Below, in pieces: positions 1 to 64,000 of a stretch of DNA of 64,000 nucleotides; position 1 is the stretch's first letter; every line of letters starts with the position of its first letter. The translations under genes and the position numbers were made by a program. This stretch comes from an uncultured Chlorobiaceae bacterium. Lineage in GTDB: Bacteria > Bacteroidota > Chlorobiia > Chlorobiales > Chlorobiaceae. The DNA lies in assembly GCA_903895195.1 (NCBI GenBank), contig CAITSZ010000039.1, forward strand, positions 17,292 through 81,291, given 5' to 3'. The notes beneath the pieces were generated by a model. The model worked only from the letters and a program-made list of their open reading frames with translations, was not told where the DNA came from and did not search any database.

Positions 1-86
1 GCCATTTGTCCGAAGCTCCTATCATGCAGAGGCTTATGCCAGTCACACCGAAAACACTTTCTTAACCATATAAACACACCTGAGCA

Positions 87-665
87 ATGGAACTATCGGT
101 ACCAGTGATGATTTATGCCTATTGGGCGTTTGCATTTCTTGTAGGCTTTCTCTTTTTCAAAAAGGATATTCTCTCCTTCAACCGGGAATTTGACACCCGG
201 CGCACAATACTCCTGGCAGCATCTCTCCTTATTGTCGCTGTTAACGCCTGGGTCTACTCCCATTCCACCTCCGACGGCGGCCGCCAGCTTGATATCCTCA
301 CCGTACTGGTATTCAGTATCGGCAACGGCATTGCCGAAACCTTCATGTTCTACGCTGTATTCCAACTCGGCACACTCCTTGCTGGCAAATTCACCAAAAA
401 CCCCTGGGCACTCTTCATTACCGGCTTTATCCTCTTTATGGTCTACAGCGGCCTCATCCACGGCCTCTTCTGGATCAATATCCTCCCGACACATGTAGTC
501 CAGACCAGCCCCTACAAACCATTCTTCATGCCCGTCCAGATTCTGATAGCCTCCAGCTGGGCCCTCACCTTCTTCTGGTACCGCGACATCCGAACCGTAA
601 TCCTCCTCCACTCCATGATAGACCTGACAATGGCCCTGAACGTAAAATTCTCCCTCTTCCACTAA
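87..665 (+). CDS. Polytopic membrane protein of unknown function
   Basis: Hydrophobic ORF with about 6 potential TM segments; the antisense ORF 93..671 looks spurious. Confidence 0.6.
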   Translation: MELSVPVMIYAYWAFAFLVGFLFFKKDILSFNREFDTRRTILLAASLLIVAVNAWVYSHSTSDGGRQLDILTVLVFSIGNGIAETFMFYAVFQLGTLLAGKFTKNPWALFITGFILFMVYSGLIHGLFWINILPTHVVQTSPYKPFFMPVQILIASSWALTFFWYRDIRTVILLHSMIDLTMALNVKFSLFH

Positions 666-692
666 CCCCAACCTAACCCAGAACCCTCCCCC

Positions 693-721
693 GTCATCCC
701 GACCAAAGGGAGGGATCTCTC
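693..721. repeat. Interspersed GTCATCCCGA...GAGGGATCTCTC repeat
   Basis: Similar sequence at 14783-14812 and 16166-16195, each next to a heptamer array. Confidence 0.6.
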
Positions 722-744
722 AAAACCACCAACACCTCTCTTCC

Positions 745-1053
745 CTGCCAACAGCCCACTGCCCACTGCCAACTGCCGACTCTCTTCCTCCCTTGCCGAC
801 TGCCAACTAATTCTTCTCTTCTCCCAGCACTCAGCACTCAGCACTCAGCACTTCTTCCCCCCTGCCCACTGCCCACTGCCAACTGCCGACTGCCAACTCT
901 CTTCCTCCCTTGCCAACTGCCCACTGCCAACTGCCAACTAATTCTTCTCTTCTCCCAGCACTCAGCACTCAGCACTCAGCACTTCTTCCCCCTGCCAACT
1001 GCCCACTGCTGACTGCCAACTCTCTTCTCTTCCCTCAGCACTCTCCTTCTCCC
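745..1053. repeat. Heptanucleotide tandem repeat array with higher-order structure (ACTGCCN)n - linker - (CAGCACT)n
   Basis: cccactgcccactgccaactgccgac... then cagcactcagcactcagcactcagcact; a composite unit of about 115-130 bp is repeated twice plus a partial third. Confidence 0.9.
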
Positions 1054-1144
1054 CAAGTTCCCCGGGAACTGATTATATTCAACTATACGTTTGAATTAAC
1101 TAAGTCGATGCTACTAACAGATTTTCCAATACTTACTTCCAATT

Positions 1145-1840
1145 ATGAAATCATTTAAAGGGACAGTGCTCGTTGTCGGGGCTACAGGCAGAACCGGTGC
1201 ATGGGTAGTCAAGCGCCTGCAGCATCACCAGATAGAGTTCCATCTATTTGTTCAATCAGGTGAAAAAGCTCTTGGATTATTTGGCCCTGAGGTGATTGAT
1301 CGGCTTACGATCGGCTCAATTGAGCATGCGGAAGAAATAAAGGCCGCCATAGGCACTGCTGCAGCTGTTATTTGTACTGTAGGCGGCAATGTAACAGATC
1401 CGGCAGCTCCTCCCCCTTCTGCTATTGATAGAGATGGAGTGAAGCGCCTCGCATTGCTTGCAAAAGAAAACGGGGTTAAACAGTTCATTCTCATAAGCTC
1501 TCTCGCTGTCACAAAGCCGGAACACCCGATGAACAAATACGGACAGGTGCTTATGATGAAACTGGAAGGCGAAAATGAAGTGCGCAGACTCTTTTCCGAG
1601 CCCGGATATTCATACACCATTCTTCGTCCCGGCGGCTTGATTGATGGGCCTCCAATGAATCATGACCTCTATTTTGACACCGGTGACAAAATATCTACCG
1701 GCGTTATAGACCGAAGCGATGTGGCTGAAGTTGCCGTTATTTCTCTGTTTAATCCTGAAGCCCACAACCTTACTTTCGAGCTCATACAGTCTGAAAAGGC
1801 CCCGCAATCATCTCTCAAGCGTTATTTCAAGCATAAATAA
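1145..1840 (+). CDS. NAD(P)-dependent atypical SDR / NmrA-like NAD(P)-binding protein
   Basis: N-terminal VLVVGATGRTGAWVVKRL Rossmann motif. Confidence 0.8.
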   Translation: MKSFKGTVLVVGATGRTGAWVVKRLQHHQIEFHLFVQSGEKALGLFGPEVIDRLTIGSIEHAEEIKAAIGTAAAVICTVGGNVTDPAAPPPSAIDRDGVKRLALLAKENGVKQFILISSLAVTKPEHPMNKYGQVLMMKLEGENEVRRLFSEPGYSYTILRPGGLIDGPPMNHDLYFDTGDKISTGVIDRSDVAEVAVISLFNPEAHNLTFELIQSEKAPQSSLKRYFKHK

Positions 1841-2199
1841 TACATACAAAAAGTCAAAACCACTCTAAGCATAGCTACACAAATAATAATACGTAACAAT
1901 GCATATTATTCGGCAAATTTACCACCATAAGTCACCACTACAGAAGGATAATAACATAGCATAGTACTAACTGAAAGATAAAAGAGAACACTCAAATGAC
2001 CAACGAAAAAATATCAATATAACGAATAGGAATATTTTGTTTTTCATACAGTTAATTCGCCATCCTGAGTATTAAATAACTTTTACATAACGACTGTTAT
2101 AGTATTTCATTATAAGCATTTATAATATCCATGAAAACAATATTTATTAACATCACGCCGCTTAGTTATTGGTGATTTAAACAACCTATATTATCTCCA

Positions 2200-3135
2200 G
2201 TGTATACTATAACAACAGCTTCGTTGTGCAATATATCCATAAAGGATATTCTCTTTAGCGGGCAATCTTTTCTATGGAATGTGCATGCCTTTGATAAGGA
2301 TTATTATTGTTCAATAATAGATTCATCTCCTGTATTCATTAAGCAGCTATCAGGCAATGAGATTGAAATAAATTCTACTCGTAATGAGTTCTATGGAGTG
2401 CCGTTGCAGGAATTTATTCGCACCTATTTTTCCCTTGATATTGACACCTGTAATGTTTTCCCTGAAACTTTCCTTCTGTCTCATCCCGAACTTTGGAAAC
2501 TTCTTGAAGAGTATTTCCCTCTGAGAATTCTTCGCCAGGATCCTTTTGAAACCATGATAATGTTCATGTGTGCTCAGGGTATTGGAATGCACCTTATCAG
2601 AAAACAGGTTGCGATGCTTACTGAAAACTATGGCGAAGCAATCCCGGTAACCTTTAAGGGAAAGAGTCTTGTTCTGCATAACTTCCCCACTCCCCAAAGG
2701 CTTGCTGCGGCTGATCCTTTTACCCTCAGTCGCTGCACAAACAACAATCGGCTCAGGGCTGCAAACATAATTTCAGCCTCCCGCAGAATTGTTGAAGGGT
2801 CAATTGACCTTGATAGCCTTCGCAACAAACAGATGCCTCTTGATGAGCTTCGCCTGACGCTCTCCCAGAACAGCGGTATAGGGTTTAAAATCGCTGACTG
2901 TATAGCTCTCTTCGGTCTTGGACGTTTTGATGCATTCCCTATTGATACCCATGTCAGGCAATACCTCGGAACATGGTTCAAAAGTGCTGCTGCACTTCGA
3001 TCTTTAAGCCCTGCAACGTATCTTATGATGGATGCTGAAGCACGAACACTATTAAACCCCGAGTTTGCAGGGTATGCCGGCCATATCCTCTTCCACTGCT
3101 GGCGCAAGGAGATTAAAAAATTGCGATCATTTTAA
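2200..3135 (+). CDS. 8-oxoguanine DNA glycosylase-like HhH-GPD protein (OGG family)
   Basis: N-terminal GQSFLW; GIGFKIADCIALFGLGRFDAFPIDTHV matches the OGG1 HhH with catalytic Lys/Asp. Confidence 0.8.
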   Translation: MYTITTASLCNISIKDILFSGQSFLWNVHAFDKDYYCSIIDSSPVFIKQLSGNEIEINSTRNEFYGVPLQEFIRTYFSLDIDTCNVFPETFLLSHPELWKLLEEYFPLRILRQDPFETMIMFMCAQGIGMHLIRKQVAMLTENYGEAIPVTFKGKSLVLHNFPTPQRLAAADPFTLSRCTNNNRLRAANIISASRRIVEGSIDLDSLRNKQMPLDELRLTLSQNSGIGFKIADCIALFGLGRFDAFPIDTHVRQYLGTWFKSAAALRSLSPATYLMMDAEARTLLNPEFAGYAGHILFHCWRKEIKKLRSF

Positions 3136-3182
3136 TGACGCATCGATAAGCTGTAAACCACTCAATCAATAAGGAGTCTACC

Positions 3183-4070
3183 ATGACCGTCGCAAAAAAA
3201 GTGCTCATTACAGGTGCTTCCGGATATTTAGGACGGTATGCCGTACAGGCATTCAAGGATAAGGGCTACTATGTACGGGCGCTTGTCAGAAACCCTGACA
3301 AGATTAAAACTCCCGGACTTCATGGCGAGCCAGCTGTATTCGATATCATTGACGAGATCGTTATTGGTGACGTAACCTCTCCTGAAACTCTTACCGGCCT
3401 CTGCAAGGGCATTGATATTGTATTTTGCGCTCTTGGTCTCACCTCCCCTGATGCCCGTCACACCAGCTACGATGTTGATTACCTTGGCAACAAACGCATT
3501 CTCGACCAGGCAATTGCCGAACATGTTTCAAGATTCATCTATGTATCAGTTTTCAATCAGGATAAGATGCCCGGGATCCCGACCATCAAGTCCCACGAGC
3601 TCTTTGTTGCCGATCTCAAAACATCCGGTCTCTCATGGGCAGTCATCCGTCCGAACGGCTATTTTTCAGACATGGGACGGTTTTTTTCAATGGCCGAAAG
3701 CGGCCATATCTTCATGATTGGCGATGGCGATAAAAAAATCAACCCCGTCCATGGCGCTGATCTTGCCAGAGTCTGTGTCGATGCCGTAGATGGAGATAAA
3801 CGCGAAATCCCTGTTGGCGGGCCTGATATCTTCACCTTCAAAGAGACTATGGACCTTGCATTCCACGCCTGCGGCAAAACACCATGGATAACAGAACTCC
3901 CCATGTGGCTTGCTGAAGGCGGCCTGATGATAACCGGCCTGTTCAACCGCAACCTGGCCGATCTGCTCTCATTTGCCGTTGAAGCCCTAAAATTTGACCA
4001 TGTAGCACCGGCATACGGCACCCGTCATCTCAAGGATTTCTTCGCAGAACTGGCCGCTGCAAAACATTGA
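3183..4070 (+). CDS. SDR-family NAD(P)-binding epimerase/dehydrogenase-like protein
   Basis: VLITGASGYLGRYAVQAF motif and overall SDR-a5 style. Confidence 0.8.
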   Translation: MTVAKKVLITGASGYLGRYAVQAFKDKGYYVRALVRNPDKIKTPGLHGEPAVFDIIDEIVIGDVTSPETLTGLCKGIDIVFCALGLTSPDARHTSYDVDYLGNKRILDQAIAEHVSRFIYVSVFNQDKMPGIPTIKSHELFVADLKTSGLSWAVIRPNGYFSDMGRFFSMAESGHIFMIGDGDKKINPVHGADLARVCVDAVDGDKREIPVGGPDIFTFKETMDLAFHACGKTPWITELPMWLAEGGLMITGLFNRNLADLLSFAVEALKFDHVAPAYGTRHLKDFFAELAAAKH

Positions 4071-4296
4071 TTCTATTGACACTGCACCGGCCATGCTTGA
4101 CATTGGTGTATCATTATTACCGGGATGGAAACGGGTTCGACCTTTCACCCTTTTTTTTCACGGCTTCCCCCTTTTTTCTCAATGTCTAATTCAATACCTT
4201 AAGGCTCGATTGAATATGGAGGGATAAGCAGGCGGAACAGCCCTCTTTTCCACTACATAACACTACCAGAAACTTTAGAGACGCAAATAACAGTAC

Positions 4297-7200
4297 ATGT
4301 TGAAAATTTTTGAAAAGGTCTTCGGTTCCAAGCACGATAAGGATATAAAAAAAATCCAGCCGGTTATCGCCATTATCAATGAGCTTCAGGGCGCATTGTC
4401 ATCGCTCAGTGACGACCAGCTCCGCGGAAAAGGGCTGGAACTGAAAAAGAAGGTTCGCAGCGTTCTGGAGCCAATAGAGCTTGAGAAAAAAACTCTTACA
4501 CATAAGCTTGACAACCCGGATATCAATATAGAAGAGGCTGAAACTGTAAATGTCCGGCTTGACGCCCTGGCCGAAGAGTATGAGAAGGCTACAGCGAAAA
4601 TACTCGATGAAATCCTTCCTGAAACGTTTGCCCTTGTAAAAGAGACCTGCGTCCGCCTTAAAGGTCTTAAGTACGAGGTCATGGGACGTGAGATGATCTG
4701 GGATATGGTTCCTTACGATGTTCAGCTTATCGGCGGCGTTGTGCTTCATTCCGGAAAAATATCCGAAATGGCAACCGGTGAAGGTAAAACCCTTGTTTCA
4801 ACACTGCCTGTTTTCCTCAATGCGCTCACAGAAAGGGGTGTCCATGTTGTTACGGTCAACGATTACCTGGCTCAGAGAGACAAAGAGTGGATGAACCCTG
4901 TGTTTGATTTCCATAATCTTTCGGTCGGTGTTATTCTCAACACCATGATCCCCGAAGAACGACGGGTACAGTACCAGTGTGATATTACCTACGGCACCAA
5001 CAACGAGCTTGGATTTGACTACCTGCGCGACAACATGGCCGCAACTCCCGAAGAGATGGTTCAGCGCAACTTCTATTTTGGAATTGTTGATGAGGTAGAC
5101 AGCGTTCTTATTGATGAGGCAAGAACTCCGCTTATTATTTCAGGGCCTGTTCCAAATGCCGACAACAGTAAGTTTCAGGAAATCAAACCATGGATTGAAC
5201 AGCTGGTCCGTGCTCAGCAGCACCTGGTGGCAACCTACCTTGGTGAAGCTGAAAAAGTTCTGAAAACAAAACCTAATGATACGGATGCAGGTCTTGCGCT
5301 TTTGCGTGTCAAACGCGGGCAGCCGAAAAATACACGTTACATCAAGATGCTCTCCCAGCAGGGTATTGGTAAACTTATCCAGAGTACCGAGAACGAATAC
5401 CTTAAAGACAATTCGAGCAGAATGCAGGAGGTCGACGACGAGCTCTATTTTGCTGTTGACGAAAAGGGTGGAACTATCGACTTGACCGATAAAGGGCGCG
5501 AGTTTCTCAGCAAGCTCAGCCATCAGGACAGCGATATTTTCATGCTTCCGGATGTAGGTTCTGAAGTTGCCGCTATTGAGAGTGATGCAGCGGTTGTTAC
5601 TGCTGATAAAATCCAGAAAAAAGACGAAGTCTACCGCCTCTTTGCAGAGCGCTCAGAACGCCTGCACAATATCAGTCAGCTCTTGAAAGCATACTCGCTC
5701 TTCCAGCGCGATGATGAGTACGTCGTGCAGAACGGCCAGGTTATGATTGTGGATGAATTTACCGGCCGCATTCTTTCCGGTCGCCGCTACAGCGATGGTC
5801 TGCATCAGGCTATCGAGGCAAAGGAGAATGTCAGGATTGAGGGTGAAACACAGACCATGGCCACCATCACCATCCAGAACTTTTTCCGCCTCTATAAAAA
5901 GCTTGCCGGTATGACCGGTACGGCTGAAACTGAGGCTTCCGAATTCTTTGAAATCTACAAGCTCGATGTTGTTGTTATTCCCACCAACACCACAATAATC
6001 CGCAAGGATATGGACGATCTTGTCTATAAAACCAGGCGTGAAAAGTACAATGCGGTTGCCCTGAAGGTTGAAGAGCTGCAGAAAAAAGGTCAGCCTGTCC
6101 TTGTAGGTACAACAAGTGTAGAGGTCTCTGAAACACTTTCAAGGATGCTTCGCGCCAGAAAAATAGCGCACAATGTGCTGAATGCGAAGCAGAACGATCG
6201 CGAAGCGGAAGTTGTTGCCGAAGCAGGTCAGAAAAATGCGGTGACCATTGCCACCAACATGGCTGGCCGAGGAACCGATATCAAGCTTGGAGCAGGGGTA
6301 CGAGAGCTCGGCGGCCTCTTTATTCTCGGTTCAGAGCGTCACGAGTCACGCCGTATTGACCGCCAGCTCCGTGGACGTGCCGGACGTCAGGGCGATCCGG
6401 GTGAATCGGTCTTTTTCGTCTCGCTTGAGGATGAACTGATGCGCCTCTTTGGTTCTGACAGGGTTATTTCCGTGATGGATCGCCTTGGCCATGAAGAGGG
6501 TGATGTGATTGAACACTCAATGATCACCAAATCCATTGAACGCGCGCAGAAAAAAGTTGAAGATCAGAACTTTGCCATTCGTAAACGTCTGCTGGAGTAT
6601 GACGATGTCCTCAATCAGCAGCGTGAGGTCATCTATTCGCGTCGTAAAAACGGCCTTCTCAAGGAGCGCCTGACACTTGATATCCTGGACCTGTTAAAAG
6701 ATTACAGTGAAGTGGTTGTAAAAAAATACCACAAGGAGCATGACGTCGATGGTCTTGAAGAGCAGTTGCTGCGCGAGCTTTCGATTGAGTTCAAACCTGA
6801 TGCTGATACCTTTGACCGCGAAAGCGTCGAGGTAATAGCTGGAAAACTCTACGATACAGCCCTTGCTTTTTACCGCCGGAAAGAGGCAGCCGTACCTTTA
6901 GAGATTATGCAGCAGATTGAAAAATATGCTGTTTTGAGCGTCATTGACCTCCGCTGGAGAGAGCATCTCCGTGAAATCGACTCTCTGCGTGAAGGCATCA
7001 ATTTACGTGCGTACGGCCAGAAAGATCCGTTGCTGGAGTACAAACAGGAGGCCTTCCGTCTCTTTGTTGACCTTCTCCGAGATATTGAGCACGAAACCCT
7101 CTCTCTTGCCTTCAAGCTCTTCCCTGTCGATCCTGAGGAAGCTCGCGAAATGGAAGAAAAACAGCGTAAAGCTGCAATCCGTCAGGACAGGCTTGTCGCT

Positions 7201-7389
7201 CAGCATCAGGCGGCCGAAAGTGTCTATACGGCATCGTTTGGCGTTGATATGGCCCCTGGTGACGGTGAAAATGAGGGTGCACCAAACCCGCAGCAGCCGG
7301 TGATTGCTGATAAAAAGCCTGGCCGCAATGATGAATGCCCTTGCGGAAGCGGAAAGAAATATAAAAACTGTCACGGCCAGCAGCCCTGA
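4297..7389 (+). CDS. secA: Preprotein translocase subunit SecA
   Basis: [43 protein letters not shown]-terminal SEC-C zinc motif [19 protein letters not shown]. Confidence 0.98.
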
Positions 7390-7415
7390 TCCCTTGAAAC
7401 GTTTAGCGGGTACAA

Positions 7416-9701
7416 ATGAAACATACTGAAGTCCAGGTTACTCTTGCCATTGCTGCAGAACACGGTTTGAATGCGGAAGAATATGGAAAGATCCTTACCA
7501 TTCTCGGAAGAACACCTTCGTTTACCGAGATTGGAATTTTTTCTGTCATGTGGTCGGAGCACTGCAGTTATAAAAACTCCATTGCCGTTCTTAAAACTCT
7601 TCCCCGCGATGGTGAGGCTCTTCTGACCTCCGCCGGTGAAGAAAATGCGGGTCTCGTCGATATCGGCGACAATCTGGCGGTAGCCTTCAAAATCGAGTCG
7701 CACAACCACCCTTCAGCCGTTGAACCCTATCAGGGCGCAGCTACCGGCGTCGGGGGAATTCACCGCGATATTTTTACGATGGGTGCCCGCCCTGTTGCAT
7801 CGCTCAACTCACTCCGCTTCGGCTCTCCAAAAGATCCCCGTGTCCGCTATCTGGTTGATGGCGTCGTTCGCGGCATAGGTGATTACGGCAACTCGTTTGG
7901 CGTTCCGACGGTCGGTGGTGAAATTTATTTTGAAGAGGGCTATACCGGCAATCCCCTGGTCAACGCCATGTCAGTCGGCATCGTTGAGCATAACAAAACC
8001 GTCAGTGCAACCGCCTATGGTGAGGGAAATCCGGTGCTTATCGTCGGCTCCTCAACTGGAAGGGATGGAATTCATGGCGCAACATTCGCCTCTGAAGATC
8101 TCAGTGAAGCCTCAGAAGACAAGCGACCGAGCGTTCAGGTTGGCGACCCTTTTGCCGAAAAGCTTCTCCTTGAAGCAACTCTCGAAGCCATTGCAACCGG
8201 CTATGTTGTCGGCCTGCAGGATATGGGTGCAGCAGGCATCACCAGTTCCACCTCCGAGATGAGTGCAAGAGGCATTGAAAAACTGGGAACAGGCGGCATT
8301 GAAATTGATCTGGACCTTGTTCCGATTCGTGAAGTCGGCATGAGCGCATACGAAATCATGCTCTCCGAATCACAGGAACGAATGCTGATTGTTGCTGCAA
8401 AAGGATTTGAAGACAAAATAATTGAAGTCTACCGTAAATGGGATGTGCTTGCTGTCACTATCGGCCGTGTGACCAGCGACAACCAGGTCAGGGTTTTTCA
8501 TCAGGGTGCTGTAGTTGCGGAAATCCCTGCAGAAACGCTCGTTCTTGGAGGAGGAGCTCCCGTCTACATCCGCGAAGCTGTGGAAAAAAAGCCGGAAACA
8601 CCGGTCGCAAAGCTTGTTGAGGATAAAAACCTTGATTTCAAGACACTGAGCAGCGAACTGCTTTCACGTCCTAATATCGCAAGCAAGCAATGGGTCTATC
8701 GCCAGTATGACTCCATGGTGCAGACCAACACCGTGACACCTGTTGGCCATACAGACGCAGCTGTCATCCGTATAAAAGGCTCCCGTAAAGGGCTTGCTAT
8801 GAAAACAGACTGTAACGCCCGGTACGTCTATCTCAATCCGCTCGCAGGCGGTAAAATAGCTGTTGCCGAGTGTGCAAGGAACATTGCCTGTTCAGGAGCC
8901 AAGCCGCTTGCCATCACCAACTGCCTCAATTTCGGCAACCCCTATAAACCGGAAGTATACTTTCAGTTCAAGGAGTCAGTCCGGGGTATGGGCGAAGCAT
9001 GTCGGGCCTTTAACACACCGGTAACCGGCGGAAACGTCAGTTTCTATAACGAAACAAATATCGGCGGTGTTCGCTCGGCTATCTACCCGACACCGACCAT
9101 AGGCATGATTGGACTTCTCGATGATATCGACAATCTTGTAGGATCAACCTTCACCTGCTCCGGCGACGCAATAATTCTCCTTGGTTATCCTGACCTCACG
9201 CTTGAGGGTTCTGAATACCTTGTCATGAACTACGAAACACCTGGTCAGGATGCTCCGGCAATCGACCTTGACCATGAAAAAAATCTCCAGGATCTGCTTG
9301 TTTCGCTTGCCGCCAAAAAGCTTGTTCACTCCGCACACGATATTTCTGATGGTGGGCTCTTCGTTGCCCTTGCTGAAAAAGCAATCATGAACGCTGCTTC
9401 CCCGCTCGGCTTCAAGGTTGACCTTGAAGAGTCCGACAGCGGTCCATACCACATTCAGCAGCAGCTCTTTTCTGAAGCTCAGGGACGCGTCATTCTCAGC
9501 ATAGCGCCCGACCATGCTCGAGAGGTGATTGAAGCAGCCAATACACACAATGTTCCCGTCCGGGTTATTGGAAAAGTTGTCGATCATGATGCAGTTATTT
9601 CGATTAACGGCGAAGAAATTGTTCACTTCCAGCTTGGAGAGCTTACCGGGGCATACTACCACTCGCTTGAGCACTCGCTTCACCTGGATGAACTTCCTTG
9701 A
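7416..9701 (+). CDS. purL: Phosphoribosylformylglycinamidine synthase subunit PurL
   Basis: [38 protein letters not shown], 761 aa small-type PurL. Confidence 0.97.
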
Positions 9702-9749
9702 CGAACATTAACGAAGATTAATCCTTCCCTCTAAGGGAACGAAGGAGAG

Positions 9750-11345
9750 TTGACGATGCTGCCGGTTCTAACTGCGCTGGAAATGAAAAAGGCCGACTTG
9801 GCGGCAATAGAAGAGCTTCATATAGGCGAAACCCGTCTTATGGAGCTTGCCGGACGTGAATGCCTCCGCATTATACAGGAAACCCTGCAACACCCCGACT
9901 CCCTTGCCGGTCTCTCTTTTCTTCTCGTCGCGGGCAAAGGCAACAACGGCGGCGACGGCTTTGTGCTTGCCCGCCAACTTCTTAATCTTGAAGCATCAGT
10001 TGACCTCGTCCTTCTCTATCCAGAAACCGATCTTCAGGGAGTCAATCGCGAAGGCCTTGCCACTCTTGAGGTTTACACTGCATACACACCGAATCTGCGA
10101 ATTTTCGAGAGCCACGACGAAGCACTTCCTTACGTCGGCGAAACCTCCTATGATATCCTGATTGATGCCATTATCGGCACAGGTCTTCGGCTGACAGAAT
10201 CAAAACTGGAGCTTCCCTCCCCCCTTGCTGATGGTATTGAACTCATCAACACTCTCCGCGAACAAACAGGTGCCCTCACTCTTGCTGTCGATGTTCCCTC
10301 TGGCCTTGATGCGACTACAGGGCTTGCTGCCAATCCGGCAATCGAGGCGGATGTCACCGTGACCATGGCATTTCTTAAAACAGGCCTTTACCTCAACGAA
10401 GGACCCTGTCGCTGCGGAGAGGTACATGTTGCAGAAATCTCCATCCCGTCATTTCTTGCCGAACACTCTTCCACGCTCTTGATCGATAAAGAGTTCGCCG
10501 CTGAACATTTCATTCTCAGGGAACAGGCAAGCGCAAAACATACCAATGGCAAGGTGCTCATTATTGCCGGGTCGCAGACTGAAAACTCCTCAATGCTCGG
10601 GGCCGCCATTCTCTCAGCAAAGGCCGCTGTAAAATCCGGTGCCGGCTACGTCTGTCTTTCTGTTCCTATAGCTCTTGCATCGGCAATACACATTGCTCTC
10701 CCTGAAGTTGTTGTTATCGGAAGGGATATAGATTCCATAGTTGAAAAAGCCGCATGGGCAGACGCAATCATTATCGGTTGCGGACTTGGTCGCGATACAG
10801 AGGCAACTGACCTCGTCAAGCAGCTTCTTTCCCGTCCTGAGATCACTCAAAAAAAGCTCATACTCGATGCTGACGCCCTTTACGCGCTCTCAATCGTCAA
10901 TGCGTCGTCTTTATTGAAAAACTGCAGCGATGCGCTCCTTACGCCACATTACGGCGAATTCAGTCGTCTCTCTGGAGCCTCAGTTGAAGAAATTGCAGCA
11001 GACCCTATAGAAGCAGCCAGAAACTATGCCGGGCAGAACGGAGTATCAATCCTGTTAAAAGGAGCTCCAACGGTTATTGCTGACCCGGATGGGCCGGTTC
11101 TTTTAAACACAAGCGGCACCGAAGCACTTGCTACAGCTGGCTCTGGAGATGTTCTTGCAGGTATTATTGTAGCTCTGGCGGCAAAAGGTGCTGATATCGT
11201 CAATGCTGCAGCTGCTGCATCCTGGTTTCACGGAAGGGCAGGAGACCTGGCAAGCGATGTTGCAAGTCTCGTCTCATCGGGCATGGTCATTGACTCACTG
11301 CAGCAGGCCTTTCAGGAGGTCTTTGAAGTTGAAGAACCTCTCTGA
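9750..11345 (+). CDS. nnrD: Bifunctional NAD(P)H-hydrate epimerase / ADP-dependent NAD(P)H-hydrate dehydratase
   Basis: AGKGNNGGDGFVLAR (YjeF N) and ALATAGSGDVLAGIIVAL (carbohydrate kinase-like dehydratase). Confidence 0.93.
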   Translation: MTMLPVLTALEMKKADLAAIEELHIGETRLMELAGRECLRIIQETLQHPDSLAGLSFLLVAGKGNNGGDGFVLARQLLNLEASVDLVLLYPETDLQGVNREGLATLEVYTAYTPNLRIFESHDEALPYVGETSYDILIDAIIGTGLRLTESKLELPSPLADGIELINTLREQTGALTLAVDVPSGLDATTGLAANPAIEADVTVTMAFLKTGLYLNEGPCRCGEVHVAEISIPSFLAEHSSTLLIDKEFAAEHFILREQASAKHTNGKVLIIAGSQTENSSMLGAAILSAKAAVKSGAGYVCLSVPIALASAIHIALPEVVVIGRDIDSIVEKAAWADAIIIGCGLGRDTEATDLVKQLLSRPEITQKKLILDADALYALSIVNASSLLKNCSDALLTPHYGEFSRLSGASVEEIAADPIEAARNYAGQNGVSILLKGAPTVIADPDGPVLLNTSGTEALATAGSGDVLAGIIVALAAKGADIVNAAAAASWFHGRAGDLASDVASLVSSGMVIDSLQQAFQEVFEVEEPL

Positions 11346-11363
11346 CCCCCTTAAAGCAGCGTT

Positions 11364-12575
11364 TCAGGACTCCTGGTAGCGAAGAAACTTTTTGATATTG
11401 CGGGCAGCCTGACGGATACGCTCCTCATTCTCAATCATTGCAACACGCACATACTCATCTCCATAAGCGCCGAATCCAATGCCGGGGCTCACGGCAACCT
11501 TTGCTTCACTCAGCAGCTTCTTGCTGAACTCAAGACTTCCCATTGCCCTGAACGGCTCAGGAATTTGTGCCCAAACAAACATGCTCGCCTTTGGAGAAAC
11601 AACAGGCCACCCTGCATTTTCAAAGCTTTTTACCATCACATCACGCCGCTTGCGGTACACTTCGCAAATCTCATGGACGCAGCTCTGATCCTCTGTAAGC
11701 GCTATCGTTGAAGCAACCTGAATAGGAGTGAATGTGCCATAATCGAGCCAGCTCTTTATCTTTTCGAGCGCACCGATCAGTTTCGCATTACCAACCATAA
11801 ACCCTACACGCCATCCTGCCATATTGTAGGTTTTCGACAGCGTATAGCTCTCCACCGCCACATCCTTGGCACCGGGAACCTGCAGGATTGAAGGGGTCAC
11901 ATAACCATCATACGTAAGCTCAGCGTAAGCAATATCACTGATAATGTAAAAACGCTCCTGGCGTGCAATGTCAACAAGCTTTTCATAAAACGGGAGCTCA
12001 ACAGTAGCCGTGGTTGGATTGTTCGGAAAATTCACAACCAGATACTTCGGCTTGGGTGAGGATTCACGCAATGCCTTTTCAATATTCCGGAAAAATCCGG
12101 TTTCATTAAGGGTTAAATCATCATTCAGCTCAAGCTTCAGCTTGTGCACATTGCCGCCGGCAAGAATGAATGCCTGGGAGTGAATCGGGTAACAAGGATC
12201 AGGCACCATCGCAAGGTCACCCGGATTGGTGATCGCCTGTACAAGATGCACATACCCCTCTTTTGAGCCCATCGTAGCGACAACCTCACGATCAAGATCA
12301 AGATCAACGTTATACTTGCGCTTATACCAGATACCCACCGCACCGCGAAGCTTGTAGATACCTTTTGAAACAGAATATCCATGGGTTCGAGGCTTATTGA
12401 TGCTCTCTATAAGCTTGTCGACAATATGCTGGGGAGTAGGGCCGTCAGGATTGCCCATTGAAAAATCAATAACATCTTCCCCAGCCCGCCGCTCAGCCAT
12501 TTTCAGCTCATTAACCGCAGCAAACACATACTTCGGAAGACGCTTGATCTTGTCAAACTCGATTTCATCAAACAT
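11364..12575 (-). CDS. Class I/II aminotransferase, AlaC-like
   Basis: DFSMGNPDGPTPQHIVDKL, SYTLSKTYNMAGWRVGFMVGN (PLP lysine). Confidence 0.88.
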   Translation of the reverse strand: MFDEIEFDKIKRLPKYVFAAVNELKMAERRAGEDVIDFSMGNPDGPTPQHIVDKLIESINKPRTHGYSVSKGIYKLRGAVGIWYKRKYNVDLDLDREVVATMGSKEGYVHLVQAITNPGDLAMVPDPCYPIHSQAFILAGGNVHKLKLELNDDLTLNETGFFRNIEKALRESSPKPKYLVVNFPNNPTTATVELPFYEKLVDIARQERFYIISDIAYAELTYDGYVTPSILQVPGAKDVAVESYTLSKTYNMAGWRVGFMVGNAKLIGALEKIKSWLDYGTFTPIQVASTIALTEDQSCVHEICEVYRKRRDVMVKSFENAGWPVVSPKASMFVWAQIPEPFRAMGSLEFSKKLLSEAKVAVSPGIGFGAYGDEYVRVAMIENEERIRQAARNIKKFLRYQES

Positions 12576-12672
12576 GATTTCGTATCAAAAAAAAATAGTT
12601 CATGACAAAAAAAGAAAAACTCCCCCATCATAAGCAAAAAGAACATCATATCAATGCACCCCAATAAATTTT

Positions 12673-12787
12673 CAGTCGGCAGTTGGCAGTCGGCAGTAAG
12701 CAATCCAGACTCGCAACTCACCCCAATCTTTCTCCCCTGCAAACTGCCCACTGCCAACTTCTTTCTTAACTCAGCACTCAGCACTTC
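12673..12787. repeat. Heptamer array pair in inverted arrangement
   Basis: cagtcggcagttggcagtcggcagt (reverse orientation), then actgcccactgccaacttctttcttaactcagcactcagcact (forward). Confidence 0.85.
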
Positions 12788-13085
12788 AAAAATAATCCTC
12801 CTCCCTCTGATGCCGAACAGCCAGAATAGTTATGGTTTGCTGATCCTCGATTTCAAAGAGGGCAACATATCCGGCATTACCGAATGTAATAAGCAGTTCA
12901 CGTAACAATGGATTTTCTTCTGTCGCTTTACGGCAGCTGAATGGAAAGCGCTTTAAAAACTCCAGACCTTTTGTTATAGCCTCCAGCACTCGAAATGCAG
13001 CATTAATATCCTCAGCAAGAAGAAACTCATAAAGTCGAACAAGATCACTTTTGGCTTCACGAGTGAAACGTATCCTGTAGCTCAA
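12786..13085 (-). CDS. RelE/ParE-family toxin
   Basis: MSYRIRFTREAKSDLVRLYEFL...; 4-bp overlap with upstream RHH antitoxin ORF. Confidence 0.85.
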   Translation of the reverse strand: MSYRIRFTREAKSDLVRLYEFLLAEDINAAFRVLEAITKGLEFLKRFPFSCRKATEENPLLRELLITFGNAGYVALFEIEDQQTITILAVRHQREEDYF

Positions 13086-13354
13086 CGCTTTGCCTGCTGT
13101 TTTGCTTTGGCAAGCATCTCCCCTAAGCCAGCCAACACTTCGTCATCCGGGATATACTCCCCAGTTTCCTTCGCTCGTTCCCGTGACAGAAGCCCACGGG
13201 CAATAAATATTTTTTGGTTCTGACGTCTCTCTATATTGCTGCGAATCGAATCCTCAATAAATCCTGAAAGCGTTTCCCCCACCTGCAAAACACTCTCAGC
13301 AGCAGAACGAAGTTCCGGCTCAACCCTCAAAGATGGTAACGACGAGGTTTTCAT
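13082..13354 (-). CDS. Ribbon-helix-helix-type antitoxin
   Basis: SLPSLRVEPELRSAAESVLQVGETLSGFIEDSIRSNIERR; immediately upstream of the ParE-like toxin. Confidence 0.8.
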   Translation of the reverse strand: MKTSSLPSLRVEPELRSAAESVLQVGETLSGFIEDSIRSNIERRQNQKIFIARGLLSRERAKETGEYIPDDEVLAGLGEMLAKAKQQAKR

Positions 13355-13432
13355 AAATATTTTTCTCTATTGCGTTGCCTTTGCAATGCAATTTAACCAT
13401 CAGCACCCCAATCTCCAACTATCCCCTAAGCA

Positions 13433-13489
13433 CACAGCACTCAGCAACACTAAAAAAGTTGCCAACTGCCCACTGCTGACTGCCAACTG
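13433..13489. repeat. Heptamer array (CAGCACT and ACTGCCN/ACTGCTG blocks)
   Basis: cacagcactcagcaacactaaaaaagttgccaactgcccactgctgactgccaact. Confidence 0.8.
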
Positions 13490-13584
13490 ATTTCAGCCCT
13501 ATTCTTCTTTTCATCAAATATTGTATACTTAAAATATTTGATGAACATCCGGCAATCCCATCCGTAACATTTCAACAGCAAGCC

Positions 13585-14325
13585 ATGACTCCGGAACAAC
13601 TCTCGCAAACACTCGTCAAAAGCGAAGCACTGAACTATAATCCTATTGCAGTCAAATTTGTTACTTCACTCAGTGACCTGCCCGAAGGGTTACAACAATT
13701 CGGAGCATCTTCAGAGGCGAGCGGTCCGAAATCATTTCTCTGCGCAATGTGGGGCGACTGCCTCAGGGGTGCCGGCCCTTTCTACACCACCAAAGAACAT
13801 CAGCTTTGCGGTGGCGGTGCAATATCCGCGGGTTTCGGAAGTCTTCTGCCCATCGAGGTCGCAGAAAAATTCATGATCGGTGATGGCAAACTCTTTGGTT
13901 CTATGGACGCCCTTCGCTGCTCCATGGCATCTACCATGCCCTTCGAAGATGGCGAGTTTGAGGCGCAGATTGTCGGACCACTTGCTTCTATGAATGACGA
14001 TACCCTGCGCCCGGATGTGGTGCTGATCGTCTGCAAATGCTTCCAGGGACAGCACATCCTGAGGGCTTACGGCTTCGACACTGGAGAACTGGTTCACGGC
14101 ATAGCCGGCGGGTCGACCTGCGAAATGGTTTCAAGCTATGTTCTCAAATCCGGAAAGCCGACCTTCACGCTTGGCGACACAGGCGGTAATGCCGGACTCG
14201 CTCTCGAACCTGATGAAATCCTTCTTGCCTTCCCGTACGACAAGCTCGCTATTGCAGTAAACAATCTGCCGCGAATCTGCCGCACATCAACCATGCACCG
14301 GCACAACATAGTTCATGAGCGCTGA
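13585..14325 (+). CDS. DUF169-family protein
   Basis: NYNPIAVKFVTSLSDLPEG... DUF169-like organisation. Confidence 0.7.
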   Translation: MTPEQLSQTLVKSEALNYNPIAVKFVTSLSDLPEGLQQFGASSEASGPKSFLCAMWGDCLRGAGPFYTTKEHQLCGGGAISAGFGSLLPIEVAEKFMIGDGKLFGSMDALRCSMASTMPFEDGEFEAQIVGPLASMNDDTLRPDVVLIVCKCFQGQHILRAYGFDTGELVHGIAGGSTCEMVSSYVLKSGKPTFTLGDTGGNAGLALEPDEILLAFPYDKLAIAVNNLPRICRTSTMHRHNIVHER

Positions 14326-14354
14326 CATACATACTCTACAACGTTTCAATCCTG

Positions 14355-14771
14355 ATGCATAACAATCATAAAGAAAAGATCGAGGCAGTAAGAAAAATGG
14401 CACTGCAGTTTCTCGCTGAAGCGATCGGGCAATGCCCTGCCGGACTCGAAAGCAATACGAACCCCGATATCGTTTTTGCAGTTCTTGGATTCCAGTACGG
14501 TGCCGTGCAGAGCGCAGCATACGTTGCAGCTCTCGGAGAGGATGCCACTAAGCGGATCACAGAAGATGTCGTAAAAAAAATCAACGGCACAAGCATGGAG
14601 TCAGTGTCGAAAATCCTTGCCCTGATGCCTATGCTCGCTGCAAAAGAATATCCCCCGATCGATATTGGCGGCAAAGCCATTATAGCCTTTTACAACGCTA
14701 CAACTGAAGACGAAAAGCTCGAAACCACCGTCTCCCTGCGTGAAATTCTCCGTCAGATAGATGAAGCTTAA
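14355..14771 (+). CDS. Conserved hypothetical protein
   Basis: Intact 138-aa ORF following the DUF169 gene. Confidence 0.55.
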   Translation: MHNNHKEKIEAVRKMALQFLAEAIGQCPAGLESNTNPDIVFAVLGFQYGAVQSAAYVAALGEDATKRITEDVVKKINGTSMESVSKILALMPMLAAKEYPPIDIGGKAIIAFYNATTEDEKLETTVSLREILRQIDEA

Positions 14772-14782
14772 ATCCCACATAT

Positions 14783-14880
14783 TTCATCCCGATACAAAGT
14801 GAAGGATCTATCTTTCTTACTTGCCGACTGCCCACTGCCAACTTTCTTCACTCAGCGCTCAGCACTCAGCACTCAGAACT
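14783..14880. repeat. GTCATCCCGA-type repeat followed by heptamer array
   Basis: ttcatcccgatacaaagtgaaggatct then gccgactgcccactgccaact...cagcgctcagcactcagcactcag. Confidence 0.85.
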
Positions 14881-15662
14881 TTTTTTCCATCCCTGACCTC
14901 ACCGTACTCTCATACGGCACAACCATTATCTGCGGCTTTCTGCTCTGGATCATCGAGGGCATCATCCCCTTTTTTTCCATCAAAAGCCACCGCGCTCTCC
15001 ATGCCAAGCTCAACCTTTCCCTGGCCAGTCTCAATCTTATGATCCTGCTCCCTTCGGGCATCCTCATGGCATTCATGCTCGAGTGGTCGAAAAACGCCTG
15101 GCCGGGAATCGCGATGCTCGCTCTTCCCACCGTTGCCAAAGCCATCATGATCATCCTGCTCATCGATCTCTGGATGTACATCTGGCATCGTCTCAACCAT
15201 GAATCAGCATTTCTCTGGAAATTTCACTCCGTCCACCACAGCGACCCCACCCTCGATGTCACCACCAGCTGGCGCTTCCATTACATCGAAATCCTGATCT
15301 CGGAACTGCTGCGTCTCCCCCTCTTCATGCTGCTCGGTGCAGGTATCGAACACCTGCTGCTCTACTCGCTCATCATGACACCAATAATAGAGTTCCAGCA
15401 CAGCAACGTCTCAATTGCACCTGCTCTGGATCGTCTGCTCCGGCTCATAATCCCATCCCCCATGATGCATCGCCTGCATCACTCAACTCTCAGGAGCGAA
15501 CACAACACCAACTACGGCAGCATGCTCTCCCTCTGGGACCGTCTCTTCGGCACCCTCCTGACGAAAGACAATCTCGGCGACCTCAGCCTGGGGCTCGACA
15601 ATGAAAGCGACTCCGACAAGCAGCAACTCTCCGCCCTGCTCCTCAGACCCTTCCGATCATAA
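14799..15662 (+). CDS. Sterol desaturase / fatty acid hydroxylase family membrane protein
   Basis: His boxes HRLNH and HSVHH plus MMHRLHHS; N-terminus is encoded by repeat DNA and the start is uncertain. Confidence 0.8.
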   Translation: MKDLSFLLADCPLPTFFTQRSALSTQNFFSIPDLTVLSYGTTIICGFLLWIIEGIIPFFSIKSHRALHAKLNLSLASLNLMILLPSGILMAFMLEWSKNAWPGIAMLALPTVAKAIMIILLIDLWMYIWHRLNHESAFLWKFHSVHHSDPTLDVTTSWRFHYIEILISELLRLPLFMLLGAGIEHLLLYSLIMTPIIEFQHSNVSIAPALDRLLRLIIPSPMMHRLHHSTLRSEHNTNYGSMLSLWDRLFGTLLTKDNLGDLSLGLDNESDSDKQQLSALLLRPFRS

Positions 15663-15668
15663 ACCCCG

Positions 15669-16136
15669 CTACCGGCGCCATTCAACCATCATGCCCCATA
15701 TCGGATCGTGCCCATCAATATCATCAGTCAAGCCTGACGCATCAACAACCGCCCTGCCCTCATTATACCACCGAAAAATCCCGCCACGCAGATTCCGCCA
15801 ACTCTTTGCCCCCGCTTTCCCGCAAACACTCCCCACCCGCTCAAGCACATCCGAACTCCGCTGCCCCACAGAACAATAAAAAACAAGATCACGCCCTTCC
15901 AAAAGAGATCCATAAGAAGCCTCAAAAACATCCAAACCAATATCCGGATCGACTTGTACCGCAGTCGCAATACAACTCATCTCATACTCCTCAACAGCGC
16001 GAACATCAAACACCAAAGGCGCCTCCGATCCGGCAAGCATAGCCGCCAGTTCATCACTCCCAAGATTGTCCACCCGGTGCGCACGCTCGATAACAATAAT
16101 AGCAGCATCAAGCAGCCTGTCACTAATACCAAACAT
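15669..16136 (-). CDS. Rhodanese-like domain protein
   Basis: PLVFDVRAVEEYEMSCI...DLVFYCSVGQRSSDVLERVG (catalytic Cys loop). Confidence 0.8.
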   Translation of the reverse strand: MFGISDRLLDAAIIVIERAHRVDNLGSDELAAMLAGSEAPLVFDVRAVEEYEMSCIATAVQVDPDIGLDVFEASYGSLLEGRDLVFYCSVGQRSSDVLERVGSVCGKAGAKSWRNLRGGIFRWYNEGRAVVDASGLTDDIDGHDPIWGMMVEWRR

Positions 16137-16165
16137 ATCCAGTCATCAAGTTTCTATCCCCCCAT

Positions 16166-16360
16166 GTCATCCCGATACGCAGTGAGGGATCTCTCTTCAT
16201 CACGGGCAATTACTCTCTTTCTTCCTTGCCCACTGCCCACTGCCAACTATCTTCCCTCAGCACTCAGCACTTTCTTTCTACTCAGAACATTTTTTTGCCA
16301 ACTGCCCACTGCCCACTGCCAACTCCTGCTTCCTCAGCACTCAGCACTCAGCACTTCTTC
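16166..16360. repeat. GTCATCCCGA-type repeat followed by several heptamer blocks
   Basis: gtcatcccgatacgcagtgagggatctctc then alternating cccactgccaact and cagcactcagcact blocks. Confidence 0.88.
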
Positions 16361-16645
16361 CTCATCACTCTTCTCTCATAGGCCCTATTCTTCTTTTATC
16401 ACAACCACTGAGCCTTAAAAACATATGCAAGCAAACCCTCATTCAAAGCACTTGACGAGGTTTTGGCGAACAAAACAAGTATTTTAGTGGCTAATGAGTG
16501 AGTATGTTCTAAATGTAGTGATGCCAAAACGAAATGCGAGAATATTATTGCGTTACGGTAATGAAGCCAAAGCACTGGATGTAAATTAGATGGTTTTGTT
16601 CGAATTTATCAATTTGTATAAAATAGCCGAAATGAGTAATATCTT

Positions 16646-16957
16646 GTGATGGAGAAGAAGACTCCACATTACGTTCTTGGTGAAATTCAGGCTATTGTCG
16701 CCGATAGGTTTAACTGTGTATTTACAAGGTTGGCATTGGCAGGTGGCCTCTCTCTTGGATTAACTGAGCCGGATATGCGTGAGGTTGTTCTTTCTCTGTC
16801 AAGAGCTGATTTTTACAAATCAATGACAACCTATAACGATCATAGTTTGTGGCAGGACGTCTATCATGGTGAAACTATGGACGGTGTCGCCGTCTACATT
16901 AAAATTACAGGCTTTGCAGATAATAGACCTCCGGTTATTCAGTTTAAAGCCAAATAA
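16646..16957 (+). CDS. mqsR: MqsR-type mRNA interferase toxin
   Basis: LSRADFYKSMTTYNDHSLWQDVYH closely matches the E. coli MqsR signature. Confidence 0.93.
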   Translation: MMEKKTPHYVLGEIQAIVADRFNCVFTRLALAGGLSLGLTEPDMREVVLSLSRADFYKSMTTYNDHSLWQDVYHGETMDGVAVYIKITGFADNRPPVIQFKAK

Positions 16958-16969
16958 ATTATACCTCTT

Positions 16970-17365
16970 ATGAACTGTCCTGCATGTGGCCATCCCGATA
17001 TGGTTGATAAAGTCCTGGATGAAATGCTCTCTTATGTTGGACAATCATTAACCTTGCATAAAATGCATGGTGAGTTTTGTTCTTCCTGTGGAGAAGGCAT
17101 TTGGGATGAAGAGAGTTACAGGCGATACACTGAAGCCCAGGCTGGGTTAGTGAGAACAGTTAAGGGTGATGTTGGAGCTGATATTCGACGTATCCGTAAA
17201 AAGCTTAATCTGACTCAGGCAGAACTCTCAAAAGTGTTTGGTATCGGAAAGATTGCCTTTTCACGATATGAAAGAGGCGAAACCCGCCCTCCTGCCCCGC
17301 TCGTAAAGCTTCTGAAACTGGTAGACCGTCATCCTGATTTATTAAATGAAATGGGTACCGTGTAA
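16970..17365 (+). CDS. mqsA: MqsA/YgiT-type antitoxin (zinc-binding N-terminus, HTH C-terminus)
   Basis: MNCPACGH...FCSSCGEGIW; LNLTQAELSKVFGIGKIAFSRYERGETRP; follows mqsR. Confidence 0.93.
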   Translation: MNCPACGHPDMVDKVLDEMLSYVGQSLTLHKMHGEFCSSCGEGIWDEESYRRYTEAQAGLVRTVKGDVGADIRRIRKKLNLTQAELSKVFGIGKIAFSRYERGETRPPAPLVKLLKLVDRHPDLLNEMGTV

Positions 17366-17422
17366 CAAGCGAGTTTCAGTGATGGAGTTCTAATCCAAAC
17401 TTTCACAGTAGTCCCAGTCTTT

Positions 17423-17454
17423 TATAAGTCCTATAAGTCCCATAAGACCTATAG
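17423..17454. repeat. 9-bp tandem repeat (TATAAGTCC)n
   Basis: tataagtcctataagtcccataagacctatagg. Confidence 0.75.
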
Positions 17455-17486
17455 GCCCTATTCTTCTTTTCTCTCTTCAAAAGTCC

Positions 17487-19141
17487 TCAAGCAGCCGACT
17501 GCTGATAAAGATGCCGCTGAAACCCGATAAAAGTCGAAAGAATTTTATCAGTACTCCCCAGTATAGCAACAGCATCAGGTAGTGCATGATATTTGAGCCT
17601 GAGCAAATGCGGCAGTTTTTCCTGATCAAGTTCCCCTACCCCAGCTTCGACATACTGCGCAAGCACAAACTCAATAAACTCCTTCTGTTTATCATCAAGC
17701 CCCGAGTAAATGCTCTCTTGCGCCTCAGCGACTCTGGCCTCCCTTGTAATCGGCCTGTGAGCAAAAGAGATAAATTCAAGCACATCGAAGAGGTCGCTTT
17801 TTTCAGCATTGATGAGCTTCTGTATAGACTCAAGCTCCTGCTTTCCATAACCTGCATCAGCCAGCTTTTCGAGCAGTGTTCTCCGTGTTTTCGGGTCCGA
17901 CCACAGCTCCTTCAGCTCCTCTTCGCTTTTGAAGAATTCCGGCAAAACACCGAACATGCCCTGAAGAAATTCTTCTACAGAGATCACTCTGCCGTCAGAA
18001 CTCCAGAACGACGTTGCGATCATGTGTTGAATCTCTCGCTCCTTGCCGTCACTCAGCTTGATTTTAAGCTTTTTACGAGGCTCACCAGGTGGCTCCGGCG
18101 GATCAGTTGACACTGGCGACAACGTCTCAGTTTCGTCTTGAACTGTTTGAGGAATGCCCTCTGTTATTGTAGTCTGATCAATAGGCTCACCGTCCCACTC
18201 AACATCCGAGAAGTGGTGGCATGCATCAACAAAGTCATAAATGGTGAAATACTCTTTTCCATCAAAAAGTCTGGTGCCACGCCCGATGATCTGCTTGAAT
18301 TCTATAATGCTGTTGAACTCCTGCTCTTTATAGAGCCGCCCCTCCTCCACTTCGCCTTCGATGACTTGATCGTCTGAAGTGTAGATGTAGTCGTCAATCG
18401 TAGTCTTTATGCGCTTGACCCTGAAGGGTGTAAGGAACCCGTCGTTGATCCCCTCTTTCAGAGAGTAGATAAAAACCGGTTCCCCGAAATAATTATATGT
18501 ATCGACGTTATCGGTACGTTTCGGCGTCGCAGTGAGACCGATCTGAACTGCAGGAGCAAAGTATTCGAGAATCCCCCGCCAGTTGCTCTCGTTGTTTGCC
18601 CCACCACGGTGGCACTCATCGATGATGATAAGGTCGAAGTAGTCTTTTGGGTACTCGCCAAAACACGGGCTGTTTTCCGGACCGGTCATGAAAGTCTGGA
18701 AAATGGTAAAGAAAATGCTCCCGTTAGTCGGAACTCTGCCGTTTTTGCGAATCTCATCCGGCTTGATGCGCAGAAGTGCATCCGCAGGAAAAGGCGAAAA
18801 GGCGTTAAACGCCTGATTAGTCAGTATGTTTCTATCAGCCAGAAAGAGAATGCGCGGTCTTCGTTTCCCATCTCGGTTGAAGTTCCACCTGCTCTGAAAA
18901 AGCTTCCAGACAATCTGGAAAGCAATAAAGGTTTTGCCTGTCCCCGTAGCAAGAGTCAGCAGAATGCGCTGTTTCTCCTTAGCTATGGCATTCAGGGCTT
19001 TATTTACCGCCAGCTCCTGATAGTAGCGCACACTTTTTGTTCCACCGATATCCTCAAATGCAATCTTGTTGAAGCTCTCTTCCCATGGGTTTGGCTGATC
19101 AAAGGTTCTCTGCCAGAGCTCGATACTGATATGGTCTCTAT
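17487..19141 (-). pseudogene. Type I restriction enzyme R subunit (HsdR) remnant: N-terminal nuclease domain absent, internal helicase deletion
   Basis: ATGTGKTFIA, IIDECHRGG, LTATPKR and EFKQIIGRGTRLFDGKEYFTIYDFVDA present; RLYKEQEFN runs directly into SIIEFKQIIGRGTR; upstream in-frame codons read RYIHRDHISIELWQRTFDQPNPWEESFNKIAFEDIGGTKSV after a stop. Confidence 0.8.
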
Positions 19142-19361
19142 GAATATAACGCTACACCTAAACCACAGCAAATAAAAGCACTATCCTGACAACATTAACC
19201 GAATATACTCCACAAATTTTAACATGGTATCAAGGTAATTCCCCCAAAGGGGGACGACATTCATATCATACACTTCTTCAGACAACTCAGTATATCTCAG
19301 CCCCCCCAACTTTTTGCTATATTGCCCGCACACACAAAATAAAACCCACAACGACTACCAT

Positions 19362-19955
19362 ATGGACACCGTTTTCTCGAATATCGAACACCTCTACTCC
19401 AGAGAGGAAGTACTCTCAAACCCATGCCCTGTTACCAAGGCAAATGGCGTCTATGCCTTTTTCTTTAAAGAGGTGCCTCCGGGAGTGCCTGTTGAAGGCT
19501 GCTTCACTCATGATGGGTTGACGTTACTCTATATCGCGGGATCACCTGATAAAAAAGGGAAAGCGAATTCCGCTCAAAACCTGCAGCAACGGGTGCGTTA
19601 CCACTTCAAAGGGAATGCTGACGGTTCAACCCTGCGTCGATCACTCGGCATCCTGCTTGCAAAAGAGAGTGGCTATCCGCTGCGAAGAGTTGGCAGCGGC
19701 AAAAAAATGACACTGAGGAACAAGGGAGAGCAATGGCTAGACCGGTGGATGCACGAAAACGCCTTTGTAACCTGGATAGAGAATGAAGAGCCCTGGGATC
19801 TCGAAAACAAACTCCTGAACTCTTTATCCATCCCCCTGAACATTCAGGGCAATAAACACCACCCCTATGCCGCCATGCTCGCTCAAATCCGCAGCCAGGC
19901 AATTGTCCAAGCCGAAGAAGCTGATATCGTCGATGACACTCACCCTCGGCTATAA
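19362..19955 (+). CDS. GIY-YIG nuclease-like protein
   Basis: GVYAFFF...LLYIAGSP...LQQRVRYHFKGNADGSTLRRSLG...EPWDLENKLL. Confidence 0.65.
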   Translation: MDTVFSNIEHLYSREEVLSNPCPVTKANGVYAFFFKEVPPGVPVEGCFTHDGLTLLYIAGSPDKKGKANSAQNLQQRVRYHFKGNADGSTLRRSLGILLAKESGYPLRRVGSGKKMTLRNKGEQWLDRWMHENAFVTWIENEEPWDLENKLLNSLSIPLNIQGNKHHPYAAMLAQIRSQAIVQAEEADIVDDTHPRL

Positions 19956-20203
19956 AATAACCCCTTAACGCTTCTTAGCCTCTCTTCAGCGAAAGTATCG
20001 GCTTCGTCTTCTTTTTCTTTGCCATCGCAGGAATAATCCATCCCCTCAATTAAAACATACTTTTTGCTATGCTTCAGGATATGACCCGCTTCATGGAAAA
20101 AGGTGAACCGGAAAATGTCATTCCTGTTCAATCGATTTGAAAGCTGAATCAACGGATTGCCTTTCACACACAGTAACCATGTCACAATGTCACCAGCCTG
20201 CAA
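19940..20203 (-). pseudogene. ImmA/IrrE metallopeptidase domain fragment (HigA-associated type)
   Basis: RFTFFHEAGHILKH HEXXH motif; no N-terminal HTH in frame upstream. Confidence 0.65.
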
Positions 20204-20667
20204 GCAACTAATTGACCTGACGATTTTTTCCGGATAATCTGCAGTTCTACGAGCTTTTTATACGCTCTGAACCTCTCTTGATGCCGTATTATCTCTGTGT
20301 ATATTTCAATATTTTTCACGGTTTTTTTCAACAGAAATACATATTTTTTAATATAAATTAACCGGAATTCAACAATAAAAAGCTATTATTTACGAAATAA
20401 ACCCGGGGTTAGTAAATAACTTTATATATATCAGTATATAAATGATGACGATCAGACTTGCTTTGGACTTTTGGATGTTGTTTAGCGAATTCACAATCGA
20501 CAGAAAATGAAAAGTTCTTTGGGCTATCGCAGTAATCCCGTTTTGAGTTAGTCAAAGACTCCCTATGTAACAAACTCATAAAGAGTGTCCGACAGTGCAC
20601 TCTACTTCCCAACTGTTTAATGAGTTACGAGTTAAAAATCTTTGAAACAGAGTAACTGGAGAAAACA

Positions 20668-21384
20668 ATGATGAAGAAAACTATCTGGTTGGCTGCCGGA
20701 ATATCCGGAATGCTTCTCGGTCATCCCGCCGTCGATGCAAAAGCCGCTATCGACATAAATATCAACGCAGGAAGCAGGCGCTCATTTATTATCAATTCAC
20801 CGCCGAGTTTTATTTATCTGAGAACTCAAGGCTTTTCAGTATCCGTCGGTAGTCCGTATGACATCGTTTACTATGGTGACCGCTATTACATCTACAACGA
20901 TGGCCACTGGTACCGCTCTTATTATTATCGAGGACCATGGGTTCTTATCCTTGATAGCGGGCTCCCCTATCAGATAAGAAGACACAGATGGGATGATATC
21001 AGAAGGTATCGTGATAATGAGTACCGCAGGTCTGATAGCCGCAATAACCGTTATCAGCGTAATGATGATAATAAGAGGAGAATCCTTGATCAGCGCAGCG
21101 ATGCCAGCAACAGGAAGGGTCAGCCTGAACATCAGAACAGGGTAATTCAGGGTCAGCAGAACAACGTCCATGAGCAACGCCAAATGCAGAGGCAACCAAA
21201 CAACGCACCTCAGCAGCGGCAGATTCATGAACAGCAGAACAACGCTCCTGAACAACGGCAGATGCAAAGACAGCAGAACAACGCACCACAACAGCGACAG
21301 AATCAAGGAGCACAAAGCAAAGCTTCTGAAAACAGAAAAGGCCCGGATCAGTCAGGCAAGGATGACAGGGGTAAAAAGAACTGA
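20668..21384 (+). CDS. Secreted protein with YxWYRSxxxRGPW core and Q/N-rich repeat tail
   Basis: Signal peptide; paralogous core with ORF 50890..51387; tail repeats (E/Q)QRQMQRQ-NNAP. Confidence 0.75.
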   Translation: MMKKTIWLAAGISGMLLGHPAVDAKAAIDININAGSRRSFIINSPPSFIYLRTQGFSVSVGSPYDIVYYGDRYYIYNDGHWYRSYYYRGPWVLILDSGLPYQIRRHRWDDIRRYRDNEYRRSDSRNNRYQRNDDNKRRILDQRSDASNRKGQPEHQNRVIQGQQNNVHEQRQMQRQPNNAPQQRQIHEQQNNAPEQRQMQRQQNNAPQQRQNQGAQSKASENRKGPDQSGKDDRGKKN

Positions 21385-21459
21385 GTAAATGGTAATCTGG
21401 CGATTTCCGCTGATCCCGGTAACAATTCGTTCTCATAACAACAACTTAAAAGGAGAATA

Positions 21460-21660
21460 ATGATAAAAAAAACCATGTTGATAGTCTTCGCCATAGCAGG
21501 AATGCTGTTTGGTTCCCCACTGCCGGATGCGCAGGCTGGCGTCGGAGTTAATATCCGCATCGGAGGGAAAAGACATCACCACCATCACCACCGTAACTCG
21601 CATAGAAGATACCGCCACTCAGGGTTGTCGACATCAACTGCAGCCATGAAACAGGTATAG
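21460..21660 (+). CDS. Small secreted His-rich protein
   Basis: Signal peptide MIKKTMLIVFAIAGMLFGSPLPDAQA then KRHHHHHHRNSHRRYRH. Confidence 0.6.
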   Translation: MIKKTMLIVFAIAGMLFGSPLPDAQAGVGVNIRIGGKRHHHHHHRNSHRRYRHSGLSTSTAAMKQV

Positions 21661-21691
21661 ACGCCTCAAATTAATTTCTTTGATGCCAACC

Positions 21692-21736
21692 AATATTCTG
21701 AGTGTCCCCCCAAAAAGGGGGGACACTCAGAATATT
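21692..21736. terminator. Perfect 20-bp hairpin with 5-nt loop (terminator-like or small mobile palindrome)
   Basis: aatattctgagtgtcccccc-aaaaa-ggggggacactcagaatatt. Confidence 0.7.
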
Positions 21737-21958
21737 CTTCTTCAGCTCGTTTTTCTTCAGCACCCGACATTTTTCGCAGCGCAATAGCTACATAGCTCTA
21801 AACAGAAATCAGATTGATTTCCATAGGGTCATAGCAGGCAGGTGCAGACAACACGGTTTAGCTGTATCAATGAACAAGAGCAGCTTTCAGCCCCCTTCTT
21901 TTTCGCTATATTACTGCAATGCATTCTCTTTAAATCAACTGAAGGTAGAGGATCTGAC

Positions 21959-22729
21959 ATGAGGGCAGGCAATTTCACACTCGAGAAATACTTCAGCAGG
22001 ATTGCCTATAATGGTAAACCAAAAAAGGATATTGCCACAGTAACGGAAATAATGCAGAATCAGTTATTTTCAGTTCCATTCGAAAATCTGGATGTTCAGG
22101 CAGGGAAAATTGTCTCCCTGGTTCCAGAGGAAATTGTTGAAAAAATATTGGTTCGTAATCGTGGCGGATATTGCTATGAAGTCAATGGCCTCTTTGCAAT
22201 GGCACTGCAGGAGCTTGGCTTGGACTATACATTTGTAGCAGCTCGCCCGATGATTTACCCCGTCAGGCGCCCCAAAACGCATATGGCGATTGTGGGTGAA
22301 GTTGAGGGAGAGAAGTGGCTGATTGACCTGGGATTCGGGAGCAACAGCATAAGAAAGCCAATGCGCCTCAATCTCCTTGATGTTGAAGTAATGCAGGACG
22401 GCTATCTGTTTATGCTATGCAAAGCCGATGAGAGCAAATATCGGCTGAAAGCATTCGTCGAAGGAGAGTGGGTGGATCAATACGAATTTGACCTCTACCC
22501 GCAGGAATGGATTGACTTCACCCCTGCCAACCACCTGAACTCAACACACCCCGACGCAATATTTGTCAAAAAACTGCTGGTCGTACTGCACAACCCAACA
22601 GGCAGAGTAATACTTATGGGCGACACCATAAAAACCGTCAGCAACGGAATAACCACAAAACGATTCATATCCTCCGAAAACCGTGCCGCCATCCTGGCCA
22701 CCAATTTCGGCCTTGTCGCCCCTGAATAA
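21959..22729 (+). CDS. Arylamine N-acetyltransferase
   Basis: VRNRGGYCYEVNGLF, KTHMAIV, IDLGFGS (Cys-His-Asp triad); start reset to internal ATG. Confidence 0.9.
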   Translation: MRAGNFTLEKYFSRIAYNGKPKKDIATVTEIMQNQLFSVPFENLDVQAGKIVSLVPEEIVEKILVRNRGGYCYEVNGLFAMALQELGLDYTFVAARPMIYPVRRPKTHMAIVGEVEGEKWLIDLGFGSNSIRKPMRLNLLDVEVMQDGYLFMLCKADESKYRLKAFVEGEWVDQYEFDLYPQEWIDFTPANHLNSTHPDAIFVKKLLVVLHNPTGRVILMGDTIKTVSNGITTKRFISSENRAAILATNFGLVAPE

Positions 22730-22796
22730 TAAGCGCTTCACAAAAAATGATTCCGTAATAAAATATGCCAGACACAAAAGCAGATTAGCCATTATT

Positions 22797-22828
22797 GCGC
22801 CGTAGGGGCTACCCTTGTGGTCGCCCTC
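22797..22828. repeat. REP-like intergenic repeat (GTAGGGGCTACCCTTGTGGTCGCCC)
   Basis: Imperfect inverted repeat gggctacc/ggtcgccc; resembles intergenic repeats common in other genomes. Confidence 0.45.
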
Positions 22829-22980
22829 AGTGTTGTAGTTAAACCCCTTCAGACAACGGCCTGAATAGGCTTCAATCACAACTCCTTTGAACGGCGCCCG
22901 CCGCTTATGCTGTAAAAAAAGGGTTTTTAATACGCTATATTGCTGAAGATACCAGAAGTACAAAAACCATTGAGGATTTT

Positions 22981-24357
22981 ATGAACAGTGCTAATAAATA
23001 CTGGCTTTGTCTTGTGTTTGTCTTGTCTTTCACGCCGGTTTCTTTTGCTGATTATAAGACTGACATCGGCTATGCCGATCTGAAAGGTTTGCTGGGTGCA
23101 AGCATGCCGACTGGTGCTGGTGTAAAAGTAATGCAGGTTGAAGCTGGTGAAACTGCTTATGCACCGAATACCACGAGCACGCAGTTTGCAGGCAAAACCT
23201 TCCGCTTCCCCTGTGCTGCAAGCATTTCGCCTTCTGGTCATGCAACCTGGGTCGGTTCACTTTTTTATGGCGCTGGTTCAATGGCTCCTGGTATTCGTAC
23301 TATTACCAGTTATGGTTTCTCTGACTGGATAAAAAGCCTGTTCCACCCTTTGGTTTCAGTACCGCCTAACAGCAGTCGGATTGTCAACCAAAGCTTGGTC
23401 GGTAACGGTAATAATGCATTACAGACGGGGATCATTTTGCGCTTGGTGGATAGACAGGTGCAGAGGAAGGAGCTTATTCAGGTCGTTGCCATGGGTAACG
23501 GGCCTGGGGTTAATGCTTTGTTGAATAGCGCCTATAATGTTATTGCGGTGGGTAAATGTAGTGGCAATCTTGATTATGGCTCTAAACCTGTTGATCCGGT
23601 CTACAGAGCAGGACGTACCCGACCGGATGTCGTAGCTCCCGAATCGACTACCAGTGCGGCTGCACCGGAAGTAGCCGCCACGGCTGCGTTGCTGGTTGAA
23701 ACAGGTCATAAAGGCGCCTTACGGCTTTCCAGGAGTTCTGCAATGGTCACCGGTATCGGGACTGTTTACAATGCCGAGCGGGCCGCAACCATTAAAGCGG
23801 CTCTTATGGCCGGGGCAGATCGGGTAACACACAATAGCCCCGGCAAAGGTGATATCTCCGACTACCGCAGTACCGGCCACCAAACCAATAATGGCCTTGA
23901 TGAGCGTTTTGGTGCGGGTCAGGTTAATGTGCTTCACAGCTATCAGATTATTGCAGCTGGTGAGCAAAAAAGTCTGGAACATGGTGGCCTCAATGCGGGA
24001 GTGATTGGCTTGAACGGCTTTGATTATGAAAATGCCTTTGGCGGATTTTTAAGCAGCAACAAGACCGCAACCTATAAATTTCATGCAGCCACTGATTCAA
24101 AATTATCGGCATCTTTGGTATGGAATATGAATGTTACCAATGATGGGAGGTTACGCACAGGGTTGCCAAACCTGAACCTTGAATTATTTGATCTCACCAG
24201 CCAAACCATATCTGCCTTTTCTTCGAGCACTCACGATAATAGTGAACATATCTGGGTTGATTTGGCAATGGGGCATAGCTATGAACTGCTCGTTAAGTCT
24301 GCCGAAGCGAATGATTTCAATTGGGACTATTCATTAGCCTGGCATATCAGCAATTAA
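22981..24357 (+). CDS. Secreted S8 (subtilisin-like) serine peptidase homologue, divergent
   Basis: Signal peptide; SGHATWVGSLFYG, VVAMGNGPG, RPDVVAPESTTSAAAPEVAATAALL. Confidence 0.7.
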   Translation: MNSANKYWLCLVFVLSFTPVSFADYKTDIGYADLKGLLGASMPTGAGVKVMQVEAGETAYAPNTTSTQFAGKTFRFPCAASISPSGHATWVGSLFYGAGSMAPGIRTITSYGFSDWIKSLFHPLVSVPPNSSRIVNQSLVGNGNNALQTGIILRLVDRQVQRKELIQVVAMGNGPGVNALLNSAYNVIAVGKCSGNLDYGSKPVDPVYRAGRTRPDVVAPESTTSAAAPEVAATAALLVETGHKGALRLSRSSAMVTGIGTVYNAERAATIKAALMAGADRVTHNSPGKGDISDYRSTGHQTNNGLDERFGAGQVNVLHSYQIIAAGEQKSLEHGGLNAGVIGLNGFDYENAFGGFLSSNKTATYKFHAATDSKLSASLVWNMNVTNDGRLRTGLPNLNLELFDLTSQTISAFSSSTHDNSEHIWVDLAMGHSYELLVKSAEANDFNWDYSLAWHISN

Positions 24358-25122
24358 CCGCTGCTCAGTGAGCCAACCGCCCACATAGTCTGCGACATCC
24401 TCCCATCCAGGCTCTCCAACGACCCAGTGAGCATGATTTTTGAACTCCTTGTATGTTGAAACCGCCTCATACTTTTTCGCAATTTTGCGAGCGACTGATG
24501 CCGGGGTGATAAGGTCCAGCGTTCCGGCTACGACAAGAACCGGGCAGGTAACGAGGGACTCATCGACGAATGATGACCGCGATGGGTCCAGAAACCAGTA
24601 CCCGATTTGAGTCGCTGCCCTTCCAGATTCATAAACGAGTTTATTATAAATCTCCCACTGTTCTGTTTCGGTCATCAGATGCAGCATTGAATAGGCGGTT
24701 TCACTGAATTTCTGCCGGAACGGGTTTTTCCAGAAGCCCCATGTTGTCTGTACGCTCCAGAAGCTCTTGACAACAGAGGGGGTCAGAGCCATGATGCCAT
24801 AAGGAGATGCGGGAGTAAGCAGAACAAGAGCCTTTGCCTGTTTGCGGGTGACAAGAATCTGGGCGAGAAGCGCCCCCATGGAGTGCCCCATCACAATAGG
24901 CGGTTCGTCAAGCTGGCTGATCTCATGTTCAAGCTGTTCAACGTAATCCAGAAGACCGGTAGTGCCTAAATCGGGATGTGGAACACCACGGGGATCCATA
25001 TCATGATAGCGCAATGTGGTCGCGATGCAGCGATACCCTTCAGCCTCAAACTTATTCCGATAATTCTCCCAGTACCACGGCCCGCCAAACATTCCGTGAA
25101 TCATAAAAATCGTCTGAGCCAT
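24334..25122 (-). CDS. Alpha/beta hydrolase
   Basis: FMIHGMFGGPWYW; VMGHSMGALLAQ nucleophile elbow; C-terminal Asp/His. Confidence 0.87.
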   Translation of the reverse strand: MAQTIFMIHGMFGGPWYWENYRNKFEAEGYRCIATTLRYHDMDPRGVPHPDLGTTGLLDYVEQLEHEISQLDEPPIVMGHSMGALLAQILVTRKQAKALVLLTPASPYGIMALTPSVVKSFWSVQTTWGFWKNPFRQKFSETAYSMLHLMTETEQWEIYNKLVYESGRAATQIGYWFLDPSRSSFVDESLVTCPVLVVAGTLDLITPASVARKIAKKYEAVSTYKEFKNHAHWVVGEPGWEDVADYVGGWLTEQRLIADMPG

Positions 25123-25329
25123 TGTGCCTCCTCCCGGTTTCATTACCAAAACTAACGGGACGCTCATGACTATGTGTACTTACTGAATTAGCCACAAGTT
25201 AAAATCAAAACTACTTGCCCCTACTGATTATAACCAAAACGCTGATTACTTCATTAGCGAAATTTATTCAGTTGCACATTATAAGGGTTGTTACCAAAAA
25301 CCGAGCTTTGTTTATTTTGGAACAAATAA

Positions 25330-25356
25330 GAAACCCCGGTTTAGAACCAGGGTTTC
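25330..25356. terminator. Hairpin between the alpha/beta hydrolase and TPR genes
   Basis: gaaaccccggtt-tag-aaccagggtttc. Confidence 0.5.
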
Positions 25357-25439
25357 GAAGTTTCGTCTTCATCATTTCTTTATCATAGTCAACCGACTTT
25401 AAGGCTATCATCATCCTGTAATTATCGGCAGACAATATA

Positions 25440-25874
25440 TCAACCGTTATTTCTGCTTACCTCTTGTTCTCCAGCACTCTCTCCAGATACCCCTGCTCTT
25501 TTAAAGTCTGATTGAGCCCCCTTAATGTCTCCAAGTGCTGTTTTGGCAAGTGCTCTAATTTTAAAACCTTGAGCCCCTACCGGAGTTGGATCTGCTTCTA
25601 TAGATTTCATGAAATCTGCTTTTGCTGACTCTGTGGCACCGAAAGCAAGCTCTGAAACGGCCCGATTGTAGTATGCCTTGCTCATGTCATCAGAACCAAG
25701 TTTAGGCGAACTTTCAATCGCCTTGGTAAAGTTTTCTATGGCTTCCTGATACTGACCGGCTTTCAGTTGTGCTTCTCCGCTGCTCAGAGCCGGACTGTTA
25801 TGGGCAAACACGGCATTAGTTGCCACCATAATGTTCAATGCCGCAATAGAGAGAAAACGAAAAGATTTTTTCAT
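25440..25874 (-). CDS. Secreted TPR-repeat protein
   Basis: Signal peptide; AQLKAGQYQEAIENFTKAIESSP...AYYNRAVSELAFGATESAKADFMKSIEADP. Confidence 0.8.
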   Translation of the reverse strand: MKKSFRFLSIAALNIMVATNAVFAHNSPALSSGEAQLKAGQYQEAIENFTKAIESSPKLGSDDMSKAYYNRAVSELAFGATESAKADFMKSIEADPTPVGAQGFKIRALAKTALGDIKGAQSDFKRAGVSGESAGEQEVSRNNG

Positions 25875-26016
25875 AAGGCGCCCCGCTTTTTATGTTGATC
25901 AATAACTATACAGCATATTTTAATCAACACTCCCTTAAAGCGCCGCTAAAGCCCCCTTAATTTTTCACTAAAAATCACACCTATGAAAATAATCCCCTTC
26001 GTTGGCCTGGCTTAAC

Positions 26017-26715
26017 CTATACAACGGCACCAAAGAACCTGCCAACACCAGCCGTAATCACCATCGCAAGTGCACCCCAAAAGGCAACTCGAAGGGCACC
26101 TTTGGCTACAGATGCTCCGCCTGCGTATGCCGCTGTCCCCCCAAGAACACTTAATGTGACAAGAGCAGTAACAGATAAAACTTCAACAAACCGGCCCGAA
26201 GGTGCCAGCAGCACCGCTAAAATAGGAATAATTGCACCTCCAATAAACGAGATAGCAGAAGCAAACGCAGCCTGAATAGGTCTTGCCCGAAGAGTCTCTG
26301 TAATACCAAGTTCATCCCTGACATGTGCAGAAAGGGCATCCTTCGACATGAGGCTAACTGCCACAAGCCTTGCAAGTGGTCCATCAAGACCCCTGCCTAT
26401 ATAAATTGAGGTCAGCTCCTCTAATTCGTGCTCCGGATCAGTTTCAAGTTCCTTCTTTTCTCGTTCGATATCCGCCTCTTCTGTATCAGATTGAGATTGA
26501 ACGGACACATACTCGCCTGCTGCCATAGACATAGCGCCAGCCACCAGACCAGCCACCCCTGTTAGCAGGATACTGCCTTGTGGAACACCGGCAGCAGCTA
26601 CGCCGATAAGCAGACTTGCTACCGATATCGTACCGTCATTCGCCCCAAGCACTGCAGCTCGAAGCCAGCCAATCCGCTCAGCTCTGTGTGCCTCCCTGTG
26701 AATGTATGCCATCAA
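26017..26715 (-). CDS. VIT1/CCC1-family transmembrane protein (putative Fe/Mn transporter)
   Basis: GWLRAAVLGANDGTISVASLLIGV; AMSMAAGEYVSVQSQSDTEEADIERE. Confidence 0.87.
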   Translation of the reverse strand: MMAYIHREAHRAERIGWLRAAVLGANDGTISVASLLIGVAAAGVPQGSILLTGVAGLVAGAMSMAAGEYVSVQSQSDTEEADIEREKKELETDPEHELEELTSIYIGRGLDGPLARLVAVSLMSKDALSAHVRDELGITETLRARPIQAAFASAISFIGGAIIPILAVLLAPSGRFVEVLSVTALVTLSVLGGTAAYAGGASVAKGALRVAFWGALAMVITAGVGRFFGAVV

Positions 26716-26977
26716 TCAATTCTCCCTTTTGATAAACTTGTTCTATGAATTAGAGAAAACCTCCGGATAGTAAGCTTAGAGCAGTATAAACTTTAGGATA
26801 CGCTAAAAATCATGAGATTGAGCAGTCAGATTGCCTTATGTTGAGGCTTCAATAGTTTGAAAAAAAGTCATATACTCCAAGACATTGTTATCAATATAAT
26901 TACATAGAAAGTCAAAGCACTGACAAGAGCCGTTTCGCAGTGATTTTTTGACTGGCAACCAGTTCAAATTCAAGAAA

Positions 26978-27613
26978 ATGAAAGTAATAGCAATCAACGG
27001 AAGCCCCAAACATGATGGAAATACCTGGCATGCACTGACAGGTGTCGGCCTGCAACTTCATGAAAACGGTATTGAGTTTGAGATTATTCATATAGGAAAC
27101 AAGGCTGTCAGAGGATGTATGGCATGCGGAACATGTGCGAATAATAAAGATGAGAAATGCAGCATAAGCACCGATCCTGTAAATGAATGGATTCAGCAGA
27201 TAAAAGAAGCTGACGGCATAATTCTTGGTTCGCCGGTTTATTATGCGGGCATTGCAGGAACAATGAAATGTTTCCTCGACAGAGCATTTTATGTCGCAGG
27301 GGTTAATGGAGGATTGTTCCGCCAGAAAGTTGCCGCTGCAGTTGTTGCTGTTCGCCGCACAGGAGGTTCTACCACCTTCGACAGCCTCAACCATTATCTG
27401 ACCTATTCCGAAATGATTCTTGCCACCTCAAATTACTGGAACATCTCGCATGGCAGAACGCCGGGTGAAGTGCTGCAGGATGGCGAGGGAGTGCAGATCA
27501 TGGATGTCCTTGGCCGGAATATGGCATGGCTTCTCAAAATGCGAGAGGCAACAAAAGCTTCGCTGCCCCCACCCGCCCAGGTTGAAAAAATTTATACCCA
27601 CTTCATAAGGTAG
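26978..27613 (+). CDS. Flavodoxin-like NADPH-dependent FMN reductase family protein
   Basis: MKVIAINGSPKHDGNTWHAL; GCMACGTC; IILGSPVYYAGIAGTMKCFLDR. Confidence 0.88.
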   Translation: MKVIAINGSPKHDGNTWHALTGVGLQLHENGIEFEIIHIGNKAVRGCMACGTCANNKDEKCSISTDPVNEWIQQIKEADGIILGSPVYYAGIAGTMKCFLDRAFYVAGVNGGLFRQKVAAAVVAVRRTGGSTTFDSLNHYLTYSEMILATSNYWNISHGRTPGEVLQDGEGVQIMDVLGRNMAWLLKMREATKASLPPPAQVEKIYTHFIR

Positions 27614-27638
27614 CTCAGGGATATCATAAAACAGTCCC

Positions 27639-27668
27639 GCACCTCACCAGAATTATATGGTGAGGTGC
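27639..27668. terminator. Perfect 11-bp hairpin after the FMN reductase-like gene
   Basis: gcacctcacca-gaattata-tggtgaggtgc; no T-tract. Confidence 0.45.
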
Positions 27669-28204
27669 TCGCTTGCCCGTAACCATTATAATTTCATTCA
27701 TCCTCCGGTTGAAACCCGCTCAAAGCAGTATATTTTACTGATAAATACGATACGCCATAGTTACAATATTAATACGTCAAGCGTTTTAGCGAAGGGTTCG
27801 CTACCACTTCAAAAGCGTATCTGATTTTATCAAACTCCTAGGTTCGAGTGTGTAATTTGTGAAGTTTTATAATCTTTTTCCGCTTGCATATAACTCTTAA
27901 CAGATTACTGCAAAAGGTCGACATCTGTGCCTGTCATGCTCTTTTATGGAAAATTTTGTTCTCTGCTATTGAACGCTTTTATTATCCTTATTGTTTACTC
28001 TTCTTCCATTGGTATAACAATACCTTTTGAATCCCGTTACAGAGTCCGGATCGCAAGATCATCGGACCGGCTTCTTTCACATAAGGATTAATATTTCAGG
28101 CTGGCGAATTTGACATTAATGTATTTTTCCTTAACATACCATGTTTGTGTCATTTCGCTTCCTGCTCCACGTTAAGTAACCTATACCACGTGTCAAATAT
28201 CAAG

Positions 28205-29698
28205 ATGACAGTATCGGATGCCCTTAAGCATCAGCTTGAGGAATCCACAGGCAATGACTACAACTGCTGCTACCAGTGCGGTAAATGCACAGCTGGTTGC
28301 CCGGCGGGAACATTTATGGATAATCCTCCAGCCAGAATCATGCGCCTTGTTCAGGCCGGCTATATGGAAGAGGCACTCAAAAGCGATGCCCTCTGGTACT
28401 GTGTAGGCTGCCAGACCTGTACGTCACGATGTCCCCAGAATATGGAGATTGCTGCCACCATGGACTCTCTAAGAGCTCTGGCACTTGAAAAGAATATTAT
28501 TTCAGAAGACAAGGCAAAAAAACTTGTCAATGCCTTCCACCTCTCTTTCCTCAACAACATTCGTAAACATGGACGTCTTGAGGAACTTGCCCTCGTCAAC
28601 AGCTACAAGCTTCGCACAAAAACCTTTCTTCAGGATGCCTCATCAGGCTTCAAGATGATCAAAGAGGGCAAAATCAATCCATTGCATAGCTTTACCGGTA
28701 AAGGCGGAGTAAAGGCAAAGGATCAGATAGCCAGAATTTTTGCAGCTTCCGAAAAGCCATCTCACTCATCGGTTCCTAAACGACGCCCGATAAAAAAAGA
28801 GTTTAAAGCCAAGGCTCCCCTGTCGATCAAGCCAGGCATGACCATCGGCTACTACCCGGGATGCTCTCTGAGCGGCACTGCTAAGGAATTCGATATTTCA
28901 GTGAAAAAAATGTGCTCCCTGCTTGGCATTAAGTTGCAGGAAATAGATGACTGGAACTGCTGTGGAGCTACTTCGGCTCATGCCACAAACCACAAGCTTG
29001 CCCTGCTTCTTCCCGCAAGAAACCAGGCACTTGCCGATTCTCAGGGACTGAGTTGTGTCCTTGCTCCTTGCGCCGCCTGCCAGAACCGTCAGGTAACAAC
29101 CCGTCAAGCCCTCATAGATTCGGCCGAGCTTCGTGAAGAAGTTCGCTCAATTACCGGAATAGAACCGACATGTAGTGCGGAATTTATCGGTGTTACCCAG
29201 TTGCTTGAAGCAATGGACCCTGAGGAGATTAAAAAAAGGGTTACAAAGCCTCTCACAGGGCTTAATCTTGCCTGCTATTACGGATGCCTGCTGGTTCGAC
29301 CAATGGAGGCAATGGGTTTTGATGATACTGAAAACCCTCTGAAGATGGAGGTAATCATGACCGCTCTTGGAGCTTCACCTGTCGATTGGGCATTCAAAAT
29401 AGAGTGCTGTGGAGCAGGTCTCACGCTGGCACAGCAACCACTAGTTGAAGAACTCACGCACAAGATTGCTAAAAATGCAGCTATAAACGGTGCCGACGCA
29501 TTTGTCGTAGCCTGTCCCCTCTGCCATTCCAATCTTGACATGCGCCAGGAAAGCATGAGAAAGCGCTTCGGTGATGTTAAACCGATGCCGGTTTACTATA
29601 TTTCAGAATTGGTGGCCATTGCTTGCGGAGCCAATCCATCTGACGTTGCTGTGGGTAAACATTTTGTTCCTGCTCTCGATCTGGTTTCGAAATTTTAA
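28205..29698 (+). CDS. Fused HdrC-HdrB heterodisulfide reductase-like subunit
   Basis: CCYQCGKCTAGCP and CVGCQTCTSRCP clusters followed by two CCG domains (NCCGATSAH...CAAC; ECCGAGLT...CPLC). Confidence 0.9.
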   Translation: MTVSDALKHQLEESTGNDYNCCYQCGKCTAGCPAGTFMDNPPARIMRLVQAGYMEEALKSDALWYCVGCQTCTSRCPQNMEIAATMDSLRALALEKNIISEDKAKKLVNAFHLSFLNNIRKHGRLEELALVNSYKLRTKTFLQDASSGFKMIKEGKINPLHSFTGKGGVKAKDQIARIFAASEKPSHSSVPKRRPIKKEFKAKAPLSIKPGMTIGYYPGCSLSGTAKEFDISVKKMCSLLGIKLQEIDDWNCCGATSAHATNHKLALLLPARNQALADSQGLSCVLAPCAACQNRQVTTRQALIDSAELREEVRSITGIEPTCSAEFIGVTQLLEAMDPEEIKKRVTKPLTGLNLACYYGCLLVRPMEAMGFDDTENPLKMEVIMTALGASPVDWAFKIECCGAGLTLAQQPLVEELTHKIAKNAAINGADAFVVACPLCHSNLDMRQESMRKRFGDVKPMPVYYISELVAIACGANPSDVAVGKHFVPALDLVSKF

Positions 29699-29873
29699 AA
29701 GAAAAGAAATATTTCTGCTGGTCTTCGATGATTTAAACGATCATCATCCTCTGCAGGGCTTTCGGGGCAATTTCGTGCATAATTGAACATAATGAACCGG
29801 GGTGCTGTTCTTTCTTTGCACCATTTACCAGAGGTACCGTCATTATGGCGGTTTCATACTAAATGATTGAATT

Positions 29874-31844
29874 ATGGCGAAAATAGGGGTATTCATCTGT
29901 CACTGCGGCGAAAACATAGGCGCAAAGGTTGACTGTACCAAACTGGCTGCTGCAATGGGAGAACACCCCGGCGTTGCAGTTTCGGTTGAGTATAAATATT
30001 TCTGTTCTGATCCTGGCCAGGAGAGCGTTAAACGGGCAATCCGCGACAATAACCTTACAGGTGTCGTTGTTGCCGCCTGCTCACCAAGAATGCATGAAGC
30101 AACGTTCCGCAAGGCATGTGCTGAAGCCGGTCTGAACCCTTATCTTTGTGAAATTGCAAACATCCGCGAGCAGTGCTCATGGGTTCATACGGATAGTGAC
30201 CAGGCGACCGAAAAAGCCATGGACATCACCCGTTCAATGGTCGAGAAAGTTAAACGCAATAATAAACTTCAGCCTATTGAGGTACCTGTCACCCGTCGCG
30301 CCCTTGTAATTGGCGGAGGAATTGCAGGCATCCAGGCGGCACTCGATATCGCCAATGCAGGCCAGGAGGTAGTACTGGTTGAGCGTGAACCGACCCTTGG
30401 CGGACACATGGCTCAACTGTCAGAGACATTCCCTACGCTCGATTGTTCCCAGTGCATCATGACTCCGCGCATGGTCGAAGCCGCTCAGCACCCCAAAATC
30501 AGGCTGCTTACCTATGCTGAAATTGAGAGCGTTGATGGTTATATCGGAAACTTTTCCGTCCGCGTCCGTATGAAGTCGCGCTACGTTGATATAGATAAAT
30601 GTACCGGCTGTGGCGACTGCATTACAAAGTGTCCTGCAAAAAAAATCTCAAGTGAGTTTGATTGCGGTCTCGGAAAACGCACAGCCATTTATACCCCTTT
30701 TGCCCAGTCTGTCCCCAATATCCCAGTCATTGACAAGGCGAATTGCATCTATTTCAAAAACGGCAAATGCAAAATCTGCGCTAAAACATGCCAGTGCGAC
30801 GCTATTAACTTCGATATGGAGGATACCTTTGAGGATCTGGAAATAGGCGCAATTGTTGTGGCCACAGGTTTTCAGGTTCAAAATAATACCATGTACGGTG
30901 AGTATGGCTACGGAAAATATCCCGACGTCATTAACGGCCTTCAATTCGAGCGTCTCGCCTCGGCAAGCGGACCTACTGCAGGCAAAATCCTTAGACCTTC
31001 GGATGGCGTTGAACCGCAAACAGTAGTCTTTATCCAGTGTGCCGGATCGCGCGACCCGTCAAAAGGGGTTCGCTATTGTTCCAAGATTTGCTGCATGTAC
31101 ACTGCAAAGCACGCCATGCTTTACTCGCATAAGGTTCATGGCGGAAAAACCCACATTTTCTATATGGATATCCGTGCTGCCGGCAAAGGATACGACGAGT
31201 TCAGCCGCAGGGCGATAGAAGATGATGAAGCCGCATATCTACGCGGCCGGGTGAGCAAGGTATGGCAGGAAAACGGCAAACTGATGGTCAGGGGCGTTGA
31301 CACCCTTCTTGGCAGACCTGTAGAAATAGCGGCAGATATGGTTGTACTGGCTACCGCAATTATTGCACAGCCCGATGCGAAAGAGTTTGCCAAAACAATC
31401 GGCATAGGTTATGACGAATACGGTTTCTACAACGAGGCTCATCTTAAACTCCGCCCTGTTGAATCATCCACAGCTGGAGTTTTCCTTGCGGGAGCCTGCC
31501 AGTCTCCTAAAGATATTCCCGATTCAGTTGCCCAGGCATCGGCAACTGCAAGCAAGGTACTTGCTCTGTTCAGCAAGGATATGCTTGAGAGAGAACCGGT
31601 TGTTGCCACAAATAACGAAGCAACCTGCGCAGGATGCTGGGGATGCGTCCTGGCGTGTCCATACAATGCTATCGAGCAGAAAGATATTCTCGACCGTTCC
31701 GGAAAAGTCATCAAACGGGTCGCATCCGTCAATCCCGGCTTATGCCAGGGCTGCGGCACCTGTGTTACCTTCTGCCGCTCGAACAGTCTTGATCTGGCAG
31801 GATTTACTGAAAAACAGATTTTTGCAGAAGTGATGGGTCTCTGA
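29874..31844 (+). CDS. hdrA: HdrA-like FAD/Fe-S subunit
   Basis: FICHCGENIG; ALVIGGGIAGIQAALDIANAG; multiple CxxCxxCxxxC clusters. Confidence 0.93.
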   Translation: MAKIGVFICHCGENIGAKVDCTKLAAAMGEHPGVAVSVEYKYFCSDPGQESVKRAIRDNNLTGVVVAACSPRMHEATFRKACAEAGLNPYLCEIANIREQCSWVHTDSDQATEKAMDITRSMVEKVKRNNKLQPIEVPVTRRALVIGGGIAGIQAALDIANAGQEVVLVEREPTLGGHMAQLSETFPTLDCSQCIMTPRMVEAAQHPKIRLLTYAEIESVDGYIGNFSVRVRMKSRYVDIDKCTGCGDCITKCPAKKISSEFDCGLGKRTAIYTPFAQSVPNIPVIDKANCIYFKNGKCKICAKTCQCDAINFDMEDTFEDLEIGAIVVATGFQVQNNTMYGEYGYGKYPDVINGLQFERLASASGPTAGKILRPSDGVEPQTVVFIQCAGSRDPSKGVRYCSKICCMYTAKHAMLYSHKVHGGKTHIFYMDIRAAGKGYDEFSRRAIEDDEAAYLRGRVSKVWQENGKLMVRGVDTLLGRPVEIAADMVVLATAIIAQPDAKEFAKTIGIGYDEYGFYNEAHLKLRPVESSTAGVFLAGACQSPKDIPDSVAQASATASKVLALFSKDMLEREPVVATNNEATCAGCWGCVLACPYNAIEQKDILDRSGKVIKRVASVNPGLCQGCGTCVTFCRSNSLDLAGFTEKQIFAEVMGL

Positions 31845-31892
31845 AAAAGAGCTCTCCCTCAATACTGAACAACTGAACTTTGCTACCGGAGT

Positions 31893-32348
31893 ATGCCGAT
31901 GAGTGAAACTTTTGAGCCCGAAATCATTGCGTTTGTCTGCACCTACTGTACCTATGCCGGCGCTGACCTTGCAGGGACAAGCCGGTTGAAGTACGCTCCT
32001 AATGTGCGCATTATCCGTCTTCCATGCACGGGAAGGATCAGCCCGATGTTTATCCTTAAAGCTCTGCAGAAAGGCGCTGATGGGGTTCTTATAAGCGGAT
32101 GCCACCCTGGCGACTGCCATTTTACCCATGGAAACTATCACGCACGGCGGAGATGGATGGTTTTTCGTGCACTGCTTGACTTTATTGGTATTCCACCTGA
32201 GCGGGTCAAGTACTCCTGGATCAGTGCAGCTGAAGGTGTAAAGTTTGCTGAATTCATAAACAGCGTCACTGAAGATATCCGGAAACTTGGTCCTTTTGAG
32301 CAGTACTCTCAATTGATTGAGCAAACACAGGCTCCAGCGTCACTATAA
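31893..32348 (+). CDS. MvhD/FlxD-like hydrogenase delta [Fe-S] subunit
   Basis: FVCTYCTYAGADLAGTSRLKYAPNVRIIRLPCTGRI...GCHPGDCHF. Confidence 0.9.
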   Translation: MPMSETFEPEIIAFVCTYCTYAGADLAGTSRLKYAPNVRIIRLPCTGRISPMFILKALQKGADGVLISGCHPGDCHFTHGNYHARRRWMVFRALLDFIGIPPERVKYSWISAAEGVKFAEFINSVTEDIRKLGPFEQYSQLIEQTQAPASL

Positions 32349-32358
32349 TAAATACGGA

Positions 32359-33189
32359 ATGAGTATCGAGGAACAATACAGAACGAGGGCAAAGGAACTT
32401 CTTTCAGGCGGTGCTGTCAAAATGGTTATCGGGTATGGCAAGGGCTCTACCTCCGATAGACGTCGACCACTCTTTATCAGTTCAACTGATGAGGTAGATA
32501 GGCTTGTGCTTGATGACGCCTGCATACAGAACCTCTCAGGATATCTTGTCAGTGAAGGCCTTCTGAGCGACGAAAAGCGTGTTGCTGTCTTTCTCCGTCC
32601 TGAAGGAATACGCGCCATCAATATTCTGGCCGCTGAATCTCAGCTTGATGCCGAGCAGATTGTCATTTTTGGATTTGATGTCATCGGCACTGAAGTCAAG
32701 GCATTAAAAGGAATCCATGTTGAAGAGTTCTCCGATGTCATTAATTCTATCAAGAAGGGTGCTCCCGAAGCGAAAGAAGAGGAGCTCTTTGAGAAAATAG
32801 AAAAGATGAGCCCTCAGGAGCGCTTTTCTTTCTGGCAGGAGGAGTTTGCCAAGTGCATCAAATGCTATGCCTGCCGTCAGGCTTGCCCCATGTGTTACTG
32901 CCGTCGGTGCATTGTCGACAGCAATCAGCCGCAATGGGTCAACACCTCTTCGCATACACTCGGAAATTTTGAATGGAATATCGTCAGGGCATTTCACCTT
33001 TCAGGACGATGTGTGGAGTGCGGGAACTGTGATCGGGCATGTCCGGTCAATATTCCACTTCGTCTCATCAATCACAGGATGGCTGAGGAGGTCCTTGGGG
33101 CATTCGATCACTTTGCCGGCATGAGCAAAACCCAGGAACCTGTGCTTGCCAGTTTTAAAAAAGACGATTCCGAGACATTCATTCTCTAA
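32359..33189 (+). CDS. FlxC-like 4Fe-4S protein
   Basis: CIKCYACRQACPMCYCRRC and CVECGNCDRACPVNIP; located within the hdr/flx operon. Confidence 0.78.
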   Translation: MSIEEQYRTRAKELLSGGAVKMVIGYGKGSTSDRRRPLFISSTDEVDRLVLDDACIQNLSGYLVSEGLLSDEKRVAVFLRPEGIRAINILAAESQLDAEQIVIFGFDVIGTEVKALKGIHVEEFSDVINSIKKGAPEAKEEELFEKIEKMSPQERFSFWQEEFAKCIKCYACRQACPMCYCRRCIVDSNQPQWVNTSSHTLGNFEWNIVRAFHLSGRCVECGNCDRACPVNIPLRLINHRMAEEVLGAFDHFAGMSKTQEPVLASFKKDDSETFIL

Positions 33190-33202
33190 GTAACAAACTC
33201 GT

Positions 33203-34216
33203 ATGACAAAAATCCTTTTCAGCGATAAACTTGACAACTGTGTCGAACGATGGAAATCAGCCGGTTTAACTGTTATTGGTCCCGTTCAACGTGCCAATAT
33301 ATCAACCTACGCCGCAGTTGAACATGCTGCCGAATTAGATTTAGGGCTTATTCTTACCGACCGCTCGATCAAGGATCTTTTCTTTCCGCAGAGCGAGCCG
33401 ATGTTGCGTTATACGATCAAAAAAGAGTCCATTGATACTGATGAATGCCTGCCGCCTTCAGGGCCGAGAATCATCTTCGGTGCCCGGCCTTGTGATTCTT
33501 CAGGGATGGCAATTGACGATCCCCTTTTCGGATGGGACTATAAAGATGAATACTGGTTTCAGAGACGCAATGAATCGGTTATTGTAACAATTGCATGCAC
33601 AAAAGCGGATGATTTCTGCATGTGCACCTCTCTCAAAATGGCCCCGGACAGCTCGAAAGGCTCTGATGTCCTGCTTAGACCACTTGCTGGCGGAAAGGGA
33701 TGGGTAGTTGAGGAAGTGACTGACCGGGGACGGGAAGCTTTCAAAACCATTACTGATATTCTGCAGGAGAGCTCCGACACCGCCGCCCCTTTGGCTGTTG
33801 TTGAAAAAAAGTTTGACCTTGATTCCTGTGTCACCTGGCTGCAGAATCCTGAAAATTTCGAAAGCCGGTTCTGGAAAGAGATATCAATGCGCTGTATCGG
33901 CTGTGCGTCGTGTACCTTTCTCTGCCCTACCTGTCATTGCTTTGACATTCAGGATGAAGGTGATACCTACACCGGGATCAGACGGAAAAACTGGGACAGC
34001 TGCTCCTTTGCCCTCTTTACCATGCACACCTCAGGCCATAACCCCCGGTCAACACAATCCGCACGCTGGCGCCAGAGAATCATGCACAAATTCAATTATT
34101 TTCCAGGCAAATTCAGTGTGAACAGCTGCAGCGGATGTGGCCGATGCTCACGCCAGTGCCCTGTTGACATGGGAATCACCGAGACCTTACAAGAGATATC
34201 AAAATTATCGCAGTGA
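33203..34216 (+). CDS. FlxB-like / sulfhydrogenase beta-subunit-like 4Fe-4S protein
   Basis: IIFGARPCDSSGMAIDD; CIGCASCTFLCPTCHCFD; CSGCGRCSRQCPVDMG. Confidence 0.82.
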   Translation: MTKILFSDKLDNCVERWKSAGLTVIGPVQRANISTYAAVEHAAELDLGLILTDRSIKDLFFPQSEPMLRYTIKKESIDTDECLPPSGPRIIFGARPCDSSGMAIDDPLFGWDYKDEYWFQRRNESVIVTIACTKADDFCMCTSLKMAPDSSKGSDVLLRPLAGGKGWVVEEVTDRGREAFKTITDILQESSDTAAPLAVVEKKFDLDSCVTWLQNPENFESRFWKEISMRCIGCASCTFLCPTCHCFDIQDEGDTYTGIRRKNWDSCSFALFTMHTSGHNPRSTQSARWRQRIMHKFNYFPGKFSVNSCSGCGRCSRQCPVDMGITETLQEISKLSQ

Positions 34217-35079
34217 CAGAAATCATCCACAACACACAACAGAACATCTACAAACCGGCCATCATGAAAATTGTGGGCCGTCACGACGAAGCGCCAGGCG
34301 TGAGAACCATGAGACTGGAGTTTCAGGATGCTGCCGACCATGAGTTTTTCAAGGAGACCTACCGCACCGGCATGTTCGGCCTCTACGGCGTTTACGGCGA
34401 GGGGGAGAGCACCTTCTGTGTCGCAAGCCCTGAAACACGCAAGGATTATATCGAATGTACCTTCCGCCAGTCCGGCAGGGTAACCTCGGCACTTGCGAAT
34501 GCGGATATCGGCGACCTGATAACGTTCAGAGGGCCTTACGGAAATCGATTTCCCATTGAGGAGTTCCATGGCAAAAACCTCCTGTTCATTTCAGGCGGCA
34601 TAGCTCTCCCTCCAACGCGAAGCGTTATATGGTCATGCCTTGACCAGCGCGAGAAATTCGGCAAGGTCACTATTGTTTACGGGGCACGTACTGTGGCTGA
34701 TCTGGTTTATAAGCATGAACTTGAGGAGTGGCAGGAGAGAAGCGATGTCGATCTCGTGTTGACTGTTGATCCGGGCGGAGAATCTCCAGACTGGAAAAAC
34801 AGGATTGGATTTGTACCGACTGTCCTTGAAGAGGCAGCTCCCTCTCCGGATAACTGTATTGCTGTGATTTGCGGCCCGCCAATCATGATCAAATTCACCC
34901 TGATCTCGCTTAAAAAGCTCGGGTTCGACGAATCAAACGTCTATACGACTCTTGAAAACCGGATGAAATGCGGACTTGGCAAATGCGGAAGATGCAATGT
35001 CGGATCGGTCTATGTATGCAAAGAGGGACCAGTCTTTACAGCGGCTGAAGTTGCCAGGATGCCGGCTTCCGACCTATAA
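34213..35079 (+). CDS. FlxA-like / sulfhydrogenase gamma FAD/NAD(P)-binding subunit
   Basis: FRGPYGNRFPIEEF; LLFISGGIALPPTRSVIW; CGLGKCGRCNVG; 4-bp overlap with preceding gene. Confidence 0.88.
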   Translation: MTEIIHNTQQNIYKPAIMKIVGRHDEAPGVRTMRLEFQDAADHEFFKETYRTGMFGLYGVYGEGESTFCVASPETRKDYIECTFRQSGRVTSALANADIGDLITFRGPYGNRFPIEEFHGKNLLFISGGIALPPTRSVIWSCLDQREKFGKVTIVYGARTVADLVYKHELEEWQERSDVDLVLTVDPGGESPDWKNRIGFVPTVLEEAAPSPDNCIAVICGPPIMIKFTLISLKKLGFDESNVYTTLENRMKCGLGKCGRCNVGSVYVCKEGPVFTAAEVARMPASDL

Positions 35080-36723
35080 AAGAGTGATTGAATAAAAATT
35101 CTCCGGCTGATGAAAATCGGCCGGGGCTGTTGATGCCGCCTCCCACCATGGAAACAAGCCATACTCTCCCCTGCCTGAAGATATGCAGCACTGCAATGCA
35201 ACTCTCTGCCCATTCATGAACGGCTCCAGCAGCCTATAGGAAAACTCCATCCCGAAACTTTCAGCACTCTTTACTATGCTGATATCCCCCATCCATCGCT
35301 CCTCTGAAAGGATGGCATACCCTTCAGCTCTTTTTCTTGGAGCGTCGAATCGCAATGCTACCCAGTTGCCCTCCGCAGTCATTTCAAACTCGAGATAACC
35401 GCAAGAGAAATCAGTATGAGCGATAAAGAGCTCCGAAACGCCATACTGCCATAGTCCATCAGTAAACGTGCCTGCAAGAGCTGCAGAAGGTGGTTTTATG
35501 GAAAATAGTGATGAATTGCTGTTACGGGTTGTCCAGCGTACAAAAGGGGCTTCAGGTGCAGCTATGGCAGCCTGTATCGAAAGCAGTTGTTCAACTGCAG
35601 CAAATCCCCCGGGCGGGATTTCCCTTTCGGCAAACCTATAGCCGACAAATGAGCCTTCGATCAGCTTCAGAGGAAAGAGAGTCTCCGGGATTGCCGTCAA
35701 CTTGCTCAACTTTATTGGTGGCCATAGAAGACCGGCCCAACCTTTCGAAGGGTCATGAACATCGACAACGCTCTCGACCCCGCATGAAGCAAGAAGCTTT
35801 TCATCAAACAAGCCGATACACTGTACTTCAAGATCAAGTTCTACACCCGCATCTCGCTTTGCAGCAGTTTTCATGCGAGCAGCAAGTTTTAGAACATCTG
35901 TTGCAGTTGCCCCTCCCTTGTTGTAAATGAAGTTGGCATGGTGTTCGCTGACTACGGCACCCCCTTCACGACTGTCCTTAAAACCAAGTTCCTCAAAAAT
36001 AGTCCCGCTTGAACGACCGGCAACATAGTTGTTCTTAAAGGTCGAACCGCAGCTCGGAAAATCGAAATGATGCTTTTGATTGCGCTCTTCCTCAAACCTG
36101 TCCATCTGAAGTTTGATATCCTCTTGCGAGCATGTCTCAGGAAAACGAAGAAGCACAGCAATAACTATGGCAGGATTATCCATCAGAGAGGTTTTCTTGT
36201 AACCATGAAAAACCTCTTCAGGGGTCATCCACCGCAATCGTCCGTCAATAGTCATTGTCTGGATACCGCTGGTAACTGCAGAAATTTCACCTCCAAAGCA
36301 GCGGGCATTCATTCTGACCGTAGATCCAATCTGACCTGGAAGCCTGTAAAGCCACTCTCCCCCTCCCCTACCACATGAAAGCAGCTCTTCGGCAATAAGG
36401 GTGTTGTCTGCACCTGCCTCGCACCAGAGTTCATCATCGGATATCCAGCACATCCGTTGCATTCGGTCTAATGAGATAACTATACCAGGGAATCCGGAAT
36501 CGGAAAAGAGGATATTACTTCCCTTTCCCATAATGGCAAGAGGAAGTTTATGCTCGCTGTTCCAAAAAAGAAGATCGGCAAGTTCTGAAGGGGTTCCGGG
36601 ATGAGCAAGATAACGAGCTCTCCCCCCTATCTGGTAATAGGCACGTGAAGCAAGAGAAACATTGGATTCAAAACTACAGGGAAGAGATAACTCATGCATA
36701 AGGTAGAGGCTTTTGATGGTCAT
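35074..36723 (-). CDS. murB: UDP-N-acetylenolpyruvoylglucosamine reductase MurB with extra C-terminal CBM9-like domain
   Basis: MGKGSNILFSDSGFPGIVI; LPGQIGSTVRMNARCFGGE; FPSCGSTFKNN; GGAVVSEHHANFIYN; about 240 extra residues after the MurB fold. Confidence 0.88.
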   Translation of the reverse strand: MTIKSLYLMHELSLPCSFESNVSLASRAYYQIGGRARYLAHPGTPSELADLLFWNSEHKLPLAIMGKGSNILFSDSGFPGIVISLDRMQRMCWISDDELWCEAGADNTLIAEELLSCGRGGGEWLYRLPGQIGSTVRMNARCFGGEISAVTSGIQTMTIDGRLRWMTPEEVFHGYKKTSLMDNPAIVIAVLLRFPETCSQEDIKLQMDRFEEERNQKHHFDFPSCGSTFKNNYVAGRSSGTIFEELGFKDSREGGAVVSEHHANFIYNKGGATATDVLKLAARMKTAAKRDAGVELDLEVQCIGLFDEKLLASCGVESVVDVHDPSKGWAGLLWPPIKLSKLTAIPETLFPLKLIEGSFVGYRFAEREIPPGGFAAVEQLLSIQAAIAAPEAPFVRWTTRNSNSSLFSIKPPSAALAGTFTDGLWQYGVSELFIAHTDFSCGYLEFEMTAEGNWVALRFDAPRKRAEGYAILSEERWMGDISIVKSAESFGMEFSYRLLEPFMNGQRVALQCCISSGRGEYGLFPWWEAASTAPADFHQPENFYSITLL

Positions 36724-36862
36724 CAGAAACTGACCTTTACAACAAGAACTGACTAAAAATGAAAAGAAAACAGACGAAAATGGATAAATTCCATATTTTT
36801 CAGAGTCAAAACGCCTTCCGGCGTTCAATCTATATATTCAGAAACCCATTATCGCTCATACC

Positions 36863-37315
36863 ATGCCAGAAAGCAACGACCGCAGGGTAAACTTTGCCCT
36901 TGCACAAATTACTACTGAACAAATTGCCATTCTCCCTGAAGTCCTTGTTGAAGACAAGCCTATTACCATAAATGCCGGCCTTAATTTTGGTATTGACAGT
37001 AAACAGCATCTGTTGAAAGTAATGTTCAAAAATATCTTTCTGCAAGAGGAAACGCCGTTTATCATCATTGAAACAGGATGTGTTTTTGCCATAGATCCCG
37101 AATCATGGGCGCTTTTTTCAACTCAGGAAGACGGATTTTTTGTACTGCCAAAAAATTTTGCCGGTCATCTTGCGACACTGACGGCCAGCACAGCTCGGGG
37201 TATTTTGCACAACAAAACTGAAAACACTCCAATGAATCGGTTTTTTATTCCTGCCAATAACATTGAAGAGATGATACCGGATAACCTTGCTCTTCCTTTG
37301 GAACCTGCTTCCTGA
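36863..37315 (+). CDS. Conserved hypothetical, possibly SecB-like fold
   Basis: 150-aa intact ORF, beta-rich pattern; resemblance to SecB is weak. Confidence 0.5.
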   Translation: MPESNDRRVNFALAQITTEQIAILPEVLVEDKPITINAGLNFGIDSKQHLLKVMFKNIFLQEETPFIIIETGCVFAIDPESWALFSTQEDGFFVLPKNFAGHLATLTASTARGILHNKTENTPMNRFFIPANNIEEMIPDNLALPLEPAS

Positions 37316-37330
37316 AATAAAAACAGATGA

Positions 37331-37360
37331 ACATTATGCCTGGCGTGACAGGCATAATGT
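37331..37360. terminator. Bidirectional rho-independent terminator between convergent genes
   Basis: acattatgcct-ggcgtgac-aggcataatgt followed by tttt; perfect 11-bp stem. Confidence 0.8.
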
Positions 37361-37371
37361 TTTTCCGCCTC

Positions 37372-37938
37372 TCACTTCAAAAATGTTACGGTATCGGGTT
37401 TTCTCGGGGCAGCTTCGGGCAATGGCTGTGCACTGTAGCCAAAAACGGCTGCTGCATAGGGAACATGGCCTTCAGGAAAATTGAGTCCAAGAGTACTCAG
37501 TGATGCGGGACCTTCAGGGGTGCCATACACAATCATTGGAGAGTGAACCCAGCAGGAGCTTATCCCGAGTGACGAGGCTGCAAGTAACATGTTTTCCATT
37601 GCAAGCACACAGTCCCACAAGGGCGCTACTGCCTTACTGTCTCCTGACACGATTACAAGCGTAGGTGCATGGTAAAAGACATGAACATCATCACGGGTGG
37701 ATAATTCACGCAAACTCGGAATATCAGAATTCTTGAAACTCGCTTTACATAAAAGCTGAAGTTTTTCAATGAGATCATTATTCTTCACAACGGTAAAATG
37801 CCAAGGCTGATCTCCCATGGCTGTTGGGGCATACTGGCCTGCTACAAGGATCTGCCGGATATCTTTTTCATCAATCTGTTTTGACTCGTAAGCCCTTACA
37901 CTGCGTCGTTTAAGAATGGTTTGTATTGTCTCATTCAT
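37372..37938 (-). CDS. Nitroreductase family protein
   Basis: ILKRRSVRAYESKQID; YAPTAMGDQPWHFTVV; AASSLGISSCWVHSP. Confidence 0.92.
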   Translation of the reverse strand: MNETIQTILKRRSVRAYESKQIDEKDIRQILVAGQYAPTAMGDQPWHFTVVKNNDLIEKLQLLCKASFKNSDIPSLRELSTRDDVHVFYHAPTLVIVSGDSKAVAPLWDCVLAMENMLLAASSLGISSCWVHSPMIVYGTPEGPASLSTLGLNFPEGHVPYAAAVFGYSAQPLPEAAPRKPDTVTFLK

Positions 37939-37996
37939 CTCTATCGTCTTTAACTGTTATAAAAAACACAACCAAATATAGTCGGCAAATGGCCCT

Positions 37997-39745
37997 TCAC
38001 TCATTATCAATGAGTTCACGCACTTTACATGCAAGTTCTTTGCGATTAAACGGTTTGCCAAGAAACGGCATTGCAACATCCTGATCCTCCTTAGGCTTTA
38101 AAAAGTCATCGGGATATCCTGAAATAAGCAGAATTTTAAGCCCGGGACGACTCTTTTTCAAAAGCAAGGCAAGATCACGTCCATTCATATCAGGCATGAT
38201 AACGTCAGTAATGAGCATATGGATACTATCTGGATAATCGCGTGAAAGTGCAATTGCCTCTGTTGGAGATTCTGCAACAAGCACCGTATATCCAAAACTT
38301 ATTAAAAAGTCAAACGTAATTTCCCTGACTAACTTATCATCCTCGACAAACAAAATAGTCTCATTGCCACCGGATATGAATTCATCTTTTTTAGGTAATG
38401 GGGATGAAGATGCTTTTCCAGCATATCTGGGCAGATAAATTTCGAATGTTGTCCCTTTTGCAATTTCGCTTGATACAAGAATGGCTCCATTGTTCTGCCT
38501 GACAATGCCATACACTGTAGCAAGTCCAAGACCGGTACTTGATGTTTTAGATTTTGTCGAGAAGAAGGGCTCAAAAACTGAATTCAGAGTGACTTTGTCC
38601 ATACCTTTGCCATTATCGTTGACAACAAGCAATATATAATCACCCGGAGCAAGTTCCTGATGGTCCAGGCAAAATGCATCATCAAGAGTGACATTACGGG
38701 TTTCGATGGAAAGCGTTCCGATTCCTTGAATGGACTCTTTTGAGTTGATGGCAAGATTGGTTACAATCTGGTCGATTTGGGTGGAATCCATCTTTACAGG
38801 CCAGAGCTCCTTTGCCTGTGATAAGATCAGCTCAATATTGGCTCCAAGCAGGTGTTTGAGCATATTAAGCGTTTTGGAAACTGCCGCATTGAAATCCAGC
38901 ACCTGTAAATCGATAGGTTGCTTTCGGGCGAACGCAAGCAGCTGACTTGTAAGTCCTGCTGATTTGAGAACCGACATCCGAAGGTCAGAAAAGATTTCCC
39001 TGTCGCGACTGTTCAACTCCTCAGAATCAATCAACAGATCAAGGTTGCCAAGCATAACCTGCAGCATATTGTTGAAATCATGGGCAACACCTCCCGCAAG
39101 CCTCCCTATCGACTCCATTTTCTGAGCCTGCATCAGATTTCCCTGAAGAATCGCGTTCTGCTCTTCAATCTGCTTTTGCTTGGTAATATCGGTAAGAATG
39201 GCTCTGCTTTCCTGAGCATCATCGCTTACGACAGCATCTATACGCACAATCATCTTAGGGGGAAAAGAAGCATTCGAAGCAGGGTGGAGATCTTCATTCA
39301 GAAGTCTCACCTCAACGTATTTTTGCTCTTTGCGACAAAACACCCTTTCCAGGAATGTATTGAATATCGAAAGGTCGAGTTGATTAATAAAACGCCCTAA
39401 TCGATCACCTTTCAAGGTGGATCGTTCAACGCGCAGCATCTTTGTTGCTGTCAGATTTACATCAAGTATCGTGCTGTCACGTGCAAGAGTCAGGTAACCC
39501 AATGGAGCAAACTCGTAAAGCTCAGTGTATCTCTCAAGACTTGCCTCCAGTTCTTCTCTATATTGCAGCAGTTCGTCCTGCTGCATTTCAAGTTCGATCT
39601 GATGAATAGAAAGTTCATGGATAATCCGCTGCATTTCCTCTGGCGTATTAAAAACCGGAGATGTTTTCTGAATTTCAGGCCAGCGTTCTTCTGCCTTACG
39701 TCTCAACTCAGAAAGTCCCTCGGCAAGCGCTTTCTTATTTTTCAT
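37997..39745 (-). CDS. PAS-domain hybrid sensor histidine kinase with C-terminal receiver
   Basis: PAS PLGYLTLARDSTILDVN; H-box GGVAHDFNNMLQVML; GLGLATVYGIVRQ; receiver ETILFVEDDKLVR...LITDVIMPDMNG. Confidence 0.93.
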   Translation of the reverse strand: MKNKKALAEGLSELRRKAEERWPEIQKTSPVFNTPEEMQRIIHELSIHQIELEMQQDELLQYREELEASLERYTELYEFAPLGYLTLARDSTILDVNLTATKMLRVERSTLKGDRLGRFINQLDLSIFNTFLERVFCRKEQKYVEVRLLNEDLHPASNASFPPKMIVRIDAVVSDDAQESRAILTDITKQKQIEEQNAILQGNLMQAQKMESIGRLAGGVAHDFNNMLQVMLGNLDLLIDSEELNSRDREIFSDLRMSVLKSAGLTSQLLAFARKQPIDLQVLDFNAAVSKTLNMLKHLLGANIELILSQAKELWPVKMDSTQIDQIVTNLAINSKESIQGIGTLSIETRNVTLDDAFCLDHQELAPGDYILLVVNDNGKGMDKVTLNSVFEPFFSTKSKTSSTGLGLATVYGIVRQNNGAILVSSEIAKGTTFEIYLPRYAGKASSSPLPKKDEFISGGNETILFVEDDKLVREITFDFLISFGYTVLVAESPTEAIALSRDYPDSIHMLITDVIMPDMNGRDLALLLKKSRPGLKILLISGYPDDFLKPKEDQDVAMPFLGKPFNRKELACKVRELIDNE

Positions 39746-39777
39746 GCGAGATGTTTATCTATTGAGAGCTTTGCCAT

Positions 39778-42700
39778 TTAGGACTGTGGTTGAGGAATTT
39801 CAACAAAAAAAGTATAAACCTCCTTATGTATCTGCGTTTCAACATCCAGTTTCGGCAAAAAATTAGCTTTGATCCATAAAGCATTCTGATTAGGAGGTTG
39901 AATCACTCCAACAATGGAATTGCTGAAAGATTGACCCGTGCGCAAGGCAACGAATGCAGGATATTCTTCAGCAGGAAGAGTTGATCCATCTTCGCGCACG
40001 ATGTTCCATCTGAGCTCGGGTATCGTCTTGCCCTGCATTTCAGAAATTGAAAACCCAAGAATGCGCTGCGCTTCTCGATTTGCCGAAATGATTCGCCCTT
40101 CCGCATTCTGGATCATCACTCCTCCGACTATGGCCTCAAACAAAAAGCGAAAACTCTCATCACTATACTGCTGGCTCTGTTCAAACTTTTTGGACTCGGT
40201 GATATCGATGAACGTAATGACCACACCGTCTATTCTGTTTTCCTGGGTGCGGTACGGCATGATTCTCACCTTAAACCAACGGCCATCGGTTGCTGAAACC
40301 TGTTTTTCACTATAGACAAGGGTATGCAGTACATCCCGTGAATCATCAGCAAGGGTTGAATAATGCAAATCTGTAACGATATCGGTTATAGGTCGCCCAA
40401 TATCACTTACAATCAACTTGATGATCGTGGATGTCCGGGTTGTAAAGCGGCGAATGTTTAGCTCATTGTCAAGAAAGAGTGTGGCAATGTCCGTACTGTT
40501 CAGCAGGTTTTTCATATCGTTGTTTGCCTGCGAAAGGTCACTTACTTTGGACTGCAGCTCCTGATTCACCGTCTGCAACTCCTCGTTGAGAGACTGCATC
40601 TCCTCCTTTGAAGTGGTTAGTTCCTCATTGGTGCTCTGCATCTCCTCATTGGCCGACTGCATCTCCTCATTAGTGGATTTTAACTCTTCCTGCGATGTCT
40701 GCATCTCTTCACGAATACTCTCTATCTCATCTCGTGACACCTTGAGATCCTGCTCGAGCGACAAAATATGGCTTTGACTTATATCGATAGGAAAGGGTGC
40801 TTCAGGGGACGCAACCTGCTGATTATTTTGAATTTCTTCGAAAACAATCAGGACAAGTCCAAACAATTGATCGGGCTTTTCAAGCTGCTCTACACTCAGA
40901 GTCACAATCTCTTTCTCTGCGTCAGAGCCGATAATGATGCGTTTTTTGAAAACAGTTGATTTATTGATAATCGCATTACCAAAAAGAGTGGTGAGTTCAA
41001 ATCGGAACCCTTCACGGGCCATAGCAAAAATATTCCAGTTTGCTTTGCCCGCTGCCGGCTCAAGGTATTTTCCTGTACGGCCGTTTATATAGATTATATC
41101 TCCATTCTCATTCGTCAGCACTGCAGCAGGGGTATAATGAGCAAGCAAAACCTGATCGGTCATCGACTGCAGATTAAGTTCAGACGAATTAAATAGGTGC
41201 TTGAAATCAATACGATCAGAAGAATGAGGAGGTTTATGAGTGAACGCAACTGGAAAATCAAGAGGTTTGGAGCGTGCACCCATTGAACGTTGTCGAAAAA
41301 ACCTTGATTTTCCGTCAATCGATTCAAACAGATTATCGCTTGACCCTAACGATTCAGCACTCCCGAGAAAAAGAATAGCTCCGGGATTGAGAGTGTAATG
41401 AAATAATGGCAAGAGCTTTTTCTGCAACTCCTGCTCCATGTAGATAAGCAGATTGCGACATACCAGAATATCAAGCTTGGTAAACGGGGGGTCCATGATA
41501 ACATTATGCGGCGCAAAAACTATAGACTCCCGAATCTCTCTTGATATCTTATATCCCCGGTCATCTTTTTCAAAAAAACGCTGCAAACGAGCTGGAGATA
41601 AATCAACTGAGATATTGAGTGGATAAATTCCAAAACGAGCCTTTTCGATAGCGTCCTTGTCAAGATCGGATGCGAAAATCTGAATCCCGAAGTTTCTGGA
41701 AGGCTTAATTGATTCAATCGATTCTTTCAAAATTATAGCTAAAGAATAGGCTTCCTCACCGGTAGAACAGCCAGCCACCCATGCGCGAATAGTACCTCCT
41801 GACGGCATTGAAGCCAGAATAGATGGTATTCCCTTGGTTTTCAAAGCTTCCCATGCTGCAGGATCGCGAAAAAAACTGGTTACTCCTATAAGGAGTTCCT
41901 TAAAAAGGAGTTCCGTCTCGTGAGGATTTCCCTGCAAAAAATGCACGTAATCATTAATCTTGTCAATCTGATGTATGCCCATGCGCCTTTCGATACGGCG
42001 ATAAACAGTGTTTTTTTTATAGAGCGAAAAATCATGACCGGTTTGAGTGCGCAAGAGAATCACAACCTTTTCAAGTCCGCTCTGCGACTTGCTTTCGAGA
42101 GAACTATCCGGCTTCGACAACAGAGGGAGATAATTAAGATAGGCGTAGATAGCTGAGGGAAGCTTCTCTACTGGAGCTATGATATCGGCAAGACCGGCAT
42201 CGATAGCACTGCGAGGCATACCATCAAATTTGGCTGAAGTCGGTTCCTGCACAAAAACGCCACCACCTTTCTCCTTAATATCACGCAGTCCCAGGGTGCC
42301 GTCAGAGCCCATTCCAGAAAGGATTACACCAATGCTATACTGCTGCATGTCATCAGCCATAGAACGGAAAAAGAAGTCTATAGGAAGCCGCAGACCTCGA
42401 GGCTTGACCATATCCAGAAGATGCAGCACGCCATGCAGCAACGACATATCCTTATTGGGAGGAATGATGTAGATATGATCAGGTTCAATCTTTAGGCAAT
42501 CAGTGACCTGTTGGACATGGAGATCAGTAACGCGCTGAAGCAGTTCCACCATAATCCCTTTATGAGTAGGATCAAGATGCTGTACAATCACAAATGCCAT
42601 TCCACATTTGGGCGGAATGTTTTTCAGAAATATTTCAAGCGCTTCAAGGCCGCCAGCTGAAGAGCCAATGCCTACGATGGGAAAAGATCCAAGATTCTTT

Positions 42701-42792
42701 CTGTTGGATGATTTTGCCTTCACGTCTTCAGTTGCTGGCCTTGGTGCTGTTTTGGAGCTTTTTGTTGAGGGCTTTCTATTTTTTTCGATCAT
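39778..42792 (-). CDS. CheB methylesterase - CheR methyltransferase - PAS fusion
   Basis: FPIVGIGSSAGGLEALEIFL; GMGSDGTLGLRDI; SFFRDPAAWEAL...WVAGCSTGEEAYSLAI; coiled-coil TNEEMQSANEEMQSTNEEL; PAS domains. Confidence 0.94.
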   Translation of the reverse strand: MIEKNRKPSTKSSKTAPRPATEDVKAKSSNRKNLGSFPIVGIGSSAGGLEALEIFLKNIPPKCGMAFVIVQHLDPTHKGIMVELLQRVTDLHVQQVTDCLKIEPDHIYIIPPNKDMSLLHGVLHLLDMVKPRGLRLPIDFFFRSMADDMQQYSIGVILSGMGSDGTLGLRDIKEKGGGVFVQEPTSAKFDGMPRSAIDAGLADIIAPVEKLPSAIYAYLNYLPLLSKPDSSLESKSQSGLEKVVILLRTQTGHDFSLYKKNTVYRRIERRMGIHQIDKINDYVHFLQGNPHETELLFKELLIGVTSFFRDPAAWEALKTKGIPSILASMPSGGTIRAWVAGCSTGEEAYSLAIILKESIESIKPSRNFGIQIFASDLDKDAIEKARFGIYPLNISVDLSPARLQRFFEKDDRGYKISREIRESIVFAPHNVIMDPPFTKLDILVCRNLLIYMEQELQKKLLPLFHYTLNPGAILFLGSAESLGSSDNLFESIDGKSRFFRQRSMGARSKPLDFPVAFTHKPPHSSDRIDFKHLFNSSELNLQSMTDQVLLAHYTPAAVLTNENGDIIYINGRTGKYLEPAAGKANWNIFAMAREGFRFELTTLFGNAIINKSTVFKKRIIIGSDAEKEIVTLSVEQLEKPDQLFGLVLIVFEEIQNNQQVASPEAPFPIDISQSHILSLEQDLKVSRDEIESIREEMQTSQEELKSTNEEMQSANEEMQSTNEELTTSKEEMQSLNEELQTVNQELQSKVSDLSQANNDMKNLLNSTDIATLFLDNELNIRRFTTRTSTIIKLIVSDIGRPITDIVTDLHYSTLADDSRDVLHTLVYSEKQVSATDGRWFKVRIMPYRTQENRIDGVVITFIDITESKKFEQSQQYSDESFRFLFEAIVGGVMIQNAEGRIISANREAQRILGFSISEMQGKTIPELRWNIVREDGSTLPAEEYPAFVALRTGQSFSNSIVGVIQPPNQNALWIKANFLPKLDVETQIHKEVYTFFVEIPQPQS

Positions 42793-43276
42793 CTGATAGC
42801 TTGATTATGGAAAAAGAGGATGATAACAAAACAAAAAAAACTTTTTTTGGACCGGCATAACTAACTATCGAATTGTATCTTGACCTGTTCCCCTGATTGG
42901 AAAACAGTATCAAAAAGAAGAGTCTGGAGATAAATTCGCTAATACAGCTGTATCGCTCTTAAATTTATATTTTTAAAGTGATTTATCCACAATTTGAATA
43001 AAAAGCCTTTATTGTTTCCCTTCCTGGATAATTTCTCTGTATACAAGAACCATAGCGAATCAGAGGTACTGCTTCTAACCTGCCGGTTTCCCTTTATGCA
43101 TACTTGATACCATTCAAAAACTTCTCATAAAATGCGGGGGGTTTACAGCCTTTAAATCATTTTTTGGCTACAAGCATCTTTGTTACTATGTTTTGTGGTT
43201 ATTATCGTTCTGCAATTGGCAGCAGTAACATTCATATGCAGATAACCTTCTACTATTTTCAGATTACAATAGAGTA

Positions 43277-44137
43277 ATGAGCGAGGAAAAAGAATCAATA
43301 CCATCCCCGGAGCTTCCTGAAGGCGACCAAAATAGTAGCTCTGATGAGCCTCTCATAACAGTCACTGAGATTACCTCCGACAATGAGGTTAGCGAGTCAG
43401 AACCGGATAGCGGCATGAATTTTATGGGCCATCTGGAGGAGATACGTTCACGACTTGTCAAGTCCGCCATTGCCTTGGTGGTTGTTACTGCCATATGTGC
43501 CAACTATTCTGATTTCCTTGTCAATGACATACTTATTGCCCCTCTGACGCGCAGCAGTAAAACCCTGGTATTGCAGAATCTTGTCCCTTATGGACAGCTC
43601 TCTCTTTACCTGCAGGTGGTTGTTTTTTCAGCGTTCATTATCTCTTTTCCTTTTCTTGCATGGCAGATCTGGCAGTTTGTTGCTCCGGGACTTCATGACA
43701 ATGAACGCAAGGCGGGACGGTTTTCAATACTGTTTATATCGCTCTCTTTTTTTACCGGTATCGGATTTGGTTATTTTGTTTTTCTTCCGGTCACCCTGCA
43801 ATTCTTTGCCAGCTTCGGAACGCCACAGATTAAGAACAATATCTCCGTTCAGGATTACGTCAGCTTTTTTATAGGCTCACTCCTTACTGCAGGGCTTGTG
43901 TTCGAACTCCCCTTCATTGCCTATATTCTGTCAAAGATAGGGCTTCTGACACCGGCCTTCATGAGATTTTACCGCAAACATGCCATAGTTTTTCTTCTGA
44001 TTGTTGCCGCGATTGTTACCCCGTCAACCGACATTGTGACCCAGCTTGTCATAGGTCTTCCAATGATACTGCTCTATGAGCTCAGCATTCTTATATCAGC
44101 TCATGTCAACCGCAAAAATAACGCTCTGAAAATGTGA
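43277..44137 (+). CDS. tatC: Sec-independent protein translocase TatC
   Basis: MNFMGHLEEIRSRLVKSAIAL; FELPFIAYILSKIGLLTPAFMRFYRKHAIV; acidic N-terminal extension. Confidence 0.95.
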   Translation: MSEEKESIPSPELPEGDQNSSSDEPLITVTEITSDNEVSESEPDSGMNFMGHLEEIRSRLVKSAIALVVVTAICANYSDFLVNDILIAPLTRSSKTLVLQNLVPYGQLSLYLQVVVFSAFIISFPFLAWQIWQFVAPGLHDNERKAGRFSILFISLSFFTGIGFGYFVFLPVTLQFFASFGTPQIKNNISVQDYVSFFIGSLLTAGLVFELPFIAYILSKIGLLTPAFMRFYRKHAIVFLLIVAAIVTPSTDIVTQLVIGLPMILLYELSILISAHVNRKNNALKM

Positions 44138-45162
44138 GGAACTGCAATCTGAAAAAATACCCGCGCATTATTGAAGTCGCGGTACCGGGCGTCACCCTTG
44201 AAGGGAATCCTCTTGACGACCCGACTGAACGCCGGATGCCAGTATATCTTCCGCCCTCTTACGATGATAAGAAGCGGTTTCCGGTAATCTACCTGCTTGC
44301 GGGCTTTGCCTCTAAAGGGCAAAGCTTTTTGAATTACAGCTTCGGGAGGCAAAGTGTGCCTGAAATAGCCGACTCATTAATAGCTGATGGCAAAATGCAG
44401 GAAGCAATCATTGTTTTTCCCGACTGCATGACCCGATATGGCGGTTCACAGTATGTGGATTCAGCAGCTACCGGCAACTATGAATCATATCTTGTTCATG
44501 AAGTTGTCCCTTTCATTGACAGGACTCTCTCTACCTTGGCTGAAAGACGGCACAGGGCTATAGCGGGAAAATCATCAGGTGGATTCGGCGCTCTCCGTTT
44601 GGGCATGAAACATCCCGGTACGTTTGCTGCAGTCGCCTGCCATAGCGGTGACATGGCGTTTGAGCTTTGCTATAAACCAAATTTTCCAGCGGCAGCAAGA
44701 GTCCTTGAGCAATACAAAGGAGATATTGCTGATTTCATTTCCTCATATGAAAAGGCACTGAAAAAACCACAAAAAGATTTCGCTCTGCTTGACCTGATTG
44801 GAATGGCTGCGGCATACTCTCCTTCTGGCAAAAACGGCTCACAAGAAGGAATACGTCTACCATTCAAACCCTATACCTGCGAACCGGTTGATGACGTCTG
44901 GCAGGAGTGGCTCAGCTTTGATCCGATAGTGATGATTGAGCAGGAAAAGTACCGTGAAGCACTGCGGTCACTTGAATTTCTTTATCTTGACTGCGGAACC
45001 CTTGATGAATATAATCTTCAGTTCGGACACAGGATTTTTGCAGCCAAAGCAACACTGTACAAAATAGCTCACCGTTACGAGGAGTTCATGGATACGCACA
45101 GCAACACTTCATACCGCTATGGAGTCTCTCTGCCAGCACTTTCAGAGATTATTGCAGGCTAA
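44134..45162 (+). CDS. Esterase (EstD/enterochelin esterase-like alpha/beta hydrolase)
   Basis: PVIYLLAGFASKGQSF; HRAIAGKSSGGFGALRLGMKHP; 4-bp overlap with tatC. Confidence 0.83.
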   Translation: MRNCNLKKYPRIIEVAVPGVTLEGNPLDDPTERRMPVYLPPSYDDKKRFPVIYLLAGFASKGQSFLNYSFGRQSVPEIADSLIADGKMQEAIIVFPDCMTRYGGSQYVDSAATGNYESYLVHEVVPFIDRTLSTLAERRHRAIAGKSSGGFGALRLGMKHPGTFAAVACHSGDMAFELCYKPNFPAAARVLEQYKGDIADFISSYEKALKKPQKDFALLDLIGMAAAYSPSGKNGSQEGIRLPFKPYTCEPVDDVWQEWLSFDPIVMIEQEKYREALRSLEFLYLDCGTLDEYNLQFGHRIFAAKATLYKIAHRYEEFMDTHSNTSYRYGVSLPALSEIIAG

Positions 45163-45786
45163 TGAGGCTGCAGAAAGCAGCCTGAAATAGAGCGCTTCCG
45201 TCTCTTTTTTCAGCTCTTCCTGAGATCCGTTGTTTACCACCACATAATCAGCCTTTTCAATCAGTTTTTTCTGGGGCCACTGCAGGGCAATTCGGCGAAC
45301 GATCTCTTCATGGTTGCCCAAACCTTTCTGGACTGCCCGTTCTATCCTCATCTGCTCATCAGCCACTACGACGACAACAACATCAAGCTGCTTATTGCTG
45401 CTGGACTCAAAAAGAATAGCGGCCTCCTTCACAAGAATCTTTACCCCCTGATTCTCTGCATCAAGCACTGATTTTTGAAATTCCCGGAACACCTTAGGGT
45501 GAATAAGATTGTTCAGTACTCCAAGTTTTTCAGGAGATGAAAAAACTGTAGCTGCGATTTTTTTTCGATCAAGAAGCAACTGCCCAGAACTATCGACTGA
45601 ATATATTTCACTCCCGAAAAGGGTTTTGATGCCATCGATAACCTCAGCATCATGCAGTTGCAGATTTTTGGCCACAATGTCTGCCTCAAAAAGAGTGCAA
45701 CCCAGTTCAGAAAGAAAACGGCATACCGTTGATTTGCCACTGCCAATTCCGCCTGTAACCCCGACAAGAAAAGGATAGCTTCTCAT
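45142..45786 (-). CDS. coaE: Dephospho-CoA kinase
   Basis: FLVGVTGGIGSGKSTVCRFLSELG; VKEAAILFESS. Confidence 0.93.
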   Translation of the reverse strand: MRSYPFLVGVTGGIGSGKSTVCRFLSELGCTLFEADIVAKNLQLHDAEVIDGIKTLFGSEIYSVDSSGQLLLDRKKIAATVFSSPEKLGVLNNLIHPKVFREFQKSVLDAENQGVKILVKEAAILFESSSNKQLDVVVVVVADEQMRIERAVQKGLGNHEEIVRRIALQWPQKKLIEKADYVVVNNGSQEELKKETEALYFRLLSAASLACNNL

Positions 45787-46163
45787 TGTCCTGTAACTGA
45801 TTTTTTGCGGAGACTTTCCCTGACCTGTAAAAGGACCTCCCTCCAGAGCTCAGGATTCTGTTTATAGGCCTCAGTCTTGCGGTTGAGACTCTCACGGGTC
45901 AGTGCGTGACGCAAGAGCAGGTCGTTACATTCAGCAGAGTCCGGAGACTTAAGAGCAACTGTTTCCTTTTCACCAGGCACTCCTGATAGAAGAAGATAAT
46001 CACTATAGAATCCGACAAAGCGGATATCGTCCTTGTCAAGGGTGAAAGATTTTTTGTCACTGCACCCAAGAAGTATGAAACCGAACAGAAGGCAAAACAA
46101 AGATGTCTGAAAGGTATCGCGCAATGTCATTTGGTTTAGAACTCCTTTATAATTTGTAGTCAA
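45783..46163 (-). CDS. Small lipoprotein of unknown function (DUF4296-like)
   Basis: Lipobox FILLGCS; 4-bp overlap with coaE. Confidence 0.55.
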   Translation of the reverse strand: MTTNYKGVLNQMTLRDTFQTSLFCLLFGFILLGCSDKKSFTLDKDDIRFVGFYSDYLLLSGVPGEKETVALKSPDSAECNDLLLRHALTRESLNRKTEAYKQNPELWREVLLQVRESLRKKSVTGQ

Positions 46164-46298
46164 CGTAAAGTAGTGTGAATGAATTTTAGTGTTTTTTTTA
46201 ACTTAATCTGCAAATTGAGAACTTTATCACCAAATTGCAAGTTTAAGCATTCTGAATCGTAAGAACATGCACTTTTAAACCCTAAATAATAATACGTT

Positions 46299-46898
46299 AT
46301 GTCTTATCAGCAACCTCCCCTCGGATATGCAGAAAACGCACTTGAACCATTTATTTCCGCAAAAACAATTGGCTTTCACTATGGCAAGCACCATGTAGCC
46401 TATATAACGAACTACAATAACCTGATTGCCGGGACTCCACTTGATGCCTTGAGCATAGAAGAGGTGATTGCCAAGACCGCCACTGACCCAGAGAAAGTGG
46501 GAGTTTTCAATAATGGTGCCCAGGCATGGAATCACTCTTTTTACTGGAACAGTCTTACTCCCAATGGTGGAGGCGAACCTTCAGGGGATCTTGCAGCAAA
46601 AATCAATCAGGATTTTGGAAGTTTTGACAAATTTAAAGATGAGCTCAAGAGTGCTGCAGCGACTCAATTCGGCAGTGGATGGTCTTGGCTTGTTCTTGAT
46701 AACGGAACACTGAAGGTTGTAAAAACCGGCAACGCACAAACACCTTCAACGAGCGGTCAGAAACCGATACTCACAATTGACGTCTGGGAACATGCTTACT
46801 ATCTTGACTTCCAGAATCGTCGCCCTGATTATGTAGCATCTGTCATTGACAATCTGCTGAACTGGGAGTTTGCGGCCAAGAACTTCAGCGCTGCATAA
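46299..46898 (+). CDS. sodB: Superoxide dismutase (Fe/Mn)
   Basis: GFHYGKHHVAYITNYN; AQAWNHSFYW; DVWEHAYYLDFQNRRPDYV. Confidence 0.96.
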   Translation: MSYQQPPLGYAENALEPFISAKTIGFHYGKHHVAYITNYNNLIAGTPLDALSIEEVIAKTATDPEKVGVFNNGAQAWNHSFYWNSLTPNGGGEPSGDLAAKINQDFGSFDKFKDELKSAAATQFGSGWSWLVLDNGTLKVVKTGNAQTPSTSGQKPILTIDVWEHAYYLDFQNRRPDYVASVIDNLLNWEFAAKNFSAA

Positions 46899-46931
46899 GG
46901 TAACCGTATCTATTTCCTTTTGTATTCAATG

Positions 46932-46960
46932 AAACAGGGCGCCATCGCAGTGCCCTGTTT
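46932..46960 (+). terminator. Rho-independent terminator of sodB
   Basis: aaacagggc-gccatcgcagt-gccctgttt followed by tgtttt. Confidence 0.75.
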
Positions 46961-46981
46961 TGTTTTCGGAATAACTTCTGC

Positions 46982-47839
46982 TCACATCCATGGCAGAATA
47001 TCTGCATCATCAAGGTTCACAACCTTGACTTTTTTTGGCATTGAAAATCTGAGGGAACTCCTGCTCTTATTAAACACCCGTTCATCATAGGCTATCACCA
47101 ACTGATGTTCTCCAATCCCATCAGCACCGGTGCTATAGAGAACCATCTCAATATCTTTAGGAACCAGTGTATTGATCCCATTAATCACAATGGACTCATA
47201 ATTCTTGAAATGAATTTCAGTTGTCGGTTGTCCCTTCCTGTTTTTGATAAGAAGAGCACTCAGCGTTCTGTTGGTTGGATTGATAACAACATCTTTGCTT
47301 CCCCATCGAGTTGCAATGTTGAATATCAAGGTTTCAGTGCCCTGTTTAACTGATCTTATTGCGCTTAACGGTTCGGTAATATTTACCATTCCTAAAAGCG
47401 TTTCCGAAAGAAGTGGAAATCCGGAATTCACTCCCATGATTTTTTCAAGATTCAGACCGTTATTGCTGCCGAGAAAAAGGCGGTTATTGAGCATATCATG
47501 CACATAGAGCGAATCAGTGCTGAAAAACATATCTGCAACTGGCCAACCGAGCAATCCCGCTGTGACAATAAGGCGGGCTTCATGCCCCCTGTTGATCCGG
47601 ATGTTGCAGAAAACACGATTCTTTCGTTTCGGGGTTTTTATCCATACATCTGCGTAGCCATCAAGCGACTCGATAATGGGAGATGCTTTAGCAACATCAC
47701 GAAACAATGCGGCTTGTTCTACGCTCAGTGCAACCTGTTCCCCGGTTAACTCCTGGCGGCCTACTGTTCTGAAATCAGCACACCCTCCACCCAAAATCGA
47801 CATTAACAACAATAATATCAGCACTCCCTTTCCATTCAT
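46982..47839 (-). CDS. Lipoprotein, DUF4292/LolB-like
   Basis: Lipobox ILGGGCA; LLGWPVADMFFSTDSLYVHDMLNNRLFLG. Confidence 0.65.
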   Translation of the reverse strand: MNGKGVLILLLLMSILGGGCADFRTVGRQELTGEQVALSVEQAALFRDVAKASPIIESLDGYADVWIKTPKRKNRVFCNIRINRGHEARLIVTAGLLGWPVADMFFSTDSLYVHDMLNNRLFLGSNNGLNLEKIMGVNSGFPLLSETLLGMVNITEPLSAIRSVKQGTETLIFNIATRWGSKDVVINPTNRTLSALLIKNRKGQPTTEIHFKNYESIVINGINTLVPKDIEMVLYSTGADGIGEHQLVIAYDERVFNKSRSSLRFSMPKKVKVVNLDDADILPWM

Positions 47840-48063
47840 CGGTTCAATCCTTATTATTATTCAGTCTCGCTTCCGTTCAGCATGGATATATTTTCCTTTG
47901 AGAATCATAGCTTTTGCTGCACATTGCATCAGGTTCTTAATCCGGCATCTTCGTGTGTTCGACTGAACATGCCGTCAATCAAGAACGAAAAGTTGCATTT
48001 TACACTCAAATTGATGTTAAAGTAAAATATAACACCATCAAAACTACAAGCCATTAATAAGCC

Positions 48064-49245
48064 ATGCAATCCCTTTATCTTAAACCAAAAGAACACCACA
48101 GAATCCAGAAAGGTCATCTATGGGTGTTCAGTAATGAACTTGCCAGTGTTCCGCGAGATATCGCATCAGGTGAAACCGTCAAGCTTTTTACCCACGACAA
48201 AAAGTTTCTTGGAACCGGTTTTTACAACCCTCACTCTCTAATCTCTGTCCGGCTTATAAGCGTCAAGGATGAACAGCCTGATAAGGAGTTTTTCACCAGA
48301 AAGTTTCTTGAAGCACTCAAGCTTCGCGAATTAATTTACAAAAATGAGGAAACCAACGCTTATCGTCTTGTCCATGGCGAATCGGATGGTCTCCCTGGCT
48401 TGATTGTTGACCGCTTCAATCAGGCAATTGTAATACAGGCCTTCTCTGCCGGCATGGATATTCACCTCTCTCTGATCTGCGATGTCCTGCAGGAATTATT
48501 TAATCCGACTGTTATTATCGTGCGCAATGAATCTCCTTTGAGGGAGCTTGAAGGACTGACGCTTTACAAAGATATTGTCCGTGGAGAAAAATCGGAAACG
48601 GTACAGACTATCCACGATGCAGGAATAACATATGAGGTTAATCTTTTTGAAGGACAGAAGACCGGCTTTTTCCTTGACCAGCGCGAAAACCGGAGAGTTA
48701 TCAGAAAGTTTGCCGAAAATGCGGACGTGCTGGATGTGTTTACAAATGATGGCGGTTTTGCACTCAATGCCCTCTACGGAGGAGCCCATTCTGCTATTCT
48801 TATTGATGCATCCAAGGAGGCGCTGCAGAGAGCTGATCGTAATGCCCAGCTGAACAAATTCAGGGAATACAGCCTTGTGGCAGCTGATGCATTTGATACC
48901 CTCGACCAGATGGTTGAATCACAGGAGTCATTTAATCTCGTTATTCTTGATCCGCCAAGCTTTACCAAAAGCCGCAAGAACCTGCCTGGTGCCCTTAAGG
49001 CATATAAAAGGCTCAATAAGCTTGGGCTTCAGTTAGTGAAAAGTGGTGGTTTTCTTGCAACAGCCTCGTGCAGCCATCATGTTTCAGAAGAGGACTTTCT
49101 TCAGTCTGTGCATCAGGCGGCTCTTTCAGCGGGATGTCAAGTCAGGTTGATACACAAAAATTCGCAACCCTTCGATCATCCTGTACTGCTTGCCATGCCG
49201 GAAACAAGCTATCTTAAGTTTGCCTGCTTTTACGTGACACGATGA
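48064..49245 (+). CDS. Class I SAM-dependent rRNA methyltransferase, RlmI-like
   Basis: PUA-like N-terminus [51 protein letters not shown]. Confidence 0.92.
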
Positions 49246-49246
49246 T

Positions 49247-49831
49247 CTATGACTGATAGATCTTTACCATCTCATACACCTCTTTCCATGATGCAGCTTT
49301 CGGGCTGCTGATATGGAGATTGGTGCTGTTGGCAAAGCAAATGGTATACAATCCCTTTTCCCTGAGCTGAGTCACATTGTGAGGGGCATCTTCAATGTAG
49401 ATATCGGCACCTACCTGCGCCTTCTCTTTCATGAAACAGAGATCCCAGTAGGGTATCCCATGGCCGTCAAGCCATTCAACCGTCTGCTGAACGGCAGAGG
49501 CATGGAAATAATGAATAAAAAGCCTGTGCGTAATAATCCGTATGCGATAGCCCTCATCGGAAAGCATTCGCAGATACTTGCGGGCTCCGGGCATCATCTG
49601 CATGGTTTTAAAAAGCTCCCGCTGTGTCACAGCGAAACGGTGCAGACTCTCATACTGGTTTGTTCCGGTAACACCCCACTCGCTCATACCGTAGGAGACC
49701 TCCCGGGAAAGCTGATCAAGGGGACATTCAAACCACTCCGAAGCAATCTCCCGCATACGGCTGTAAAAATCAGCACAGACGCCATCAAGATCCACTCCGA
49801 TAACGGTCGCAGGCTTTTCAATAGAGCTCAT
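49247..49831 (-). CDS. 5'(3')-deoxyribonucleotidase-like HAD protein
   Basis: [34 protein letters not shown]. Confidence 0.8.
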
Positions 49832-49840
49832 TCTCCCCTG

Positions 49841-50014
49841 CTACTTCTGGAGTTCTGAAGATGCGCCGTGTATGTAGGCAAGAGCATCCTCAAGAATTTT
49901 CATAGCCTGACGTATCTCGTAATCATCATCAGCATCATCCTTGGCTCTGTTGAGGCGTTTTTTAGCATCCTCTATTGCATCGGCAGCAAGTTGCAGTTTA
50001 GACGAAATACCCAT
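49841..50014 (-). CDS. Small acidic/helical hypothetical protein (57 aa), not in the supplied ORF track
   Basis: MGISSKLQLAADAIEDAKKRLNRAKDDADDDYEIRQAMKILEDALAYIHGASSELQK; ends 10 bp upstream of the HAD gene stretch. Confidence 0.6.
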   Translation of the reverse strand: MGISSKLQLAADAIEDAKKRLNRAKDDADDDYEIRQAMKILEDALAYIHGASSELQK

Positions 50015-50235
50015 AGCACTTCCCTCATTTATATTATGGCGATATAGTATCCTATTTTATTGAATGTACAACTATCAGGGATTATTTCGATACATATCAG
50101 AAACCGGGTAATATATCTTCTAAATAAAATATCGTTATCATTAGAACAAGTCAGTCGATTACCCATTAATAAAGAATAAGTTCATGTAAGAAAAACACCA
50201 TATCAGTCCAATTTCAACAAGCAGGTTTTGCTTTT

Positions 50236-50499
50236 ATGATTATTGCTGTTTCGCTGTTTATCGGTATAGCTGGATACATAGTCATAGAACATATGCAACT
50301 CCTTGATGCTTTTTTAAATTCAGCGATGTTGCTTGGAGTAATGGGAGCGGTAAAAACAGAAGGATTAAGTGAAAACGGGAAACTATTTGCCGGCATCTAC
50401 GCACTCTATGCGGGACTCGTTTTTATAGCTTTTATGAGCATAATGCTTTCACCAGTCATACACAGGATAATGCACCGGTTCCACTGGATAGATGAGTAA
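50236..50499 (+). CDS. Small two-TM membrane protein
   Basis: MIIAVSLFIGIAGYIVIEH...YALYAGLVFIAFMSIML. Confidence 0.6.
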   Translation: MIIAVSLFIGIAGYIVIEHMQLLDAFLNSAMLLGVMGAVKTEGLSENGKLFAGIYALYAGLVFIAFMSIMLSPVIHRIMHRFHWIDE

Positions 50500-50535
50500 T
50501 AATGATATAGAAAATTGAATAGGGTAATAAAAAAA

Positions 50536-50563
50536 AAGGAGCTGTATTGATATGCAGCTCCTT
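50536..50563. terminator. Bidirectional terminator hairpin
   Basis: aaggagctg-tattgatatg-cagctcctt preceded by an A-tract. Confidence 0.65.
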
Positions 50564-50592
50564 CTTGATTTTCGTATAACCTACAGCTTCAC

Positions 50593-50820
50593 TTAACGTC
50601 TTCGAGCCTTGTCATTCCTTTGGTTGTGGCGGTTACGTCTTTCAGCTTCGCGTAAATAGCGAAGCCTTTCATGCCTGTCGTGCGTCCGCCGATACTCTAC
50701 AGCACGAAGATGCCTTTTTTCTTCAATCCGCACTTTCTGAGGGACTGCGTTTGCTTTGAAAATTGGACTCCCGAGAAATATTCCGGTAATTCCGATAACC
50801 AGCAAGATGTTTTTAATCAT
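50593..50820 (-). CDS. Small secreted Arg/His-rich basic protein
   Basis: Signal peptide MIKNILLVIGITGIFLGSPIFKANA; resembles the signal region of ORF 21460..21660. Confidence 0.55.
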   Translation of the reverse strand: MIKNILLVIGITGIFLGSPIFKANAVPQKVRIEEKRHLRAVEYRRTHDRHERLRYLREAERRNRHNQRNDKARRR

Positions 50821-50889
50821 CCTTATAGCCCCTTATTAATAAATTACTCAGTACCGACTGATTCAACAGTGTGTTATATTAAGCGTAGT

Positions 50890-51387
50890 TTACCTTGGCC
50901 TGCCTTCATGAGATTGATCCCTCTCATCCCTGCGGCGGTCATCACGGCGCGGTTCCCTGTCATAACGTTCGCGGTCATTACGGTCTCTCTGCTCCCAGTA
51001 ACTGCGATCATGCCTGCGGTACTCAATATCACGATACCTTCTCAAGTCATCCCAGCGATGCCTTCTTATATTAGAAGGAAGATTACGTTCCCTGACTATA
51101 TCCCAAGGCCCGCGGTAGTGAGATGAGCGGTACCAGCTGCCATCACGATAGAGATAATAGAGATCTCCGGAATAAATAAGATCGTAAGGACTTCCTACTG
51201 ATACTGAAAATCCCTGATCCCGGAGATAAACAAAGCTCGGGCGGGAATCGATAACAAAGTGAGGTCTGTCGCCAATACCTACTCGAACATCCCCAATACG
51301 AATACCGACCTCTGCTTGAGCATCAGTAAGGGGATTCCCTAACAACAGCCCGGCAATTGCTGCAGGAAGCAAGATTGATTTTTTCAT
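50890..51387 (-). CDS. Secreted protein with YxWYRSxxxRGPW core and R/D-rich tail; paralogue of 20668..21384
   Basis: RPSFVYLRDQGFSVSVGSPYDLIYSGDLYYLYRDGSWYRSSHYRGPW vs PPSFIYLRTQGFSVSVGSPYDIVYYGDRYYIYNDGHWYRSYYYRGPW. Confidence 0.75.
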   Translation of the reverse strand: MKKSILLPAAIAGLLLGNPLTDAQAEVGIRIGDVRVGIGDRPHFVIDSRPSFVYLRDQGFSVSVGSPYDLIYSGDLYYLYRDGSWYRSSHYRGPWDIVRERNLPSNIRRHRWDDLRRYRDIEYRRHDRSYWEQRDRNDRERYDREPRRDDRRRDERDQSHEGRPR

Positions 51388-51533
51388 AGTTCTTTTCCAG
51401 TTAACACATGATAATATTCACACCACTGCCTAATAAAACAACGTTCGTATACTGTAATTTATATAGTCCTATCTGAGAAATACATAATAATATTGCTGTA
51501 ATTTTTATCTGATCAAGATTTATTGAAAAAAAA

Positions 51534-52556
51534 TCAAGAGGCGCACATTGAACTATACTTCTCAAGGTTTTCAAGGATCTCACCAGTTCCCCTTGCCACT
51601 GCTGTCAATGGATCTTCGCAAATGTGAACATTAAGCTTGGTTTCAGTACTTATTTTTTTGTCAAGCATTTTAATAAGTGCTCCTCCACCGGCAAGATACA
51701 ACCCCCTGTTTAAAATGTCGACTGAGAGTTCCGGCTTGAGAACCAGCATCTCTAATGTTTTTTTTATAGCTGCAATAATCTGATTTATTGGTGTTGAAAT
51801 AGCTTCCCTGATTGAAACAGAGTCAACCTCCCATGTTTCTGGAAGTCCAGACTGGAGATTAATACCGCTCACCATCATAGTAACTTCTTTTTCAAGCTTA
51901 TAGGCGGAGCCAATGTTAAGTTTAATCTCTTCGGCAGTGCGCTCGCCAATAGCAAGATTGAACTTTTCACGGACATGGCGAATAATAATATTGGTAATTT
52001 CAGTTCCGGCAACCCGCAGAGATTCTCCTGCTGCAATACCGCCGAGTGAAAGTATCGCAATTTCCGTTGTACCTCCGCCAATATCGACAACCATATTGCC
52101 CATCGGTTCATGTATATCAAGTCCAATACCTATTGCGGCAGCAACGGGCTCAGTGACCAGATATACCTTTTTCGCCCCGACTTTTTCAGCGGAATCGCGT
52201 ACGGCTCTTTTTTCAACCTCGGTGATACCTGACGGGATACTGATAACCACTCTGTGAATGCCTAATGAGAACTGGGTGCGGGTTTTATAGATCAAACCTT
52301 TAATAAGTTCTTCAGTGGCAGCATAGTCGGCAATGACACCATTAGCAAGCGGCCGGATAGTAATAATATCGGGATGGGTTTTTCCATCCATTAGAAGGGC
52401 TTCATGGCCGATAGCCAAAATTTTTCCTGTATTACGATGGCGGGCTACAATTGAGGGCTCATTAAGAACAATACCCTTACCACGGATAAAAATCAGTGTA
52501 TTCGCTGTTCCAAGATCGATGGCAATATCTCTGAACAGATGACTCAAAAAGCGCAT
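51534..52556 (-). CDS. mreB: Rod shape-determining protein MreB
   Basis: IAIDLGTANTLIFIRGKGIVLNEPSIVA; MVVDIGGGTTEIAILSLGGI; LAGGGALI. Confidence 0.96.
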   Translation of the reverse strand: MRFLSHLFRDIAIDLGTANTLIFIRGKGIVLNEPSIVARHRNTGKILAIGHEALLMDGKTHPDIITIRPLANGVIADYAATEELIKGLIYKTRTQFSLGIHRVVISIPSGITEVEKRAVRDSAEKVGAKKVYLVTEPVAAAIGIGLDIHEPMGNMVVDIGGGTTEIAILSLGGIAAGESLRVAGTEITNIIIRHVREKFNLAIGERTAEEIKLNIGSAYKLEKEVTMMVSGINLQSGLPETWEVDSVSIREAISTPINQIIAAIKKTLEMLVLKPELSVDILNRGLYLAGGGALIKMLDKKISTETKLNVHICEDPLTAVARGTGEILENLEKYSSMCAS

Positions 52557-52717
52557 GATATCCTGGTTCTATATATTTTATGATTATGGCACGTAAAAAA
52601 GCCATATCAACTTTATTTTTCTCCAGGGGGTGACGAAATATAAACTTAAAGAGTCTAATTAATACGTGGTTTGCTTATAAAAGACTAATTGTAATGGGAT
52701 ATTTGCATTATTAATGG

Positions 52718-55700
52718 CTAAAAGGTGATTACTGATCCTTTTTGTGCTTGTTTCTTCATTACATCGACCCACCCGGTACCCGAAAGTATTTCAGCAAGTT
52801 CAACAACAATATGCCGGGGTTCAATTCCAAGATCGAGATTCCTTCCAAGTCCCTGAACACAGGATGGACAATTTGTCAATATGACTGCGTTTTCTTTTCC
52901 GTGCATAACTGCCGTTATAGCATCTCTTTTTCGGTGAAGCATGGAATCGGTAATATCGGGTCGTGAGAGTGCCAGCGTACCAGCTTCTGAGCAGCAATGC
53001 GGAACGGAGGTCATATCCCCGAAACCACCAATAGCTGTAAGTGTTTGATGCGCTTTACCAGAGAGAGAATCATGGCAAGGGGCATGATAAAGGTATTCTC
53101 CATTACCTTCCAGCTTCAAGCCTTTATCAAGAGCATAGGCCGCAATATCAATAATTTTTCCACCGAAAAGCTTGCCGGTCTCAATGGCATCGAGCCCCTC
53201 CATACAGGTACCGCATGTGACAACGCAAGCATCAAAATCAAGGTAGGAGAACATCTCTCTTATCTGACTGAACATTACGGTATTGCGAAGGACAATACTT
53301 GAATACTGATCTGTCTTGGCATTGACATGAGCAGGAAATCCGCAGCAGAGAAACGGTGGCGGCAACACAATCCTTACACCAAGCTCAAGCAGCACATGAA
53401 TTGCCGCCATTGAGATTGAAGAGTTCATGCGCTCGGAACCACAGCCGGGGAAATAAAAAACGTTACTTTTGACCTCTCCGGATGGCTCAAAAACAATTAC
53501 CTGATCAGAAGCACATTCCGGTAGAATATCGCGCAAGGTCCCTTCGGGTACAGGTGGGACAGGCGAACGCAGAAGCCTTAACGGATAGAGATCAGGGGAA
53601 TCAAGTTCCGGTTGCATCGGAGCGGAAATTTTATTGCCTGCACGCTGAACAGCTCCACCGATCCTGAGAACAGTTCTGCGGAATAGGGCATTAAATACCG
53701 GGGAACGACTGTCGAGATATTTCAAAGTCAACTCTGTGATCGGTGAAGAGTGTTTGTAACCCCATTCTGAAAGAATTTCGCGTTCCAGCACCGAAACTTT
53801 ACCGCTGTCGATATCTACCGGACATGGCTTAAGGCATTTATGGCAGATTGTGCAGTGATCGGCAACCTCTTCCAGCCACTTCAGAAGCGCAAAATCAGTT
53901 GAACGCTCTCGCTGGGCATCAAAAAGAAGCGCTTCGATCAATGAGCCAATAGCAAGATTCTTGTTTCGCGGATGATAGAACATTCCTCGAGAGGGATAGT
54001 ACACACAGCAATCGGTCTTGCACTTACCGCACCTGATACAGTAGTCAACCTTTTTTGAAAGCTCTTCTATCTGGGCACGCCTGAGAATATGCGCCTCAAG
54101 TTCGAGCAAATTGAACGACGGGGTAAAAATATGATCAAGCGCTTCATAATCTTCCAGCTTTCCCGGGTTCATGATCCCTTTAGGGTCTACTTTGAGGCGA
54201 TATCGGGAAAGTTGTTCGACGATAGCAGGATCAAGGTACTTGAGTTTGGTAACACCTATTCCGTGCTCACCAGAAACAACACCACCCAGAGAGACAACTT
54301 TTTCCATGACATTGTCGATCACCTTGTCGGCACGCTCAAGCATGGGCCTGTCGTTGGAAAGTACCGGAACATTGACATGAACATTGCCATCGCCGGCATG
54401 CATGTGCGTAGCAAGCACTATACGTCTGTCGCGGACATAGGTATATGCTTTTTCAAAGGCCACCTGCATTTCAGGATACCCCTGCACCAGCTCTCCAATT
54501 TCACGGCTCAGCTCCTGAATAATTTCAAGTGAACGCAGAGAATCCTGGGGGGCGAGTAAAATCTTTTCATCGAACAAGCGGCAAAGCTCGAGTCCTGCTG
54601 GAATTTTTGAGGCAAACCGCTCACCATCTTCATTAACGTTTTTTGTAGCAAAAATAGTGCGTGAACGCTCTACAAAGCTATGCTGCGCATATCGTTCTTC
54701 TGTAATATTGAGTTCATCAATAAAGCGGGAAAATACGGCAAGGGCTTCAAGAGGAATTACAATATCCTCATTGAGCTTAAATGCATTGGTTCGTCGTGCA
54801 ATGGCGCCAAGCTTTTTACGATCGGCCCAGAAACGAACAGCATCTGCATTGTCTCCGGCCAGAAACATCATTGTATTGGGATGGTTCTTAAGGAGAGTTT
54901 TCAAGCGTTCAATACCGTTCTCCACCTCGGCGGGCAAATTACCGGCTATATCGATAAGAAGAACGGCCTTTGGAGTCTGAGCCCTTGGAGCCTTTACCTT
55001 GTAGTCGATAGCCCTTATATATTCATCATCAAAATGCTCGAGGGCAAGAAGCGCTTCTTTATTCTCAGAATGGAGAGGGAATATTTTAGAGAGCTCAAGA
55101 ATCACCCGGCTGGCCTCATCCATGTCAGGCCCGAAAAATTCAAGACAGAGTGTTCTCTTTTCAGGATACTTCGGATAAAGCACAAAAACAGCCGAAGTAA
55201 TAACCCCGTCAGTTCCCTCCTTCTGAAGGCCAGGAACTCCACCAAGCGCCTTGTTGGTAATATCTTTCCAGAGTCCTTTTTTCCGGATATCGGTACCAAG
55301 CAGCTCAATGCGATCAATCCTCTTTCCCGACTGATTCCATACCTCAAAAGTTACGGTATCCTCATGCAGGATTTTCCTGAGATGGTGATCAACACGTTTT
55401 ACTGTCCAGTTTTCACCCGACGGCATTGCCATTCGCCATTCAAGCAGGTTATCAATACAGGTACCCCATCGAACAGCCATCTTTCCGCCTGCATTTTCGG
55501 CAATGTTGCCACCGACAGTGCAGGACCATTCACTTGTCGGGTCAGTAGCAAAAACAAGTTTATGCTCGTCAGCCTCTTCCATAGCTTTTTCAGTGACAAC
55601 CCCTGCTTCTACTTCAATCACAGAAGCCTGAGATATCTGATCGTTTTCAAGCTGAAAATCCCGAACCGAGATACCCTTGATGTGATTGAGTTTTTCAACG

Positions 55701-56374
55701 TTAATGATCACACACCTTGATCTCAAGGGTACAGCGCCTCCGGTAAGCCCAGTTCCTGCTCCGCGAGGAATGATGTGCAGGCCGAGCCCGGCAATTGCTG
55801 TAATAAGAGGAGCAACCTGCGACTCCTGATCGGGGGTCACCACAGCAACTGGAAGATGAAGCCTCCAGTCGGTAGCATCGGTTGCGTGGGCTGCAAGGGA
55901 GAATGGATCAAAAAGGACATTTTTAGCGCCTACAACCCCGCCAAGTTCTTTTTTCATTCTACGGCGCAGGTCTGGCGTTTTTTCAACTGCAGAGCGGAAG
56001 CGCTCAAGTTGCTCACGTACCGCTACAACAATAGCTAAAACCCGGGTTTCACCGTTTGCCATATCAGCAATGGTATCGAGTTCGTGAAACGCCCGTTCAA
56101 ACAGGCGCTTACGACGAGCGGCAGAATCAACAAGCTCCTGAAAAAGGTAGGGATTTCGGCGATGGATAAGAATCTCTCCGATAATACCCATGAGCAAACG
56201 TGCAGACCTGCCTGTAACCCGCAGCTCACGCAGTTCGTCAAGAAACCTGACAATATTTGGTCCCAGCAGAAAAGATATCGCCTGCCTGTCACCGGCAGAG
56301 GTATAATTATACGGGATTTCTCGGGGGGAACTGGTTATTTGTTTCACTCTCTCTATGCCTGTGCTTATAGTCAT
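52718..56374 (-). CDS. Large FAD-linked oxidase / Fe-S dehydrogenase (GlcD-like plus GlpC-like CCG domains, DUF3683 N-terminus)
   Basis: PRGAGTGLTGGAVPL; HMHAGDGNVHVNVPV; CIRCGKCKTDCC; CTICHKCLKPCP; CCG motifs. Confidence 0.9.
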   Translation of the reverse strand: MTISTGIERVKQITSSPREIPYNYTSAGDRQAISFLLGPNIVRFLDELRELRVTGRSARLLMGIIGEILIHRRNPYLFQELVDSAARRKRLFERAFHELDTIADMANGETRVLAIVVAVREQLERFRSAVEKTPDLRRRMKKELGGVVGAKNVLFDPFSLAAHATDATDWRLHLPVAVVTPDQESQVAPLITAIAGLGLHIIPRGAGTGLTGGAVPLRSRCVIINVEKLNHIKGISVRDFQLENDQISQASVIEVEAGVVTEKAMEEADEHKLVFATDPTSEWSCTVGGNIAENAGGKMAVRWGTCIDNLLEWRMAMPSGENWTVKRVDHHLRKILHEDTVTFEVWNQSGKRIDRIELLGTDIRKKGLWKDITNKALGGVPGLQKEGTDGVITSAVFVLYPKYPEKRTLCLEFFGPDMDEASRVILELSKIFPLHSENKEALLALEHFDDEYIRAIDYKVKAPRAQTPKAVLLIDIAGNLPAEVENGIERLKTLLKNHPNTMMFLAGDNADAVRFWADRKKLGAIARRTNAFKLNEDIVIPLEALAVFSRFIDELNITEERYAQHSFVERSRTIFATKNVNEDGERFASKIPAGLELCRLFDEKILLAPQDSLRSLEIIQELSREIGELVQGYPEMQVAFEKAYTYVRDRRIVLATHMHAGDGNVHVNVPVLSNDRPMLERADKVIDNVMEKVVSLGGVVSGEHGIGVTKLKYLDPAIVEQLSRYRLKVDPKGIMNPGKLEDYEALDHIFTPSFNLLELEAHILRRAQIEELSKKVDYCIRCGKCKTDCCVYYPSRGMFYHPRNKNLAIGSLIEALLFDAQRERSTDFALLKWLEEVADHCTICHKCLKPCPVDIDSGKVSVLEREILSEWGYKHSSPITELTLKYLDSRSPVFNALFRRTVLRIGGAVQRAGNKISAPMQPELDSPDLYPLRLLRSPVPPVPEGTLRDILPECASDQVIVFEPSGEVKSNVFYFPGCGSERMNSSISMAAIHVLLELGVRIVLPPPFLCCGFPAHVNAKTDQYSSIVLRNTVMFSQIREMFSYLDFDACVVTCGTCMEGLDAIETGKLFGGKIIDIAAYALDKGLKLEGNGEYLYHAPCHDSLSGKAHQTLTAIGGFGDMTSVPHCCSEAGTLALSRPDITDSMLHRKRDAITAVMHGKENAVILTNCPSCVQGLGRNLDLGIEPRHIVVELAEILSGTGWVDVMKKQAQKGSVITF

Positions 56375-56406
56375 TAACTTGAAAAAAAAAATTATATGTC
56401 TAACAT

Positions 56407-57165
56407 CTACAACCTTGCTCCACCGGAAATCTCTAAAATCTGCCCTGTAATAAAAGCAGCATCGTCTGAAGCGAGAAAAAGTGCGCATCGGGCGACATCG
56501 TCCGGGGTAGCAACTCGTCCGAGGGGATAACGAGAGGCACAATCCTTCTGAAGCATCTCCCAGCGTTCTGCACCAAGAGCAGTGACAAAAGCGGGAACTG
56601 CAACAAGAGCCGGGGCAAGCGCATTAACCGTTATGCCGTAGCGGCCCAGTGACAATGCAAGTGAACGGGTAAAGGCGTAAATGCCGCCTTTGGCAGCAGA
56701 ATAGGAGAACTGATTCGGGCTCCCCCGATAGACAAGCGAACTCATATTCACTATTTTACCGAAACCCTGAGGCTTCATAACCCTTGCTGCCTCACGGCAC
56801 GACAGAATACATGACTTAAGGTTAAGATCGAGATTGGCACTCATTTTAACGTAGTCGATATCTTCGACATCAGCAGCCGGTTCACAATCACCACCGGCAA
56901 TATTTACGACTATATCAAGCTTGGCGAACCGATCTATTATCTGCCGGTAGAGTGACTGGATTTCATCTTCATGCATGACATCAGCCTGAATTGAGAACCC
57001 GCTGCCCCCGGCTTCTTGCAGGAACTGAAGTGTTTCAGCGCAGCCTGAAGCATTGATATCGCTTACAATGACATGAGCCCCCTCCGAGGCAAAACAAAGA
57101 GCCACTGCCCTGCCAATTCCACCTGCAGCTCCAGTTATGAGCGCAATCCTGCATGAAAGTCTCAT
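56407..57165 (-). CDS. SDR-family oxidoreductase (FabG-like)
   Basis: ALITGAAGGIGRAVAL; NIAGG; YSAAKGGIYAFTRSLAL. Confidence 0.93.
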   Translation of the reverse strand: MRLSCRIALITGAAGGIGRAVALCFASEGAHVIVSDINASGCAETLQFLQEAGGSGFSIQADVMHEDEIQSLYRQIIDRFAKLDIVVNIAGGDCEPAADVEDIDYVKMSANLDLNLKSCILSCREAARVMKPQGFGKIVNMSSLVYRGSPNQFSYSAAKGGIYAFTRSLALSLGRYGITVNALAPALVAVPAFVTALGAERWEMLQKDCASRYPLGRVATPDDVARCALFLASDDAAFITGQILEISGGARL

Positions 57166-57168
57166 AGA

Positions 57169-57741
57169 TTATCTGATTATTCCTCTTTTCTTCAGTTCCC
57201 AGAAACATTTTGCGGTGGCTTGAATGTCAATAGCTGCATTGTGGGCCTCCTGAAATCCTATGCCAAACAAGGTATGATGCAGTTCAGACAACTTCGGCCA
57301 CTTGTTGCCGTAGGGACCTTTAATGGCACAAAAATCAGTAGATCTTTCCATTGTGCATATTTTCTTTTTTGAAGGCAGGCCATCCGCCATCCCGGCCCTG
57401 ATCAGTTCACTGCCAACAATCTTTTCATCAAACGACATATTGTGAGCCACAAGAACTTCTGCCTTGGCAATCATCTTTTCGAACTCATGCAGGACATTGG
57501 TCAGGACAACTCCTTCTATATTGGCCCGTTCTGTTGATATTCCATGAATTTTAGAAGCAATTTCAGGAATCACAAATCCCTCGGGCTTAATGATGTAATC
57601 CCCGGAGATCAAAGTGTTGCCATCACCGTCACAATATAAGTATGCCAATTGAACAAGCCTTGGCCAGTTATTGAGATCGGTTACAGGTGCTCGCCAGTTT
57701 ATTGGCAATCCTGTTGTTTCTGTATCAAAAAATAAATACAT
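57169..57741 (-). CDS. DnaQ-like 3'-5' exonuclease
   Basis: MYLFFDTETTGLP; VLVAHNMSFDEKIV; HNAAIDIQATAKCFWEL. Confidence 0.9.
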   Translation of the reverse strand: MYLFFDTETTGLPINWRAPVTDLNNWPRLVQLAYLYCDGDGNTLISGDYIIKPEGFVIPEIASKIHGISTERANIEGVVLTNVLHEFEKMIAKAEVLVAHNMSFDEKIVGSELIRAGMADGLPSKKKICTMERSTDFCAIKGPYGNKWPKLSELHHTLFGIGFQEAHNAAIDIQATAKCFWELKKRGIIR

Positions 57742-57789
57742 GGCAATGAAAAAATGAAAAATTACAATCGATTAACAGCTGACATGCTC

Positions 57790-58155
57790 TCAAAATGGGC
57801 AATCATCATCAACAATTGCACTTCCGCCTTGATGCTCATAGGCTGGCGGATTATAGGAGCCCTCCTGCTGAGATTGGGATGACCCTGCCTGACCGGCAGA
57901 CTCAAGCTTCCATGCTTTTACATCGGTATACCATTTTCCGTTGAACTCCCTGCTTTCAATGTCAAAAGAGATCGTCAACTTGTTGCCAACATTCAAGAGA
58001 TTTCTGTCAAACTTCTCTCCCCACAAAGAGATACAAACCTTTTTGGGGTACTGCCCATCCGTTTCAACAATAATGTCCTGTTTTTTCCATTGCCCATTCT
58101 TTCCTGCGCCTGTTTGTTCAGGAAGAATTGCTGAGAGTTTAGCTGTAAGCTGCAT
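57790..58155 (-). CDS. DUF3127-like OB-fold protein with SSB-like acidic C-terminal tail
   Basis: MQLTAKLSAILPEQTGAGKNGQWKKQDIIVETDGQYPKKVCISLWG; C-terminus VDDDCPF. Confidence 0.75.
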   Translation of the reverse strand: MQLTAKLSAILPEQTGAGKNGQWKKQDIIVETDGQYPKKVCISLWGEKFDRNLLNVGNKLTISFDIESREFNGKWYTDVKAWKLESAGQAGSSQSQQEGSYNPPAYEHQGGSAIVDDDCPF

Positions 58156-58291
58156 AACCTTATTACTGTCTGTACTATTACTAAAAAGCCCCGTTCTATT
58201 ATAAACCATTCGAAACTGGCGTCATTACTACTGATGAACGTGTTTCAATTTAATATATGAATTGGGATTTATTTACAGTGAAAACCATTCA

Positions 58292-60124
58292 TTACGCAGC
58301 CCGTTCAGGATGCTCGGTGCAGTAGCGGTCTATGAGGCGGAGAAACTGACGGCCATAGCGTTCGAGTTTGACTTCACCGACACCGGTAACTGTCAACATT
58401 GAGTCGGCAGTCCGGGGGCAGATTGATGCCATATCATGAAGGGAGCGATCTGAAAAAACTACGTAGGGTGGTATCCCCTGCTCCTGGGCTATCTGCTTTC
58501 GGAGAGATCTGAGAAGCTCAAAAAGCTCCTGATCATATGGCGCTTCCGTGAACTCTGGTTTTAAAGGACGATCTTTTTCTTTCGGCTTCTCAACGACGCT
58601 TACGATTTCGATGCTCTCTTCATTCTTCAGAATCCGGACAGCTTTTGGCAGAAGAAAGAGAGTCGGATAGAGACCTTCGGATTTGTCGATAACTTTTTGA
58701 GCTAAAAGCTCGTCGACTAGCTGTCGCCAGTATTTTTTACTCCGCCCTTTTCCTATTCCATAAGTTTTCAATCGATCATGGCCAAAATCACGAATTTTCA
58801 CGGTTTTGCTTCCGAGAACTATATCGACAATATGCATTGCTCCAAAGCGCTCTTCGGTACGGACAATGGCTGAAAGGAGCATCTGGGCATCGCGGGTGCA
58901 ATCAATCTGTTCACGGGTGCCAAGACAGATATCACAGGAGCTGCAGTTATCATGGTGATAGTGTTCTCCGAAGTAGTCAAGCAGGTTTCGACGGCGGCAG
59001 ATTGAGGTTGAGGCAAAGGAAACCACTTTGGAAAGGGCCTCAAGCGCTCTTTTGCGTTCAGTTTCGTCCGTCATGGTATCGATAAAGAAGCGCAGTTTGT
59101 TGATATCACCGGGAGAGAAAAGAAGGGTGCACTGTGCGGCTTCGCCATCGCGTCCTGCCCTGCCGGTTTCCTGATAGTAATTTTCAATACTTTTGGGCAG
59201 GTCGGCATGGATGACAAAGCGAATATTGGATTTGTCAATACCCATACCGAAGGCGATGGTAGCTACAATGACGTCAACTTCATCGCGAATGAATGCTTCC
59301 TGATTGCGTTTGCGATCGTGATCACTGAGGCCTGCATGATACGGGAGGGCTCGATACCCTTTTGCCTTTAGCATCGATGCTGTTTCGTCAACACTTTTGC
59401 GGCTGGTGCGGTATATAATTCCGGCTTTGCCAGCGTTCATTTTCAAGAGCGAAACAAGCTGAGCATCGACATGATCTTTTAAGAGGACATCATAGTAGAG
59501 GTTCGGGCGGTCAAATGAGGCTCTGACAATGTGTGGATTTCGGAGTGCCAGTTTATCGAGAATGTTCTGCTGCACGAGGTGAGTCGCTGTTGCTGTAAAT
59601 GCGGCTACCGGGAGATCCGGAAAGAGGGTAACGAGAGCGGAAAGCGAGAGGTAGTCGGGCCGGAAATCGTGGCCCCACTCTGAAATACAGTGAGCCTCGT
59701 CGATGACTGCCATACTGATGTTCACCCTGCCAAGCATCTTTTTGAATGCTTCGAGAGTAAAGCGCTCAGGGGCGACATAGAGAAGATCAAGAGAGTTGGT
59801 GAGAAGCTGCTGCATCACTGCGTCGCGCTCTTCGGGGTCAAGGGAGCTGTTGAGGAAGGCGGCCCGAATACCGTTTGCCCTTGCTCCGTCAACCTGGTCT
59901 TTCATCAGGGAGATAAGGGGACTTATTACCATGCAGGTGCCAGGAAGCATCACAGCTGGAAGCTGGTAGCAGAGAGATTTACCTCCACCGGTCGGCATAA
60001 CGGCAAAAACATCCCGGTTTTCAAGGATGGCCCTTACTATCTGTTCCTGATTGGGGCGAAATTCACGAAAACCGAACACTTTACGAAGCGTATCAAAAAG
60101 AACGGAATCTGTCGTAGATTTCAT
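58292..60124 (-). CDS. recQ: ATP-dependent DNA helicase RecQ
   Basis: FREFRPNQEQIVRAIL; MPTGGGKSLCYQLPA; IDEAHCISEWGHDFRPDY; RAGRDGE; HRDC domain. Confidence 0.96.
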   Translation of the reverse strand: MKSTTDSVLFDTLRKVFGFREFRPNQEQIVRAILENRDVFAVMPTGGGKSLCYQLPAVMLPGTCMVISPLISLMKDQVDGARANGIRAAFLNSSLDPEERDAVMQQLLTNSLDLLYVAPERFTLEAFKKMLGRVNISMAVIDEAHCISEWGHDFRPDYLSLSALVTLFPDLPVAAFTATATHLVQQNILDKLALRNPHIVRASFDRPNLYYDVLLKDHVDAQLVSLLKMNAGKAGIIYRTSRKSVDETASMLKAKGYRALPYHAGLSDHDRKRNQEAFIRDEVDVIVATIAFGMGIDKSNIRFVIHADLPKSIENYYQETGRAGRDGEAAQCTLLFSPGDINKLRFFIDTMTDETERKRALEALSKVVSFASTSICRRRNLLDYFGEHYHHDNCSSCDICLGTREQIDCTRDAQMLLSAIVRTEERFGAMHIVDIVLGSKTVKIRDFGHDRLKTYGIGKGRSKKYWRQLVDELLAQKVIDKSEGLYPTLFLLPKAVRILKNEESIEIVSVVEKPKEKDRPLKPEFTEAPYDQELFELLRSLRKQIAQEQGIPPYVVFSDRSLHDMASICPRTADSMLTVTGVGEVKLERYGRQFLRLIDRYCTEHPERAA

Positions 60125-61434
60125 AGCTTTGCCCACCAGTCCTGAAGTCCATCCAGAACTTTTTTCCATGCGACTCCGGATTCCTGCACTACAAGAACAT
60201 TATCAACCGGTGGCGGAGGAAGTTCTTTCGGCTCCTCTTTTTGGGTAGCGAAACTATGGTCCCCGGAGTAATTGCTTCCATAGACATGAGCCACTAGACC
60301 CATTACTGTAGCATCCATAGGGGTGTAGGGAGAGCCCTGTATACCTGCGGAACCAGCTTCCGGATAGCCGATACGAACGTCAAGACCAAAAACAAGACGG
60401 GCAAGCTCAGCCACTCCCGGCAAGAGCGCTCCTCCTCCCGTTAGAATGACACCGGCATTAATTTCTTCATAATAGCCCGAGGATATCACTGCGTCACGAA
60501 CAAGCTCGAAAATTTCCATCATTCTGGCCTCAATAATCATAGTCAGAGAACTCCTTGGAAATGTTCTCTCTGAATGACCCTCAGCGCCTTTTATCACGAT
60601 ATCCTCATCTTTGGCGTTCACTTGAGTAACGGCATAGCCATAGTGTAGTTTCAGCTCTTCAGCAATCTCTTCCAGCACCTCAGCTCCATGAGCTATATCA
60701 AGGGTAATGTCATTGGCGGCAACATTGATCACTTCGGAAAATTGAATAGCGCCTCGAAGGAAGACGGCAACTTCAGTGGTGCCTCCCCCGATATCGATGA
60801 CCAGGACACCACCATTCTTTTCCCGCTCTTTTATCACGGCCATACCCAACGCAACAGGCTTGAAGGTAAGTGAAGCTATCTTGAGTCCTGCCCTTTCAAC
60901 GCACTGGCGGATGTTGCGAATCCGGGTTTTCAAGCCAACCACGATATAGACTGAGCCTCTCATGGTGGTTCCAGCCATACCTATAGGATCAAGAAGCCTG
61001 TCCTGATCGTCAACGATAAATTCCTGGGGAATGACATGAATCACTTCATGATTGACATCCAAATTCTGGATATTGGCCTTCGCCTTTTCCATAAACCGAT
61101 GAACATCAGACTTATTTACAATACCAGACTGGTTGATGCTGATTTCAGAAGTGCTTTCAATACAATGGACATGCGCTCCCGAGAGAGCGACATTGACTCC
61201 GTGAATAATCAGAGAGGCCTCACGCTCAACATCTCCAACGGCAGCTTTGATAGAGGCAGATGTCTTGTTGATATTGACAACCGTTGCTCTCCTGAGGCCA
61301 TCTGAAGGGGACGAGCCTTTAGCGATTACTTTAAGTGTGCCGAATTCTTCTTTTTCAGCTACGACAATGCACACTCGTGTAGTTCCTATATCAAGGCCTA
61401 CTGCTCTATTGCTTTCGGGCATTAATTCCTGCAT
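60121..61434 (-). CDS. ftsA: Cell division protein FtsA
   Basis: AVGLDIGTTRVCIVVAE; VLVIDIGGGTTEVAVFLRGAI; LTGGGALLPGVAELA; C-terminal amphipathic VAWKKVLDGLQDWWAKL; ATGA overlap with recQ. Confidence 0.92.
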   Translation of the reverse strand: MQELMPESNRAVGLDIGTTRVCIVVAEKEEFGTLKVIAKGSSPSDGLRRATVVNINKTSASIKAAVGDVEREASLIIHGVNVALSGAHVHCIESTSEISINQSGIVNKSDVHRFMEKAKANIQNLDVNHEVIHVIPQEFIVDDQDRLLDPIGMAGTTMRGSVYIVVGLKTRIRNIRQCVERAGLKIASLTFKPVALGMAVIKEREKNGGVLVIDIGGGTTEVAVFLRGAIQFSEVINVAANDITLDIAHGAEVLEEIAEELKLHYGYAVTQVNAKDEDIVIKGAEGHSERTFPRSSLTMIIEARMMEIFELVRDAVISSGYYEEINAGVILTGGGALLPGVAELARLVFGLDVRIGYPEAGSAGIQGSPYTPMDATVMGLVAHVYGSNYSGDHSFATQKEEPKELPPPPVDNVLVVQESGVAWKKVLDGLQDWWAKL

Positions 61435-61454
61435 GATTTAAAAAAATATTCCAA

Positions 61455-61904
61455 TCAAGGGCGGGCGGGAATTGCCTCAGCCTTTTCTTTCACTACATTC
61501 GGCACACCAACTGCACCCGTGTAAAATACCACAAGAGATGCGGTTTCGCTGCCTGAATTATATCCGTTATGGAGAGTATTCATCACTTCAAGAATCGCAT
61601 CGCCTTTTTTAAATGTACAGATTTGGCCGCCTTTAATTTCGACGTCAAGCGTCCCTTCAAGCATGTAGGCATAAACCGGCACAGGATGTTGGTGCCAGCC
61701 GGTTGAACCTCCGGGAGGAACACGAACAACAAGAACCGTTACTTCAGGCTGAGCAGTTTGAAGATATTTGAGCGGAGCGCCGTTAGTTGTAAGCGATGAA
61801 GCATGAACCTTGGTCACCTCAACATTCTTATAGTCTTGAGCCCATACAGGGGTGTTCAGAATCAGTAAGAGGAAAACCAGAACAATACCATAACCCTTTT
61901 TCAT
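61455..61904 (-). CDS. Secreted cupin-domain protein
   Basis: Signal peptide; PPGGSTGWHQHPVPVYAYMLEGTLDVEIKGG. Confidence 0.87.
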   Translation of the reverse strand: MKKGYGIVLVFLLLILNTPVWAQDYKNVEVTKVHASSLTTNGAPLKYLQTAQPEVTVLVVRVPPGGSTGWHQHPVPVYAYMLEGTLDVEIKGGQICTFKKGDAILEVMNTLHNGYNSGSETASLVVFYTGAVGVPNVVKEKAEAIPARP

Positions 61905-62057
61905 GCAACATCCATTATTGGTTAAAATCCGCCTTGGCAAAAGCCCTTGTCATCGCAACTTCAGGAGAGCACCCGCTTAGCCCTGTCTTGATCTTTGATA
62001 ACATTACTGATTTCTCTGCCTTTGTAAGGTAACTGATAACCATTCTTTCTTTCAAAG

Positions 62058-62276
62058 ATGAAGATTAATTATTATCCGGATACCGATTCCTTATATATCG
62101 AACTTTCAGAACGTGAAAGTGCTGACAGTATTGAGATATCTGAAGGCATAGTACTCGACTACGACCAAGAAGGATCAATAGTCGGGATTGATATTGACAA
62201 CGCCCGAAAGAAAATCAATCTCAACGAGTTGATTCTCAATAAATTACCGCTCGACACTCAAAAACTATCCGCTTAA
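62058..62276 (+). CDS. DUF2283 family protein
   Basis: MKINYYPDTDSLYIELSERESADSIEISEGIVLDYDQEGSIVGIDIDNA. Confidence 0.87.
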   Translation: MKINYYPDTDSLYIELSERESADSIEISEGIVLDYDQEGSIVGIDIDNARKKINLNELILNKLPLDTQKLSA

Positions 62277-62290
62277 AAGGCCATAATACG

Positions 62291-63058
62291 CTATAGGATT
62301 TTAAGAAATCCTTTGGCACGATAAAATAGCCAACCGATCACTTCACGCAAAGCTGTTTCTGATTCAGCAAGAGAAGTTCCATTGGGCAGATAACTTAAAA
62401 TCGTTACCTCAGGAGTATCATCCGTGTGATAATCGACCCTGAAGGGAATAACCTTAAAGCCGGCCTGTTCAAATAGAAAACGAGCCCTTGGCATATGAAA
62501 GGCGCTTGTGACCAGGATAATCTTTTTTGGACTACCCTTTCCAATATTGAGCAACTTCCCTGCAGCTAAAGCCTCTTCTGCAGTATTACCCACTGTTTCT
62601 GTTAAACGGATAGCATGTTGAGGAACACCGAGCAAGAGAGCTCTTCTGGCTAATAATTCACCTTCAGGAACGCCGTGCGTATGCCATGGCATCTGACCAC
62701 GGGTAAAGACAATAACAGAAGCTTTCCTTGCTTTAAAAAGGTCGATGCCTCCTTCAAATCGATCAACAGCATCACCCCACTCTCCTAATGGAGCGCCATT
62801 ATTCTGGTGAAGCATTCCACTCAGCACCACAATGGCATCAGCCTTACCGATGGCACTGACCGGTGATCGCCTAAGTGGCCCTTCAACAAAGCGCATAAGC
62901 GCATCACTTACGATGGGTAGACTGAAGAGGCTGAGTACCAGAAGACCAGTCCAGAGGAACAGCCTTTTGCGCAAGAGAAGACCAGCTAGCAGGCAGAGGA
63001 GGCTGAATCCCAAGGGAAGGAGAAGGATTGGGAGGATTTTGTTGAAAAAAAGAATCAT
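62291..63058 (-). CDS. YdcF/SanA-like DUF218 family membrane protein
   Basis: ADAIVVLSGML; NTAEEALAAGKLL; ILVTSAFHMPRARFLFEQAG. Confidence 0.88.
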   Translation of the reverse strand: MILFFNKILPILLLPLGFSLLCLLAGLLLRKRLFLWTGLLVLSLFSLPIVSDALMRFVEGPLRRSPVSAIGKADAIVVLSGMLHQNNGAPLGEWGDAVDRFEGGIDLFKARKASVIVFTRGQMPWHTHGVPEGELLARRALLLGVPQHAIRLTETVGNTAEEALAAGKLLNIGKGSPKKIILVTSAFHMPRARFLFEQAGFKVIPFRVDYHTDDTPEVTILSYLPNGTSLAESETALREVIGWLFYRAKGFLKIL

Positions 63059-63062
63059 GAAA

Positions 63063-63239
63063 AGTTGGCAGTCTTTTAAGTGCTGAGAAAGAAAGTACTG
63101 AGTACTGAGTGCTGAGTGCTGAGAAAGAAAGTGCTGAGTGCTGAGTTAAGAAAGAAGTTGGCAGTCAGCAGTGGGCAGTTGGCAACTTTTTTTAGTGCTG
63201 AGTGCTGAGTTAAGAAAGAGAATCGTTGGCAGTTGGCAT
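63063..63239. repeat. Heptamer array, reverse orientation
   Basis: agtactgagtactgagtgctgagtgctgag...gtgctgagttaagaaagaagttggcagtcagcagtgggcagttggca. Confidence 0.9.
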
Positions 63240-63448
63240 AAATCAATGATGAATTTAGAACGTACTGACAGGTAAAATTATACACTTTTTTGGGTTATGG
63301 AAATGGACAAATTACACACTCAACCCGTGTTTTCAGCACTAAAATAGGGAAAAAAACAGTAAATATGGATTTTAATTCACGGGTATTTTACGTAGCTTTA
63401 ATAATGACGAGATTGATATTTATTCGCATTTAACAGCGGGATGATACG

Positions 63449-63817
63449 ATGAAACTACATCAAGGAAGGATTGACAGTTTGCTGGCGTTTATTGGAGAGG
63501 GAATGACTATTGATAGTGCCTGTTATGCTGTCGGGATCAGCAGGAAGACTTATTATTTATGGAGAGATCAGGGGAAAAAGGATTTGGAGAGTGGCACAAA
63601 GAGCCTGCAGCAAGAGCTTTTCGAGGGGGTACCCCAGGCTCAGGCACTGAACGAGTTGGCGCACCTTCGAATCATCATGGCGGCAGGCAAAAAAAACTGG
63701 AAAGCTTGCGCGTGGTATCTGGAACGTACTCGACCGGAGAGGTATGGAAGGCGGAAGCCGCTGCCATGGAATAAGGCTGAGGGTTTTGAGAGGGATGGAC
63801 TGGTGATCATAGGGTGA
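63449..63817 (+). CDS. Orphan HTH protein, phage terminase-small-subunit/helix-turn-helix-like
   Basis: GMTIDSACYAVGISRKTYYLWRDQGKKD; AWYLERTRPERYGRR. Confidence 0.6.
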   Translation: MKLHQGRIDSLLAFIGEGMTIDSACYAVGISRKTYYLWRDQGKKDLESGTKSLQQELFEGVPQAQALNELAHLRIIMAAGKKNWKACAWYLERTRPERYGRRKPLPWNKAEGFERDGLVIIG

Positions 63818-63871
63818 AAGAAAGTACTGAGAAAGACAGTGCTGAGTGGAAAGATAGTTCTGAGTGCTGAG
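63818..63871. repeat. Degenerate heptamer array
   Basis: aaagaaagtactgagaaagacagtgctgagtgg...ttctgagtgctgag. Confidence 0.65.
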
Positions 63872-63962
63872 GTCGTATGTTAAAAACAGGGGTATAAACT
63901 AAAGCCCCTCCGGAATTAAATTATCAGAGGACCTAACTCTTTTAACTCAACCCGGAGGAGCT

Positions 63963-64000
63963 ATGAAGCGCGCATTGAAAGATAATCAAGAAGCATTTGC
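63963..64000 (+). CDS. Start of an ORF truncated by the window end (MKRALKDNQEAFA...)
   Basis: Strong SD ggaggag followed by ATG; product not determinable. Confidence 0.4.
   Translation, partial: MKRALKDNQEAF

Follow-up and report, generated by a model that had tools for sequence, protein, structure and literature searches.

Anaerobes such as Desulfovibrio vulgaris possess FlxABCD-HdrABC (Hdr/Flox) complexes (Ramos et al. 2015; Ferreira et al. 2023), which comprise the same seven functional modules as the operon presented here, including an NAD(P)H input subunit, the MvhD connector and HdrABC. As is characteristic of these systems, all seven modules are encoded together, and the NAD(P)H-binding FlxA contains a [2Fe-2S] site. 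Unlike in Desulfovibrio, HdrC and HdrB are fused, DsrC is not encoded in the genome and the host is phototrophic. An alcohol dehydrogenase gene, which borders on the Desulfovibrio operons (PMC4287179), is not adjacent either. With the methanogen complexes of the HdrABC-MvhAGD and HdrABC-Fdh/Frh types (5odc, 7bkb, 8rvu), the operon shares HdrA, HdrB, HdrC and MvhD with all cluster cysteines, while its FlxC resembles the C-terminal domain of FdhB that docks in the methanogen complexes. By contrast, the input module is FlxAB (NAD(P)H) instead of a hydrogenase or formate dehydrogenase, and CoM/CoB is not expected to be the substrate. FlxB and FlxA are also homologous to the beta and gamma subunits of Pyrococcus furiosus sulfhydrogenase-1 (9nez), but hydrogenase subunit genes were not found in the operon, which does not belong to sulfhydrogenase 1 or 2. 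A literature search revealed no publication on the operon in Chlorobiaceae, though an earlier mention, e.g. by Ramos et al. 2015, is possible.

Within the window, i.e. the whole analyzed stretch of 64,000 nucleotides, positions 28205-35079 contain six collinear plus-strand ORFs. The sequence-only reading had taken them for six consecutive Hdr-Flx genes, which was confirmed by the ORFs and by Pfam, NCBIfam and PDB sequence searches. The first gene, hdrCB (28205..29698), encodes a protein of 497 aa composed of an HdrC part with two [4Fe-4S] clusters (residues ~1-185), a linker (~185-211) and an HdrB part with two CCG domains (212-497). It is followed by hdrA (29874..31844), whose product is of the long form (656 aa) with an FAD domain, Fer4 inserts and the bifurcation-site motif C389/C402/C406/C407 plus K412, and by mvhD/flxD (31893..32348) for a [2Fe-2S] connector of the FlpD family. 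At its C-terminal end, the product of flxC (32356..33189) carries a dicluster ferredoxin domain that is related to the Hdr-docked beta subunit of the FdhB/FrhB type. This gene starts with ATG, but an alternative in-frame TTG exists upstream at 32317 that would result in an overlap with mvhD. flxB (33203..34216) encodes a sulfhydrogenase-beta/AsrA-like Fe-S subunit with a Fer4_22 domain, and flxA (34213..35079; GTG start) a sulfhydrogenase-gamma/AsrB/PyrK-like protein with FAD, NAD(P)-binding and [2Fe-2S] moieties.

The genes are separated by gaps of 175, 48, 7 and 13 bp, and flxB and flxA overlap by 4 bp, a spacing which suggests that all six genes are co-transcribed. No coding or terminator-like feature was detected in the 175-bp gap between hdrCB and hdrA (29699..29873 on the plus strand), where a second promoter could be located. 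A promoter and terminator scan yielded no more sites than were obtained with shuffled sequences. Upstream of the operon, a gene for an Isf-like iron-sulfur flavoprotein (26948-27613, plus strand) with an FMN_red fold and a CX2CX2CX7C motif was identified, which occupies this place in the nearest species only. It is possibly a non-conserved partner of the ferredoxin or flavodoxin type. The murB gene on the opposite strand (35074-36828) encodes a protein of 584 aa with a C-terminal extension of ~240 aa that gave no Pfam match; this long-form MurB is kept beside the operon across Chlorobiaceae. The neighbouring genes, which vary by clade and are either lineage-specific or housekeeping genes (purL, aminotransferase, murB), gave no clues to the substrate.

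Assignment of the subunits was consistent across the methods. Pfam detected CCG twice plus Fer4 in HdrCB, HdrA-type FAD/Fer4 domains in HdrA, FlpD in MvhD/FlxD (4e-53), Fer4 in FlxC, Fer4_22 in FlxB (4e-31) and NAD_binding_1 plus DHODB_Fe-S_bind in FlxA. The best NCBIfam matches were HdrB (6e-42), HdrC (5e-21) and HdrA2 (4e-231), the sulfhydrogenase beta subunit for FlxB (4e-42) and the gamma subunit for FlxA (5e-54). The scores for the CoM/CoB heterodisulfide reductase equivalogs remained below the cut-offs (HdrB 143.8 vs 345 bits, HdrC 75 vs 160, HdrA2 769 vs 1100). Among solved structures, HdrA matched 5odc_A at 6e-204 and MvhD its counterpart at 1e-44. The C-terminal half of FlxC is similar to the beta subunit of Hdr-bound formate dehydrogenase (3e-22; 9t1s, 7bkb, 8rvu), which docks on methanogen HdrABC-MvhD. 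This is in line with FlxC connecting FlxAB to MvhD. Thus, HMM searches identified the HdrA/B/C, MvhD and Flx modules and did not assign the last three genes to an unrelated complex.

One might still argue that FlxB and FlxA constitute a sulfhydrogenase- or AsrAB-like module for another enzyme, and that HdrCB, HdrA and MvhD form a separate unit. The closest curated families and structures of the two proteins are indeed sulfhydrogenase beta/gamma and AsrA/AsrB (1e-35 and 8.5e-53 to 9nez), and a second FlxB/FlxA-like gene pair of the sulfhydrogenase beta/gamma type exists elsewhere in the genome (G000:C11:42857-43144 / L120). However, both operon proteins lie far under the NCBIfam cut-offs for the sulfhydrogenase and Asr subunits, the second pair is encoded at a separate locus, and flxC, flxB and flxA come after mvhD in an unchanged arrangement not only in Chlorobiaceae but also in Bacteroidota, Planctomycetota, Firmicutes and Acidobacteriota. 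Two separate units are therefore very improbable.

The proposal that both CCG domains of the HdrB part carry full cysteine sets for the non-cubane clusters was borne out by the alignment to 5odc_B, in which 10 of 10 cysteines are kept (C220, 252, 253, 289, 292; C361, 401, 402, 437, 440). These positions we take to be the cluster ligands in 5odc (Wagner et al. 2017). Both HdrC clusters align with those of solved bifurcating heterodisulfide reductases. A CCG domain is also present in a 1274-aa single chain encoded on the minus strand at 52718-56542, together with a D-lactate dehydrogenase-like FAD domain and Fer4 clusters. FlxA contains its [2Fe-2S] site at Cys 253/258/261/269, which is invariant in Chlorobiaceae; the cofactor is predicted to be NAD(P)H, as NADH and NADPH are indistinguishable by sequence. 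All cofactor cysteines of the six proteins are invariant across 49-54 Chlorobiaceae sequences, and dN/dS ratios of 0.02-0.11 revealed purifying selection on the six genes. With this degree of conservation and the gene order, the gene set is not a product of chance.

The HdrA residues C389/C402/C406/C407 and K412 correspond to C386/C399/C403/C404 and K409 of 5odc_A, numbering being counted from the alignment, and agree with the motif close to the FAD in a bifurcating HdrA (type I). K409 has been named a key residue of HdrA (PMC12054007). Conceivably, HdrA serves as a simple electron conduit, and the enzyme reduces a disulfide (or polysulfide) with NAD(P)H or ferredoxin without bifurcation, since HdrA2B2C2 of Methanosarcina acetivorans also performs direct ferredoxin:heterodisulfide reduction (PMC5296606). 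This alternative is unlikely, though not negligible: the full four-cysteine motif and the lysine of bifurcating HdrA show no variation among the HdrA sequences compared (49 from Chlorobiaceae, 15 from outside), and modules for NAD(P)H and for ferredoxin are both present. Judged from its sequence, the complex is probably a cytoplasmic, reversible flavin-based electron-bifurcating enzyme of the FlxABCD-HdrABC type acting on NAD(P)H, ferredoxin and a disulfide, whose thiol in Chlorobiaceae would not obligatorily be DsrC. The suggestion of the sequence-only reading that a bifurcating complex with a substrate other than CoM/CoB is encoded here is thus supported at the sequence level.

The predicted fusion of HdrC and HdrB in one polypeptide proved correct: hdrCB is one uninterrupted reading frame, which stays in the same frame throughout its 497 aa. 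An assembly artefact or frameshift as the source of the fusion was ruled out, since an unbroken frame of the fused length recurs across Chlorobiaceae genomes. An AlphaFold model of HdrCB (pLDDT 80) gave TM scores by target of ~0.9 to HdrB chains, whereas similarity to HdrC chains was weak (0.51-0.56). That the fusion fixes the stoichiometry, as had been pointed out, holds in a trivial sense, as the two subunits are present at 1:1 anyway. A precedent for the fusion is HdrD of HdrDE, in which HdrC and HdrB also form one chain. HdrD, however, is membrane-complexed with the cytochrome b HdrE, flavin-free and non-bifurcating.

Fused hdrCB was detected in 84 of 86 Chlorobiaceae species genomes, including 65 of 65 of high quality, but in none of the nearest sampled families of the same order. 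Weaker matches in these families, down to E = 3e-40, would represent HdrB-like proteins unrelated to hdrCB, such as SdhE. Among about 50 loci from Chlorobiaceae, all those on sufficiently long contigs keep the gene order of the operon. The same order (hdrC-hdrB, hdrA, mvhD, flxC, flxB, flxA) with separate hdrC and hdrB genes exists in Bacteroidales/Prevotellaceae, Scalindua, Syntrophomonadaceae and one Vicinamibacterales contig. Hence, the fusion is a trait of Chlorobiaceae and not peculiar to the host genome. Outside the family it occurs on one Phycisphaerae contig (L086; hdrCB 61% identical) and in one of three Anaerolineae copies (L097). Separate hdrB and hdrC genes, a feature of FlxABCD-HdrABC, were absent from all Chlorobiaceae examined but are not essential for membership in this group as the modules are intact. 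The Phycisphaerae operon (L086:7702-14457) is 54-77% identical to those of Chlorobiaceae, and in the HdrA tree it is sister to the Chlorobiaceae proteins (support 97/99). This position suggests that the fused form was laterally transferred, but the contig may also be mis-binned. At the Anaerolineae locus (L097:4740-9429), hdrC-hdrB pairs occur three times in succession among hdrA and flx genes, and one pair is fused.

The host genome (G000; 2.49 Mb, 98.7% complete) is that of a Chlorobium-type green sulfur bacterium. Its hdrCB is 91-94% identical to that of several uncultured Chlorobiaceae and 82% identical to that of Chlorobium ferrooxidans DSM 13031. The host had been described as a probable phototrophic sulfur oxidiser. 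Phototrophy is in line with the encoded Fenna-Matthews-Olson (FMO) protein (1e-224). Sulfur oxidation, on the other hand, is doubtful beyond what a sulfide:quinone reductase might do, because no DsrC-family gene was found and a dissimilatory DsrA is likewise missing from the genome. A dsrA match elsewhere in the genome reached only 86 bits (cut-off 393) and was taken as an assimilatory-type reductase. The missing dissimilatory DsrA is consistent with C. ferrooxidans, which lacks a dsr cluster (PMC8232776).

These observations bear on the disulfide partner. In a literature search, a substrate of bacterial Hdr-Flx complexes was found demonstrated in one case only, DsrC in Desulfovibrio. According to PMC10504309, which cites Ferreira 2023, FlxABCD-HdrABC of D. 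vulgaris interacts directly with DsrC. It could thus be supposed that the same complex uses DsrC, or another protein of the TusE/DsrC fold, as its thiol/disulfide partner in Chlorobiaceae and is tied to sulfur oxidation, all the more as DsrC is encoded in 49 of the 65 high-quality genomes. However, the other 16, i.e. the host and 15 further members with the operon, possess no DsrC-family gene, so that DsrC cannot be the required substrate in this family. Its role as obligate partner is refuted here unless the gene was missed in all 16 assemblies, and a DsrC-dependent complex tied to sulfur oxidation is very unlikely, though DsrC could be used where it is present. DsrC is also missing from C. 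ferrooxidans and from most sampled operon carriers outside the family. For the DsrC-less Syntrophomonas BUT1, the need for an unknown carrier had already been pointed out (PMC6687939). Thus, DsrC is not a general partner of these complexes.

Most likely, the partner would be a thiol shared by all Chlorobiaceae, either of low molecular weight or a small protein. N-methyl-bacillithiol (N-Me-BSH) is the leading candidate, by presence: it is the redox-responsive thiol of Chlorobaculum tepidum, whose synthesis gene has been characterised (PMC6282198), and bshC is encoded in the host genome and in C. ferrooxidans. No ortholog of the bacillithiol disulfide reductase YpdA/Bdr above the curated cut-off was found in 86 Chlorobiaceae, weak matches probably being generic thioredoxin-reductase-like flavoproteins. 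Thioredoxin-reductase or FNR-type proteins could instead reduce N-Me-BSSB. As BshC is missing from most outside operon carriers, bacillithiol was rejected as the universal Hdr-Flx substrate and is a candidate for Chlorobiaceae only. The specific reading of HdrCB-FlxABCD as an (N-methyl-)bacillithiol disulfide reductase/thiol oxidase that generates NADH by confurcation in the light (photoreduced ferredoxin + thiol -> NADH) is distinctly unlikely. If true, a heterodisulfide-type bifurcating enzyme would for the first time be seen to act on a bacillithiol and to work downstream of a photosystem.

For the bifurcating complex with a non-DsrC thiol, homology to solved Hdr complexes points to an electron route from NAD(P)H via FAD and [2Fe-2S] of FlxA to FlxB, FlxC, MvhD/FlxD and the FAD of HdrA. 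There, electron pairs would be split, one electron taking the low-potential branch via the HdrA Fer4 clusters to ferredoxin, the second taking the higher-potential branch through the HdrC part to the two HdrB non-cubane clusters. These clusters would cleave or form the disulfide, cleavage proceeding in two one-electron steps. Midpoint potentials of -320 mV for NADH and -500 mV for ferredoxin were used for the energetics. Computed with these textbook values, bifurcation amounts to ~0 kJ for a -140 mV disulfide and to about +15 kJ for a -220 mV pair, i.e. the enzyme would work near equilibrium. Due to these energetics and a strongly reduced ferredoxin in the light, the reverse reaction from thiol and reduced ferredoxin to NADH would be favoured. 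When ferredoxin is photoreduced, the complex may thus produce NADH by confurcation (Fdred + 2 RSH -> 2 NADH + RSSR), while in the dark it may run in the opposite direction and spread fermentative NADH between ferredoxin and the disulfide. A NuoF-type NADH-binding subunit of complex I was not found in the host genome, which makes another, soluble link between NADH and ferredoxin plausible and useful. The complex would serve to keep photoreduced ferredoxin and NADH in balance with a thiol other than DsrC.

The enzyme is of a known type but has a fused architecture that is lineage-wide in Chlorobiaceae, and the only demonstrated partner protein, DsrC, is excluded as a requirement here. Since the complex is universal in Chlorobiaceae irrespective of DsrC, the family offers a natural case in which complex and known substrate are separated. 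The substrate question is testable in this family because laboratory work is done on one of its members, Chlorobaculum tepidum (PMC6282198). The answer bears on how a phototroph links photoreduced ferredoxin to NADH where complex I lacks the NADH module.
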